NCBI GenBank assembly: GCA_017480565.1
Contig: JAFVAL010000076.1
Coordinates: forward strand, 1 to 46,939
Source: Lachnospiraceae bacterium
Lineage (GTDB): Bacteria; Bacillota; Clostridia; Lachnospirales; Lachnospiraceae
Length of the DNA: 46,939 bases
Reading direction: 5' to 3'
Shown here: in pieces, positions 1-46,939 of the stretch
Numbering within the stretch: the first letter of the stretch is position 1
Layout: every line of letters starts with the position of its first letter
Position numbers and translations under genes: made by a program
The notes under the pieces: model-generated
Seen by the model: the letters and a program-made list of their open reading frames with translations, nothing else
Database searches by the model: none
Told to the model about the DNA's origin: nothing

Positions 1-2
1 AT

Positions 3-689
3 GTGTATCCGCCGCGCTGTCCTGTCTGTGACAGGGTGGCGGATTTTCGACTCCGGATTCATCCGGCGTGTGAGAAATGGCTTCCTTTGGTGAAGGAGCC
101 GCGGTGCAAGAAGTGCAGTAAGCCGTTATCAAACAAGGAAGATGAGTACTGTTTTGACTGCGGGCGAAAACATTTCTCCTACGAGTCAGGCATTGCGCTT
201 TATGTCTACAATGCAAAGATGAGCGATTCGATGTCTGCGCTTAAGTACAAAAACCGCAAGGAATATGGATCTTTTTACGGACATCGGTTGGGAAAGCTCT
301 GCAGAAAAGAGATTTTGCGGATGCATCCGGAAGCGATCGTTCCGGTGCCCGTGCATCCGGTCAGAGAGCGAAGGCGTGGGTATAATCAGGCGCAGGTGAT
401 TGCAGAGGCATTGTCGGAAGAGATCGGTGTCCCGGTTCTTGCAAATGCACTCATTCGTACCAAGAAGACGATGCCGCAAAAAGAGCTGGATGACAAAGGG
501 AGACTGCGAAATCTTCTTGAGGCATTTGGCATGAGAGAGGGATGCCCGGACGTATCCGGCCGGACGCTTCTTTTGGTGGATGATATCTACACGACCGGAA
601 GCACGATCGAGGCGTGTACAAGAGTATTGCTGCATGCGGGCGCAAAGCGCGTGTACTTTGCGACGGTGTGTATCGGAAATGGATTTTAA
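3..689 (+). CDS. comF: ComF family protein (phosphoribosyltransferase-like), probably 5'-partial
   Basis: The N-terminal third has paired zinc-type cysteines (CPVC, CKKC, CFDC). The C-terminal half is a type I phosphoribosyltransferase fold with the PRPP loop LLLVDDIYTTGSTI near residues 189-202. ComF proteins are linked to DNA uptake and single-strand DNA handling in naturally competent bacteria, but are found widely in Clostridia without shown competence. The reading frame is open to the edge of the window and the first usable codon is a GTG at position 3 with no ribosome site visible, so a few N-terminal residues probably lie upstream. The gene ends just before a strong hairpin shared with the convergent GH32 gene. 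The family call is secure; the physiological role here is not. Confidence 0.9.
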   Translation: MYPPRCPVCDRVADFRLRIHPACEKWLPLVKEPRCKKCSKPLSNKEDEYCFDCGRKHFSYESGIALYVYNAKMSDSMSALKYKNRKEYGSFYGHRLGKLCRKEILRMHPEAIVPVPVHPVRERRRGYNQAQVIAEALSEEIGVPVLANALIRTKKTMPQKELDDKGRLRNLLEAFGMREGCPDVSGRTLLLVDDIYTTGSTIEACTRVLLHAGAKRVYFATVCIGNGF

Positions 690-698
690 TAGAAGAGC

Positions 699-743
699 AT
701 GGAAAAAGAGAGCCTGGACATATCATCCGGCTCTCTTTTCCAT
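699..743. terminator. Bidirectional terminator between comF and the GH32 gene
   Basis: A stem of about 15 bp (ATGGAAAAGAGAGCC against GGCTCTCTTTTCCAT, with one bulged A) surrounds a 14-nt loop. The A-rich and T-rich arms let it serve both converging genes. It sits 10 nt after the comF stop and just past the end of the minus-strand gene. Confidence 0.8.
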
Positions 744-752
744 AAAAGGAGA

Positions 753-2231
753 CTAAATTAGAAGATCATACTTTTCAACATCGATGATGGCAGCCCCGTC
801 ACACGAGAAGGAGATGGAGTCAGCTGTAATTGGAGTATAGAGAACAAACGAGGCTGCCTGCTCGCCATCGTTGACAAAGATCTCAAGGCTGTAGCGATCC
901 ATGATCAAGCGAATTTTTAGTTCCTCATAGGCATTGATCGGGAAATCGCGGGTATTGGTGATATCGTGCGGGAAGCCGCTGCGGCTGCGATCCACGCGGA
1001 TCGTGTTGTTCTCCGGCTTGTGGCGGATCACCGTGGCACGTTCTCCGTCTTTTGCAACCTGGATTCTAAAGTACCGGTACATCTGATTGCGGTTGCCGGG
1101 ACGCACTGTGACGGTCATATCGATGAATCGTCCGCTGATGCCCTGCAGATTGGTCTCGTCCGAGATCATCACATTCTGGTAGCTGATCTTGGTGGAGCGA
1201 TAGTGTTCCAGTTCACGAACCGGATTCTGGAAGAGCCTGCCGTTGCGGACGCGAAGTTCTCTAGGGAAGGTCATTTGCCCAAAGAAGGGCAGATCCTTTA
1301 ACTTACTTCCGGAGGACTCCCAGCTTTGCATCCAGGCGATCATGACGCGCCTGCCATCCATGGTCTGGACGGTCTGGGTTGCATAAAAATCGGTTCCGTA
1401 GTCAATGGCCTGCGTATTATCTCGGGTCAAATGTTTCTCTTCTGGATCCAAATCACCGATGATACAGAGGGTTGAGTTGCCGGGATGGAACTCAAGACCC
1501 ATCGAGGTCATTTCCTGCGGACTGATCAACAGTACACTCTTGCCATCGAGCAAGAATAAATCCGGACATTCCCACATCTTGCCAAACTGATTGTGGCAGT
1601 TGGCGACGACAGAGACGAAATGCCAGTGGAAGATATCTTCGCTCTCATAGAGCAGAATCGCACCGCTGTTATCGGAAGAGCGATTGCCGACCACCGCATA
1701 GTACTTTCCATCCTCGTACCAGATTTTGGGATCGCGGAAATCAAACACACTGCTTCCTTCCGGTAAATCATCTGCGGAGAGGATCGGATTTGACTCGTAT
1801 TTCTGATAATCGATGCCATCACCGATGGCAAGGCACTGCGTCTGGTAACCATCAACGGCACCGTTGGCACGTCTGACGTTGCGCACGCCAGTGTACATCA
1901 ATAGATGTCTGCCATCGGGCAGTTCCAGGGCACCACCAGAGAAACATCCGTCCTTGTCATAGGCCTCATCCGGTGCGAGTGCGCACGGAAGACGATCCCA
2001 ATGGATGAAGTCGGTCGTTTTGACATGACCCCAATGCATCGGGCCCCATTTGACGTCATAGGGATAGTACTGGAAGAATAAATGATACTCTCCCTGATAA
2101 AGGCTGAATCCGTTCGGGTCGTTGATCCAGCCGACACCGCCTGTGACGTGAAAGAGCGGTTGGTCCTCAAGATTCAGATGTGTGAGATAGTGATTTTCGA
2201 AATCTCTTGCTTTTTGCAGCTTACTTTTCAT
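753..2231 (-). CDS. Glycoside hydrolase family 32 beta-fructosidase (sucrose-6-phosphate hydrolase type), cytoplasmic
   Basis: GH32 enzymes hydrolyse terminal beta-fructosyl bonds. All three signature motifs are intact: WINDPNG with nucleophile Asp38, FRDP with transition-state stabiliser Asp167, and ECPD with acid/base Glu221. The C-terminal part is the usual beta-sandwich. There is no signal peptide, so it should act inside the cell on imported oligosaccharides or phosphorylated sucrose. I chose the ATG at 2231 because GGAG lies 6 nt upstream; an in-frame ATG at 2243 has no ribosome site. It is the last gene of the minus-strand importer operon, separated from the binding-protein gene by a strong hairpin that probably lowers its expression relative to that lipoprotein. 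Whether sucrose, sucrose-6-phosphate or short fructans is the substrate cannot be read from sequence. Confidence 0.93.
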   Translation of the reverse strand: MKSKLQKARDFENHYLTHLNLEDQPLFHVTGGVGWINDPNGFSLYQGEYHLFFQYYPYDVKWGPMHWGHVKTTDFIHWDRLPCALAPDEAYDKDGCFSGGALELPDGRHLLMYTGVRNVRRANGAVDGYQTQCLAIGDGIDYQKYESNPILSADDLPEGSSVFDFRDPKIWYEDGKYYAVVGNRSSDNSGAILLYESEDIFHWHFVSVVANCHNQFGKMWECPDLFLLDGKSVLLISPQEMTSMGLEFHPGNSTLCIIGDLDPEEKHLTRDNTQAIDYGTDFYATQTVQTMDGRRVMIAWMQSWESSGSKLKDLPFFGQMTFPRELRVRNGRLFQNPVRELEHYRSTKISYQNVMISDETNLQGISGRFIDMTVTVRPGNRNQMYRYFRIQVAKDGERATVIRHKPENNTIRVDRSRSGFPHDITNTRDFPINAYEELKIRLIMDRYSLEIFVNDGEQAASFVLYTPITADSISFSCDGAAIIDVEKYDLLI

Positions 2232-2289
2232 GGGTTTCTCCATTCACGAACAATGAGTAATTCACAACGCACATTTCATGTACGCTCTG

Positions 2290-2344
2290 AAAAAACCATC
2301 CTTCGAATGGGGTACCGCCGAAACAGAAGTTCTGTCCCGGCGGT
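2290..2344 (-). terminator. Tandem hairpins after the solute-binding protein gene
   Basis: On the minus strand a 13-bp interrupted stem (ACCGCCG and ACAGAA arms, 2314-2344) is followed by a second 6-bp stem (2296-2310) and a run of six T. It fits a partial terminator or transcript-stabilising element between the abundant binding protein and the downstream GH32 gene. Confidence 0.7.
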
Positions 2345-2403
2345 GGAAACAATACGGAAGCATCTTATGTCAGGAAGGTTGTAGATGCTTCAAAAGGAAG
2401 TTG

Positions 2404-4047
2404 TTACTGTCCAAGATAACGGTTATAAGCCTGCTGATAGACATCGAGAAGCTTAGACATACCGCAGTTATCTTCCAATACTTGCAGATAAGCGTTCCAC
2501 TCGTCATCTGTCGGGCCACCGTTCTTTAACCATGTTCCTTCGTACTCAGCAACCTGGCTGGTGAAATCTGCTTTGTAGCGGGAGATCACTTCAAGCTCTT
2601 CGTTGGTGAAGGTAACATCGTTCGGATAAGCAGCGAGGCTGTCAACATAAGGCATCCAGGATTCTTCCAGATCCTGCAGACGGACAACCGCACGATCTTC
2701 CAGCTCGAATACATTGTTGTAGTACTCAGGGAGGATCAGACGAGGACAATAGACTTCGTACTGCGCCTTAAGCTCACCAGAGCTCTTGCCATACTGTGCC
2801 TGTGCTTCATCCTCGGTGATGACCTGCCATACGCCATTTGCATCCTGCTCAGAGAAGTAGATACCGATCGGGCCATACTGAAGCTGCATGACAACTTCCG
2901 GATCATACCACTGATCGAAATACTTGCAAAGAAGGGCAGGGTTGCCGCAAGCGCTGGTGATGTTTAAGTTACCGGAGGTAACGCCAGGGCCGGAACGGAT
3001 GGTGACATTGCGCACGTTAGAGTACTCGGTTCCTTCAGGACCATACATAGGAGGAAGGAAGACGAAGTCATCAGCATAGGAACCAGCAATCTCTTCGATG
3101 TACCACCAGGTGGTAACGCCGACACGACCCTGGGAAACCTTTGAGATCAGCTGAGAGGTGGACTGGGAGAACATCTCCAGATCCATCAGACCCTCTGCAT
3201 ACCAATCGTGGAAATAAGAAACCGCATCACGATATTTATCGGTTGCGCTGACGAACTCAACGGTACCGTCTCCATTTGCAATCAGGTCGAAGCAAATATC
3301 GCTGGTGAAGTTGGTGAAACCAAAGCCAGAGTAGAAGATCTCCTGGCCCCAGCACCACTGGTCATAACCGGTGGACATCGGGATGGTAGAACCTGCTTCA
3401 TTGCCATTTCTGGTAGCCATATCATTTTCCTTGAAGGCAACCAAGACTTCATGAAGCTCGGTTAAGTTGGTCGGCATTGCAAGGCCTAACTCATCAAGCC
3501 AGGTCTTGTTGATCATGGAGAACTCAGGGATTGCATAGATGCTTAAATCATCGTCAGCACCGATTGCAGCAGTACCCATCAGCTCGCCGGACGGAAGACC
3601 GTAGATGCAGCCGTCAGCCTGGGTGATACCAGACTTGATCTCCGGATGCTCTTCAAGGATCTTGGAAAGGTTCGGCATGTTCTCGGGGGTGATGTACTCG
3701 GTCAGGTCGATAAATGTACCGTCATCCCCATATTCATTGATATCATTCTGGCTGAAGCCAACTGCGATAAATGCATCCGGAAGCTGATTGCCGCCGATTA
3801 AAACGCCGACTTTCTCGCCGAGGGAGTCACTCATCAGATCCCACTCGATCTCAACACCTGCATTCTCTGCAAGCTCGGTCAGAACGGGGTTGCTGTCGTT
3901 GCCGCTGGAAAGTGTAGACATACCACCGACAATCAGGAAATCGGTCTGGTCGGCATCTCCCTTTTTGACACCGCCGCCGCAAGCGGTCAGGCCGATAACC
4001 ATGCTAAGTACCAGCACCATGGCAAGCACTCTTCTCATTACTTTCAT
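2404..4047 (-). CDS. ABC sugar transporter solute-binding lipoprotein (CUT1/LplA-like)
   Basis: This is the extracellular capture protein of a carbohydrate ABC importer. Residues 1-23 form a lipoprotein signal ending in the lipobox LTAC, with Cys23 as lipid anchor, followed by a Gly-rich linker and a periplasmic-binding fold of about 520 residues, in the long range typical of LplA/YtcQ-type proteins. The start at 4047 is supported by AAGGAG upstream; a longer frame to 4101 has no ribosome site and would bury the signal peptide. It follows two permease genes in the same direction. With two GH32 genes and a fructan-type lipoprotein nearby, the likely ligand is a fructo-oligosaccharide or related sugar (inference). 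No ATPase is in this operon; the MsmK-type ATPase at 15069 is the obvious partner. Confidence 0.92.
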   Translation of the reverse strand: MKVMRRVLAMVLVLSMVIGLTACGGGVKKGDADQTDFLIVGGMSTLSSGNDSNPVLTELAENAGVEIEWDLMSDSLGEKVGVLIGGNQLPDAFIAVGFSQNDINEYGDDGTFIDLTEYITPENMPNLSKILEEHPEIKSGITQADGCIYGLPSGELMGTAAIGADDDLSIYAIPEFSMINKTWLDELGLAMPTNLTELHEVLVAFKENDMATRNGNEAGSTIPMSTGYDQWCWGQEIFYSGFGFTNFTSDICFDLIANGDGTVEFVSATDKYRDAVSYFHDWYAEGLMDLEMFSQSTSQLISKVSQGRVGVTTWWYIEEIAGSYADDFVFLPPMYGPEGTEYSNVRNVTIRSGPGVTSGNLNITSACGNPALLCKYFDQWYDPEVVMQLQYGPIGIYFSEQDANGVWQVITEDEAQAQYGKSSGELKAQYEVYCPRLILPEYYNNVFELEDRAVVRLQDLEESWMPYVDSLAAYPNDVTFTNEELEVISRYKADFTSQVAEYEGTWLKNGGPTDDEWNAYLQVLEDNCGMSKLLDVYQQAYNRYLGQ

Positions 4048-4084
4048 GTTTTCTCTCCTTGTGAAATAATACATTGTTAGGACA

Positions 4085-4981
4085 TTATCCCTTGACGGCA
4101 CCGGTCATGAATCCCTGCTCGAAGTACTTCTGTACGAACGGATAGATGATCAACATCGGTGCAGCTGCGACAATCATGGAGGCGAACTTGACCAGCTCCG
4201 AGATACGGTTCGATTCTGCGTAACTCATACCACTGGTCATGCTGCTCATGGCTTCGGTCGTAATTAAGATACCGCGCAGCACAAGCGGGAAAGGATACTG
4301 CTCTTTCTGCAGATAGATCAACGCGGTGAACCAGTCGTTCCAGTAAGCAACCATGGAGAAGACTACCATGACGGCCATGATCGAACGGCTAAGCGGTACG
4401 ACAACCTTAACAAATGTTGTCAGGTGGTCGGCACCATCGATCTCTGCAGCTTCAATCAACTCCTTCGGGACGTTGTTCTCGAAGAAGTTTCTTACAATGA
4501 TAACGTTACCCATTGCGACACCGCCGGGAAGGAACAAAGCCCACATGTTATTGAGTAAGCCGGTGTCACGGACAACCAAGTAGGTAGGAATCAGACCGCC
4601 GCCGAAATACATCGTGATGATGAAGAAGATACTGATCCACTGACGTCCGGGCAGATTCTTCTTGCTTAACGGATACGCAGTGATATAGATCATGACGACG
4701 GAATAAATCGTACCGATGATGGTGTACTTGACGGAATTTAAGAAGCCCGACAAGAGGTTAGAGTTCGCAAAGACTGCCTGATAACCTTCCAGCGTAAACT
4801 TGCTGGGAAGGAGGAAGGTCTTGCCCGCATAGACATCGTAAGGATCGGATACGGAAGCCACGATGACGTAGTAGAGCGGATAAGCGATGATCAGCATGAT
4901 GAGCGCTGTCAAAACGACAAGGATGATGTCACTCGTCTTGTCGGAAAGGGTATTGGTCTGTCCAACATTATTCTTAGCCAT
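4085..4981 (-). CDS. Carbohydrate ABC transporter permease (CUT1, LplC/YtcP-like)
   Basis: An inner-membrane permease of about 298 residues with six predicted transmembrane segments. The EAA loop, reading EAAEIDGADHLTTF and continuing to the VVPLSRS stretch, contacts the ATPase. The start at 4981 lies 7 nt after GGAGG; an adjacent ATG at 4984 is an equal alternative. It follows the other permease by about 13 nt, so the two are translated from one message, and it precedes the binding-protein gene by 37 nt. It pairs with the frameshifted permease just upstream to form the heterodimeric channel. Confidence 0.93.
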   Translation of the reverse strand: MAKNNVGQTNTLSDKTSDIILVVLTALIMLIIAYPLYYVIVASVSDPYDVYAGKTFLLPSKFTLEGYQAVFANSNLLSGFLNSVKYTIIGTIYSVVMIYITAYPLSKKNLPGRQWISIFFIITMYFGGGLIPTYLVVRDTGLLNNMWALFLPGGVAMGNVIIVRNFFENNVPKELIEAAEIDGADHLTTFVKVVVPLSRSIMAVMVVFSMVAYWNDWFTALIYLQKEQYPFPLVLRGILITTEAMSSMTSGMSYAESNRISELVKFASMIVAAAPMLIIYPFVQKYFEQGFMTGAVKG

Positions 4982-4994
4982 CATAACACCTCCC

Positions 4995-5923
4995 TTAGAC
5001 GAAGCTGACGTCCGCAGCCTTCTTGGCAATCTTATTGACGACAATTAGCAAGATGATATTGATCACCGTGTTAAATAGGCCGATTGCGGTTGAATAACTG
5101 TAGGCGTGGTCTACAATACCTTGTTCATACACATAAACCGCGATGACATCACTGGTCGCCTTATTTAACTGTGTCTGCAGAAGGAAGACCTTCTCGAAAC
5201 CGACGCTCATAAGACCCGATGCACTCATGATGAGCTGCAGAACGATCATCGGGATGAGTTCCGGGATGTCGATGACGCGGATTCTCTGGAACATTGAAGC
5301 ACCGTCGATCTTAGCTGCCTCATACAGGCCAGGATCTACTGCGGACAATGTTGCCAGATAAATGATGGTACCCAGCCGGCATCCTGCCAGATTCCGGAAG
5401 CGATATAGATCGTACGGAACGCTTCGGGAACTGTCATGTAGTCGATCTGGTTACCGGTGATCAGGTTGATCAGACCACCGTAAGGGCTCAGGAAGATGCG
5501 GATCATACCGCAGACAACCATGATAGAAATGAAATGTGGTGCATAAAGTACAGTCTGAACGACTCTCTTATAGCGCTTGAAACGAAGCTGATTGATTGCA
5601 AGCGCAAGAATGATCGGAACCGGGAAGCTCCACAGCAAACCATACAAGCTCAGCTTGATGGTGTTGACGATCATTCTGCTGAAAGTAGGAGCCGTAAAGA
5701 ATCGCTCAAACCACTCTAAGCCGACCCATTTACTTCCAAAGAAGCCGCGGGCAGGCTTATAGTCACGGAATGCGATCTGCAGACCATACATAGGGATGTA
5801 CTTGTAGATGATGGTGATGATCACAGGGATGATGAGCAGTACATAAAGCTGCCAGTTCTCTAAAATCAGCTGTCCAAGTGACTTCCCCTTACGCGATGTG
5901 GATTTTTTTGCCGTGCTACTCAC
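4995..5923 (-). pseudogene. Carbohydrate ABC transporter permease (LplB/UgpA-like), single-base frameshift
   Basis: Two overlapping frames together make one complete permease of 309 residues. The first (GTG start at 5923, RBS AAAGGAGG 8 nt upstream) runs through the N-terminal membrane segments to GIWQDAGW. The second resumes with LSAVDPGLYEAAKIDGAS, the EAA loop, and runs to the normal C-terminus. Adding one C to the CCC run at 5371-5373 (one G on the coding strand) restores GWGTIIYLATLSAVDP, the expected family sequence at this point. So either the gene is broken in this strain or the homopolymer was miscounted during sequencing. Everything else, including ribosome site, promoter and neighbours, looks functional, which favours a sequencing error or a recent mutation. 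Confidence 0.88.
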
Positions 5924-6055
5924 GCAGAAAACCCTCCTTTACGTAATTACTTCTTGATAGTTAAGCATGAAATGCTCATACAATGATTAGTTACGATGGT
6001 AGTTTCATATCTGATTCCCGGGTCACCAACCTGTAAAAACAGACGTGAAAACTGC

Positions 6056-6076
6056 GTGAAACGTTATACCTAGAAC
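6056..6076. promoter_or_regulatory. Operator for the LacI-family regulator, importer promoter
   Basis: GTGAAACGTTATACC is repeated exactly at 10178-10192; both copies are followed by AGAAC (after an extra T here). The AACGTT centre is typical of LacI-family half-site junctions. It lies just downstream of the -10 box of the minus-strand importer promoter, where bound repressor would block transcription. Confidence 0.75.
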
Positions 6077-6082
6077 GAGTTC

Positions 6083-6112
6083 ATCTTATCATGAACGGAA
6101 AGAGCGTGTCAA
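6083..6112 (-). promoter_or_regulatory. Sigma-70-type promoter of the fructan importer operon
   Basis: Minus-strand TTGACA (6107-6112) and TAAGAT (6083-6088) are separated by 18 nt. Transcription would run toward the permease genes with an untranslated leader of about 150 nt that contains the operator at 6056-6076. Confidence 0.7.
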
Positions 6113-6230
6113 CAGGATTCTGCGAAAATCCGCCCAATAATTTGACATAATTAACAGATCTGTGTGAAAATTCATGGGCTGCATCGAAAAGTGCCGATGA
6201 AATTTGCAGAAAAAATGTTTCACGGAATTC

Positions 6231-6259
6231 TTTACAAAGTGGAGGAGATTCGCTATACT
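6231..6259 (+). promoter_or_regulatory. Promoter of the lacI-type regulator operon
   Basis: TTTACA (6231-6236), a 17-nt spacer and TATACT (6254-6259) sit about 75 nt upstream of the regulator start codon. The divergent importer promoter is about 120 nt away. Confidence 0.75.
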
Positions 6260-6275
6260 AACAACATATCAATTT

Positions 6276-6289
6276 CATGAACGTTCATG
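6276..6289. promoter_or_regulatory. Palindromic operator in the regulator's own leader
   Basis: CATGAACGTTCATG is a perfect 14-bp palindrome centred on AACGTT, starting about 17 nt after the -10 box. Its position is that of an autoregulatory LacI-family site. It shares only the core, not the flanks, with the two identical operators at 6056 and 10178. A half-site CATGAACG also lies in the importer promoter spacer near 6090. Confidence 0.65.
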
Positions 6290-6332
6290 TACATTTTCAT
6301 ATATAAAATAGGAAACAGATCAGGAGGTTTGC

Positions 6333-7322
6333 ATGAGAGAAGAAAAAACAGCTCCGACCATGAAGGACGTCGCAAGAGAAGCCGGAGTTGCGCTGGGAAC
6401 CGTCTCCAAAGTCGTCAATGGGATCCCGGTGGGAGAGGAATATCGATTGCGCGTGGAAGCCGCCATTGAGAAGCTGGATTATCATATCAATAGTTATGCC
6501 AAGGGACTAAAGAGCGGGAGAACGATGGTGGTTGCGGTGTTGTTCCCGAACCTGATCAGCCCGTTTTTCTCGAAACTGGTCAATTGTATCAATAAGGAAC
6601 TGACAAAGCGCAATTACCGGATGATGTTTTATGCGACCGACTATAACCCGGAGAAAGAACAAGAATATGTCTATCTGGCGGAGCATCAGAAGGTGGACGG
6701 TATCATTTGCCTGAGCTATAATCCGAAACTTCGGGTCTCTGAGAATGTCAGACTGGTCTCAATTGACCGCTACTTTGGCTCACAGATTCCTTGCGTTGCG
6801 AGCGACAACTACGGCGGCGGCTGGCTTGCAGCGGAAAAGTTGGTGGAGAATGGATGCAGGCATCTGGCGATGCTTCGGATCGGATCACCGCTGCCGCACG
6901 AGCCGTTAAAGAGAAAAGACGGATTTATTGCGGCGTGTGAATCGATGGGGGTGCCTTACATGCAAAAGAGCTTGGAAGACGGTATGCCTTATACGGAATT
7001 TGATGATTTCTTGATGGAACATTTTCACGACGGAAAGCTGGAGTTTGACGGGATTTTCTGCGCAACGGATTCCCTCGCCTATGTCATGAAGGGAACGTTA
7101 AAGCGGATGGGGATTCGTGTTCCGGAAGACGTGCAGATGATTGGATTTGACGGTTCGCGGGCATTTGGAGACTTGGATTTATACTGCTCAACGATTGTGC
7201 AGCCGATGGAAGCGATCGCAGAAAACTGTGTGGATATCGTGCTCAAGCCCAAGGGGGAGCGGTCACCGTCCTTAATCTGCCTGCCTGTCACCTATGAGTA
7301 TGGGGGTACGACCTTAAAGTAG
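6333..7322 (+). CDS. LacI family transcriptional regulator of the fructan locus
   Basis: The N-terminal helix-turn-helix (residues about 9-30, TMKDVAREAGVALGTVSKVVNG region) and the periplasmic-binding-like effector domain of the LacI/GalR family are both complete; 329 residues is normal length. The start has AGGAGG 6 nt upstream. It is divergent from the importer operon and shares its intergenic region, where two operator-like sequences are seen. It probably represses the importer and the binding-lipoprotein promoter until a fructose-containing inducer binds (inference from position and from the repeated operator). Four further genes follow it closely on the same strand. Confidence 0.93.
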   Translation: MREEKTAPTMKDVAREAGVALGTVSKVVNGIPVGEEYRLRVEAAIEKLDYHINSYAKGLKSGRTMVVAVLFPNLISPFFSKLVNCINKELTKRNYRMMFYATDYNPEKEQEYVYLAEHQKVDGIICLSYNPKLRVSENVRLVSIDRYFGSQIPCVASDNYGGGWLAAEKLVENGCRHLAMLRIGSPLPHEPLKRKDGFIAACESMGVPYMQKSLEDGMPYTEFDDFLMEHFHDGKLEFDGIFCATDSLAYVMKGTLKRMGIRVPEDVQMIGFDGSRAFGDLDLYCSTIVQPMEAIAENCVDIVLKPKGERSPSLICLPVTYEYGGTTLK

Positions 7323-7351
7323 AAGGGAATCGAGGTGAAGGATAAGAACGC

Positions 7352-8041
7352 ATGGCAAGTGAATATTTTAAATGGAAGGCCAAGCAGGAAATTGCCGCGG
7401 AGGGACCGCCTGCGCCTGCAAGAGAGCTGACGAAGAAAGAGAAAGTTCTCAACTGGCTATATTATCACAAACTGCATCTGATTGCGGCTGCCTTTGTCCT
7501 ATGGATTGTGATCAGTATGCTCGTGAATATCCTGGGAATCGGTCAGAAGAGACCGGATTACCGGATCGCTTACGTCGGGGGCGCATCGTTGTCAGAGGAA
7601 TCTGTGGCTGCGCTAGGCGGTGTATTTGAAGCGCTCGGGGAGGATCTAAACCGTGATAAAAGGGTGATTGCGACGATCACGCCTTATGTGAGGGCAAGTT
7701 CGGCAGATAAAGACACCGAGCTTTATTACAATTACGCGTCAGACACCGTGTTGCTTGCGGATATCACAGCAGGAGACAGTTATTTTTTCTTGACGGACGA
7801 TCCGAACGGACTGCAGAAGGCTTATCAGATTTTGGCAAATCCTGACGGAAGCCCACCCGCGGAAGATGATTTCAAAGGGAAAGATAAGGTGATGCAGCTA
7901 AAGGATTTGCCGGCATTTTCGGAGGCGGGTCTTGAGGAAAGTGTGTTAAACCTCTATTTGGGACGACGGTGTTTTTATGAGGAGAATGTCAAATATCTCG
8001 AGGAATATGACAGACTCTGGCAGTTGCTTTTAAAGGAGTAG
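7352..8041 (+). CDS. Membrane-anchored protein of unknown function
   Basis: 229 residues. A basic N-terminal segment (about 1-37) is followed by one transmembrane helix (about 43-60, LIAAAFVLWIVISMLV) and an extracytoplasmic domain of about 165 residues with acidic surface character. I do not recognise a named family. It lies 30 nt after the LacI gene and 5 nt before the lipoprotein gene, so it belongs to the regulator operon. The topology, cytoplasmic N-terminus and external C-terminal domain, suggests a membrane-complex accessory role rather than an enzyme. Confidence 0.75.
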   Translation: MASEYFKWKAKQEIAAEGPPAPARELTKKEKVLNWLYYHKLHLIAAAFVLWIVISMLVNILGIGQKRPDYRIAYVGGASLSEESVAALGGVFEALGEDLNRDKRVIATITPYVRASSADKDTELYYNYASDTVLLADITAGDSYFFLTDDPNGLQKAYQILANPDGSPPAEDDFKGKDKVMQLKDLPAFSEAGLEESVLNLYLGRRCFYEENVKYLEEYDRLWQLLLKE

Positions 8042-8045
8042 GCGT

Positions 8046-8630
8046 GTGAAGAAAAGAGTTTGGATTCTGGCACTGATTCTTGCTTTGGTGCTCTCGGGCT
8101 GTTCTGCGAAAGAAACCGAGGATTTACACCCGGAGTGGGCTGGGACTGCGTTTCGGTATGCCAATATTGTCGCGGTAGGGGAGGATCCCGAAGGATTTAC
8201 GCTTGCGGTGAACAATGACGTCTTAGCTCCCGTGGGACTAAACTATGTCACCTGGGTGACGGGGGAAGAGAAGGATTTTATCAATTCCGACGGAAAAGAA
8301 GTCAAGATCTACGATGCGCAGTTGTATTTTTTGGTGGTGGACTGCAATACCCCGGAGAGGGCAAAATCTGACGTGGAGGAATTTGTCTCGATTGAGGCCA
8401 AAAACTACGAAGTGGGTGAGATTAAGACGATCCAAGTGGGAGATCAGGAGTATCAGAAGCTCGTGCTTTTATCGGGCAAGGAAGGCAATCCTTACGGGCG
8501 TGGCATCGCTTGTTTCGGATCAAGAGAAGAGTTCGCGTTTAGCATTGAACTGATGTGTACGGCCGACTACGATGGGGATCTTAACGCGATTTTACAAGGA
8601 TTTCTGGAAAATATCGAGTTTGGAATTTAA
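8046..8630 (+). CDS. Small lipoprotein of unknown function
   Basis: The 194-residue product begins with a lipoprotein signal (KKRVWILALILALVLSGC; lipobox LSGC, Cys19) and a mature domain of about 175 residues rich in beta-type sequence. The start is GTG at 8046, with GGAG from the end of the preceding gene serving as ribosome site, so translation is coupled. No motif of a known family is evident. Its place in the regulator operon suggests a surface role connected with the fructan system or with the neighbouring membrane proteins. Confidence 0.8.
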   Translation: MKKRVWILALILALVLSGCSAKETEDLHPEWAGTAFRYANIVAVGEDPEGFTLAVNNDVLAPVGLNYVTWVTGEEKDFINSDGKEVKIYDAQLYFLVVDCNTPERAKSDVEEFVSIEAKNYEVGEIKTIQVGDQEYQKLVLLSGKEGNPYGRGIACFGSREEFAFSIELMCTADYDGDLNAILQGFLENIEFGI

Positions 8631-8635
8631 GATGA

Positions 8636-8654
8636 GGGCAGCGAAGCGCTGCCC
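8636..8654 (+). promoter_or_regulatory. Intercistronic hairpin abutting a ribosome site
   Basis: A perfect 8-bp GC-rich stem (GGGCAGCG/CGCTGCCC, loop AAG) is followed immediately by AGGAGG of the next gene. There is no T-run, so it is more likely an mRNA-stability or translation-tuning element than a terminator. Confidence 0.5.
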
Positions 8655-8669
8655 AGGAGGTAAGTCGAG

Positions 8670-9458
8670 ATGGCTCTTTTTTTTGGAGATGACGAAGAAC
8701 GTTTCACACCCGGTGTGAGAAAGGTGGGATTTCCGCGTTACCGTGAGGTTTTGGAGGGAAATTGGAAAGAGTTTATGCTGGTAGGCTTTCTTACCTTGCT
8801 CTATCTGATTCCCTTTGGTGCCGGGATGGTCTATGCGATTTTATCATCCAGCCTTCTGGTGGCGGTATTCGCTGGCGTAATCGGCGGATTGTTCTCCGGA
8901 CCTGGGATCGCCTGCATGTATGACTTGATCTTACGACGGCTGCGCAATGATCAGGCGCACTGGAGTGTCTGTTACAAAAGATCGATGAAGCAAAACTGGA
9001 AGGCCTCGCTGTTACCTGGTGTCGTGCAATGTGTGTTTTTAAGCATTTTAATCTATAGCGGTGCACTGCACTACTGGGGTGTGCGGCCGATGACCTTGGG
9101 AACCCTGTTTGTCTTTGCGGTTGCCTGCGTGATCTTTCTGATGGTATTGACGCTGTGGTGGTGCCAGACGGTTTTATTTGACCAGAAAACCGGGATGAAG
9201 CTTAGGAATGCATTGTTCTTTATTCTGTTTCATTTTGGCAGGAGCCTGGTGTGTGGTCTGGTGCAGTTTGCGTGGTGGATGGTTGCCTTTTTATTCCTCC
9301 CGTGGACGGGGCTTTTGGTGCCGTTTTTAAGCGTCTGGTATATCTTGTATCTCGCGGTCTTTTTGCTGTATCGGTATATGGATCAGGATTTTGAGATTGA
9401 AGACCGGATCCGGGAGACCTTCCCGGGGAGATTGCCAAAGGAGGAATACCGGCCATGA
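8670..9458 (+). CDS. DUF624/YesL-like polytopic membrane protein
   Basis: 262 residues with about five or six hydrophobic segments. The stretch LFSGPGIACMYDLILRRLRND followed by YKRSMKQNWKAS matches the pattern of the YesL/DUF624 family, whose genes commonly sit in CUT1-type sugar ABC transporter operons in Firmicutes; the biochemical role is not established. The start is well placed after AGGAGG. The stop overlaps the next start (ATGA). I rate the family call as likely rather than certain. Confidence 0.72.
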   Translation: MALFFGDDEERFTPGVRKVGFPRYREVLEGNWKEFMLVGFLTLLYLIPFGAGMVYAILSSSLLVAVFAGVIGGLFSGPGIACMYDLILRRLRNDQAHWSVCYKRSMKQNWKASLLPGVVQCVFLSILIYSGALHYWGVRPMTLGTLFVFAVACVIFLMVLTLWWCQTVLFDQKTGMKLRNALFFILFHFGRSLVCGLVQFAWWMVAFLFLPWTGLLVPFLSVWYILYLAVFLLYRYMDQDFEIEDRIRETFPGRLPKEEYRP

Positions 9459-9964
9459 GCGAAGCATTTGCAGAAAATGAGATGACTCTGACAAAAACGC
9501 TTTTTTATGAAGGGATGCAGGCGATTCAGAAGGAGAGCTACGGAAAAAGTATCAATAAGCTCATTCTGGTGCTGATCGGCGTCTGGATCGTGCTTTCAAC
9601 GGTGACGGTTAAGATGTCAGGAAGTCTGGCTTACAGTCTGGTAGAGCTTGTGGTTCTTGGACTGATTGTCTTTTGGATGGGTGTTTATCTGCCGAGGAAT
9701 AAAGCGAAGAGAGCATTTGCAAAATTGCAGGAAAAATACGGGGAAGATCTCTCGCGAAAGACTTTGTTTTTTGAGGATCATTTTACCGTCGAGGCCAGCG
9801 GATATGAGACCGAGTTTCGGTATGAGGAGATCGAGAAGATCTACGAGACGAAGCATCTGTTGGTGCTGGTCGATGAAAATAAAACCGGCGTGATGGTGGA
9901 TCTAGGGGGCTTTATCAAAGGATCCAAAGAAGACGTCTTAAGACGACTTGAAAAAACATCATAG
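9455..9964 (+). CDS. YcxB-like membrane protein
   Basis: 169 residues: a short N-terminal part, two adjacent transmembrane segments (about 31-72) and a cytoplasmic domain containing FFEDHFTVEASGYETEF and YEEIEKIYETKHLLVL, the pattern of the YcxB-like C-terminal domain. The function of this family is unknown. It overlaps the preceding membrane-protein gene by four bases, so the two are translationally coupled and may act together. It is the last gene of the regulator operon, followed by a terminator. Confidence 0.78.
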   Translation: MSEAFAENEMTLTKTLFYEGMQAIQKESYGKSINKLILVLIGVWIVLSTVTVKMSGSLAYSLVELVVLGLIVFWMGVYLPRNKAKRAFAKLQEKYGEDLSRKTLFFEDHFTVEASGYETEFRYEEIEKIYETKHLLVLVDENKTGVMVDLGGFIKGSKEDVLRRLEKTS

Positions 9965-9980
9965 AGTGAATGAAATGGTA

Positions 9981-10016
9981 AGAGGACAGATCGAAACAGA
10001 CTGTCTTCTTTTTTTG
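9981..10016 (+). terminator. Rho-independent terminator of the regulator operon
   Basis: A 9-bp stem (AGAGGACAG with CTGTCTTCT, one G-U pair) runs directly into a run of T (TTTTTTT). Confidence 0.85.
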
Positions 10017-10133
10017 CCCGTAATGCGCCAATAGAATATAACGTTACATAATAATTCTTTATACATTCTGTTACCTTTTTCCAGAACAAGTCCAAGATTT
10101 CCGCGATTTCTTTGCAAATAATCCATATTAGTA

Positions 10134-10162
10134 TTGACAAAGCGTCGTTATGATTTTATACT
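10134..10162 (+). promoter_or_regulatory. Promoter of the binding-lipoprotein / surface GH32 unit
   Basis: TTGACA (10134-10139), a 17-nt spacer and TATACT (10157-10162) form a near-consensus promoter. The LacI-type operator begins 16 nt after the -10 box. Confidence 0.82.
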
Positions 10163-10177
10163 GAGTTCATCCAGAAC

Positions 10178-10197
10178 GTGAAACGTTATACCAGAAC
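10178..10197. promoter_or_regulatory. Second copy of the LacI-type operator
   Basis: Identical 15-bp sequence to 6056-6070 (GTGAAACGTTATACC), again followed by AGAAC. The orientation relative to transcription is opposite to the first copy. It sits at about +9 to +28, a blocking position. Confidence 0.75.
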
Positions 10198-10255
10198 AAA
10201 ACCAACCAAAACAGTAACAAACAGGAATAAGTAGTGCTTACGAAAGGAAGAGACT

Positions 10256-12430
10256 ATGAAAATTCGCAACCATTGGCTGTTAGCCCTGATCCTCGTACTT
10301 ACGATGGTGGTCGGTCTGACAGCCTGCGGCAGCTCTGATGGCGGCGACACGAAGAAGGCAGCTGATGATATCGTCAACGGTGATTTTGAAGACGTCAGCT
10401 CCGGTGCTTGGGTTGGCTGGACCAGAAATGATGCTGCATTTAATTTCCGTGGGGTAACCAATGAGGAGAAGGTAAGCGGAGTTGTGATGGAGAAGTCCGG
10501 AGAATACTATTTTAGTGGTACGGCAGGCGGCAACCCTCCGATGAGAGGCACCCTGACTTCGGATCCTTTCAAACTTGGTGGCAATGGTTTTATCACATTT
10601 AAGATGGGCGGCGGCAAGAACACCGAGAAGGTGTATGTAGATTTCTTTGAGGAAGGAAATGAGACACCGATCGCTCATGTGGTCAATGAGGACTGCGACG
10701 GCATTTACATCACCGAGCATCTTCTGACCAAGGTCGTGGATCTGTCTGGTTATATCGGCAAGACCATCACGATCGTTGTGACGGATAACGATGACGGCAA
10801 TGATCTTTCTTACATCAATCTGGACGCGTTCCATGTCTGCACCTCTGACGATGAGGTTGAGGCAGCCAAGAAGGATTACGCTCGTCAGATCGAGGAGTTC
10901 GGCGAGAAGCCGTTTGAAGAGGATCCGACATCGAATGACATCCAGAACGGTGGCTTCGAGACCGGAGACTTGACCGGATGGCTGCTTCTTGACGGAACGG
11001 CTCTGACCAGAGCAAATGTGGTTCCTACCAGCCAGTATTACTGGACCGACCGTGCAGTTTACGGTGAGGGCGAGTATTATCTGGACGGCAGCAACAACGG
11101 TGCAACCCAGGAGAGCTTAACTGGTGCGATCCGCTCGACGAAGTTTACGCTTGGCGGCGACGGCTATATCACCTTCATGATGGGCGCCGGCAACGGTGGC
11201 TCTTATGTGGCTCTGTGTGATGCAGATACCGATGCAGAACTGATTAAGCAGGAGAATACCTATTTCTCCGACCCTGCACTTGCACTGACCCTGCTTCGTT
11301 TCTACATGGACGGCAATGAGTATCTTGGCAAGCAGGTTTACTTAAAGGTTGTCGATGCGAACGATGGTTCTAACGGCGGTTTCGCATTTATCAACGTGGA
11401 TGACTTTAGAGTTTCCCTGACAAAGGATGACGTGGCAGCTCTGGAAGTGGAGCAGATGGAGAAGATCCAGAACGAGACCTATACGTCCGCTTCTTATGAC
11501 GATCTGACCAGTCTGCGCAACTTCTACAGCAACTATCCTTACCCGGTACCGCTTAACTCTCTGGCAATGAAGACGTATGCAGAGAACCAGGTGGTAGATT
11601 GCGGCAGCGTAGATCTGACCAAGTTCGTCGCAGATGCGAAGGCAATGTTCGGTGAGGAAGAACTGGATGTCGCGGTGACCAAGGTGACCTTTAATGGCGC
11701 AGAGACGACCGAGGGCTTCGATGCATTTGATATGAGTGAGCCTGGTTACTATCATGTGAGCTACGGTGCAGAGCACGAGGGCAAGGCGCTTGAGGCTACC
11801 TTTACCGTTGTGGCACTTGCGGATCACAATTCTATTGCAAATGGAGACTTTGAGGCAGGCAATCTGGCAGGCTGGAAGGTGCTGACCGATGGTTGGAGCA
11901 TCGTAGAAGGCCAGGCAGCAGGTGTCATCTCTGCAGTCAATTACTGGGGCGAGGAGCTTCCTTACAACCAGGGCGGCGACTATCATCTGGATGGCTGGAA
12001 CACCGGTCTTGACGAGGGTGCAACCTGGCAGATTCAGTCCACCAACTTCACGCTGGCAGGTTCCGGCTACATTTCCGTGCGCATGGGTGGCCATGCAGCA
12101 GCGGTTCATGTCTATCTTGCCGATGGTACGGAAGTTGGCTACTATGTGCAGAACCGTTTCAATGACGAAAACTTCCCGAGTGTCGGTGCAGGCGGATCCT
12201 GGGCAGACATGGGAACCTATGTCATGGATCTTTCCGAGTATCTTGGCAAAGAGCTGTACATTGTTCTTGCAGATGAAGAGGTAGAAGGCTGGGCCCATGC
12301 ATTCTTCGATGAAGTGGTCACTTATTATGAGACCGCTCCGGATGTTGCATCCATGTCTGATACCGTGATCGACGGCGGCCCTGGCGCTGAGATTCAGATT
12401 CCTTGGCAGCTGGCCGAGAATAATCTTTAA
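10256..12430 (+). CDS. Surface lipoprotein with three repeated carbohydrate-binding-like modules
   Basis: A lipoprotein signal ends in LTAC (Cys24). The 724-residue protein holds three copies of a beta-sandwich module starting with NGDFE/NGGFETGDLTGW: about residues 40-195, 230-392 and 528-690. Each copy carries an F-x-LGG-x-G-[FY]-I-[TS] strand, a GGG/GAG-N stretch and a closing FxDxF-type strand. Modules of this look occur beside or inside gut Firmicutes GH32 enzymes, so fructan binding at the cell surface is the likely role (inference). Between modules 2 and 3 is a spacer of about 130 residues with an Ig-like part ending in EATFTVVAL. It has its own LacI-type operated promoter and precedes the surface GH32 by 69 nt. 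No catalytic motif is visible. Confidence 0.85.
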   Translation: MKIRNHWLLALILVLTMVVGLTACGSSDGGDTKKAADDIVNGDFEDVSSGAWVGWTRNDAAFNFRGVTNEEKVSGVVMEKSGEYYFSGTAGGNPPMRGTLTSDPFKLGGNGFITFKMGGGKNTEKVYVDFFEEGNETPIAHVVNEDCDGIYITEHLLTKVVDLSGYIGKTITIVVTDNDDGNDLSYINLDAFHVCTSDDEVEAAKKDYARQIEEFGEKPFEEDPTSNDIQNGGFETGDLTGWLLLDGTALTRANVVPTSQYYWTDRAVYGEGEYYLDGSNNGATQESLTGAIRSTKFTLGGDGYITFMMGAGNGGSYVALCDADTDAELIKQENTYFSDPALALTLLRFYMDGNEYLGKQVYLKVVDANDGSNGGFAFINVDDFRVSLTKDDVAALEVEQMEKIQNETYTSASYDDLTSLRNFYSNYPYPVPLNSLAMKTYAENQVVDCGSVDLTKFVADAKAMFGEEELDVAVTKVTFNGAETTEGFDAFDMSEPGYYHVSYGAEHEGKALEATFTVVALADHNSIANGDFEAGNLAGWKVLTDGWSIVEGQAAGVISAVNYWGEELPYNQGGDYHLDGWNTGLDEGATWQIQSTNFTLAGSGYISVRMGGHAAAVHVYLADGTEVGYYVQNRFNDENFPSVGAGGSWADMGTYVMDLSEYLGKELYIVLADEEVEGWAHAFFDEVVTYYETAPDVASMSDTVIDGGPGAEIQIPWQLAENNL

Positions 12431-12441
12431 TTCAATTATGA

Positions 12442-12476
12442 CCATGCGGACTAAGGCTTACGTCTGGTCTGCGTGG
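12442..12476 (+). promoter_or_regulatory. Intercistronic hairpin between binding lipoprotein and surface GH32
   Basis: CCATGCGGAC pairs with GTCTGCGTGG over 10 bp with two G-U pairs. No T-run follows, so it probably stabilises the upstream message or sets a lower level of the downstream enzyme. Confidence 0.45.
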
Positions 12477-12499
12477 CTCCCCCAATAGGAGGAACTTCA

Positions 12500-14860
12500 G
12501 TGAAAAAGAACCTCTCCCTTTTTGGAATCCTGCTGCTTGCGCTGCTTCTTAGCGCATGCAGTGGCGATTCCCATAAAAAAGACCTGCTGATGCATTTGAA
12601 TTTCAATGAGGGCAGCGGTCTTACCGTCAAAGATGCCTCCGGGAATCTTCCGGACGTCGAGATGAACTATGAGTTTTCTCATGCGGCTTATATGGACAAC
12701 CAGGATCCCCAGTGGAGAAAAGATGGAATCGCGGGCGGATGCCTTTTGCTTGACGGAAGCTCCACCTACATCACCTATAACCGCAACGATATCACCGTGG
12801 AGGGCAAAGCACTCACCGTGCAGGCGTGGATTGCACCGCGTATGTTTGAGTGGGATGACCCGAACGCAGTGGATAACGGAAATGATCACCCGACCGGCAT
12901 CATCAGCCAATCGAACAAGGAGAGCAAGCAGGGCTTTTTGCTCGGCTATGAGCGTTTCGGACGTCTGACCTTCCAGGTCGGTACCGGAGACGACTGGCTC
13001 ACCATCTGGTCGAACGGCGATAATTTAAAGAAATACGAGTGGAATCTTGTCACGGCGACGTTTGATGCGGATGCCGGCGAGATGTGCCTGTATTTAAACG
13101 GGGAACTGATCGGTTCCCATTCGGTGGAAAAAGGCGCGCAGATTGCAGGCGCGAAGCGCACGACCTTGACCGTCGGAAGAAATGTGGAAGCAGAGCGGCT
13201 GACAGCGGGCTTTTTAAATGTGGCAAGCGGCTACATCGATGAAGTCAAGCTCTATGGTACAGCTCTTTCTGCCGCAGAGATCGAGAAGTATTATCAGAGC
13301 GTTAAAGTGCCGGAGATCGAGTTTTCCCAGATCTGGCTGCAGAATATTCTGCAAGATGACTACACCCGCACTCAGTTCCACGGAGGCCCGTATCAGTTCT
13401 GGATGAACGAACCTCACGCACCGGTGTATTATAACGGGAAGTATCATCTGTTCTACCAGGCGAACATGACCGGTTCTTACTGGCGCAACATTTGCTGGGG
13501 TCACTATGTCAGCGATGACATGGTCAACTGGAAGCCGATCAAGGAGGCCATCGTACCGACCGAAGATTCGGTGGTTCCGGATGGCGTGTGGTCCGGCGGT
13601 GCTACCCTTGATCAAAACGGCGTTCCGCTTCTGTTTTTCACAGCCGGAAATGACAGCTTTAGGGATACCCCGGGACTCATTTCCAACCAAAACATTGGTG
13701 TGGCCTACCCGGCAGATTTAAGCGATCCGGAGCTGACGGATTGGGTGATCTACGACGAGCTGGCCATCATCCAGGAAAAAGGACAGGGAAGAGCAGGAGA
13801 ATTCCGTGATCCACACATTTGGAAAGAAGGAGATACCTGGTGCATGTTAATCTGCTCCGGTTCGACTTCGTCCAATGGCGGTACAGCACTGCTTTACACC
13901 ACAGATACCCTGGAACTGAAGTCAGACGGCAGCATTGAGATGAACTGGACCTACAAAGGACCGGTCTATGAAATGCAAAACCAGTCTGCACTTTACGGAA
14001 CGTCCTGGGAGCTCCCGATCATTTTACCGGTGACCAACGAAGCGGGGACGATCACAAAGTATTTCTTTGAGATCTCTCCGGCACCGGCCAGCATCGCAGA
14101 CAACAAGGTCTATTACTGGCTGGGCAACTTCGATCTGGCGACCGGAAAGTTTACGCCGGATCCTGGCTTTGAGGGAGAACCTCATCTGTTGGACTATGGT
14201 GCAAATGTCTTTACCGGCCCCAGCTGCCTCATAGATCCCGTGAGCGGAAACATTTACATGTTCTCGATCATGCAGGATCAGAGAGGCGCTGCAGAGCAGG
14301 GAGCATCCGGTTGGGCACACACCGTCGGTCTTGCCAGACACATTTGGCTAAATGATGACGGAACGGATCTGATGATCGAGCCGATCGAGACGCTGCATAC
14401 ACTGGAAGATGAAACTTACATTGATGAACACAATCTGACACTGGAAGCGGCCAATGAAAAGCTTGCCCAGATCAAGGACGATCTGCTTTACATCCGTCTG
14501 AACGCAGACATCTCCGGATGCAGTGAATTTGGCATCCGTATGCTGCAGGGCGGCAAATGGGATGAGACAGGATTTACTTATGATGTCGCATCTTCCACCA
14601 TTAAAGGTTATACTGAGAATAAAGGCGAAGGCGCGAAGTCGAAATCGGTATCCGGTGCACTGCCGGAGGAGGACGGTGTGATCTCGATCGAGATCTACAT
14701 TGACCGTTCTTTGGTCGAAGGTTATTTTGACGATTACAAAGCGATTTCGATCCGTGCATACCCGGAAGAGGAAGATTCTAAGGGAATCGATCTGTTTGCA
14801 ACAGGAAATGTGACCATCACAGATTTGTATGTTGCATCGATGAGTTCGATCTTTGATTGA
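12500..14860 (+). CDS. LamG-GH32 surface lipoprotein (beta-fructosidase-like, atypical nucleophile motif)
   Basis: GTG start with AGGAGG 7 nt upstream; a lipoprotein signal ends in LSAC (Cys20). Residues about 27-265 form a LamG/concanavalin-like domain. Residues about 290-786 are GH32, with the N-terminal propeller and C-terminal sandwich. Two conserved regions are clear: FRDP (Asp437) and SWELP (Glu504, acid/base position). The nucleophile motif, normally WMNDPNG, reads WMNEPHAP, with Glu304 in place of Asp, and the usual ECPD reads ELPI. This is either a distinct GH32 subgroup or a binding-only derivative; the conserved WSGGA and YHLFYQ segments argue for a folded, working propeller. It would trim polymeric fructan outside the cell for the importer at 2404-5923. 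Confidence 0.88.
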   Translation: MKKNLSLFGILLLALLLSACSGDSHKKDLLMHLNFNEGSGLTVKDASGNLPDVEMNYEFSHAAYMDNQDPQWRKDGIAGGCLLLDGSSTYITYNRNDITVEGKALTVQAWIAPRMFEWDDPNAVDNGNDHPTGIISQSNKESKQGFLLGYERFGRLTFQVGTGDDWLTIWSNGDNLKKYEWNLVTATFDADAGEMCLYLNGELIGSHSVEKGAQIAGAKRTTLTVGRNVEAERLTAGFLNVASGYIDEVKLYGTALSAAEIEKYYQSVKVPEIEFSQIWLQNILQDDYTRTQFHGGPYQFWMNEPHAPVYYNGKYHLFYQANMTGSYWRNICWGHYVSDDMVNWKPIKEAIVPTEDSVVPDGVWSGGATLDQNGVPLLFFTAGNDSFRDTPGLISNQNIGVAYPADLSDPELTDWVIYDELAIIQEKGQGRAGEFRDPHIWKEGDTWCMLICSGSTSSNGGTALLYTTDTLELKSDGSIEMNWTYKGPVYEMQNQSALYGTSWELPIILPVTNEAGTITKYFFEISPAPASIADNKVYYWLGNFDLATGKFTPDPGFEGEPHLLDYGANVFTGPSCLIDPVSGNIYMFSIMQDQRGAAEQGASGWAHTVGLARHIWLNDDGTDLMIEPIETLHTLEDETYIDEHNLTLEAANEKLAQIKDDLLYIRLNADISGCSEFGIRMLQGGKWDETGFTYDVASSTIKGYTENKGEGAKSKSVSGALPEEDGVISIEIYIDRSLVEGYFDDYKAISIRAYPEEEDSKGIDLFATGNVTITDLYVASMSSIFD

Positions 14861-15068
14861 ATCTGATTCTGTGATACGATACTACAAACATACCATAATA
14901 CCATTCCCGTGTGCGCCATCTACTCCACTTATCTAGGTGCCGCATGCAAGAAAAGGAGGAGATACCGCTAGCTCGCGGTGCGGCAGTGTGGAGACCTGTC
15001 GTAAGGCAGAGCGCGAAGCGCCTGTGAGGGCACATCAGGCGGAGGTCATGTGTCCAGAGCTCTATGAT
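14861..15068 (+). other. 208-nt intergenic leader of the msmK-type gene
   Basis: No gene seen. The second half can fold: ACCGC/GCGGT nested in TGCCGC/GCGGCA (14939-14996), GCGC-GAA-GCGC near 15011-15021, and CGCCTG/CAGGCG near 15019-15042, with GACCT (about 14994) able to pair with AGGTC at the only strong GGAGG (15041-15045). This could be a structured 5' leader; no terminator for the GH32 gene is obvious. Confidence 0.35.
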
Positions 15069-16253
15069 ATGGCAACAGTACAGTTAAAAAACATTAAGAA
15101 GGTTTATCCATTTATCAGCGGAGAGCAGAAGAAGCCGAAGAAGAAAAAGAACGCAAATGAGCCTGAGAAGAAGAAAAGCAATCTGCAGATTACAGACGAA
15201 GGCGTTGTCGCAGTGCAGCAGTTTAGTCTGGACATCGCAGACAAAGAGTTCATCGTTCTTGTCGGACCTTCCGGCTGCGGAAAATCTACCACCCTTCGTA
15301 TGGTGGCCGGCCTTGAAGACATTTCCGACGGTGAGCTGATCATCGACGGTAAGGTTGTCAACGATGTGGCACCGAAGGATCGTGATATCGCCATGGTTTT
15401 CCAGAACTATGCTCTGTATCCGCATATGACCGTGTATGACAACATGGCATTCTCTTTGAAGCTTCGTCATGTGCCGAAGGATGAGATCGACCGTCAGGTT
15501 CGCCAGGCGGCAGAGATCCTTGACATCACCCAGTATCTGGATCGTAAGCCGAAAGCACTTTCCGGCGGCCAGAGACAGCGTGTTGCAATCGGTCGTGCAA
15601 TCGTTCGTGCACCGAAGGTCATGCTGATGGATGAGCCTTTGTCCAACCTGGATGCGAAGCTTCGTAACGAGATGCGTGCAGAGATCATCAAGCTGCGTGA
15701 GCGTATCGATACGACTTTCATCTATGTCACCCATGACCAGACCGAGGCAATGACCCTTGGTGATCGTATGGTTATCATGCGCGATGGTTACATTCAGCAG
15801 ATCGGTACGCCGCAGGAAGTCTTTAACCAGCCGGCGAACCTGTTTGTTGCAGGATTCATCGGTATGCCTGTCATGAACTTCTTTGACGGAAATCTTGAGA
15901 GACGCGGCGACAAGTATTTTGTCAAGCTTGCGAACTATGAAGTAGAGCTTTCTCCCGAGAAGGAAGCGCGCCTGTTAAAGAAGAATGTACAGAGCCAGCC
16001 GGTCACCCTTGGTGTTCGTCCGGAGCATACGGATGTTGCCGAGGCAGGTGTTGCGGCAAGAGTGGATGTCGCAGAAATGATGGGTTCTTCCGTACATTTG
16101 CATGTAACGGCAGAGGGACGTGATGTCATCATCATCGTTCCGACGATTGATCTGTCTTCCAGCTATCATATCGGAGATACCGTACACTTTACCTTCGACG
16201 GCAAGGTGGCACATGTCTTCAGCAAGGAAGATGACAAGAACTTAGAGTTCTAA
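15069..16253 (+). CDS. msmK: MsmK/UgpC-type sugar ABC transporter ATP-binding protein
   Basis: This ATPase energises CUT1 sugar importers that lack their own. Walker A GPSGCGKST, Q-loop FQNYALYPHMTVYDN, signature LSGGQRQRVAIGRAI, Walker B VMLMDEP and the H-loop are all intact. The C-terminal OB-type regulatory domain (about residues 255-394, GVRPEHTDV) is present. I chose MATVQLKNIKKVY (15069) because it matches the family N-terminus, although the best ribosome site lies upstream of an in-frame ATG at 15048. A Lys-rich insertion of about 30 residues (KKPKKKKN, then EKKKSN) separates the first strand from the domain that usually follows directly. It lies next to the fructan lipoprotein genes and probably serves the importer at 2404-5923, perhaps other importers too. 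Confidence 0.93.
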   Translation: MATVQLKNIKKVYPFISGEQKKPKKKKNANEPEKKKSNLQITDEGVVAVQQFSLDIADKEFIVLVGPSGCGKSTTLRMVAGLEDISDGELIIDGKVVNDVAPKDRDIAMVFQNYALYPHMTVYDNMAFSLKLRHVPKDEIDRQVRQAAEILDITQYLDRKPKALSGGQRQRVAIGRAIVRAPKVMLMDEPLSNLDAKLRNEMRAEIIKLRERIDTTFIYVTHDQTEAMTLGDRMVIMRDGYIQQIGTPQEVFNQPANLFVAGFIGMPVMNFFDGNLERRGDKYFVKLANYEVELSPEKEARLLKKNVQSQPVTLGVRPEHTDVAEAGVAARVDVAEMMGSSVHLHVTAEGRDVIIIVPTIDLSSSYHIGDTVHFTFDGKVAHVFSKEDDKNLEF

Positions 16254-16296
16254 GCTTACAATTTTCGCGAACCATTCATTATGATGTACTTCACAT

Positions 16297-16440
16297 GATA
16301 ATCTCCATTCCGGAGCGTCTTGCGCGACGGGGCGATGAGAAATTGCGAATGCAATTTCTCATCTGCCATCAGGTCTATTTGTGACGTTCCGGTACAAATG
16401 GACAGTGATTTAAAATGCATATCGATGCATATTAAATCAC
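16297..16440 (-). repeat. Structured repeat element, copy 1 (minus-strand orientation)
   Basis: Read on the minus strand it has three hairpins: GTGATTTAA/TTAAATCAC with loop CGAT; GTCCATTTGT/ACAAATAGAC around CCGGAACGT; and GATGAGAAATTGC/GCAATTTCTCATC. A tail GTCGC-n2-AAGACGCTC-n-GGAA-n-GGAGATT follows. The same order, loops and tail recur on the plus strand at 40234-40380. It fills much of the 313-nt gap after the msmK-type gene, where no gene is seen. Confidence 0.75.
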
Positions 16441-16459
16441 TAATGTACTCACCAAGGAG

Positions 16460-16490
16460 GGATCCGGGGATGACAACCCCGGATCCTTCT
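16460..16490 (+). terminator. GC-rich hairpin, probable terminator
   Basis: GGATCCGGGG and CCCCGGATCC form a perfect 10-bp stem around a 7-nt loop, followed by TTCT. The T-run is short. The -35 box of the following gene lies in the loop. Confidence 0.6.
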
Positions 16491-16498
16491 GCTATAAT
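16470..16498 (+). promoter_or_regulatory. Promoter of the aldo/keto reductase gene
   Basis: ATGACA (16470-16475), 17 nt, TATAAT (16493-16498). The -35 box is placed in the loop and the spacer covers the 3' arm of the hairpin at 16460-16486. Confidence 0.65.
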
Positions 16499-16566
16499 CG
16501 GGGATAAGAGAAATCGGGCGTTACTTCATTTGATTTACAGGAAAGATGAATGGGAGGAACTAGGGT

Positions 16567-17679
16567 ATGAAGAAATTAGGGTTTGGACTGTTAAGGCTTC
16601 CGAAGCTTGCGGGCAGCAGTCATATTGATCTGGAGGCGTCGATCCCGATGATCGACCTTGCGATCTCGCACGGTGTGACGTATTTTGATACGGCTTACAC
16701 CTACAATGAAGGGACCAATGAGTTCATTTTCCGCGACGCGATTGCAAAGCGCTATTCGCGTGACGCGTACACGATCACGGATAAGATGCCGATGATGAAC
16801 ATCGAGCGCGAAGAGCAGCTGGAGCCGATTTTGCAGGAACAGTTGGTCAAATGCGGTGTGGACTTTTTCGATTATTACTGGCTGCATGCGATTGGTGGGC
16901 CAAATTACGAGAGGGCGGTTAAGAGCCGAGCGTTTGAACATCTGGTGACGATCAAGAAACGCGGTATTGCAAAGCACATCGGTATGTCCTACCACGGAAC
17001 ACCCGAGCTTTTGGACAAAGTGCTTTCCGAGCACCCGGAGATCGAATTTGTGCAGATTCAGCTCAATTATCTGGATTGGCTTGACAAGACGGTGCAGTCC
17101 AAAGCCTGTCATGACGTGTGCGTCAAGCATAATAAACCGATCATCGTGATGGAGCCGGTTAAGGGCGGGACACTCGCGACGGTTCCTCCGGAGGTGGAAG
17201 CGAAGATGCGCGCGATGGATCCGAACATGAGTCCTGCGAGCTGGGCGATCCGATTTGCAGCATCACAGGAAGGCGTGATGACGGTGCTCTCCGGCATGAC
17301 GACGCTTGCACAGGTGGAAGATAATCTGTCCTTTATGGATGAATTTGTGCCTCTTACCGAGGAAGAGCAGGCGACATTGCTAGAATGTGCGGAGATCATC
17401 CGCGGCATCGTTGCGGTTCCTTGTACGGGATGCCGTTACTGCGTGGACGATTGTCCAATGAACATCTGCATTCCGGATTATTTCTCGGTGTATAATACGA
17501 TCAAGCGCTTTGAGGGGATGTACCGCGCGGACGTGGTGAATTATTATAACAATTTGAAGTTCGCGCATGGAAAGCCGACGGATTGCATCCGGTGCGGGAT
17601 GTGTGAGAGCAGATGTCCGCAGGGGCTGCCGATCAGAGACTACTTAGAGGAAGCGGGCGCATTTTTGGAGCGGGCGTAA
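16567..17679 (+). CDS. Aldo/keto reductase with C-terminal 4Fe-4S ferredoxin domain
   Basis: 370 residues. The N-terminal (beta/alpha)8 barrel carries YFDTAYTYN (Asp/Tyr of the active site), TDKMP (Lys) and DYYWLHA (His). The C-terminal 90 residues hold two cysteine clusters, CTGCRYCVDDCP and CIRCGMCESRCP, expected to bind iron-sulfur clusters. This fused type is common in Clostridia and is thought to link NAD(P)H-type reductions to ferredoxin-like electron flow; substrate unknown. The start has GGGAGG 10 nt upstream and its own promoter. It stands alone between terminator-like hairpins. Confidence 0.92.
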   Translation: MKKLGFGLLRLPKLAGSSHIDLEASIPMIDLAISHGVTYFDTAYTYNEGTNEFIFRDAIAKRYSRDAYTITDKMPMMNIEREEQLEPILQEQLVKCGVDFFDYYWLHAIGGPNYERAVKSRAFEHLVTIKKRGIAKHIGMSYHGTPELLDKVLSEHPEIEFVQIQLNYLDWLDKTVQSKACHDVCVKHNKPIIVMEPVKGGTLATVPPEVEAKMRAMDPNMSPASWAIRFAASQEGVMTVLSGMTTLAQVEDNLSFMDEFVPLTEEEQATLLECAEIIRGIVAVPCTGCRYCVDDCPMNICIPDYFSVYNTIKRFEGMYRADVVNYYNNLKFAHGKPTDCIRCGMCESRCPQGLPIRDYLEEAGAFLERA

Positions 17680-17685
17680 ATGTAT

Positions 17686-17714
17686 TTGCCAAAACCCCCC
17701 TCTGGGGTTATACT
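17686..17714 (+). promoter_or_regulatory. Promoter of the DUF362 gene
   Basis: TTGCCA (17686-17691), 17 nt, TATACT (17709-17714). The spacer contains an AACCCC/GGGGTT inverted repeat that could also form a short terminator stem for the preceding gene. Confidence 0.6.
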
Positions 17715-17763
17715 GAAGCTATCAAAGCTTTTGTGTTTCATCTGATTTAGAAGGAGTTATGGC

Positions 17764-18756
17764 ATGGAAAAGAATGTTTATGTACCGATGGAAGAGCGTA
17801 CCGGGAAGATTTCTGTGGTATATTTCACCAGAGATCTGTCTCCGGAGGGATTAAAGAAGGTTTATGAGAAGGTCAACGGTAAGATCACAGGCAAGGTTGG
17901 CATAAAGCTGCATACCGGTGAGCCGAAGGGACCAAACATCATTCCTCGTCCTTGGGTGAAGGAGCTTCTGGCAACAGAGCCGGAGCTTAAGGATGCTGTG
18001 ATTGTTGAGACGAATACCTACTATGACGGTGATCGCTACTATACCGAAGATCATAGAAAGACCCTGGAGATCAACGGCTGGACTTTCTGCCCTGTGGACA
18101 TCATGGATGAAGAGGGAACGGTGCTGCTTCCGATTGCGGGCGGTAAGTGGATGAAGGAGATGTCTCACGGCTCTCATATGACGAACTATGATTCTCTCGT
18201 TGTTTTGACACATTTTAAGGGACATATGATGGGCGGATTCGGCGGTTCCAACAAGAATATCGGTATCGGCTGCGCGGATGGACGGATCGGTAAGAAGTGG
18301 ATTCACACCTACGAAGGATCTGATGATATGTGGTCGATCGCGATGGATGAGCTGATGGAGCGCATTACAGAGTCGACCAAGGCGACGATTGACTTCTTTG
18401 GCGAGAACATTTGCTATGTGAATGTGCTTCGCAACATGTCGGTTTCCTGTGACTGTGAAGGTGTCGCAGCTGCTCCGGTCGTAACGCCGAATGTTGGTAT
18501 CGTTGCCTCGCTTGATATTCTGGCAGCGGACCAGGCAAGTATTGATTTGGTCTATGCGATGAAGGAAGAGGATCACCACGATCTGGTGGAGAGAATCGAG
18601 ACCAGACACGGACTCAGACAGCTCTCTTACATGAAAGAGATGGGCATGGGCAATGACCGCTATGTGCTGATCGATCTGGACAACGACGAGGCAGAGATCA
18701 CGGCAGCGGACGGCGTGGCGCATGTGGTGCCGTTCGTGCAGGTGCCGAGACCGTAA
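17764..18756 (+). CDS. DUF362 domain-containing protein
   Basis: 330 residues. The segments GKVGIKLHTGEPKG, the THFKGHMMGGFGGSNKN region and IGIGCADGRIGK match the DUF362 family, often found near iron-sulfur and redox genes; the reaction is unknown. It lacks the ferredoxin extension that many family members carry, but its upstream neighbour is a ferredoxin-fused reductase. The start follows AAGGAG with good spacing. A clear terminator follows. Confidence 0.87.
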   Translation: MEKNVYVPMEERTGKISVVYFTRDLSPEGLKKVYEKVNGKITGKVGIKLHTGEPKGPNIIPRPWVKELLATEPELKDAVIVETNTYYDGDRYYTEDHRKTLEINGWTFCPVDIMDEEGTVLLPIAGGKWMKEMSHGSHMTNYDSLVVLTHFKGHMMGGFGGSNKNIGIGCADGRIGKKWIHTYEGSDDMWSIAMDELMERITESTKATIDFFGENICYVNVLRNMSVSCDCEGVAAAPVVTPNVGIVASLDILAADQASIDLVYAMKEEDHHDLVERIETRHGLRQLSYMKEMGMGNDRYVLIDLDNDEAEITAADGVAHVVPFVQVPRP

Positions 18757-18780
18757 GGGAACAGTAGAGCATTTATTTGT

Positions 18781-18822
18781 AGGCATACCTTTTAGCAAAT
18801 ATGCTTGAAGGTATGCCTTTTC
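18781..18822 (+). terminator. Rho-independent terminator after the DUF362 gene
   Basis: AGGCATACCTT pairs with AAGGTATGCCT over 11 bp, followed by TTTTCT. Confidence 0.82.
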
Positions 18823-18839
18823 TGAAAGGCGTGACTTTT

Positions 18840-19568
18840 ATGAGTGATCGTTCAGAACTGATTCTTCGTGGCTTTTCGATCGATTGGAGCGAAGTGGAAG
18901 AGGACAGCTATGTTCGGGAGATTGAGGCGATTCGGGATCTTGATTCGCTGACGTTTCATAGCCCGATCACGTTTTTTGTCGGGGAAAATGGCAGCGGCAA
19001 GTCTACGCTTTTGGAGGCAATTGCAGTGGCAGCAGGCTTTAACCCGGAGGGTGGGACGCGCAATTACAGCTTTGCGACAAGGAATTCTCACTCCGACCTT
19101 TACCAGGCGATTCGTCTCGTGCGCAGCAGCCGTAAGATTGGCTGGGGGTATTTCCTGCGGGCGGAGAGCTTTTACAATGTTGCGACAGCGGAGGAGGCAT
19201 ACAGCCAAGGTCCTGGCGGAAGGCCGCAGCACTTTCATGAGCGGTCGCACGGCGAGAGTTTCCTTGCTGTGGCGCAGAGATATTTTCAGGGAAATGGGCT
19301 TTATTTCCTCGATGAGCCGGAGGCGGCACTTTCCCCGCAGCGCCAGCTGACGCTTTTGATGGAGATTCATCAGTGTATGCAGGATGGCGGGCAGTTCATC
19401 ATCGTCACGCATTCCCCGATCTTGCTTGGTATGCCGAATGCGGAGATTCTAACCTTTGATGAAGGGACGATTCATCCGTGCGAGTACGAGGATACGGACA
19501 GCTACAAGGTGACGTCGACATTTATCAATTCGAGGGAAATGTTTTTGCATCGGCTGTTTGAAGAGTGA
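18840..19568 (+). CDS. AAA/ABC-type ATPase of unknown role
   Basis: A soluble P-loop ATPase of 242 residues with Walker A GENGSGKSTLLEAI, a signature-like SHGES and Walker B GLYFLDEPEAALSPQRQ, followed by an H-loop VTHSPIL. It resembles the single-domain ATPases related to the Rad50/SMC-OLD type that occur alone in many Firmicutes. The start at 18840 is chosen because the longer frame (18801) begins inside the preceding terminator. No partner subunit lies next to it. A phage-defence or DNA-repair role is possible but nothing here proves it. Confidence 0.85.
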   Translation: MSDRSELILRGFSIDWSEVEEDSYVREIEAIRDLDSLTFHSPITFFVGENGSGKSTLLEAIAVAAGFNPEGGTRNYSFATRNSHSDLYQAIRLVRSSRKIGWGYFLRAESFYNVATAEEAYSQGPGGRPQHFHERSHGESFLAVAQRYFQGNGLYFLDEPEAALSPQRQLTLLMEIHQCMQDGGQFIIVTHSPILLGMPNAEILTFDEGTIHPCEYEDTDSYKVTSTFINSREMFLHRLFEE

Positions 19569-19582
19569 AGAAAGTATTTTTG

Positions 19583-19611
19583 TTTTCATAAATGTGAAGA
19601 TGTGTTATACT
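19583..19611 (+). promoter_or_regulatory. Probable promoter of the zeta-like toxin pair
   Basis: TTTTCA (19583-19588), 17 nt, TATACT (19606-19611), just upstream of GAGGG and the small gene. The -35 box is weak. Confidence 0.5.
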
Positions 19612-19636
19612 GAAAAAAAGCTTGTGAGGGATGAGT

Positions 19637-19816
19637 ATGTCAGACGAAGAAAAGAGAGAATGGATTTATAAGACAGTTGCATCGCTAGATCCGGAAGATG
19701 CCTTAGAAATGATGAGAAAATCTAAGTCAGAGGATCAGAGACGGTTTTTTGAAACTGTGTCTAATTATTTGTTACAGGAAAAGCAGAGAAAAGCAATAGA
19801 GGAGAGACGATTCTAA
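19637..19816 (+). CDS. Small acidic/basic protein, putative partner (antitoxin-like) of the zeta-type kinase
   Basis: 59 residues, highly charged and predicted mostly helical, ending in a basic QRKAIEERR tail. The start at 19637 places GAGGG 6 nt upstream; an ATG at 19631 abuts that site. Its stop codon is followed directly by the GTG of the kinase gene, a tightly coupled arrangement typical of toxin-antitoxin modules. There is no sequence match I recognise, so the antitoxin role is inferred only from size, order and coupling. Confidence 0.6.
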   Translation: MSDEEKREWIYKTVASLDPEDALEMMRKSKSEDQRRFFETVSNYLLQEKQRKAIEERRF

Positions 19817-20389
19817 GTGAAGCGGTATATCTTAATAGCTGGAGTCAATGGGGCTGGTAAATCAACACTTTATCAGTCCTCTCATATTTTTCAAGGGATT
19901 CCGAGAATCAATTCTGATGATATCTTAAAAGGGAATGGAGACTGGCGTAATCTTCAAGATCAAATCCGTGCGGGGAAAGAAGCAGTCAGATTACAAGCCC
20001 AATTTCTAGACCAAGGGATAACATTCCAGCAAGAGACAACTTTATGTGGGAAGTCGATTTTACAGGCAGTGCGAAAGGCAAAGAATCAAGGATACCAAAT
20101 TGAGATTCATTTCGTTGGCCTTGATAATTCCGAGATTGCGAAAAGAAGAGTACGTTATCGCGTCTCGGTTGGTGGACATGGAGTGCCAGATGAGTTGATT
20201 GAAAAAAGGTATCATGAATCATTCTCTAATATAAGATCAATTCTGCCCATCTGTGACCGAGTGATATTTTACGACAACTCTGATTTGTTGACATGGGTTG
20301 CAGATTGTGAATTTGGTGTGATGGTACGAGAAGCAGAGAAGCTTCCGATATGGTTTCAAGAGAATATATTGTTGTCAAGAAATCAATAA
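19817..20389 (+). CDS. Zeta toxin-like P-loop kinase
   Basis: 190 residues. Walker A GVNGAGKST (9-17), RINSDD (30-35), QETTL (72-76) and the downstream RVSVGGHGVPDELIEKRYH block (116-133) follow the layout of zeta toxin/AAA kinases, which phosphorylate UDP-N-acetylglucosamine or related nucleotides in the classic plasmid systems. The GTG start immediately follows the stop of the 59-residue gene. Base composition is more AT-rich than in the flanking genes, which fits acquisition. Chromosomal relatives of this type are common and not all are shown to be toxic. Confidence 0.82.
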   Translation: MKRYILIAGVNGAGKSTLYQSSHIFQGIPRINSDDILKGNGDWRNLQDQIRAGKEAVRLQAQFLDQGITFQQETTLCGKSILQAVRKAKNQGYQIEIHFVGLDNSEIAKRRVRYRVSVGGHGVPDELIEKRYHESFSNIRSILPICDRVIFYDNSDLLTWVADCEFGVMVREAEKLPIWFQENILLSRNQ

Positions 20390-20416
20390 ATAAACGAGAT
20401 TAAAAAGGGGTTAGCT

Positions 20417-21451
20417 ATGGTTTCATTTGAGAGTGATTATATTGCGGGGGCGCATCCGAAGGTGCTTGATGCGCTTCTTAGGACGAATCTGGAAGCGCTT
20501 CCCGGCTATGGGACAGATGTGTATTGTGAGCGCGCGAAGGAGAAGATTCGCATGGCGTGTGCGTGTCCGGAGGCGGAAGTGGAGCTGTTGGTTGGCGGAA
20601 CGCAAACCAATGCCGTGGTGATTTCTTCGATGCTGCGCGATTTTGAAGGCGTGGTTGCGGCGGAGACAGGCCATGTGAGTGTGCATGAGGCTGGAGCAAT
20701 TGAATTTACTGGGCACAAGGTGCTTGCGGTGCCGCAGAAGGATGGAAAGATTGCGCCGGAGGTGCTGGCCTCATATCTGGAGGGCTTTTACGCGGATGGT
20801 AATCATGAGCACATGGTTTTCCCGGGCATGGTTTACATCTCGCATCCGACAGAGTACGGAACTTTGTATACAAAGGATGAGCTGACCGGGATTTCTGAGA
20901 TCTGTCACCGGTTTGGAATCACACTTTATCTTGACGGGGCGAGGCTTGGCTATGGGCTTGCAAGCTCTGCGAGTGATCTGACACTGCCGGAGATTGCGCG
21001 TCTTACGGATGTCTTTTACATCGGTGGGACGAAGGTCGGTGCACTTTGCGGGGAGGCTGTGGTATTTACCAAGAAGAACCGCCCGGCACATTTTATGACA
21101 TCGATCAAAAAGCGCGGTGCACTGCTTGCGAAGGGAAGACTTCTCGGCGTGCAGTTTGACGCATTGTTTACCAATGATCTCTACCTGGAGATCTCAAAGC
21201 ATGCGATGCGGATGGCAGAGAGGCTGAAGGAAATGATCCGCGAAGCGGGCTTGCCATTTTATCTGGATTCACCGACCAATCAACAGTTTATTATCATGGA
21301 AGACGAAAAACTGGCGAGGTTTGGAGAGAAGATTGCCTACAGTTTTTGGGAGAAAACCGATGAGACGCACACGGTGATCCGGCTTGCGACTTCGTGGTCG
21401 ACAACCGAGGAAGATCTTGCGGCACTTGCGAATGCATTTGCTGAAATGTGA
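20417..21451 (+). CDS. Low-specificity threonine aldolase / beta-eliminating lyase family, PLP-dependent
   Basis: 344 residues. The fold-type I PLP enzyme motifs are present: GGTQTNAVV near residue 60, His87 (ETGHVSVHEAG) that stacks on the cofactor, Asp173 in LDGARLGYG, and Lys206 in YIGGTKVGALCGE that forms the Schiff base. Such enzymes cleave threonine or allo-threonine to glycine and acetaldehyde. The start has AAGGGG upstream. It converges on the cvfB gene across a hairpin. Confidence 0.92.
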   Translation: MVSFESDYIAGAHPKVLDALLRTNLEALPGYGTDVYCERAKEKIRMACACPEAEVELLVGGTQTNAVVISSMLRDFEGVVAAETGHVSVHEAGAIEFTGHKVLAVPQKDGKIAPEVLASYLEGFYADGNHEHMVFPGMVYISHPTEYGTLYTKDELTGISEICHRFGITLYLDGARLGYGLASSASDLTLPEIARLTDVFYIGGTKVGALCGEAVVFTKKNRPAHFMTSIKKRGALLAKGRLLGVQFDALFTNDLYLEISKHAMRMAERLKEMIREAGLPFYLDSPTNQQFIIMEDEKLARFGEKIAYSFWEKTDETHTVIRLATSWSTTEEDLAALANAFAEM

Positions 21452-21454
21452 TCG

Positions 21455-21492
21455 AAAAATCAATTGAGGTCAGGTTTATCGCCTGACCTCAA
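21455..21492 (-). terminator. Terminator of cvfB (overlapping its last codons)
   Basis: TTGAGGTCAGG and CCTGACCTCAA form an 11-bp stem. On the minus strand it is followed by TTGATTTTT. The 5' arm is within the last codons of cvfB. It probably also slows read-through from the threonine aldolase gene. Confidence 0.75.
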
Positions 21493-22315
21493 AGTGTGTT
21501 TCGTCAAGAAGAATGTGGCCTTCCTTCATCAGCCGCCCGAGTGCGCGCTTGAACGCGTTTTTGCTCAAGCCAAAGTATTCCTTGATGGCTTCGGGATCGG
21601 ATTTGTCATGGAAGGGAAGGCTGCCGCCGGCGGCCATCAATTTCTTGTAAATGAGCTCCATGTCGGAATCAATCTGCAGATAGCTCTTTTCGCGCAGGCT
21701 AAGGTTGAGCCTGCCATCGTCAAGCACTTTTGTGACGCGGGCTTTGACGATCTGCCCACCTTTGATCTCGGTGAAGATCTCATTTTTGGGAATGAGGGCA
21801 GAGTAGAGGTTATCGACCGCAACGAACGCGCCGAAATTCTTGCTCGTCTCATAGACGAGACCGGTGACCTGATCGCCTGCTTTGTAATCCGAGTTCGCTG
21901 CGAGCCGTTCATACACATGCATGGAGGCCGCGAGGCGCTCACTCTTGTCGATGTAGAGAGTGACCAGCACCTGATCGCCGGGTTTCACGCGGTAGGTCTG
22001 CTCCTTAAAGGGAAGAAACAGGTCTTTGGCGAGGCCCCAGCTTAAAAATGCACCGATCTTCGAGGCGTCCGCAACGGGTAATAAGGCAAGCCCGCCAAGC
22101 TCCAGCGCAGGCTTTGTCGTTGTCGCGATCGGACGATCTTCGGAATCTTTGTAAATGAAAACATCAATCGCATCTCCGGGGCGAAGCCCCTTAGGAATCT
22201 GCTTGCCGGGAAGCAAAACCGCCTCGTCGGTGTGCGCCTGGTCGGGTGCAAGATACGCACCTGCGGAGGTCTCTCTTAGCATGATCAATGTCTGTGTTTT
22301 TCCTAGTTGCAACAT
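21476..22315 (-). CDS. cvfB: CvfB/YitL family S1-like RNA-binding protein
   Basis: 279 residues with tandem S1-type OB domains (for example GDQVTGLVYETSKNFGAFVAVDN and the KGGQIVKARV segment) and a C-terminal winged-helix-like part with FGLSKNAFKRALGRL. This matches CvfB of staphylococci (virulence regulation) and YitL of Bacillus. AAAGGA lies upstream of the ATG at 22315. It is followed on the minus strand by the hairpin at 21464-21492. Confidence 0.92.
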   Translation of the reverse strand: MLQLGKTQTLIMLRETSAGAYLAPDQAHTDEAVLLPGKQIPKGLRPGDAIDVFIYKDSEDRPIATTTKPALELGGLALLPVADASKIGAFLSWGLAKDLFLPFKEQTYRVKPGDQVLVTLYIDKSERLAASMHVYERLAANSDYKAGDQVTGLVYETSKNFGAFVAVDNLYSALIPKNEIFTEIKGGQIVKARVTKVLDDGRLNLSLREKSYLQIDSDMELIYKKLMAAGGSLPFHDKSDPEAIKEYFGLSKNAFKRALGRLMKEGHILLDETHFEVRR

Positions 22316-22366
22316 GTCATTCCGTCCTTTCTATCTTTTGTTAGCTACCAGAAGCAGATAATTCTA

Positions 22367-23083
22367 CTATTGTCGAATAAAATGTGTGATGGCAAAGGTT
22401 GTGCCAGCCCCGTCTGTCAGATCAACAAAGAATTCATCCCCTGCATCATAGATCATCGGGGTGATGTGATCGCCAAGAACGGCGCTTTTTTTGTATTCAA
22501 TCCGAAACTCCCCGACCGTGAAATCTTCCGGCAGATAATTCTCGGCCATCTTTAAATACTGTCCGTTGTTGACATGATGGTTGGAATCCAGATGACTGTG
22601 CGTCACGGCAAATGTCTCCGCCGTTACCGGTGTAACTTTTGGCGGGCGAATCTTGCGCGGCGCATAATTCATATCGAAGGGCGGCAGCGGTGCGTAAAGA
22701 TTGCCTTCGTATTCCCCGACACGTGCGGGTTCGCCTTTCTCAGAATCCATGTAAACCCAGAGAGAGTCTGCGTAAGCCAAAAGCTCTCCATCCTCCGATT
22801 CGATGAAGAAGTTACGGGATCCGAATGCCAGCTGAAACTTATACGGCCAGGTCGAGATGCGGATCTTTTCACCAAAATGTGGTCTGCGCTTGATGACGAC
22901 CTGCCAGCGCGCCATGAGCCAGACCAAGTGATGCTCGGTAAGCCAGGAAAGGCCGATGCCTAAATCCTCTGACTGAAATGTGGAACAATCCTGAAAATAA
23001 TCGATGATTCCGGAAAGTGAGAGCTTCTCGTCTTCCGCGATCTCACTGTACCTGACTCTGCTTTCAAATGCATACTTCCCCAT
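22367..23083 (-). CDS. Acyl-[acyl-carrier-protein] thioesterase (FatA/FatB family)
   Basis: Releases fatty acids from acyl-ACP. Two hot-dog domains of about 120 residues are visible. HSHLDSNHHVNNGQYL near residue 160 is the conserved D-x-N-x-H-V-N-N block of the second domain. The start at 23083 uses AAAGGA 8-9 nt upstream; the in-frame ATG at 23101 is less likely. It lies upstream of cvfB with a 51-nt gap and may share a transcript with it. Confidence 0.88.
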   Translation of the reverse strand: MGKYAFESRVRYSEIAEDEKLSLSGIIDYFQDCSTFQSEDLGIGLSWLTEHHLVWLMARWQVVIKRRPHFGEKIRISTWPYKFQLAFGSRNFFIESEDGELLAYADSLWVYMDSEKGEPARVGEYEGNLYAPLPPFDMNYAPRKIRPPKVTPVTAETFAVTHSHLDSNHHVNNGQYLKMAENYLPEDFTVGEFRIEYKKSAVLGDHITPMIYDAGDEFFVDLTDGAGTTFAITHFIRQ

Positions 23084-23161
23084 AACGAATTCCTTTCTCA
23101 TTTTTCATACACAAGATTCATCATAACACATTTGTAAAAAGAATTCTACCTCAGGAATTGG

Positions 23162-23190
23162 TTGAGAACTTGACCTCTGTGTAGTATAAT
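23162..23190 (+). promoter_or_regulatory. Promoter of the ridA-to-larC operon
   Basis: TTGAGA (23162-23167), 17 nt, TATAAT (23185-23190). An untranslated leader of about 30 nt leads to GGAGG. Confidence 0.72.
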
Positions 23191-23229
23191 ATCATCTGTG
23201 TAAGTTTATCCCTTGGAGGTATGAGACAA

Positions 23230-23613
23230 ATGAAGACAATTGTAAGCACACCGAACGCGCCTGCGGCGATCGGACCCTATTCACAGGCAACCATCATCGG
23301 AGGTGTCGTCTATACATCCGGCCTGCTTCCGCTTGACCCGAAGACCGGCGCTCTGGTAGAGGGTGGCGTGGAATCGCATGCAGTGCAGGTGCTTGAGAAT
23401 ATGAAGGCTCTTCTTGAGGCGGCTGGTTCTTCGATGGATCAGGTCGCGAAGACAACCGTATATATCACGGATATGAATGATTTTGGCAAGGTCAATCAGA
23501 TCTATGCGAAGTATTTTACAGAAGGCAATTATCCGGCGAGAGCTTGCGTGGAAGTGACGGCTCTTGCAAAGGGTGCCATGGTTGAGATCGAAGCGATTGC
23601 GACGGTGGGATGA
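23230..23613 (+). CDS. ridA: RidA family reactive intermediate/imine deaminase
   Basis: 127 residues, the standard length for the family. It contains APAAIGPYSQA, SGLLPLDPKTG and the C-terminal RACVEVTALAKGAMVEIEAIA with the active-site Arg. RidA hydrolyses 2-aminoacrylate and related enamines released by PLP enzymes; a PLP lyase lies about 2 kb away. GGAGG is 10 nt before the ATG at 23230; the ATG at 23221 is too close to it. It overlaps the next gene by four bases. Confidence 0.95.
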   Translation: MKTIVSTPNAPAAIGPYSQATIIGGVVYTSGLLPLDPKTGALVEGGVESHAVQVLENMKALLEAAGSSMDQVAKTTVYITDMNDFGKVNQIYAKYFTEGNYPARACVEVTALAKGAMVEIEAIATVG

Positions 23614-24596
23614 TGGAACGAGTAAAGAAAGTTAATCGCGTCTTTTTATTTGTCGTACTGGCGACGGTGGCAGCAAGTTTCCTGGTGATCTTGCTGCAGA
23701 TGTTTACAGACAGTACGGTAGTTTTGCTGTTCGCCAATCAGGTGATTTTAGTGCTTCCGGCACTGATTTTTGCCTTTACCAGGCCGGAAGGATTTGCCGA
23801 GACGATCGGACTTAGGAAGCTGCCCTGGATTACGGTGCCGCTTTTGGTGCTTGAGATGCTTTTGCTCTTCCCGGTGGTCTCCGTGTTAAATGTGCTCTCG
23901 ATGTTCCTTGTCGAGAACCATATCAGTGATACGATTACGGACATCGTCGGAGAAGGTTCTGTCGTGATTGCCGTGGCGGTGATTGCGCTCGTGCCGGCAA
24001 TTTTTGAAGAGATCATTTTCCGAGGGGTCATTTACAATTATGGCTATCGCAAGATCAGTCCGATCAAAGGAATGTTGCTTTGCGGCCTGCTCTTTGGACT
24101 CCTGCACATGAATTTAAACCAGTTCTGCTATGCTTTCGTGCTTGGCGCTGCGCTTTGCCTGGTACTTGAGGCGACGGACTCGATCGTGGCGACCATGATC
24201 ATGCATTTTACGCTGAATGCGACATCGACGATCATCGCATTTGTATCCGAGACCATGATGGACAACGAAGCGGTACAGGCGATCTTAGGAGAACTGGAAG
24301 GAGAAGAGGAGATCATCACGAACGAGACGTTGATGCAAAGTCTCCTTTCTCTGCTGCCGATCGCGATTGTCTGCGGCGTGCTTGCCTGGGTTCTGCTGCG
24401 CGTGATTGCACAGAAATGCGGCCGCGAAGAGCATCTTAGAAATCTGTTCCAGAAGCCTGAGACGACGACCTGGGAAGCGGTGGAGTATTCCGTAGAAGGA
24501 ACGAATCTGTTTACCCCTGCCCTGATTGTGGGTATTGTGATTTGCATTGTCATGATGGGGCTTACCGAGCTTTCTTATGGCATGGCGATGGGGTAA
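23610..24596 (+). CDS. CPBP family intramembrane glutamic endopeptidase
   Basis: 328 residues with about eight hydrophobic segments. The catalytic motif EExxxR is clear (Glu133, Glu134, Arg138 in IFEEIIFRG), followed by His166 in LLHMN and HFTLN (His199, Asn203), as in Rce1-like CPBP proteases. Bacterial members include bacteriocin-processing or immunity proteins, but this one sits in a housekeeping-like operon. A C-terminal extension of about 90 residues with one more membrane segment is longer than in minimal family members. Confidence 0.92.
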   Translation: MMERVKKVNRVFLFVVLATVAASFLVILLQMFTDSTVVLLFANQVILVLPALIFAFTRPEGFAETIGLRKLPWITVPLLVLEMLLLFPVVSVLNVLSMFLVENHISDTITDIVGEGSVVIAVAVIALVPAIFEEIIFRGVIYNYGYRKISPIKGMLLCGLLFGLLHMNLNQFCYAFVLGAALCLVLEATDSIVATMIMHFTLNATSTIIAFVSETMMDNEAVQAILGELEGEEEIITNETLMQSLLSLLPIAIVCGVLAWVLLRVIAQKCGREEHLRNLFQKPETTTWEAVEYSVEGTNLFTPALIVGIVICIVMMGLTELSYGMAMG

Positions 24597-24599
24597 AGA

Positions 24600-25235
24600 A
24601 TGGAGAAAAAAGAACTGGCGCTTGCGGTGATCGAACGTCTGCGGACGGAATATCCGGATGCGGATTGCACGCTGGATTATGATGAAGCGTGGAAACTGCT
24701 CGTAAGTGTGCGGCTTGCGGCGCAGTGTACGGATGCGCGCGTGAACGTAGTCGTAGAAGACCTTTACGCGAAGTATCCGGACGTAAATGCGCTCGCAGAG
24801 GCGACACCGGAGGCGATTGAAGAGATTGTAAGGCCTTGCGGACTGGGAAGAAGCAAGGCGAGAGATATCAACGCCTGCATGAAGGTGATCAGGGATCAGT
24901 ATGACGGCCGCGTGCCGGATACGATGGAAGCGCTGCTTGCCCTGCCGGGGGTCGGCAGGAAGAGTGCGAATCTGGTGCTTGGTGATGTCTACCATAAGCC
25001 CGCGATTGTGACGGATACGCATTGCATCCGTTTATGCAACCGAATCGGTCTGGTGGAGGGAGTTAAAGAGCCTAAGAAGGTCGAAATGGCGCTCTGGAAG
25101 ATCGTGCCGCCTGAGGAAGGAAATGCGCTTTGCCACCGGTTCGTGGAGCATGGAAGAGCGGTCTGCACTGCGCGGACCAAGCCTTACTGTGACCGGTGTT
25201 GTCTGAATGATATTTGTGAGAAGAACGGGGTCTGA
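24600..25235 (+). CDS. nth: Endonuclease III
   Basis: DNA glycosylase/AP lyase of base-excision repair. The helix-hairpin-helix LPGVGRKSANLVLG carries the catalytic Lys, and VTDTHCIRLCNR the catalytic Asp. The C-terminal cysteines (CTARTKPYCDRCCLNDIC) form the 4Fe-4S cluster. Length, 211 residues, is typical. It starts 3 nt after the protease stop. Confidence 0.96.
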   Translation: MEKKELALAVIERLRTEYPDADCTLDYDEAWKLLVSVRLAAQCTDARVNVVVEDLYAKYPDVNALAEATPEAIEEIVRPCGLGRSKARDINACMKVIRDQYDGRVPDTMEALLALPGVGRKSANLVLGDVYHKPAIVTDTHCIRLCNRIGLVEGVKEPKKVEMALWKIVPPEEGNALCHRFVEHGRAVCTARTKPYCDRCCLNDICEKNGV

Positions 25236-25289
25236 TGCCTTGCGGGATGCGAAGACATTTGCCCCAAAGAAAAAGGAGAAGGAATCAGT

Positions 25290-25910
25290 ATGGAGATGCA
25301 GCAGTCCATTCGTAAGTTTAAAGTGACGCATTATCTGTCCGCGCTGCTTTTGGTGGCGGCGGGCGTGATTTTAGTGATCTGGCCGGAGATGACCTTGACT
25401 ACCATCTGTATGGTGATCGGCGGTATCGTGGCGGCAGTAGGTGTATTTTATATCATTGCATATTTCGTCAGAGACCGGCTGAAATCGATCCTTGGCATGG
25501 ATCTGGTGCTTGGACTTTTGATCACGGCGGTCGGCATCTTGATTTTGACACACACGAAGACGGTCATCTCGATGATTCCGGTGATTTTCGGCGTCGTATT
25601 GCTCATTAGTTCTCTGGTCAAAGTGCAGACCGCGGTCGATATGAAGAGGCTGCATGTCAAGCGCTGGTGGATCACGCTTTTATTCGCCGTGATGACAATC
25701 ATCCTTGCAGTGGTTCTGATCCGCAATCCGTTCGAGGCGATGGCGACCCTGATGGTATATGTCGGCATTTGCTTCATCGTGGACGGTATCCTTACGCTCT
25801 TTAGCATGATCGCGCTCGGTGCGAACCTGCGCAGAGTCAAGAAGCTCGCGGAGCGCGAGTCGAAGGATGCGGACATCATTGATGCAGAAGAGAAGCCTTT
25901 GGAGTGGTAA
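25290..25910 (+). CDS. HdeD/DUF308 family membrane protein
   Basis: 206 residues with six transmembrane segments arranged as three pairs, in the pattern of HdeD-like proteins (for example VIWPEMTLTTICMVIGGIVA and VLIRNPFEAMATLMVYVGI). E. coli HdeD is tied to acid resistance; the role in Firmicutes is not established. AAGGAG lies upstream. The C-terminal tail is charged and cytoplasmic. Confidence 0.85.
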   Translation: MEMQQSIRKFKVTHYLSALLLVAAGVILVIWPEMTLTTICMVIGGIVAAVGVFYIIAYFVRDRLKSILGMDLVLGLLITAVGILILTHTKTVISMIPVIFGVVLLISSLVKVQTAVDMKRLHVKRWWITLLFAVMTIILAVVLIRNPFEAMATLMVYVGICFIVDGILTLFSMIALGANLRRVKKLAERESKDADIIDAEEKPLEW

Positions 25911-25940
25911 TAGTTCGCCAATTTGGCAAATGAGGTCGTT

Positions 25941-26447
25941 ATGAGTTATTGTAAAGAGTGCGGCAGCAAGCTGACCTTTCGGAGAAATGGACTCGACGGG
26001 GATGTGCCTTATTGTGAGACCTGCAAGGCATTTCGCTTCCCGCAGTACAATGTCGCGATCAGCACGATCGTGATGAACGAGGCGATGGATCAGATCATTT
26101 TGATTCAGCAGTACGGAAGAACGGACAACATCCTGGTGGCGGGCTATGTCAATCTCGGGGAGTCGCTCGAAGAGGGCCTAAAGCGCGAAGTTCACGAAGA
26201 ACTGGGGCTTACGGTCACGAAGTGTCAATACCTGCGCAGCAAGTACTTTGAGAAGAGCAACACGTTGATGTGCAATTTTCTCTCCGTGGTCGATGATATG
26301 TCGTTGGATCATATCAATGAGGAGATCGATCGGATTTCCTGGTTCAGCCTGGAGGAGGCGAAGGCTTGTATTAAGCCCGGCAGCCTTGCGCAGGAGTTTT
26401 TGAATCAAGGGATTGCGGATCTTTTGGAAGGCCGGATCCGTCTGTAA
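25941..26447 (+). CDS. NUDIX hydrolase with N-terminal zinc ribbon
   Basis: 168 residues. Cysteines CKEC and CETC in the first 35 residues form a zinc ribbon as in NudC-type enzymes. The Nudix box GYVNLGESLEEGLKREVHEELGL is complete, giving metal-dependent pyrophosphatase activity on a nucleoside-diphosphate-linked substrate. The start at 25941 is chosen for GAGG five nt upstream; the frame extends further upstream from a TTG at 25923 without support. Confidence 0.92.
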   Translation: MSYCKECGSKLTFRRNGLDGDVPYCETCKAFRFPQYNVAISTIVMNEAMDQIILIQQYGRTDNILVAGYVNLGESLEEGLKREVHEELGLTVTKCQYLRSKYFEKSNTLMCNFLSVVDDMSLDHINEEIDRISWFSLEEAKACIKPGSLAQEFLNQGIADLLEGRIRL

Positions 26448-26470
26448 GGCGTGTATGTGAGGAATGGGAA

Positions 26471-27229
26471 ATGTACCGAGATGAGATTTTAGAGCTTTTG
26501 CGCGGCGTCAAAGAAGGGACTGTGACACCGGAGGAAGCGCTGCATGATTTAAAACGGGAGCCATTTGACGACCTGGGGTATGCCAAGGTCGATGTGCACC
26601 GCGAGCTGCGCCAGGGCGTGCCGGAGGTGATTTTCGGTGCGGGCAAGACGACAAAGCAGATTCGCGGTATTGTAGGTTCGATGAAAGCGCGCGGCAGAGA
26701 AGACATTTTAATTACAAGATTGTCGAAAGAGGCTGCGGCGGAGCTTGTTGACCTTGACCTTGAATATCACGAGCTTGCGAGAATCGGGATTGTCTCGCAT
26801 AACACTTCGAAAGAACTGACCGGAAGCATCGTGATTGCATGCGGCGGAACGAGCGATATTCCGGTGTGTGAGGAAGCGGCGATTACGGCAGAGCTCTTTG
26901 GAAATAAAGTAACAAGACTTTACGATGTTGGCGTGGCCGGGATCCACAGGCTGCTCTCAAACATGGATCCGCTCATGGATGCACGCGTTGTAATCGCCGT
27001 GGCGGGGATGGAAGGTGCGCTTGCGAGTGTGGTTGGCGGCCTCGTAGACTGCCCGGTGATCGCGGTGCCGACGAGTGTTGGGTACGGTTCGAATTTCCAC
27101 GGATTGTCCGCACTCCTTTCGATGCTCAATTCCTGCGCAAGCGGCGTGAGTGTCGTCAATATCGATAATGGATTCGGCGCGGGATATCTAGCGAGCATGA
27201 TCAATAAGATGGAAAGCGCAAAAGATTGA
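26471..27229 (+). CDS. larB: Nickel pincer cofactor biosynthesis protein LarB
   Basis: LarB carboxylates and hydrolyses nicotinic acid adenine dinucleotide in the first step toward the nickel-pincer nucleotide cofactor. The 252-residue protein has the family's N-terminal YRDEILELLRGVKEGTVTPEEAL and a PurE-like C-terminal domain (VIFGAGKTTKQI, then GGTSDIPVCEEA and the VGVAGIHRLL region). It is followed 21 nt later by larC. Confidence 0.95.
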   Translation: MYRDEILELLRGVKEGTVTPEEALHDLKREPFDDLGYAKVDVHRELRQGVPEVIFGAGKTTKQIRGIVGSMKARGREDILITRLSKEAAAELVDLDLEYHELARIGIVSHNTSKELTGSIVIACGGTSDIPVCEEAAITAELFGNKVTRLYDVGVAGIHRLLSNMDPLMDARVVIAVAGMEGALASVVGGLVDCPVIAVPTSVGYGSNFHGLSALLSMLNSCASGVSVVNIDNGFGAGYLASMINKMESAKD

Positions 27230-27250
27230 GATTTAGGGGATAGATGAGAA

Positions 27251-28546
27251 ATGAAAACTTTGTATTTGGAATGTAATATGGGCGCAGCCGGGGATATGCT
27301 TACGGCTGCCCTTTCCGATCTGTTAGAGGATAAGGAAGCGTTTGTCGCGAAGATGAACGGACTGGGGATCGAGGGGCTTTCCTTCTCGCTGGAACCCAGG
27401 GTGAAGATGGGGGTGACTGGCAATCATGCGACGGTGAAGGTGCACGGCGACGAAGAAGACTGGCATGACTCCGGCGAGGAGGAACACGAACACCACCATC
27501 ATGATCATGAGGAGGAGCACGAACACGATCATCATGATCATGAGGAGGAGCATGAACACCATCATCATGATCATGATCACGAGCATCATCACCATCATAC
27601 GAGCGTGGCGGATATCAATGGAATGATTGAAAAGCTTCCGGTCTCCGAGAAGGTGAAGCATGATGCAAAGGCAGTCTATCATGAGATTGCAGAGGCGGAG
27701 AGCGCCGTTCACGGACGTCCGGTGGAGCAGATCCATTTCCACGAAGTGGGGACGATGGATGCACTCGCGGATGTGACGGCAGTTTGCCTGTTGATGGAAG
27801 AGCTTGCGGTGGATCAGGTGATTGTGTCTCCGATTCATGTGGGAAGCGGCCAAGTACGCTGTGCGCATGGTATTCTTCCTGTACCGGCACCCGCGACTGC
27901 GCACATTTTAAAAGGTGTTCCGACCTATGGCGGGGAGATTCGCGGAGAGCTTTGCACACCGACCGGCGCTGCACTGCTTAAGTATTTTGCGGCTTCCTTC
28001 GGACCGAGACCGGTGATGAAGGTCGAAAAAGTCGGCTACGGCATGGGAAACCGCGACTTCCCGGTGATGAACTGTGTCCGGGCTTATCTTGGCGAAACCG
28101 AGGACGGCGGCTTGGAGAAGATTACCGAACTTTCCTGCAACATCGATGATATGACAGGAGAAGCACTCGGGGGACTGTACGAGACACTCACAGCCGCAGG
28201 CGCGCTGGATGTAGCACTGATTCCTGCGGTGATGAAGAAAAACCGCCCGGGACATCTGCTCCTTTGCATCGTAAAGCCTGAGAAGGCTGACGCGGTGGCA
28301 GAAGCCATCTTACAAAATACCGCGACGATCGGCGTGCGCAGAAATGACATCGTCCGCTACGTACTTGACAGGGAACAAGGCGCTTTGGAGACCGCGTACG
28401 GACAGATCAGGTATAAAAGGTCGTTCGGCTACGGGGCAGACAAGGTGAAACCGGAGTGGGAAGATCTTGCTTCTGCGGCGAAGGCTGCAGGCGTATCTAC
28501 CTCGAAGGTGAGAGAAGCCTTTTATAAAGAATTTAATAAAGATTGA
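27251..28546 (+). CDS. larC: Nickel insertion protein LarC (single uninterrupted frame)
   Basis: LarC inserts nickel in a CTP-dependent step to finish the nickel-pincer nucleotide. The N-terminal LYLECNMGAAGDML motif, the internal His-rich segment (residues 76-116, about 23 His) and the C-terminal ferredoxin-like domain (NIDDMTGEALGG) are all present in one 431-residue frame, whereas in Lactobacillus plantarum the two halves are joined by ribosomal frameshifting. The third biosynthesis gene, larE, is not in the window. The client enzyme is probably the LarA-family protein at 31055. Confidence 0.95.
   Translation: MKTLYLECNMGAAGDMLTAALSDLLEDKEAFVAKMNGLGIEGLSFSLEPRVKMGVTGNHATVKVHGDEEDWHDSGEEEHEHHHHDHEEEHEHDHHDHEEEHEHHHHDHDHEHHHHHTSVADINGMIEKLPVSEKVKHDAKAVYHEIAEAESAVHGRPVEQIHFHEVGTMDALADVTAVCLLMEELAVDQVIVSPIHVGSGQVRCAHGILPVPAPATAHILKGVPTYGGEIRGELCTPTGAALLKYFAASFGPRPVMKVEKVGYGMGNRDFPVMNCVRAYLGETEDGGLEKITELSCNIDDMTGEALGGLYETLTAAGALDVALIPAVMKKNRPGHLLLCIVKPEKADAVAEAILQNTATIGVRRNDIVRYVLDREQGALETAYGQIRYKRSFGYGADKVKPEWEDLASAAKAAGVSTSKVREAFYKEFNKD
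27476..27574 (+). repeat. Three tandem 33-bp repeats encoding the LarC histidine-rich tract
   Basis: Codons for EEEHEHHHHDH, EEEHEHDHHDH and EEEHEHHHHDH follow one another. The number of units could change by slippage and would alter nickel-binding capacity without shifting the frame. Confidence 0.85.
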
Positions 28547-28554
28547 TAGAGAGG

Positions 28555-28593
28555 AGCACTCCCCGGCCAGTGGCCGGGGAGTGCTTGTGTTTT
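28555..28593 (+). terminator. Strong terminator after larC
   Basis: AGCACTCCCCGGCC and GGCCGGGGAGTGCT form a perfect 14-bp stem with loop AGT, followed by TGTGTTTT. It also separates the convergent SGNH hydrolase gene. Confidence 0.88.
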
Positions 28594-28598
28594 GAGGG

Positions 28599-29255
28599 TT
28601 ATAAGCTTGCCAAAAATCCGTAGACCTTATCGGCGATCTTCTCGTGCCCTGCGTCGTTGGGGTGCAGCCCGTCCGGTACATACAGCTCCTGGATGATCGG
28701 AACGGCGGGCTGCAGGCCGCTAGTACGGTAGAGATCCAGGGTTGGAATCGCGTAGTAGGCTGCGATCTCGATGATCGCATCGACGTAGGTTTCGAGGGAG
28801 GCGAGTCTTCTCTGCCCGAGCTCATTGAAGGATAGATCATTCTCGTCGAGGCGATGCAGGGGCGTTAAAAAGACAAGTTGTGAGGATGGATAGCGTTCGA
28901 TTAACGTGGTGCACAGCTCATGGACTGCGCCGCAGAACGTCTCGGGATCGTTGTCGTAGAGATCACCAAAGAGTGCATCGCCGTGGCCGAAGTCGTTGGT
29001 GCCGCCGAAGACAACGACGATGTCTGCGTCGGGGATCATATCCTCCACACGGGTGATGAACTGCTTGTCCCACTTTTCCTTCGGAGAGGGGGTGTGCTGC
29101 GGGGCGAGGCGGGTGCCGCCGATCCCATAGCCAAAACACTGCGCGCCGGCGCGTGCTTCGATGCGCTTCCAGTAAAGATTGTCTAAGTTTTCTACGCCAT
29201 GTCCTTCTGTGATACTGTCGCCAAGGAAGGCAATTTTTTTATTCTTTAGTTCCAT
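28599..29255 (-). CDS. SGNH/GDSL-family hydrolase
   Basis: 218 residues, no signal peptide. Block I (IAFLGDSITEG, Ser), block III (FGGTNDFGHGD, Asn) and block V (DGLHPNDAGH, Asp/His) of the SGNH esterase fold are all present. GGAG lies 7 nt before the ATG at 29255. Such enzymes deacetylate sugars or lipids; substrate unknown here. It is a lone minus-strand gene separating larB-larC from the LarA-containing operon. Confidence 0.92.
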   Translation of the reverse strand: MELKNKKIAFLGDSITEGHGVENLDNLYWKRIEARAGAQCFGYGIGGTRLAPQHTPSPKEKWDKQFITRVEDMIPDADIVVVFGGTNDFGHGDALFGDLYDNDPETFCGAVHELCTTLIERYPSSQLVFLTPLHRLDENDLSFNELGQRRLASLETYVDAIIEIAAYYAIPTLDLYRTSGLQPAVPIIQELYVPDGLHPNDAGHEKIADKVYGFLASL

Positions 29256-29423
29256 TGGAAAGCTCCATTTCTTTGTTATTATACCTACGATTATAGACGT
29301 AGATGTGCCTCGTTGCAAGAAGAGAAGAAAAGGATGTCTTTTTACAAAAAGTGCGGTATAATGTTTAACATAAATGGATCGGCAACATTTTTATAGAATG
29401 CAAGAAAGAGGGTGACCTTTCGG

Positions 29424-30272
29424 ATGAAACACATTTACCTGAATTTAAAGCGGTTTGATGTTCCTGTAGAATATGGTGGGGTGAATCGTCTGGCACCGGT
29501 GGCAGACTGGGGAAGGACGATTGTGCTTAAGACGCAGGGAGCGTTAAAAGCCTATGATCCCGCAGAGGTCGACTTTACGATGTATCTGCCGGAGGCGCAT
29601 CTGCTTGGCGCGATCGCCGCGCGGGATGCGGATAGCCCGGTCAAGATCGGAGCACAGGGTGTTTATCATCAGGACGTCGCGCCCGGTGGGAATTTTGGCG
29701 CATTTACAACACTCCGGCCTGCGTCTGCTGTCAAAGCCCTTGGCTGTGATAGCGTGCTGATTGGTCACTGCGAGGAGCGCAAAGATAAAATGTATCTCTT
29801 TCAGTACCTTGCGGGCATGGAGCAGAAGCAAGCGGCTTATGTGACCAACCGCCTGCTTAACGAAGAGGTGATTCGCGCGCAGGAGAGAGGCTTGACCGTC
29901 CTTTACTGCATCGGTGAAACGAGTGAGGAGCAGCCGGAGTGGGAGAGAGTGCTAAAGCTCCAGCTGATGACTGGACTCATGGGAGCAGACATGTCCAAGG
30001 TTGTGATCGCTTATGAGCCGGTCTGGTCGATTGGTCCCGGCAAGACCCCAGCAGACAAGGACTACATCACAAAGATTGCCCGCTACATCAAGGAACTGAC
30101 CGGCGGTCTGGACGTGGTTTATGGCGGTGGCTTAAAGAGCGCGAACGCCGAGATGCTCGCGTCGATCCCGGAGATTGACGGCGGGCTGATCGCACTGACA
30201 AGATTTAGCGGAGAGATCGGTTTTTATCCGGAAGAATATCTGGAAATCATTCGTTTGTATTTGGGGAAATGA
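29424..30272 (+). CDS. Triosephosphate isomerase family protein with divergent phosphate loop
   Basis: 282 residues. The catalytic triad of TIM is kept: Lys9 in YLNLKRF, His115 in LIGHCEERK, and Glu198 in IAYEPVWSIGPGKTP. The loop that holds the substrate phosphate, normally GALVGGASL, reads GGLIALTRFSGEIGF, and the serine of the GHSER motif is Cys116. It is therefore likely a TIM paralogue acting on another sugar phosphate, as known for the tetrose-phosphate isomerases of erythritol catabolism (family knowledge; assignment inferred). First gene of the five-gene operon with LarA and an FGGY kinase. The start has GAGGGTGA upstream; a TATAAT box at 29357-29362 lacks a clear -35. Confidence 0.88.
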   Translation: MKHIYLNLKRFDVPVEYGGVNRLAPVADWGRTIVLKTQGALKAYDPAEVDFTMYLPEAHLLGAIAARDADSPVKIGAQGVYHQDVAPGGNFGAFTTLRPASAVKALGCDSVLIGHCEERKDKMYLFQYLAGMEQKQAAYVTNRLLNEEVIRAQERGLTVLYCIGETSEEQPEWERVLKLQLMTGLMGADMSKVVIAYEPVWSIGPGKTPADKDYITKIARYIKELTGGLDVVYGGGLKSANAEMLASIPEIDGGLIALTRFSGEIGFYPEEYLEIIRLYLGK

Positions 30273-30278
30273 GGTCGC

Positions 30279-31058
30279 ATGGGAGTAACATTTGCGGAAA
30301 CACCCGAGGTGTTTGGATCATTGCATTTGTGGATTGTGGCAGGAATTTTGGCCTGCCTGATCGGGCTTGGCTTTGTGCTGAAGAACTGGTCTGAGAAAAG
30401 GCTTCTTCGGCTGATCGGGATCCTCGGTGTTTTGATGATTGTGACAGAAATCTGGAAGCAGTGGTTTGTCTGGGTGTACGTCTACGAGGGAGAGCGATCT
30501 ACGTGGTTTTTCCCATGGCAGCTTTGCAGCATGTCGATGTATGTGTCCGCACTGGTGCCGGTGTTAAAGGGAAAGGCGCAGAACACTGCTCTGGTGTTTT
30601 TAGCTACGTTCTCAGTGATTGGTGCGGTGTTTGCACTGGGATTTCCGGGCGATATGATGCGGCCGCAGATTCTGTTGTTCATCCACAGTTTCTGGTATCA
30701 CGGGACGATGCTCTTGGAAAGTCTGGCCGCCACATTTGTCTTGAGAAATCGGGAAAAGGTGCGGTTTGTACCAGCGATCTGTTGGTTTCTGGTTATGGCC
30801 GTGATCGCGCAGATCATCAATGTGGTCAGTTACCGTGTGATCGGCGATACGCGGCTTTCCTCCAACATGTTCCAGATCACGCCTTATTACCCCTCGACGC
30901 AGCCAGTATTCCACGAGATCGCACTTGCGATCGGAGTTTGGCCTGAGATCATTCTTTATCTTGGGTGTATCATCTTTGGCGGGTTTCTTCTTTTTCAATT
31001 GCTGCGAATCATTATCGCAAGACATACGCGTGTGAATCAGGAAAGGTTGGACAAATGA
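30279..31058 (+). CDS. YwaF/TIGR02206 family integral membrane protein
   Basis: 259 residues with about seven transmembrane helices. FFPWQLCSMSMYVSALVPVLKG, the HSFWYHGTMLLESL segment and conserved aromatic residues agree with the YwaF family, whose function is unknown. It starts 6 nt after the isomerase gene and its TGA overlaps the ATG of the LarA gene, so it is translated with both. In this setting a role in uptake or membrane handling of the pathway substrate is possible but unproven. Confidence 0.85.
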   Translation: MGVTFAETPEVFGSLHLWIVAGILACLIGLGFVLKNWSEKRLLRLIGILGVLMIVTEIWKQWFVWVYVYEGERSTWFFPWQLCSMSMYVSALVPVLKGKAQNTALVFLATFSVIGAVFALGFPGDMMRPQILLFIHSFWYHGTMLLESLAATFVLRNREKVRFVPAICWFLVMAVIAQIINVVSYRVIGDTRLSSNMFQITPYYPSTQPVFHEIALAIGVWPEIILYLGCIIFGGFLLFQLLRIIIARHTRVNQERLDK

Positions 31059-32542
31059 AACAGTTTGAATTTGAGTATGGCACGGGGACGATGAGCGCGA
31101 TGCTGCCGGATGAGACGGATGTCTTTATTCCTGGTGTGACGGTGGAAGATCCGCCGCACATCCCGGAGAGTGAGCTTGAGGCGGCTTATCTTGATAGCCT
31201 GGCGCATCCGATCGGGATGCCTCGCGTATCAGAGCTTGTGAAGAAGGGAAGCAAGGTGGTGTTTGTGGTGCCGGACCGTGTCAAGGGCGGCGAGCAGCCT
31301 ACCTGCCATCGCAGGCTTTCGATTCGTTATTTGTTAAATGAACTCTACACCGCCGGCGTGGAGAAGAAAGACATTTTATTTATCATTTCCAACGGACTGC
31401 ATCCAAGAAGCACAAACAAGGATGCACTGGCACTCTTTGGCGAGGAGCTCTATCACGAGTTCTGGCCGACCGGGCAAATCATCAGCCACGATTCGGAGGA
31501 TCAAGAGCACATGGTAGACCTTGGCTGTACCGAGGCGGGTGATCCCGTGAGAATGAACCGGTATGTCTTTGAAGCGGACCTGCCGATCCTGATTGGCCAT
31601 GTGCAGGGCAATCCCTACGGCGGTTATTCCGGAGGCTACAAGCACAGCTCCTGCGGGATCACGGACTGGCGCAGTATCGCCAGCCATCACGTCCCTTCCG
31701 TGATGCACCGGGATGATTTTACACCGGTCAATGGTGGAAGCCTCATGCGGGATAAGTTCAACCAGATCTCGATGAAGATGGAAGAGGCGATGGGCCATCC
31801 GTTCTTCTGCTGCGATGCGGTGCTCGATTCCAAGGCGCGTCAGATCACGATTTTCTCCGGCTATGCGAAGGAAATGATGCCGCTCTCCTGGAAGGTGGCA
31901 GATCAGAGAACCTACGTGCACTGGGCAGAGAAGAAGTATGATGTACTGGTCTTTGGCATGCCGCAGAAGTTCCACTACGGGGACGGCATGGGCACGAATC
32001 CGATCATGATGATGCAGGCTCTCTCCGCACAGGTGCTGCGCTTTAAGCGTGTGATGAGCGACCGGTGCGTGATCATTTGCTCAAGCATCTGCAACGGCTT
32101 CTTTAACGATGATAAGTGGCCGTATCTCAGAGAGTGCTACGAATGGTTCCAGCGCGATCAGATGAATGAACTGCCGGACATGGACCGACTCGGAGAGTAC
32201 TTCGCAACGAATGAGGAGTACATCAGAAAGTACCGGTTTGCGAATGCATTTCACCCGTTCCACGGCTTCTCGATGATGGCCTGCGGGCACATCGCGGAGA
32301 TGAATACGAGTGCGATCTACATCGTGGGGGCGGAGAATCCCGGCTATGCCAGAGGCATGGGACTTAAGACGCGGGCGACTTTTGAGGAGGCGCTGGAGGA
32401 CGCGAAGAAGAAATATGTCGGGGAGCATCCGAACATTCTGGCCCTTCCGCTGACATTTAAGACGGCAGCGGTTCATTTGTGCATGAAGGATCCGGCGAAA
32501 GATCTCATGGACGCCTACGGACACAGGCCGGGGCATTGCTGA
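31055..32542 (+). CDS. LarA family nickel-pincer-dependent 2-hydroxyacid racemase/epimerase
   Basis: 495 residues, longer than Lactobacillus LarA (424). The N-terminal lactate-racemase domain shows VVPDRVKGG, NGLHPRS (His116, equivalent to His108), GYSGGYKH (Lys196, tether of the nickel-pincer nucleotide, Lys184 in LarA) and SHH (His212, nickel ligand, His200 in LarA). The second acid/base residue, His174 in LarA, aligns with Asn186 here, so mechanism or substrate may differ. Known relatives racemise malate, phenyllactate, 2-hydroxyglutarate or epimerise gluconate. With an FGGY kinase and a TIM paralogue in the operon, a sugar acid is a good candidate substrate. ATG at 31055 overlaps the stop of the preceding gene; larB and larC lie about 2.5-4 kb upstream. 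Confidence 0.88.
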   Translation: MKQFEFEYGTGTMSAMLPDETDVFIPGVTVEDPPHIPESELEAAYLDSLAHPIGMPRVSELVKKGSKVVFVVPDRVKGGEQPTCHRRLSIRYLLNELYTAGVEKKDILFIISNGLHPRSTNKDALALFGEELYHEFWPTGQIISHDSEDQEHMVDLGCTEAGDPVRMNRYVFEADLPILIGHVQGNPYGGYSGGYKHSSCGITDWRSIASHHVPSVMHRDDFTPVNGGSLMRDKFNQISMKMEEAMGHPFFCCDAVLDSKARQITIFSGYAKEMMPLSWKVADQRTYVHWAEKKYDVLVFGMPQKFHYGDGMGTNPIMMMQALSAQVLRFKRVMSDRCVIICSSICNGFFNDDKWPYLRECYEWFQRDQMNELPDMDRLGEYFATNEEYIRKYRFANAFHPFHGFSMMACGHIAEMNTSAIYIVGAENPGYARGMGLKTRATFEEALEDAKKKYVGEHPNILALPLTFKTAAVHLCMKDPAKDLMDAYGHRPGHC

Positions 32543-32554
32543 GAGGAGACGATC

Positions 32555-34048
32555 ATGAACTGTTATCTTGGCGTGGATATCGGGACAACGAATTTGAAGG
32601 CAGCCGTCTTTACGGTGGAAGGTGAGATGCTTGCATTTTCTTCGGCTCCGAACATCAATCATCACCCTCGGCCGGATTACGGCGAGTTTGATATGGAAGA
32701 GATCTGGGCGGGACTTTGCAAATGTATCCGCGAAGTGGTGGATCTTGTCGGCGCGGAACGTATCAAGGGGGTCGGCGTCTCTTCGATGGCGGAGAGCGGC
32801 GTGCCTCTAGACGCAGATGGAAATGTGCTCTATCCGATGATTGCCTGGTATGATAACCGAACCGAACCGCAGATGGAAGAGCTTGGAAGAAACCTCGGGC
32901 GCAGGGAGATCTACCAGATCACCGGGCAGAATCTGGGACCGAAGTTTGGCTTGTGCAAGATGATGTGGATTCGCGAGAATCATCCAGAGGCTTTGGAGCA
33001 GATGGCGCACTGGCTCTCGACGGAGGATTATATCATCTACCGGCTGAGCGGTGAGTTTGCGACGGATTACACGATGGCCGGGCGGACGATGGCGTTTGAT
33101 GTGACGAAGCTTTCTTGGTCGGAGAAAATGCTTTCGCAGGCGGGCGTGTCTCCAGAGGTGATGCCTAGAGCCTATCCGGGCGGGGCAAAGGTCGGAGAGG
33201 TACATGAAAAAGCTGCAGGAGAGACCGGCTTGCTTCCCGGCACGGCAGTGGTGACCGGTGGGCATGATCATTGCTGTGCAGCGGTTGGCATCAATATCTT
33301 TGAGGATGGTGCGGTGCTTGATTCGATGGGCACGGCGGAGACCTTGATGATCGCAACCGACCAGCTCATGCTCAATGACCTTTCTTTTGAGAAAAGCTAT
33401 ACGGTATACCCGCATTGTGGTAAGCGGCTTTACCGCGTGATGGCACCAGGCTCCGGTCCGGGCGTCGTGATCGACTGGATTTTCCGAAATCTTGGCGCGG
33501 ATCTGGAGGGAAAAGGCGCGCAAAACGGCACTTCTCGGTATACAGAGATGGAGCGTGTCATCGGTGAGAAATCCGGCCGCGGCCTCTGGTTTTATCCGAT
33601 GTTACGCGGTGATTTGAAAAATGCGTTTGCAGGAGCAACCTTCCGTGGTGTCCGGGACTTCCATGACCGCGGTGATCTGATCGCAGCTGCATTTAACGGA
33701 CTCATTTACGAATCCAAGCAGAATATGGATACGATGCACGAGGTCTTTGGGGAAAGCTTTGATCGGTGCCGCGTGGTGGGCGGCGTGTCTAAATCCGACT
33801 ACATCATGCAGAAGAAAGCGGACATTTTTAAGAACCGGATGGAAGTGCCCATCAACCATGAGTCTGCCTGCTTTGGCGCGGCGCTTTTGGCTGCGATCGG
33901 TGTCGGAGAGCTGAGCTTCGATGACATGGGACGCTTCTATCACTGCGACCGGGCATTTGAGCCGAGGTCGGAGGAAGACTACGAACAGGACTACGAAACT
34001 TACTTAAGGAACCGCGCGGCGGTGTTAGCGCTTTATGAGGAGGAATAA
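32555..34048 (+). CDS. FGGY-family carbohydrate kinase
   Basis: 497 residues with the two actin-like domains of FGGY kinases: phosphate-1 loop GVDIGTTNLKAAVF, a sugar-binding region with the motif IAWYDNRTEPQ, catalytic Asp in TGGHDHCCAA, and the late GGVSKSDYIMQKKADIF and GAALLAAIG segments. The substrate of this family (xylulose, fuculose, gluconate, erythritol, glycerol) cannot be told from motifs alone. It follows the LarA gene by 12 nt with GAGGAG upstream. The order LarA-kinase suggests that an epimerised sugar or sugar acid is then phosphorylated. Confidence 0.92.
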   Translation: MNCYLGVDIGTTNLKAAVFTVEGEMLAFSSAPNINHHPRPDYGEFDMEEIWAGLCKCIREVVDLVGAERIKGVGVSSMAESGVPLDADGNVLYPMIAWYDNRTEPQMEELGRNLGRREIYQITGQNLGPKFGLCKMMWIRENHPEALEQMAHWLSTEDYIIYRLSGEFATDYTMAGRTMAFDVTKLSWSEKMLSQAGVSPEVMPRAYPGGAKVGEVHEKAAGETGLLPGTAVVTGGHDHCCAAVGINIFEDGAVLDSMGTAETLMIATDQLMLNDLSFEKSYTVYPHCGKRLYRVMAPGSGPGVVIDWIFRNLGADLEGKGAQNGTSRYTEMERVIGEKSGRGLWFYPMLRGDLKNAFAGATFRGVRDFHDRGDLIAAAFNGLIYESKQNMDTMHEVFGESFDRCRVVGGVSKSDYIMQKKADIFKNRMEVPINHESACFGAALLAAIGVGELSFDDMGRFYHCDRAFEPRSEEDYEQDYETYLRNRAAVLALYEEE

Positions 34049-34050
34049 CA

Positions 34051-34677
34051 ATGGATTTCACAGCGAAAAGAAATGAATTATGGTCACAGAAGGTGATCAA
34101 GGGGTTGGCTTCCCGCAACATGACCGGTTACTATGCAAAGACGAAGGAAGAGGCCTGTCAGATCGCACTCTCTTTGATTCCGGAAGGTGCAACGGTCACG
34201 ATGGGCGGGGGTGCAAGCATCAGCGAGTGCGGCCTGCTGGACGTGGTAAAGGGAGGCAACTACCAGTTTATTGACCGCAATGCCTATGCAGATCGCCGGG
34301 AGGCGCAGTTGCTGGCCTACGATGCGGATGTCTACCTGATGAGCGCAAATGCGATGACCGAGGACGGCGTGTTGGTCAACATTGACGGTAATGCGAACCG
34401 TGTCTCTGCGCTGGCTTATGGTCCGAAGAAGGTCATTCTTGTGGTGAGCATGAACAAGATCTGTAAGGACGTGGATTCTGCGATGAAGCGTGCAAGAAAT
34501 GTCGCCGCGCCGATCAACGCAGGGCGGTTTGGACTAAACACGCCTTGTTCGAAGACCGGGGCATGTGCAGACTGCAAATCGCCGGATACTGTGTGCTGCC
34601 AGTTCTTGATCACGAGGTATTCGAAACACAATGACAGAATTCATGTGATTCTGGTGAATGAGGATCTGGGATTCTAA
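34051..34677 (+). CDS. LUD domain (LutB/LutC-type, DUF162) protein
   Basis: 208 residues. The LUD domain signature is seen in EGATVTMGGGASISECGLLDV and VYLMSANAMTEDG, with the tail NTPCSKTGACADCKSPDTVCC carrying several cysteines. Lactate-utilisation LutBC proteins have this domain, but solitary LUD proteins have no settled function. It starts 2 nt after the kinase gene with GAGGAGG upstream, so it belongs to the operon. Its presence with a LarA homologue again points to 2-hydroxyacid metabolism. Confidence 0.88.
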   Translation: MDFTAKRNELWSQKVIKGLASRNMTGYYAKTKEEACQIALSLIPEGATVTMGGGASISECGLLDVVKGGNYQFIDRNAYADRREAQLLAYDADVYLMSANAMTEDGVLVNIDGNANRVSALAYGPKKVILVVSMNKICKDVDSAMKRARNVAAPINAGRFGLNTPCSKTGACADCKSPDTVCCQFLITRYSKHNDRIHVILVNEDLGF

Positions 34678-34696
34678 GGAAGAGGAGAAGAATGCG

Positions 34697-34720
34697 AGAG
34701 GCCGTCTGGGGACGGCCTCT
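34697..34720. terminator. Bidirectional terminator between LUD gene and metK
   Basis: AGAGGCCGTC and GACGGCCTCT, a 10-bp stem with loop TGGG, between the converging genes. T-runs are short on both sides. Confidence 0.7.
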
Positions 34721-34742
34721 TGTGAGTTTGAGGGATATAATG

Positions 34743-35933
34743 TCAGATTGACAGCCCTACCGCTTTTCTCAGCGCTTCCGCCCGATCGGTTTCTTCCCAA
34801 CGCACGCCCAAATCTTCTCTTCCAAAGTGTCCGTAGGCCGCGAGTTTCCGGTAAACGGGCTTTTTCAGGTCAAGGTCGCGGATGATTGCGGAGGGACGAA
34901 GATCGAAGACCTTTTGAACAGCTTCACTTAGCCTGTCATCGCTTACGATGCCGGTGCCGAAGGTTTCGACGAGAAGCGAGACAGGCCGTGCGACACCGAT
35001 TGCGTAAGCGAGCTGTACCTGGCAACGCTCCGCCAGACCCGCAGCGACGACATTTTTCGCAACGTAGCGCGCTGCATAGGCAGCGCTGCGGTCTACCTTG
35101 GTCGGGTCTTTGCCGGAGAAGGCACCACCGCCGTGGGGCGCGCTGCCACCGTAGGTGTCTACGATGATCTTGCGGCCGGTCAGCCCGGAGTCACCCTGCG
35201 GTCCGCCGATGACAAAGCGGCCTGTCGGATTGATGTAATACTTGGTATTCTCGTCCAGGAGTTCGGCAGGAATAATCTCCTTGATGACGAGTTCGATCAT
35301 GTCCTTCCGAATCTGAGAAAGCTCCACCTCCGGGGCGTGCTGCGTGGAAAGCACGACCGTATCAACGCGGACGGGGCGACGGTTCTCATCATATTCCACG
35401 GTCACCTGCGTTTTGCCATCGGGGCGAAGATAAGTGACGAGCCCTTCCTTACGCACCTCGGTCAAACGCTTTGCAAGCTTGTGTGCCAAAGAGATCGGCA
35501 GGGGCATCAGCTCCGGGGTCTCTTTGCAGGCGTAGCCAAACATCAGTCCCTGATCACCAGCGCCATTCTGCAGTTCAGCGGCGTCATTTTCCTTGCTCTC
35601 CAGAGACTGATCCACACCGAGCGCAATGTCCGCAGACTGCTCATCAATGTTGACGATGATGCCGCAGGTATCGCAGTCGAAGCCATATTTTGCGCGGTCA
35701 TAGCCGATCTCACGCACGACACCACGCACGATGCCAGGAATATCGATGTAGGTTTCCGTCGAAATCTCGCCCATCACATGGACAAGGCCGGTGGAGACAC
35801 AGGTCTCGCAAGCCACACGACCTTCTGGATCCTTTTCTAAAATCGCATCGAGGATCGCATCTGAAATCTGATCACAAATCTTGTCCGGATGTCCTTCCGT
35901 GACCGATTCTGAAGTAAACAAATAATGTGCCAT
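34743..35933 (-). CDS. metK: S-adenosylmethionine synthetase
   Basis: Makes S-adenosylmethionine from methionine and ATP. 396 residues with [17 protein letters not shown], the [13 protein letters not shown] loop and [19 protein letters not shown]. The start at 35933 has AAAGGA upstream and matches the family N-terminus [10 protein letters not shown]. It is controlled by the SAM-I riboswitch and terminator in its leader. Confidence 0.97.
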
Positions 35934-35960
35934 ACGTTGTTCCTTTCTGTGAAAAATGTA

Positions 35961-35987
35961 AATAAAAAAGCGTCGGATGACCGACGC
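35961..35987 (-). terminator. Riboswitch-controlled intrinsic terminator of metK
   Basis: Minus strand GCGTCGG/CCGACGC, 7-bp stem with loop TCAT, followed by TTTTTTATTT. It forms when SAM binds the upstream aptamer, ending transcription before metK. Confidence 0.9.
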
Positions 35988-36009
35988 ACACACGAAGCGA
36001 TTCTTATAT

Positions 36010-36120
36010 AAGCCTCATCTTTCGCATGCGCCGGAATTAGCACCACACCGGCAAATGCACCGGCAGGTTGCTGTGAGATCATAGGGCCGTTCCCTTCCTC
36101 ACTCTGGATAAGGTGTCTTA
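36010..36120 (-). ncRNA. SAM-I (S-box) riboswitch
   Basis: The minus strand reads CTTATCCAGAGTGAGGAAGG, then GGCCCTATGA, CAGCAACC, a GCCGGTG...CACCGGC-type stem, GGTGCTAATTCC and GAAAGATGAG. These are the conserved S-box core elements in the right order, including the kink-turn and the J3/4 sequence. It precedes the metK terminator and leader. Confidence 0.96.
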
Positions 36121-36132
36121 CAGACAGTTAGG

Positions 36133-36162
36133 AGTATATAACAGGAGGGGAGTGCGTGTCAA
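36133..36162 (-). promoter_or_regulatory. Promoter of the metK riboswitch transcript
   Basis: Minus-strand TTGACA (36157-36162), 18 nt, TATACT (36133-36138), just upstream of the aptamer. Confidence 0.75.
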
Positions 36163-36197
36163 GAGTTACAAACCAAACAAGGCCATCTGATGCTTTG

Positions 36198-36289
36198 CAA
36201 AGTGTTAGCACATCCCCCGTTAGGAGCCGATGCAAACTTTTCATAACAAGAATTTGAAAAAGTTGCAAGGGGTTGGAAAAGACGGGGAT
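36198..36289 (+). repeat. Dispersed repeat upstream of the two-component system (uninterrupted form)
   Basis: GTGTTAGC near 36202 leads to GGAGCCGATGCAAACTTTTC and then directly to a 55-nt stretch (36235-36289) that matches 42211-42265 at about 80 percent by eye (shared GTTGCA-n-GGGGTTG and AGACGGG). At 42034-42265 the same left and right parts are separated by about 130 nt flanked by AACTTTTC. The remaining gap between the metK promoter and the response regulator holds this repeat and the regulator's promoter. Confidence 0.65.
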
Positions 36290-36390
36290 AACGAAAGTCT
36301 CTTCTTGCTTATTTCTTGCTACCGGAGCACCGATGGTATTAATTTATACTGAATGACAGAAGCACACCTCGGCATAACGCTTTCCAAAGA

Positions 36391-36435
36391 TTTTTACACT
36401 TTTGTTACAAACGAAATGAAGCCATATGATATACT
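36391..36435 (+). promoter_or_regulatory. Response-regulator promoter with 11-bp direct repeats
   Basis: TTTTTACACTT and TTGTTACAAAC lie side by side (36391-36412), repeating with an 11-bp period, as OmpR/PhoB-type sites do. A TATACT box follows at 36430-36435 with repeat 2 over the -35 position. An alternative reading is TTGTTA-17 nt-TATGAT (36402-36430). The first 19 bp, up to TTACA, are repeated exactly before the secreted-protein gene at 39568. Confidence 0.65.
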
Positions 36436-36479
36436 ATGAGGTGTGTAAAGGTATCATTAGAACGATGAGGAGTAAGAAA

Positions 36480-37160
36480 GTGGAACGCAAATATCGTATT
36501 TTCATCGTGGAGGATGAGGACAGTATCCGCGAAATTGAAGCATACATCTTAAGAAAAGAAGGCTATGAAGTCGAGAAATTTGAGCGAGGGGAACCATTTT
36601 TAGAACGGCTTGGGACTGAGATACCGGATCTGATTATGCTGGATATTATGTTGCCTGGCATGGATGGGATTGAAGTACTTCGCGAAGTGAAGCATTTTTC
36701 ACGGGCAAGTGAAGTGCCGGTGATCATGGCGACTGCAAAATCAGATGATATCGATTTGATTCGTGGCCTGGAATCTGGAGCCGATGACTATGTGGCAAAG
36801 CCGCTCAATTATCCGGTTTTGCTGGCACGGATTCAGGCACTGCTTCGCAGGACAAGGGCGGATGTTGTCAAGGGACATTTTGAATACAAGGATATTACCG
36901 TGGATCAATCGATGCGTATGGCGACTATCGCAGGAGAGAGGATGGAGCTATCGGAAAAAGAATTTGCCCTGCTGATGACATTTGTGAAAAATGCACCGAT
37001 GCCTGTGTCCAGAGATCAGTTGATGAATGAGATCTGGGGCGGTGATTTTGCAGGAGAGTCAAGGACACTCGATATGCATGTGAATCGGCTGAGGAAGAAG
37101 CTCTCGGGAGCCGAGGCGAGACTCACCACCGTGTGGGGAAAAGGGTATAAGCTGGAGTGA
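36480..37160 (+). CDS. OmpR/PhoB-family response regulator
   Basis: 226 residues. The receiver domain has Glu11/Asp12, phosphoacceptor Asp55 (LIMLDIMLPG) and the conserved Lys in YVAKPLN. The C-terminal winged helix carries LSEKEFALLMTFV, RDQLMNEIWG and the TVWGKGYKLE ending. GTG at 36480 is preferred: GAGGAG is 7 nt upstream and the protein then begins right at the receiver; earlier codons extend the frame to 36426. It is followed by its sensor kinase. Confidence 0.93.
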   Translation: MERKYRIFIVEDEDSIREIEAYILRKEGYEVEKFERGEPFLERLGTEIPDLIMLDIMLPGMDGIEVLREVKHFSRASEVPVIMATAKSDDIDLIRGLESGADDYVAKPLNYPVLLARIQALLRRTRADVVKGHFEYKDITVDQSMRMATIAGERMELSEKEFALLMTFVKNAPMPVSRDQLMNEIWGGDFAGESRTLDMHVNRLRKKLSGAEARLTTVWGKGYKLE

Positions 37161-37168
37161 GGGTAGGA

Positions 37169-38479
37169 ATGGCGAAAAGGATAAGATTATTGATTTTTGG
37201 CGTTTTGGTGTTGGTAGCGCTCTATGAGCTGTTTGCTATGAACGCAATCTGCACGGATCAAATAAGAGAGCGGCAGACAATCGATCAGCAGAAATATGTT
37301 GACCTGCTTCATAAGTCCGGTGCGATCGATCATATGATAGAGACCAATGAAACGATTGATCCGGAAGAACTCTTGGTAGAATTGATTGATGAGGAGGGAA
37401 ATATCATTTATACAAATGATAATATTGACCCTTCCGTAGACCGACTTTTACTTACAGACGTCGAAAATGCGACGTTTTCTGCGGACGGTGGGAGTTGGAA
37501 GGAGAAGAGAGAGAACGAGACGATTCTATGGTCGACCATGCGAAGAGACGACCATAGTTTTCTGAGATTGGGCATCAGGAAGGAGAACTCCAGAGGGCTT
37601 TTCTTGGAGATATTAGATTCTACTTTTACACGGATCTTGGTGATGTGGGGAATTTTAGGAAGCATTTGCATGGCTTTGGTAACGTGGATTGTCAAGCCGA
37701 TTAAAGAGTACGCAGAAAATCCGACCGGTTATCAGAACAAAGAAAAGATCTACCCTGAGTTGCTGCCTTACATTGAAACGATCGAGGAGCAAAAGAAGGA
37801 TCTCGAGAAGAATGCAAAAATGAAAGAAGTGTTCACCGCTAACATGACCCACGAACTGAAAACACCTCTGGCATCGATTATGGGTTACGCAGAGGTCTTA
37901 AAACGGGGGGAAAGTTCTGCAAGTGAGCAAGAAGAATATGGTAACCAGATCATGCATCACTCGGAACGTCTGCTGCATCTGGTGGAAGATAGTCTGAGCC
38001 TCTCGGAGATCGATCTGAAAGAGAAGACATTGATGAAGAAAGAGAGATTCTCTTTGATGGATCTCGCAGAGATGTGTGTGGACTCACTGGAGGACTATGC
38101 AAAGTCACGAGATGTGACCCTTGAAGTGACCGGCGTGGATCAGGAAATTGAAGGGGATTATTCGATGATCGAGCTCATGGTCTATAATCTGGTGAGCAAT
38201 GCGATCCGTTACAATCATCCCGGCGGAAAGGTTACTGTTACGGTTGGAGGGACATTTTCTGTAGAAGATACCGGGCAGGGAATTCCTGAAAAAGACTTGC
38301 CTCATATCTTCGAACGATTCTATCGTGTGGACAAGGCGGATTCGAGGCAAAAAGGCGGCAGCGGACTGGGGCTTGCGATTGTGAAAGGGGTGGCTGATTT
38401 GCATGAAGCAGAGATTACGGTCAAAAGCAAAGTTGGGGAAGGAACGAGGTTTGAGGTGAGGTTCCCGGAGGCGCGATAA
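37169..38479 (+). CDS. Sensor histidine kinase
   Basis: 436 residues. TM1 (about 6-24), an extracytoplasmic sensor region of about 125 residues, TM2 (about 154-174), HisKA with phosphoacceptor His228 (ANMTHELKTPLAS), and HATPase with N-box NLVSNAIRYN, G1 DTGQGIPE and G2 GGSGLGLAIVKG. I see no HAMP domain of normal length between TM2 and HisKA, only a short linker. It follows the regulator gene by 8 nt. The signal is unknown; putative target genes sit directly downstream. Confidence 0.93.
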   Translation: MAKRIRLLIFGVLVLVALYELFAMNAICTDQIRERQTIDQQKYVDLLHKSGAIDHMIETNETIDPEELLVELIDEEGNIIYTNDNIDPSVDRLLLTDVENATFSADGGSWKEKRENETILWSTMRRDDHSFLRLGIRKENSRGLFLEILDSTFTRILVMWGILGSICMALVTWIVKPIKEYAENPTGYQNKEKIYPELLPYIETIEEQKKDLEKNAKMKEVFTANMTHELKTPLASIMGYAEVLKRGESSASEQEEYGNQIMHHSERLLHLVEDSLSLSEIDLKEKTLMKKERFSLMDLAEMCVDSLEDYAKSRDVTLEVTGVDQEIEGDYSMIELMVYNLVSNAIRYNHPGGKVTVTVGGTFSVEDTGQGIPEKDLPHIFERFYRVDKADSRQKGGSGLGLAIVKGVADLHEAEITVKSKVGEGTRFEVRFPEAR

Positions 38480-38529
38480 GGGTGGAGATGACTGGGAAGG
38501 CTGGGCTTTGGGACATCGATGTTGGGCGA

Positions 38530-38620
38530 TGCAAACTTTTCTTCTGCGGGCGCTATAAAAGTTTGCAATCAGACAAGCGAAAAAGCCTAACCTGTAGAAA
38601 AGGTAAAGAAAAGGCTATGA
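38530..38620 (+). repeat. Dispersed hairpin repeat (copy related to 42071-42160)
   Basis: TGCAAACTTTT and AAAAGTTTGCA form an 11-bp stem; the 3' arm is followed by ATCAGACAAGCGAA. The same stem, inner GGCGCTAT and flank occur at 42071-42122. A second, imperfect hairpin (AGCC and ACCT with AGGT and GGCT) follows, also as at 42.1 kb. It fills the gap between the kinase gene and the next gene, where no coding sequence is seen. Confidence 0.7.
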
Positions 38621-38642
38621 TACAATAATACGAGGAGAATAA

Positions 38643-39245
38643 ATGGGAGACAAAATTCTATTTCAATTAATATGTTTTCTGGTTTGCATTCTTTCTTTGC
38701 TGTCCATCTATTCAATAATAAAAGCAATTAGAAAGAAATCGTCTTTTATTATTTCTGGTTTCTTCTTAGTTTCCATATGTATCTTGTTGGTATTTTCTTA
38801 CTTCCACTGGAAACCATTGAAGATTCAAGACAAATGGTTGAGTGCGGATGAAGGTTTTCCTGAGTTTATATCTGGGGATGGTTATTTAGAAAGAGTCCAT
38901 TTTGATGTGGAAAAACGATCCGAGGAGGAATTGTCAGATCTGGGCGACCTTTTAAAAGGGAAAACTATACGGAGGTTTTCGAATGAGCCAACCGACACAG
39001 AGCTTTTTTCACTTAACTTAGAGGTTAAGCTTGCACAGCGATGGAATGGCGAAGACGGAAAAATATATTCCTATCGATTAACGGTGTCTCAACCAGAAAA
39101 GAGTACGCAAGACAATCAATACGTTGCCTGGATTCAGTTTTTCTACTTTGACGGACGAGAGAGCCCTGTGTACTATATTGATGATGTCGATGGTATTGTT
39201 GAATGGCTGAATACAAATAATATTCTTCGACGATCCAATGGGTGA
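38643..39245 (+). CDS. Membrane-anchored protein of unknown function
   Basis: 200 residues: two transmembrane segments (about 6-26 and 35-53) then an external or cytoplasmic domain of about 145 residues rich in acidic and aromatic residues, with no motif I recognise. AGGAG lies 5-6 nt before the ATG. AT-rich relative to the kinase gene. It stands between the two-component genes and the first secreted-protein gene and ends in a terminator, so it is transcribed on its own or by read-through. Confidence 0.72.
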   Translation: MGDKILFQLICFLVCILSLLSIYSIIKAIRKKSSFIISGFFLVSICILLVFSYFHWKPLKIQDKWLSADEGFPEFISGDGYLERVHFDVEKRSEEELSDLGDLLKGKTIRRFSNEPTDTELFSLNLEVKLAQRWNGEDGKIYSYRLTVSQPEKSTQDNQYVAWIQFFYFDGRESPVYYIDDVDGIVEWLNTNNILRRSNG

Positions 39246-39253
39246 AATGCGAA

Positions 39254-39291
39254 AAAGTGCGTCAGGTAAAAGACTTGGCGCACTTGTTTTA
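39254..39291 (+). terminator. Terminator after the unknown membrane protein
   Basis: AAGTGCG and CGCACTT form a 7-bp stem with a 17-nt loop, followed by GTTTTA. Confidence 0.65.
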
Positions 39292-39442
39292 TATCAGGTG
39301 GAAATAGGAGTTCCGATGAAAGGATGTTAACAAGATACTCACATATGGGCAAAAAAGAAGGAATCTGGGAAAAATAACGTGAAACATAAACTTCTGGAAT
39401 AATAAACGAGAAAACTGCATAGGATAGGAAGAAGCCTTCTTC

Positions 39443-39509
39443 TTTTTACACTTTTGTTACACTCTTGTTGCAATTGATGGCAGATTTCATTTGTGCAGAC
39501 AGATACAAT
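39443..39509 (+). promoter_or_regulatory. Secreted-protein promoter with three 11-bp direct repeats
   Basis: TTTTTACACTT, TTGTTACACTC and TTGTTGCAATT repeat with an exact 11-bp period (39443-39475), ending about 5 nt before the -35 position; the -10 is TACAAT (39504-39509) and there is no recognisable -35. This is the layout of a promoter activated by an OmpR/PhoB-type regulator. The rest of the 322-nt gap (39292-39442) holds nothing I can identify. Confidence 0.62.
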
Positions 39510-39567
39510 AAACTCATCATCAAACAAATGAATTTGATGAAATAAAAACGCACGGGAGAGTAGAAAA

Positions 39568-40182
39568 ATGTGTAAGAAACTATTTGCAGTGGTTATGTTG
39601 TTTGTGATGACGGTGAGTTCAATTATTCCGACAAATCGAGCAAGCGCAGCAGAAATTATTCCCGAAGAGCTGGAGTTTGGAACGGTTGTCATCCATGATG
39701 AGATGGAACTGGAGGACGGAACCATTGCACTCATTGATCAATTGTTTTATGCAGACGGGCGAACCGAAGTGTATGTTAGAGAAAACGATGAAACATATTA
39801 TTTCGAGGGAAGGACGCTTAATCTTGCCGAAGGAAATGAAACAGTTTTACCTATGGCATCGGAGATCGGGATGCCGACAAAAACGTTAAAATACACGAAA
39901 TATCAGGCATATTGGGATGCAGCATTAGTGGCAGCTGCGATTGCAGCTGGCTGTGGTGTCTCTGTAAAAGTTTGTAAATCTGCAGCGACAGCAATATTTA
40001 ATAGATTTGTGGAACCTAGTGGAAACAAATTTTTTGTATCTGTTGTTGAACAAACGCTGGTAAGTGATGGAGCAACATCTTACTACAGAGCGTCGGTACT
40101 TACGACTGCATATACAAAAGGATATTACAATGGTAGAGAAGGAAGCGGTGTTTTCACTTACAGAGGTTCATATCCTATTTAA
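39568..40182 (+). CDS. Secreted protein with Ala/Gly-rich hydrophobic core (family A), unknown function
   Basis: 204 residues. A Sec signal peptide (hydrophobic core about 5-20) with likely cleavage ASA|AE after residue 27. The mature part is acidic, then has a hydrophobic Ala/Gly-rich segment (about 118-144, with Cys129 and Cys136) and a polar C-terminus containing QTLVSDGATSYYR. The protein at 40914 shares PTKT, the hydrophobic core and QTL[VI]SDGA[TV]SYY[RK], so the two are paralogues. The layout recalls secreted proteins that insert into membranes, but I know no described family. Its promoter carries response-regulator-like repeats. A small membrane protein follows. Confidence 0.78.
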   Translation: MCKKLFAVVMLFVMTVSSIIPTNRASAAEIIPEELEFGTVVIHDEMELEDGTIALIDQLFYADGRTEVYVRENDETYYFEGRTLNLAEGNETVLPMASEIGMPTKTLKYTKYQAYWDAALVAAAIAAGCGVSVKVCKSAATAIFNRFVEPSGNKFFVSVVEQTLVSDGATSYYRASVLTTAYTKGYYNGREGSGVFTYRGSYPI

Positions 40183-40233
40183 AAAAGTAATGCCAGTGAA
40201 ACTTGGTTGAGGGGAGATTATCGTGAAAAACGT

Positions 40234-40380
40234 ATCGATATGCATTTTTCATTATAGTCTATTTGTGCCGGGGCGTCATAAATAGACATGATGGAAGGTG
40301 AGAAATTGTGAATGCAACTTCTAGAGTTGCAAGCAACTCTAAGCAGCTGTCGCCGAAGACGCTCAGGAAAGGAGATTGTG
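40234..40380 (+). repeat. Structured repeat element, copy 2 (plus-strand orientation)
   Basis: Three hairpins in the same order as at 16297-16440: GTGAAAA/TTTTCAT around CGAT, GTCTATTTGTG/CATAAATAGAC around CCGGGGCGT, and a GAGAAATTG...CAACTTC stem with an extra TGCAACT/AGTTGCA stem. The tail GTCGC-n2-AAGACGCTC-n-GGAA-n-GGAGATT ends in the ribosome site of the next gene. The outer stem of the first hairpin differs from copy 1 in sequence yet still pairs. Confidence 0.75.
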
Positions 40381-40848
40381 ATGAAGGAAACCAATGTGGA
40401 TAAGATACAGAGAAACGCTGCGATGGCAGCTTTCTCCGGACTATTCTGGTGGATTGTGGTTGTAGGGCTTCTTAATTTCGTTTACCCGAATATGTTCGAC
40501 GCGGTTAACTGGTGTTCCACCGGAACCTGCGTTACCTTCGAACTATTTATTGGTTATCTTGCGCTAAAGGATGCATTTGGTAAATGGAAAGAAAAGGCAA
40601 CAAGGATTCTTTTCGGATTGATCATCTTCTTCCCGCTCTTTCTGATTTCTGTACTTAATGTGTTCTCAGAGATGAAAGGGAACGCTGGAGATATAAGTGC
40701 AGTGCATATTCTTGCAATCATCTTGAAAGAACTTGATTTTAGTGTGTGGTTGGCAATGGCAAGTACAGTCTTTATGTATACTGCATTGATCATAATGGTT
40801 GTGAGAGATCGAAATAAAAATGATGAAAGTCTGCATGAAGAACTCTAG
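40381..40848 (+). CDS. Small polytopic membrane protein, unknown function
   Basis: 155 residues with four predicted transmembrane helices (about 18-35, 48-64, 78-95, 118-140) and a charged C-terminus. AAAGGAG lies 6 nt before the ATG at 40381, provided by the end of the structured repeat. It follows the secreted protein at 39568. By analogy to bacteriocin operons it could be an immunity-type protein, but no sequence match supports that. Confidence 0.7.
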   Translation: MKETNVDKIQRNAAMAAFSGLFWWIVVVGLLNFVYPNMFDAVNWCSTGTCVTFELFIGYLALKDAFGKWKEKATRILFGLIIFFPLFLISVLNVFSEMKGNAGDISAVHILAIILKELDFSVWLAMASTVFMYTALIIMVVRDRNKNDESLHEEL

Positions 40849-40913
40849 CACTAAATGCCTGAAATATGTAGTGTAGGTACAATGATTGTTATTTAAGAAA
40901 GAGAGTAAAGAGA

Positions 40914-41573
40914 ATGAATACAAGAAAATTGATGAGTTTGCTGATTGTAATTATGATGCTGGTTACTTTTTTGCCTGCAAGAAATGTAAGTGCAAGAGAA
41001 ACACCGGACTTTACTTCAGTATATGTAATCTCTGAATCATCCACTGACTATGGACCATATACGAGAGATACATTTTTGCTGCATAATGAATTTGATGAGG
41101 TGGCAACTACGATCCGAGATACCTTCCTTGACGGGTCAGTATTTGTAACAGTATATGAGGATGGAGAAGTATATACTTTTTCAAGCGTGCCGAGTTTGAA
41201 TGGTGCACATAAGGTGGAGACAATATCGCCACAAGCTGAAACGCCAATTCCTACTAAAACAGATAAGTTTAGTACGAAGATTATTACATATACGGTTGCG
41301 TATGTTGCAGGGGCAATTATTGGTCATTTTGCTGGAATGCCATATGGACTTGCTGCTGGTTTGGCTGCATCTGTTGTGCAGGAAGCACTAGATTACAATT
41401 TGACGCATGTTTATTATACTGCTGTTATTCGGCAGACCTTGATTTCTGATGGAGCAGTATCGTATTATAAAATACGTATAACTATGAATTCATATAGAAA
41501 TAATGCAAGAACACAGAAATATACTTCTTGTCCTGTTACTTATTTCAACTATGATAATGCATATCCATATTGA
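40914..41573 (+). CDS. Secreted protein with glycine-zipper-like core (family A paralogue), unknown function
   Basis: 219 residues. Signal peptide core about 8-20 with likely cleavage at VSA|RE (27). A glycine-zipper-like hydrophobic segment, about 126-156, reads AYVAGAIIGHFAGMPYGLAAG onward. The C-terminus contains QTLISDGAVSYYK, matching the protein at 39568. Strongly AT-rich codon use. GAGAG-type ribosome site upstream. Ten nt after its stop the next start begins, so it is coupled to the membrane protein at 41584. No known family recognised. Confidence 0.76.
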   Translation: MNTRKLMSLLIVIMMLVTFLPARNVSARETPDFTSVYVISESSTDYGPYTRDTFLLHNEFDEVATTIRDTFLDGSVFVTVYEDGEVYTFSSVPSLNGAHKVETISPQAETPIPTKTDKFSTKIITYTVAYVAGAIIGHFAGMPYGLAAGLAASVVQEALDYNLTHVYYTAVIRQTLISDGAVSYYKIRITMNSYRNNARTQKYTSCPVTYFNYDNAYPY

Positions 41574-41583
41574 GGAATCAACT

Positions 41584-42024
41584 ATGCTATTTCGTTGGAT
41601 CATTCCGCTTATTGCTCTAGGGACACAGATTTGTGCATTTGTAGTCTTGCTGCGTGGGGGAAGACTGAATGGAGCAAAGGGAACTGTGTTAAAGTTTCTT
41701 CACACATGGCCACTCGTATTCTACTGTTTGATGTTAGTGTTTCATAATTCAGCTGTACAGGATGCCAATTTGATTCTTTACGCGGGAATTCTTGTTATGA
41801 CTTTCCTCTGTGCATGGATTGAAACACAAAAACAAACAAGAATAGAGAGTGGAGTATTGAAAACAGTTCGTCTTACCGCTATCTGTCTATTATGCATCCT
41901 CTTTTTTCTGATAAAGACATCTGAACAAATGACCCAGCTTGCGGAAGGTGTTAAGCCACTTCCAGTATTTGTTTTAGCGATGGCTTTGGTCATCTGGGAT
42001 TTGTGTAAAAGTGAAAAGATCTAA
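41584..42024 (+). CDS. Small polytopic membrane protein, unknown function
   Basis: 146 residues with four or five predicted transmembrane helices and short loops, ending in KSEKI. The start at 41584 follows TGAGGAA; the open frame extends upstream to 41503 only through the end of the preceding gene. It has no clear sequence similarity to the protein at 40381 beyond size and topology. It is the second member of the repeated secreted-protein/membrane-protein arrangement. Confidence 0.7.
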   Translation: MLFRWIIPLIALGTQICAFVVLLRGGRLNGAKGTVLKFLHTWPLVFYCLMLVFHNSAVQDANLILYAGILVMTFLCAWIETQKQTRIESGVLKTVRLTAICLLCILFFLIKTSEQMTQLAEGVKPLPVFVLAMALVIWDLCKSEKI

Positions 42025-42033
42025 ACTGCTTTT

Positions 42034-42265
42034 ACAAGGTGTTAGCCAAAGGACTCCCTTTGGGAGTCGATTCAAACTTTTCCCGTTCTGGCGCTATAAA
42101 AGTTTGCAATCAGACAAGCGAATAAAAAGACGATGCCAACCTGTCCTGGATTTTCTGAGGAAAGGTTGGCATTCTTGCTTTTAAAAGACAAAAAGCGCTG
42201 CGAAAAAGCCAACTTTTCTTATCAAGATGTGCAAAATGTTGCATGGGGTTGAAAGAGACGGGAAT
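42034..42265 (+). repeat. Composite dispersed repeat with apparent insertion
   Basis: The left part (GTGTTAGC, a GACTCCC/GGGAGTC hairpin, CAAACTTTTC to 42082) and the right part (42211-42265) match the continuous repeat at 36198-36289. Between them lie about 130 nt bounded by AACTTTTC on both sides (42075-42082 and 42211-42218). The insert holds a CAAACTTTT/AAAAGTTTG stem shared with 38530 and an ATGCCAACCT/AGGTTGGCAT hairpin (10 bp). No coding sequence; the next gene starts at 42404 with a TATAAT box at 42328-42333. Confidence 0.65.
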
Positions 42266-42403
42266 TCTTCCTTTCATGTTTGTCTTGAACCTTAAAATTC
42301 ACTCTTTTTGTATCGCGTTTTCTATGTTATAATAATTGACAGCAGGAGTTTGACTCCAAAGCACGTGATGATAAGTGGAAAGAAAGGAAACGAAAAGGAA
42401 GCT

Positions 42404-44455
42404 ATGAAGAAAGAATTGCAGCCTTTATTTACCCCGTGGAAGATTGGTAATCTGGAGATTAAGAACCGTTTTGTTCTTACATCCATGGGTGGTACGGATC
42501 TGTTTGGATGGATGGAGATGAACCATTTTGACAAGCTGGGATCCGAGTTTATCTTAAAAGTTGCGCAGAACAATTGTGGCCTTGTACTGCCGGGATGTCA
42601 GCCGGTGTACAACCCGATGTTTGGACAGTGGCTGTATCAGAACAAGAAGATGTATCAGGATCTTGCGAAATGGATGCCTGAATTCCATAAGACCGGTGCG
42701 AAGTTATTTATCCAGCTGACCGCGGGCTTCGGACGTTCGTTTACGATCTCCAAGATGATGGAAGATATCTACACCAATCCTGTGGTGCGTGCGGCGGCTA
42801 AGCCGGTGATGGATCTGGACAAGATCACTGCGACGGCAAGCCCGTCCCCGAACCGTTGGTCTGACAAGGTGCCTTCAAGAGCATTAACCGTGGACGAGAT
42901 TCACGAGTATGTGGAGGCATTTGCAAAGACTGCGAAGCTTTGTAAGGATGCAGGCGTGGACGGTGTCGAGATTCATGCGGTGCACGAGGGGTATCTGCTT
43001 GACCAGTTTACGCTCCCTTATGTCAATAAGAGAACCGATGAGTACGGTGGTTCGTTCGAGAACCGGTATCGTTTCGCGGTGGAGATCGTGCAGGCGATTA
43101 AGGCAGTCTGCGGCGATGACTTCCCGGTGTCCCTGCGTTACAGTGTGGTTTCCAAGACCAAGGGCTTCCGTGAAGGTGCGCTGCCGGGTGAGGATTACGT
43201 GGAAGTCGGACGTGATATGGAAGAGTCTGAGAAGGCTGCAAAGTATCTGCAGGATGCCGGCTATGATATGTTAAACTGCGATAACGGTACCTACGATGCG
43301 TGGTACTGGGCACATCCGCCGATCTACATGCCAGAGAACTGTAACCTGGCTGATGTCGAGCATATCCGTCAGTTCGTGGACATTCCGGTGGTCTGTGCAG
43401 GTCGTCTGGATCCGTATGTGGCAGCTGAGTCGATCGCGGAAGGCAAGATTGACGGTGCGGGATTTGCGAGAAACTTCCTGGCGGATCAGGAGTGGATCAC
43501 GAAGCTGATCAATGATCGCGAGGAGGACATTCGTCCTTGTATTCTTTGCCACAATGGCTGCTTTAACATGTGCCACTACAAGGGCGTTCCGAACGATCAG
43601 GATCTCTCCGACAGCTTAGGCCTGGCGCGCTGCGCGATCAATGCCGAGACGATGCAGTGGGATAAGCACTACATTAAGCCTGCGAAGAATCCGAAGAAGG
43701 TCATCATCATCGGTGGCGGCATCGGTGGTATGGAGACCGCAAGAGTGCTCAAGCTCCGCGGTCATGAGCCGGTCATTTACGAGAAGGAAGGAGAGCTTGG
43801 CGGTACATTCATCCCTGCCTCCGCAGAGTCGTATAAGGGAAAACTTCGCGACCTTCTTGCCTGGTACCGCAGACAAATGGATCAGCTTGGCATCGAGGTG
43901 CATCTGAATACCGAGATCAAGTCGGCGGCAGAGTTTGCTGGCAAGGAGCTCGTTATCGCGACCGGTTCCGCGCCAAGAGTGTTCCGCAATGTGCCGGGAT
44001 TTGACAAGACCATTGAGGCCTGCGAGTTCCTGCGCGGCAAAGAAGTTGGCGAGACAGTTGCTGTCATCGGCGGCGGTTTGACCGGATGCGAGATCGCGTA
44101 CGAGCTGGCGCTGCAGGGCAAGAAGCCGATCATCATCGAGATGAAGGACGACCTCATTTCTATGAAGGGCGTCTGCCTGGCGAACAGCTCCTATCTGCGT
44201 GAGTGGTTCGCACTGCACAAGACACCGGTCTATCTGGAGACGATGCTCAAGGAAGTCCGCGACGGCGAGATCGTCTGCAAGACGAAGGACGGAGACATCA
44301 CGATCCCTTGCGATTCCGTGATCAGTTCGGTCGGTTATCTGCCGACACCGCTGGCGGCGGAGAGCAAGAACGTGCATCTGGTTGGTGACTGCAAGCAGAT
44401 CGGTAATCTGCGCAGCGTCATCTGGAGAGCGTACGAAGTGGCGATGAAGATCTGA
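42404..44455 (+). CDS. NADH:flavin oxidoreductase, old-yellow-enzyme/2,4-dienoyl-CoA reductase type
   Basis: 683 residues in the three-part layout of the OYE-Fe/S-FAD family: FMN barrel (about 1-370), a cysteine cluster (C379, C382, C386 and a later Cys) for a 4Fe-4S centre, and FAD/NAD domains with IIIGGGIGGMETA (about 434-447) and VAVIGGGLTGCEIA (near 555). Relatives reduce enoyl-CoA or enoate double bonds; some are in bile-acid dehydroxylation (BaiCD/BaiH). The substrate is not known here. AAGGA lies 5 nt upstream of the ATG at 42404; the upstream in-frame region from 42308 covers the promoter. Codon use matches the chromosomal genes rather than the AT-rich neighbours. Confidence 0.9.
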   Translation: MKKELQPLFTPWKIGNLEIKNRFVLTSMGGTDLFGWMEMNHFDKLGSEFILKVAQNNCGLVLPGCQPVYNPMFGQWLYQNKKMYQDLAKWMPEFHKTGAKLFIQLTAGFGRSFTISKMMEDIYTNPVVRAAAKPVMDLDKITATASPSPNRWSDKVPSRALTVDEIHEYVEAFAKTAKLCKDAGVDGVEIHAVHEGYLLDQFTLPYVNKRTDEYGGSFENRYRFAVEIVQAIKAVCGDDFPVSLRYSVVSKTKGFREGALPGEDYVEVGRDMEESEKAAKYLQDAGYDMLNCDNGTYDAWYWAHPPIYMPENCNLADVEHIRQFVDIPVVCAGRLDPYVAAESIAEGKIDGAGFARNFLADQEWITKLINDREEDIRPCILCHNGCFNMCHYKGVPNDQDLSDSLGLARCAINAETMQWDKHYIKPAKNPKKVIIIGGGIGGMETARVLKLRGHEPVIYEKEGELGGTFIPASAESYKGKLRDLLAWYRRQMDQLGIEVHLNTEIKSAAEFAGKELVIATGSAPRVFRNVPGFDKTIEACEFLRGKEVGETVAVIGGGLTGCEIAYELALQGKKPIIIEMKDDLISMKGVCLANSSYLREWFALHKTPVYLETMLKEVRDGEIVCKTKDGDITIPCDSVISSVGYLPTPLAAESKNVHLVGDCKQIGNLRSVIWRAYEVAMKI

Positions 44456-44470
44456 GATATGTAATGGAAT

Positions 44471-44517
44471 GAACATCCTGGAACGTTCCAACCTTAGTGG
44501 GGAGTTCCGGGATGTTC
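44471..44517 (+). terminator. Hairpin after the flavin oxidoreductase gene
   Basis: GAACATCC-t-GGAAC pairs with GTTCC-g-GGATGTTC around a loop of about 19 nt. No T-run, so the terminator call is tentative. Confidence 0.5.
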
Positions 44518-44558
44518 TGTAATTAAGGAGAAATTAGTAAAACAGAAGGAGACCGACT

Positions 44559-45683
44559 ATGAAAAGACAAATCTGCTTTATGATTTCTATAATCCTGATT
44601 ATAACAACTGTATTATTTCCAGATTCTGTTTGTGCGAAAGAGTATGATCTTGATGCTTTTTCTCAAGTAGAATATAGCGAAGAGAACTTCTGCAATTATA
44701 TGGATTTGATGAAAAGAGAATACCTTAAAATATATTTGAAAGGAAAAAATATTAGTAGTCCCCATTCTTTCGGATATTCTCAGGAATATATGATATATAA
44801 CTGCGACGATAACTATAAAAGGATACTTTTCTTGTTTGATGGTGATGAGTGCATAGGGGCAATATTATGTACGTTTATTGATGGTGAATTTGCTTCAAGT
44901 TTTATCGAAAAAAGGTATGAAGTAATTAAAGATTCATATCAGAATGAAGAAGAATTCATGCTTATTTCTGTTGAGCACAGTTTAATATTTGCAAGTCCCG
45001 TAAGAACTATGGTTTTGGAAGGAACGGAGGTGTTAAATGAAACAAAGATTGAACTGACAGCGATGCAAATGCTTCATTCTAAATCAACTGTTCTACAAAA
45101 GTGTGTAGTATCTCCATTAAACTATACTAATCAGAATGAAGCTTCGGACTCATATGTTTCGTATGGCTCAACTATTACAGCTACCTATGGATTATTAGAT
45201 GTTCCACATGTTAGTAATGGGTTATCTCCAAATGGGGAAGGCTTATGCTGGTGCGCATCTATTTCCTCAATCGCGGCATTTAGAAAAGGAACAATTCCTA
45301 TAAGTGCATTAGAACTCTATAACAACTTAAATGTCAATTATCCTGGAACTCCTACGGGTAATGCTACTTGGGAGAAGAGAGGTTTCTCGTTTTACAGTTT
45401 AAGCTACACATACTATGGAAGCGGGACAACATATTCTGGAGTAACAGGAATATTATCTCAATACAGACCTATTTTTGCTTCATTGACTACATCAAATGGA
45501 TCTCTGGGACATGCTGTCGTTATTTGTGGATATCAACATCCGTCTGGAGGAAATTATTATTATACTCTTATGGATCCCAATGTCACATCAAAAGTAACAG
45601 TTATTGTTTCGTCATCTTCGACTAATTTCACATATGTGACATCGAGCACAACATACACAAAATGGCGGAGAAGAATATATTGA
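44559..45683 (+). CDS. Secreted papain-like (C39/staphopain-like) cysteine peptidase
   Basis: 374 residues. Signal peptide (core about 7-20, likely cleavage SVCA|KE at 26), a proregion-like N-terminal domain (about 27-195), then a peptidase domain with the Cys in GEGLCWCASISSI (Cys232, with Cys230 nearby), His318 in SLGHAVVICGY and Asp339/Asn341 in LMDPN. The order Cys-His-Asn/Asp and the spacing fit the papain-like clan. The catalytic assignment is by motif. AAGGAG lies upstream. AT-rich base composition. It could mature the nearby secreted proteins or act on host or competitor proteins; neither can be shown here. Confidence 0.83.
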   Translation: MKRQICFMISIILIITTVLFPDSVCAKEYDLDAFSQVEYSEENFCNYMDLMKREYLKIYLKGKNISSPHSFGYSQEYMIYNCDDNYKRILFLFDGDECIGAILCTFIDGEFASSFIEKRYEVIKDSYQNEEEFMLISVEHSLIFASPVRTMVLEGTEVLNETKIELTAMQMLHSKSTVLQKCVVSPLNYTNQNEASDSYVSYGSTITATYGLLDVPHVSNGLSPNGEGLCWCASISSIAAFRKGTIPISALELYNNLNVNYPGTPTGNATWEKRGFSFYSLSYTYYGSGTTYSGVTGILSQYRPIFASLTTSNGSLGHAVVICGYQHPSGGNYYYTLMDPNVTSKVTVIVSSSSTNFTYVTSSTTYTKWRRRIY

Positions 45684-45719
45684 TTCGCTGAATTCATAAA
45701 TGTTTTAGGAGACGAAGCA

Positions 45720-46856
45720 GTGGGCAGCATTATTACGAGAAAAACCAAATTTCTATTCATTGTTCTGCTATTTGTCGGAGTTTTTATAGGGGCTCTAATT
45801 CTATTAATAAATAGGGAGAATTCAAAATCTGATATTGTTTGTCCTCCGACCATAAAGGTACAAGGTCAGTATTATTATTGTTTTTACGAAAAGGCAGATC
45901 CTGTGCCGGAAGAATATATTCTCGGCGAGATTAAAAGCATTGTTCCAATTTCGCAACCGCCGGAAGAGGAAGAGCAGGGAAACTCAAAGGATTTTCTTGG
46001 TGCGGCGTATGCTTTTTATGAAGGGAACATGTACCTGCGAATAGAAGAGCAATGGTATGTGTGCGAAGAACCAGAGAATGATGGGGTTATGACAACTCCT
46101 GAGTTGGTTACAACCCAGCCTACAGAAGAACTTCCTGAGCTTTCTTTCCTCTCCAATGAAGATGAGCGTACATCTCAAGCTGGCCCTGCAAATGATACCG
46201 CTTCCATACAAAACGCGGTCGAGGGTGTGCTGATTCCTCTTTTGGAGGATCGCTTTCAGAGCGATATAGTAGAGCGTGAGATGCATACCGCAAGTGGATT
46301 TGTTAAGCTGCTTTCTGCAAAAGTTGGAAATGATATTGTGCGAATTGTTCTGGGTGGCTTGGTTATCTACGAGATTCAAGACGATGCCTTGGTGGATGTG
46401 GATGCATTGATCGAGCCCGTTTATCTGAGAGAAGACGAGACAGGGAATATCATCTTTGAAAGTATTTGCCGGATCTCTGAACCGGAGTTACTCGAGGGGC
46501 GGTCGGACCGTGATTACCTTCAGCAAATGCTTCAATGGTACGAGGAGAAAGAACCGACAGAGGAGCAGTTGATCACGATCCAGAACATGGCTGATGAGTT
46601 GATCGCAAAAAAGTATGCGGAGATGGGCTTGGAGTATTCGGTCGTGCATCTGGAAGAGACCACACGAGTCTATCTGGCTGATCTTGGGGTATCAGAGGCA
46701 GTCCTTCAAAAGCTGAAGAGCACTGCGCCGGAGTATCCGAACTGGAATGGATCTATTCTTACGGAATACTGGGGAAGGCGCGTAAAGTACGAGACTTCTT
46801 TTGAGTTTGCGCGCCATGGGCGCGCTCTAACGGGTGAAAGTCCCGAGTACGCGTAG
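45720..46856 (+). CDS. Membrane-anchored protein interrupted by a group II intron (truncated)
   Basis: Starts with GTG after AGGAG. Residues about 11-31 form a transmembrane anchor, followed by an external region with an acidic/Pro-rich linker (PPEEEEQ, then TTPELVTTQPTEELPEL) and a C-terminal alpha/beta region of about 200 residues. I recognise no family. Around 46805-46809 the frame enters the 5' end of a group II intron, so the last 15 residues (ARHGRALTGESPEYA) are read from intron sequence and the true C-terminus lies beyond the intron, outside the window. It follows the secreted peptidase gene by about 36 nt, so both were probably one operon. Confidence 0.72.
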   Translation: MGSIITRKTKFLFIVLLFVGVFIGALILLINRENSKSDIVCPPTIKVQGQYYYCFYEKADPVPEEYILGEIKSIVPISQPPEEEEQGNSKDFLGAAYAFYEGNMYLRIEEQWYVCEEPENDGVMTTPELVTTQPTEELPELSFLSNEDERTSQAGPANDTASIQNAVEGVLIPLLEDRFQSDIVEREMHTASGFVKLLSAKVGNDIVRIVLGGLVIYEIQDDALVDVDALIEPVYLREDETGNIIFESICRISEPELLEGRSDRDYLQQMLQWYEEKEPTEEQLITIQNMADELIAKKYAEMGLEYSVVHLEETTRVYLADLGVSEAVLQKLKSTAPEYPNWNGSILTEYWGRRVKYETSFEFARHGRALTGESPEYA

Positions 46857-46939
46857 GCAACGACGAAGTACATAGCTGAACAGCAAGGGTGTCCATCACG
46901 AGGTGGAATCTGAAGGAAGCTGTAGGCAAACCCTTGGCC
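46808..46939 (+). mobile_element. Group II intron, 5' end (continues past the window)
   Basis: The sequence has the typical domain I start of bacterial group II introns: a GCGCGCC/GGCGCGC stem, then CTAACGGGTGAAAGTCCCG, then AAGGGTGTCCATCACGAGGT, GGAATCTGAAGGAAGC and GTAGGCAAACCCTTGG. The first nucleotide cannot be fixed exactly (46805-46809). The reverse transcriptase/maturase would lie downstream of the window. It interrupts the gene at 45720. Confidence 0.88.

Follow-up and report, generated by a model that had tools for sequence, protein, structure and literature searches.

Do the five closely spaced genes of this locus belong to one pathway, as the original prediction had it, or is only a part of the set held together by a common function? 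The window, a stretch of 46,939 nucleotides of a Lachnospiraceae bacterium (GCA_017480565.1, contig JAFVAL010000076.1), contains the five genes where they were predicted, all on the plus strand and separated by 6, -4, 12 and 2 nt; the TMEM164-like and larA genes share 4 nt (an ATGA overlap). The genes and signals are:

26471..27229, plus strand: larB, nickel-pincer cofactor biosynthesis (NF033503, 289.7 bits, cut-off 175)
27251..28546, plus strand: larC, for nickel insertion, containing a His-rich stretch (LarC1 TIGR00299, 219.7 bits; LarC2 NF052512, 133.5 bits; both over cut-off)
28554..28586, plus strand: terminator-like hairpin 3' of larC, 15 pairs, 11 of them G-C
28599..29267, minus strand: GDSL hydrolase gene (PF13472, 5.9e-21)
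29424..30272, plus strand: TIM-like isomerase, core gene, TIM fold with the catalytic set kept
30279..31058, plus strand: TMEM164/YwaF-like membrane protein, lineage-specific neighbour (PF14808, 3.6e-14; TIGR02206, 30.2 bits, cut-off 75)
31055..32542, plus strand: single-histidine LarA homologue, core gene (Lar_N, 4.8e-38)
32555..34048, plus strand: FGGY-family sugar kinase (FGGY_N, 1.3e-68; best NCBIfam match XylB)
34051..34677, plus strand: stand-alone LUD-domain protein (LUD_dom, 9e-49)

Genes were called by a crude script that takes the longest open reading frames. The larB and larC genes, also part of the prediction, are confirmed by their profile scores. A hairpin follows larC (terminator-like sites as a class are not enriched, 8 being found against a shuffle mean of 8.1) and the minus-strand GDSL gene lies between larC and the operon, so larBC and the TIM-LarA operon are probably found on different transcripts. 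A larE-like gene (51% identity) is located on a separate contig (C46) of the same genome. The FGGY kinase scores 270.7 bits with the model for XylB-type xylulokinases (TIGR01312), which has a cut-off of 380.25.

The best PDB matches of the window LarA are LarA_Bw (9q3j, 977.9 bits) and LarA_Sp (9q2u, 782.6 bits), and judged by its sequence it is a member of this published single-histidine subfamily. It resembles LarA_Bw (9q3j) and LarA_Sp (9q2u, 9q3k), as described in the available part of the paper (PMC12611868), in having Asn for His174 and in the conserved His/Lys set. A ligand of 316.5 Da has been reported on LarA_Sp. The lactate racemase LarA and the malate racemase Mar2 have the Lar_N domain, the NPN lysine and one catalytic His in common with it, but they carry a second catalytic His where the window LarA has Asn. 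The Asn at the position of His174 in LarA_Lp, with His108 kept, is invariant in 23/23 alignment rows (H117/N187; numbers from alignment A1 are one too high because the references begin one codon before the ATG). It is also found in all of the 80 named loci, which were the best matches among at least 563 relatives (73 by pattern, 7 by eye); the His at the His108 position is present in 79 of these best 80 and one is unmatched. With the lactate racemase model NF033504 the protein reaches 108.7 bits, the cut-off being 460. Two other LarA homologues in the window genome are 28-29% identical over the N-terminal part only, and a search for LarA on plasmid or viral contigs found none.

The single-histidine subfamily was described in 2025, and no racemisation of lactate was seen with a relative (data not shown in that paper; PMC12611868). 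Because of this result and the Asn at the second catalytic position the label "epimerase" given earlier to the window protein is doubtful. As to function, the available part of the same source suggests carbohydrate metabolism only; it notes TIM, PFK-like, PGI, aldolase, glucosamine-6-P isomerase and aldose-1-epimerase-like neighbours together with sugar ABC transporters, and it makes no mention of altered C6 sites, a sulfonate-type importer or TauE genes (PMC12611868). Apart from the TIM-like gene, the window operon has FGGY, LUD and TMEM164 genes instead.

Which partners of LarA are conserved? The TIM-like and LarA genes occur together at 27/28 order-level loci and at 69 of the 80 named loci (best 80 of at least 563 relatives, mutually related; 4 overlap the order-level loci and 24 are shorter than 15 kb), and we consider conservation of the pair virtually certain. 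TIM is absent at 11 of these best 80, including L062 and L070, two close relatives that are well sampled; at L067, L068 and L069 it could be hidden, because the contig ends soon after LarA. The same best 80 loci gave no match to LUD, to TMEM164 or to an FGGY kinase of 40% identity. LUD orthologues are present in 86/299 family genomes, and within 1.5 kb of them LarA, TIM and FGGY are absent at all 29 inspected loci; the LUD protein is probably a passenger in the operon. One LUD locus (L180) adjoins a larE-like gene. Relatives of TMEM164 likewise lack LarA, TIM and FGGY within 1.5 kb at 22/22 loci. FGGY orthologues at 1e-140 are found in 3/397 family genomes, the window's own among them, and linkage to LarA outside the window genome is seen only in a genome of the same genus (G581), in the order LarA-chrA-chrA-FGGY with two chromate-transporter genes between and 64% identity between the kinases; the kinase is thus tied to LarA within the genus only. 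The neighbourhoods in relatives lead us to reject a pathway of all five genes: the idea of a carbohydrate-linked pathway centred on LarA with a TIM paralogue stands, and the conservation of partners which it called for is present for TIM, largely missing for FGGY and absent for LUD and TMEM164.

The TIM-like protein is a TIM barrel with Lys9/His115/Glu198; it matches NCBIfam TIM models, but with scores under their cut-offs. Phosphate loops 7 and 8 (GGS and GG) are not kept and read YGGGLK and ALTRF; Ser is replaced by Gly in 66/66 rows and Gly-Gly by Ala-Leu in 65/66 (one gap). Lys238 is invariant and Arg260 is found in the closest relatives, both near the former phosphate loops. In fold searches with a model of the protein, the 50 matches listed each time comprised TIMs and an L-erythrulose-1-P isomerase (11ef). 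A canonical TIM is also encoded in 27/29 LarA genomes. The idea that the paralogue serves as glycolytic TIM for want of a canonical tpiA in the window genome was rejected, because contig C28 ends just past pgk, which is the place of tpiA in a relative.

Many relatives carry further paralogues of sugar enzymes beside the pair, a shadow glycolysis. The commensal Blautia hansenii has such a cluster (L094), with NagA-, NagB-, PGI-, PFK- and aldolase-like enzymes. Among the 80 named loci (best 80 of at least 563) paralogues of at least 40% identity number 57 for FBA (59 before the identity filter), 55 for PFK, 38 for NagA, 35 for NagB and 35 for PGI, and 62 loci have at least two of NagA, NagB, PGI, PFK and class II aldolase. 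Curated cut-offs of the ordinary families are passed by three examples, NagA (TIGR00221, 311.5 vs 225.65), PPi-type PFK (416 vs 273) and ketose-bisphosphate aldolase (224.9 vs 215.6); a NagB-like example with 108.2 bits is under its cut-off of 236.9. The PFK-like and class II aldolase-like paralogues (PF00365, PF01116) present in relatives' loci were not found in the window genome, so only the terminal TIM-LarA pair would be present here and it must be fed differently. Within the best 80, PGI occurs without NagA/B or importer at 17 loci, and GH3 genes are found at 13, beside PGI-like genes; the 17 loci count against the route proposed below, and the GH3 genes are at odds with GlcNAc-6-sulfate, its favoured example.

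What do these paralogues bind at C6? The references were canonical enzymes encoded in the window genome or in a relative, which were set against PDB matches; the positions taken to contact phosphate are those assumed for the ordinary enzymes. Residues were counted in all rows passing length and identity filters; the alignments themselves are subsets (A1, 22/28 order-level loci plus the window; A2, 18/27 plus the window; 17/53 PFK, 17/55 FBA, 15/35 NagB, 14/36 NagA, 16/33 PGI, 13/22 SBP and 16/65 TIM rows). The PGI-like SKSGTTT has become AKNFETL in 34/34 (E in 33), Ser50 of the aldolase is Ala in 55/56, the NagA Arg is His in 36/36, and the NagB Thr and Lys are Val and His in 35/35. PFK is the weakest case: Gln-Arg is Gly-Arg in 52/53, Met is Ser in only 31/53, and the genome's own PFK has a Lys-Arg-Lys that is gapped in 53/53 and also absent from solved relatives. 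The NagB position like Asp141 is Asn in 34/35, as in one solved ordinary NagB. Those catalytic and DHAP-side residues that were checked are kept, and anion-binding residues remain (PGI Lys 34/34, NagB Arg 33/35, FBA Arg and DPR Arg 56/56, PFK Arg 53/53). These replacements make it likely that the C6 group is not phosphate. The Glu gained in the old phosphate loop of PGI is odd for an anionic substrate.

The transporters point to sulfur. TauA-like binding proteins are found in 29 of the 80 named loci (best 80 of at least 563; matches in 31, two of them with chemoreceptor-length proteins only), the nearest solved structure being TauA (7.5e-23), and ABC-ATPase matches, other transporter types included, in 33. 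TauE/SafE-like exporters occur in 26 of the best 80, where about 0.87 are expected, with no match in the other 54, and in 3/28 order-level loci (0.31 expected); the single TauE of the window genome (contig C70) is unlinked to LarA. Importers of the TauA type also carry non-sulfur compounds. The binding protein and the excess of exporters argue for a sulfur oxyanion at C6, as in GlcNAc-6-sulfate, and sulfur at this position is somewhat favoured.

We propose that the TIM-like isomerase and LarA, with larB, larC and the unlinked larE, form a core which in most relatives would end a glycolysis-like route for sugars with an anion X, other than phosphate, at C6; the chances of this reading we consider evenly balanced. 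X would most likely be a sulfur oxyanion (sulfate ester or sulfonate), with GlcNAc-6-sulfate as the favoured example. The sugar would be imported by a TauABC/SsuABC-like system, deacetylated by NagA-like and deaminated by NagB-like enzymes, or isomerised by the PGI-like enzyme, to 6-X-fructose, phosphorylated at C1 by the PFK-like kinase and cleaved by the class II aldolase to DHAP and glyceraldehyde-3-X. The TIM-like enzyme would convert this C4-C6 fragment to dihydroxyacetone-X, and LarA, by a one-sided NPN hydride transfer, would make the C3 fragment usable or free X for export by TauE/SafE; to this LarA chemistry we give a low probability. In the window genome the pair may be fed by the FGGY kinase or by direct uptake of a C3 compound. 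The sequences show the gene sets, the family assignments, the retained catalytic and changed C6-site residues and the Asn of LarA; what X is, how the steps follow each other and what the TIM-like enzyme and LarA catalyse are inferred. Catabolism of GlcNAc by NagA-NagB and glycolysis uses the same families in the same order, but the C6-phosphate residues of the GlcNAc-6-phosphate route (NagA Arg, NagB Thr and Lys) are not kept in the NagA-like and NagB-like proteins.

A neutral C6, as in the 6-deoxy sugars quinovose and N-acetylquinovosamine, would give lactaldehyde on cleavage, which the TIM-like enzyme and LarA might interconvert with hydroxyacetone or the mirror form. The replaced C6-phosphate residues with the Glu in PGI, the GH3 glycosidases and the kinship of LarA to lactate-acting enzymes agree with this, but a taurine/sulfonate-type binding protein and TauE exporters do not fit a neutral sugar, and several cationic residues remain, the TIM-like Lys238 and Arg260 among them; we regard it as unlikely. 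Equally unlikely is that X is a C-S sulfonate and the route a further variant of sulfo-EMP2, in which sulfoquinovose or a sulfo-amino-sugar gives sulfolactaldehyde and the TIM-like enzyme and LarA replace sulfolactaldehyde reductase or dehydrogenase. The importer is kin to TauA, but the isomerases are PGI/NagB-like and not SqvD-like, and with the aldolase profile (A4) FBP aldolases reach 9.7e-65, far better than the value of about 1e-35 for chains 8q57 and 8q58, which we take to be sulfofructose-phosphate aldolases. The available part of the sulfo-EMP2 description (SqvD, SqiK, SqiA; PMC9594981) names a kinase and an aldolase from the families found here (PF00365, PF01116), a likeness at family level; they act on a C6-sulfo ketose, whose C4-C6 part is released as a C3 fragment with sulfur, as proposed here; the shadow route differs by entering through PGI/NagA/NagB-like enzymes and ending with the TIM-like and NPN enzymes. 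It is very unlikely that these are ordinary glycolytic isozymes which act on phosphates and differ only in regulation. The paralogues clearly belong to their families, they retain the catalytic residues and three pass the ordinary cut-offs, but C6-phosphate residues are replaced in several families at once and a canonical TIM is nearly always present as well. Least probable of all is the pathway first predicted, with a sugar acid epimerised by LarA and phosphorylated by FGGY, TIM then isomerising the phosphate and LUD and TMEM164 assisting. The tight operon speaks for it, as does a second species of the genus in which LarA and FGGY are linked; against it stand the unlinked LUD and TMEM164, the missing second histidine and the lack of a 40%-identical FGGY in the best 80 loci.

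The preferred reading, a route for sugars with a sulfur oxyanion at C6, would narrow the candidate substrates of single-histidine LarA from "carbohydrate metabolism" to triose compounds with a non-phosphate anion. In the open-licence literature, searched with limited terms, we found no description of this gene set combined with altered C6 sites, nor of GlcNAc-6-sulfate use that dispenses with a sulfatase. That host-associated bacteria use mucin-derived GlcNAc-6-sulfate in this way, with no sulfatase and with the sulfate taking the part of phosphate in a duplicated glycolysis, and that the single-His enzyme carries out a new NPN reaction (desulfation of a sulfated triose or an internal hydride shift on it, not a racemisation), is a long shot. 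If sulfur is indeed at C6, gut Firmicutes and some Spirochaetales would possess a novel pathway for sulfated or sulfonated (amino) sugars with a bearing on mucin turnover, and LarA would possibly carry out the first NPN reaction beyond racemisation or epimerisation.

The five genes that the original prediction joined into one uncharacterised pathway were found at the positions and with the spacing it had described. Their Pfam families, and a hairpin upstream of them, are as follows.

28554-28586, long hairpin after larC
29424-30272, TIM-like gene
30279-31058, TMEM164-like (YwaF-like) gene
31055-32542, LarA gene
32555-34048, FGGY kinase gene
34051-34677, LUD gene

NCBIfam agrees with Pfam on the families, with TIM, TMEM164, LarA and FGGY below every NCBIfam cut-off and no match in an NCBIfam search with the LUD gene; larB and larC score above the cut-offs. 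The hairpin and a GDSL gene on the opposite strand lie between larBC and the five-gene operon. A SAM riboswitch (RF00162, 75 bits, 36012-36114, minus strand) precedes the gene adjoining LUD, which we take to be metK-like. A malK-I RNA (RF03069, 133.9 bits, 14905-15074, plus strand) lies 5' of an ABC-transporter ATPase gene, and the window end truncates a group II intron-like match (46892-46939, plus strand) to its 5' part.

LarA was found at 1e-60 in 29 of 392 order-level genomes, the window's own counted, and the TIM-like gene adjoins or lies near it in 27 of the 28 others; in genome G214 it is on a contig other than LarA's. A scan of named genomes gave at least 563 LarA relatives, of which the best 80 were retained, and 69 of these best 80 loci have the TIM-like gene. 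The 11 of the best 80 lacking it are L062, L067-L070, L089, L091, L118, L119, L139 and L140. The well-sampled loci L062 and L070 have genes for an NMT1-type transporter and an FAD/NAD oxidoreductase in place of TIM, and this context, LarA without TIM, may reveal the LarA substrate. The loci L067, L068 and L069 resemble it but are cut, their contigs ending soon after LarA. As 27 of the 29 LarA genomes have a canonical TIM as well, the glycolytic TIM is a gene other than the TIM-like one.

The other partners behave differently. Of 299 family genomes, 86 carry a LUD orthologue. No LarA, TIM or FGGY gene lies within 1.5 kb of LUD at the 29 loci inspected, nor within 1.5 kb of TMEM164 at 22. At L180 a LUD orthologue adjoins a larE-like gene (51% identity). 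No LUD, TMEM164 or FGGY of 40% identity was found at the best 80 LarA loci, and a threshold of 1e-140 leaves FGGY orthologues in 3 of the 397 family genomes searched, one of them the window's. In G581, of the same genus, the order is LarA, two chromate-transporter genes (PF02417, L157:1162-2306), FGGY, and LUD is on a different contig from LarA. The larB-larC-TIM-LarA order of the window recurs at L087, with FGGY absent. From these neighbourhood counts the five genes are a local assembly round a conserved LarA-TIM pair; the pair stands, and the five-gene set as a conserved pathway does not, LUD and TMEM164 being unlinked elsewhere and FGGY linked at the level of the genus.

The two solved structures closest to the window LarA are LarA_Bw (9q3j, 977.9 bits) and LarA_Sp (9q2u/9q3k, 782.6 bits), whose subfamily is defined by Asn replacing the second catalytic histidine (PMC12611868). 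The window LarA has Asn at this position, as have all of the best 80 named relatives. In PMC12611868 both structures are octameric, sugar-metabolic genes neighbour the subfamily larA, lactate racemase activity of LarA_Sp is undetectable (data not shown there), and a ligand of ~316.5 Da is left unassigned. Desguin et al. (2020; PMC7583248) raised the possibility that a LarA with a single histidine moves hydride to the neighbouring position. The window also encodes, at 17764-18756 (plus strand) and adjoining an aldo-keto reductase, a protein that appears to be DUF362-like. DUF362 is the outgroup in the LarA superfamily tree of PMC11770544.

Around LarA and TIM, counting at 40% identity or more to members of the L034 cluster, the best 80 loci carry paralogues of class II aldolase (57 loci), PFK (55), NagA (38), NagB (35) and PGI (35), a shadow glycolysis; 62 of the 80 have at least two of these and 13 have none. 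The same best 80 have LacI regulators (20), ROK regulators (16), two-component regulators (20), GH3 glycosidases (13) and MFS_2 sugar symporters (4). Genes that we read as UlaG/UlaF/UlaE-like ascorbate genes lie immediately upstream of LarA-TIM at L103:7357-10002.

All filter-passing paralogues were aligned with their canonical counterparts from the window genome, except that for TIM the counterpart came from a relative, and profiles were compared with solved structures. Kept, among the catalytic residues compared, are the metal and DHAP-side residues of aldolase (56/56), the metal ligands of NagA (36/36), Asp, His and Glu of NagB (35/35), Glu, His and Lys of PGI (34/34), Lys and Asp of PFK (53/53), and His and Glu of TIM (66/66; its Lys comes from a separate alignment). 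The changed positions are presumably those binding the C6 phosphate: the PGI loop SKSGTTT becomes AKNFETL (34/34, the E in 33), aldolase Ser50 becomes Ala (55/56, one gap) beside an insertion, NagA Arg becomes His (36/36), NagB Thr and Lys become Val and His (35/35), and in TIM Ser of loop 7 becomes Gly (66/66) and Gly-Gly of loop 8 Ala-Leu (65/66, one gap). PFK is less clear, with Gln-Arg to Gly-Arg in 52/53 and Met to Ser in 31/53. A complete loss of anion binding is spoken against by the retained PGI Lys (34/34), NagB Arg (33/35), aldolase Arg (56/56) and PFK Arg (53/53). The simplest reading of the alignments would be a single shared cause, namely that C6 bears a non-phosphate anion while the C1/DHAP side stays as it was. 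Against this reading, NagA, PFK and aldolase of L034 still exceed the curated cut-offs of the ordinary families.

Several neighbours suggest sulfur in this anion. A substrate-binding protein at 29 of the best 80 loci has a taurine-binding protein as its closest solved match (7.5e-23), followed by a putative exported protein and nitrate-transport and aliphatic-sulfonate binding proteins; NCBIfam places it near SsuA, under the cut-off. TauE/SafE (PF01925) occurs at 26 of the best 80 loci against ~0.87 expected, the loci not being independent and the expectation using ~2 per genome, from 61 matches (fragments counted) in 29 genomes; the order-level loci have it in 3 of 28 only (0.31 expected). 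The chromate transporter, as an oxyanion transporter, would also fit an anion at C6. Entry through NagA/NagB, together with the gut or faecal source cited in many record titles, suggests GlcNAc-6-sulfate, a mucin sugar. Against this counts PGI without NagA/B or importer at 17 of the best 80 loci, which would need a 6-substituted glucose. Enzymes releasing GlcNAc-6-sulfate are the subject of PMC11659886, and sulfo-EMP2 (PMC9594981) has a kinase and an aldolase of the same families as the paralogues here. Sequence does not distinguish a sulfate ester from a sulfonate or from other anions.

The window genome yielded no PFK-like or aldolase-like paralogue; the best matches there have canonical-like values (PFK 332 bits, 38% identity; aldolase 222 bits, 37%), as do those to NagA (37%), NagB (27%) and PGI (41%; ~1.4 Mb of 2.78 Mb covered). 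This genome thus shows the terminal pair alone. Its lack of a canonical TIM is apparent only, because contig C28 (L241), with gap-pgk at its end, breaks off just past pgk, and in a relative it is tpiA that comes after pgk. Contig C71 has a second, degenerate TIM-like paralogue (L161:9829-10704, 152 bits to the TIM-like profile), in which both the catalytic Lys and the usual form of loop 6 seem to be missing.

Among the open-licence papers searched, none was listed that describes the gene set with altered C6 sites. The observation behind the original prediction is confirmed, and its interpretation holds in part; the substantive result came from the relatives.
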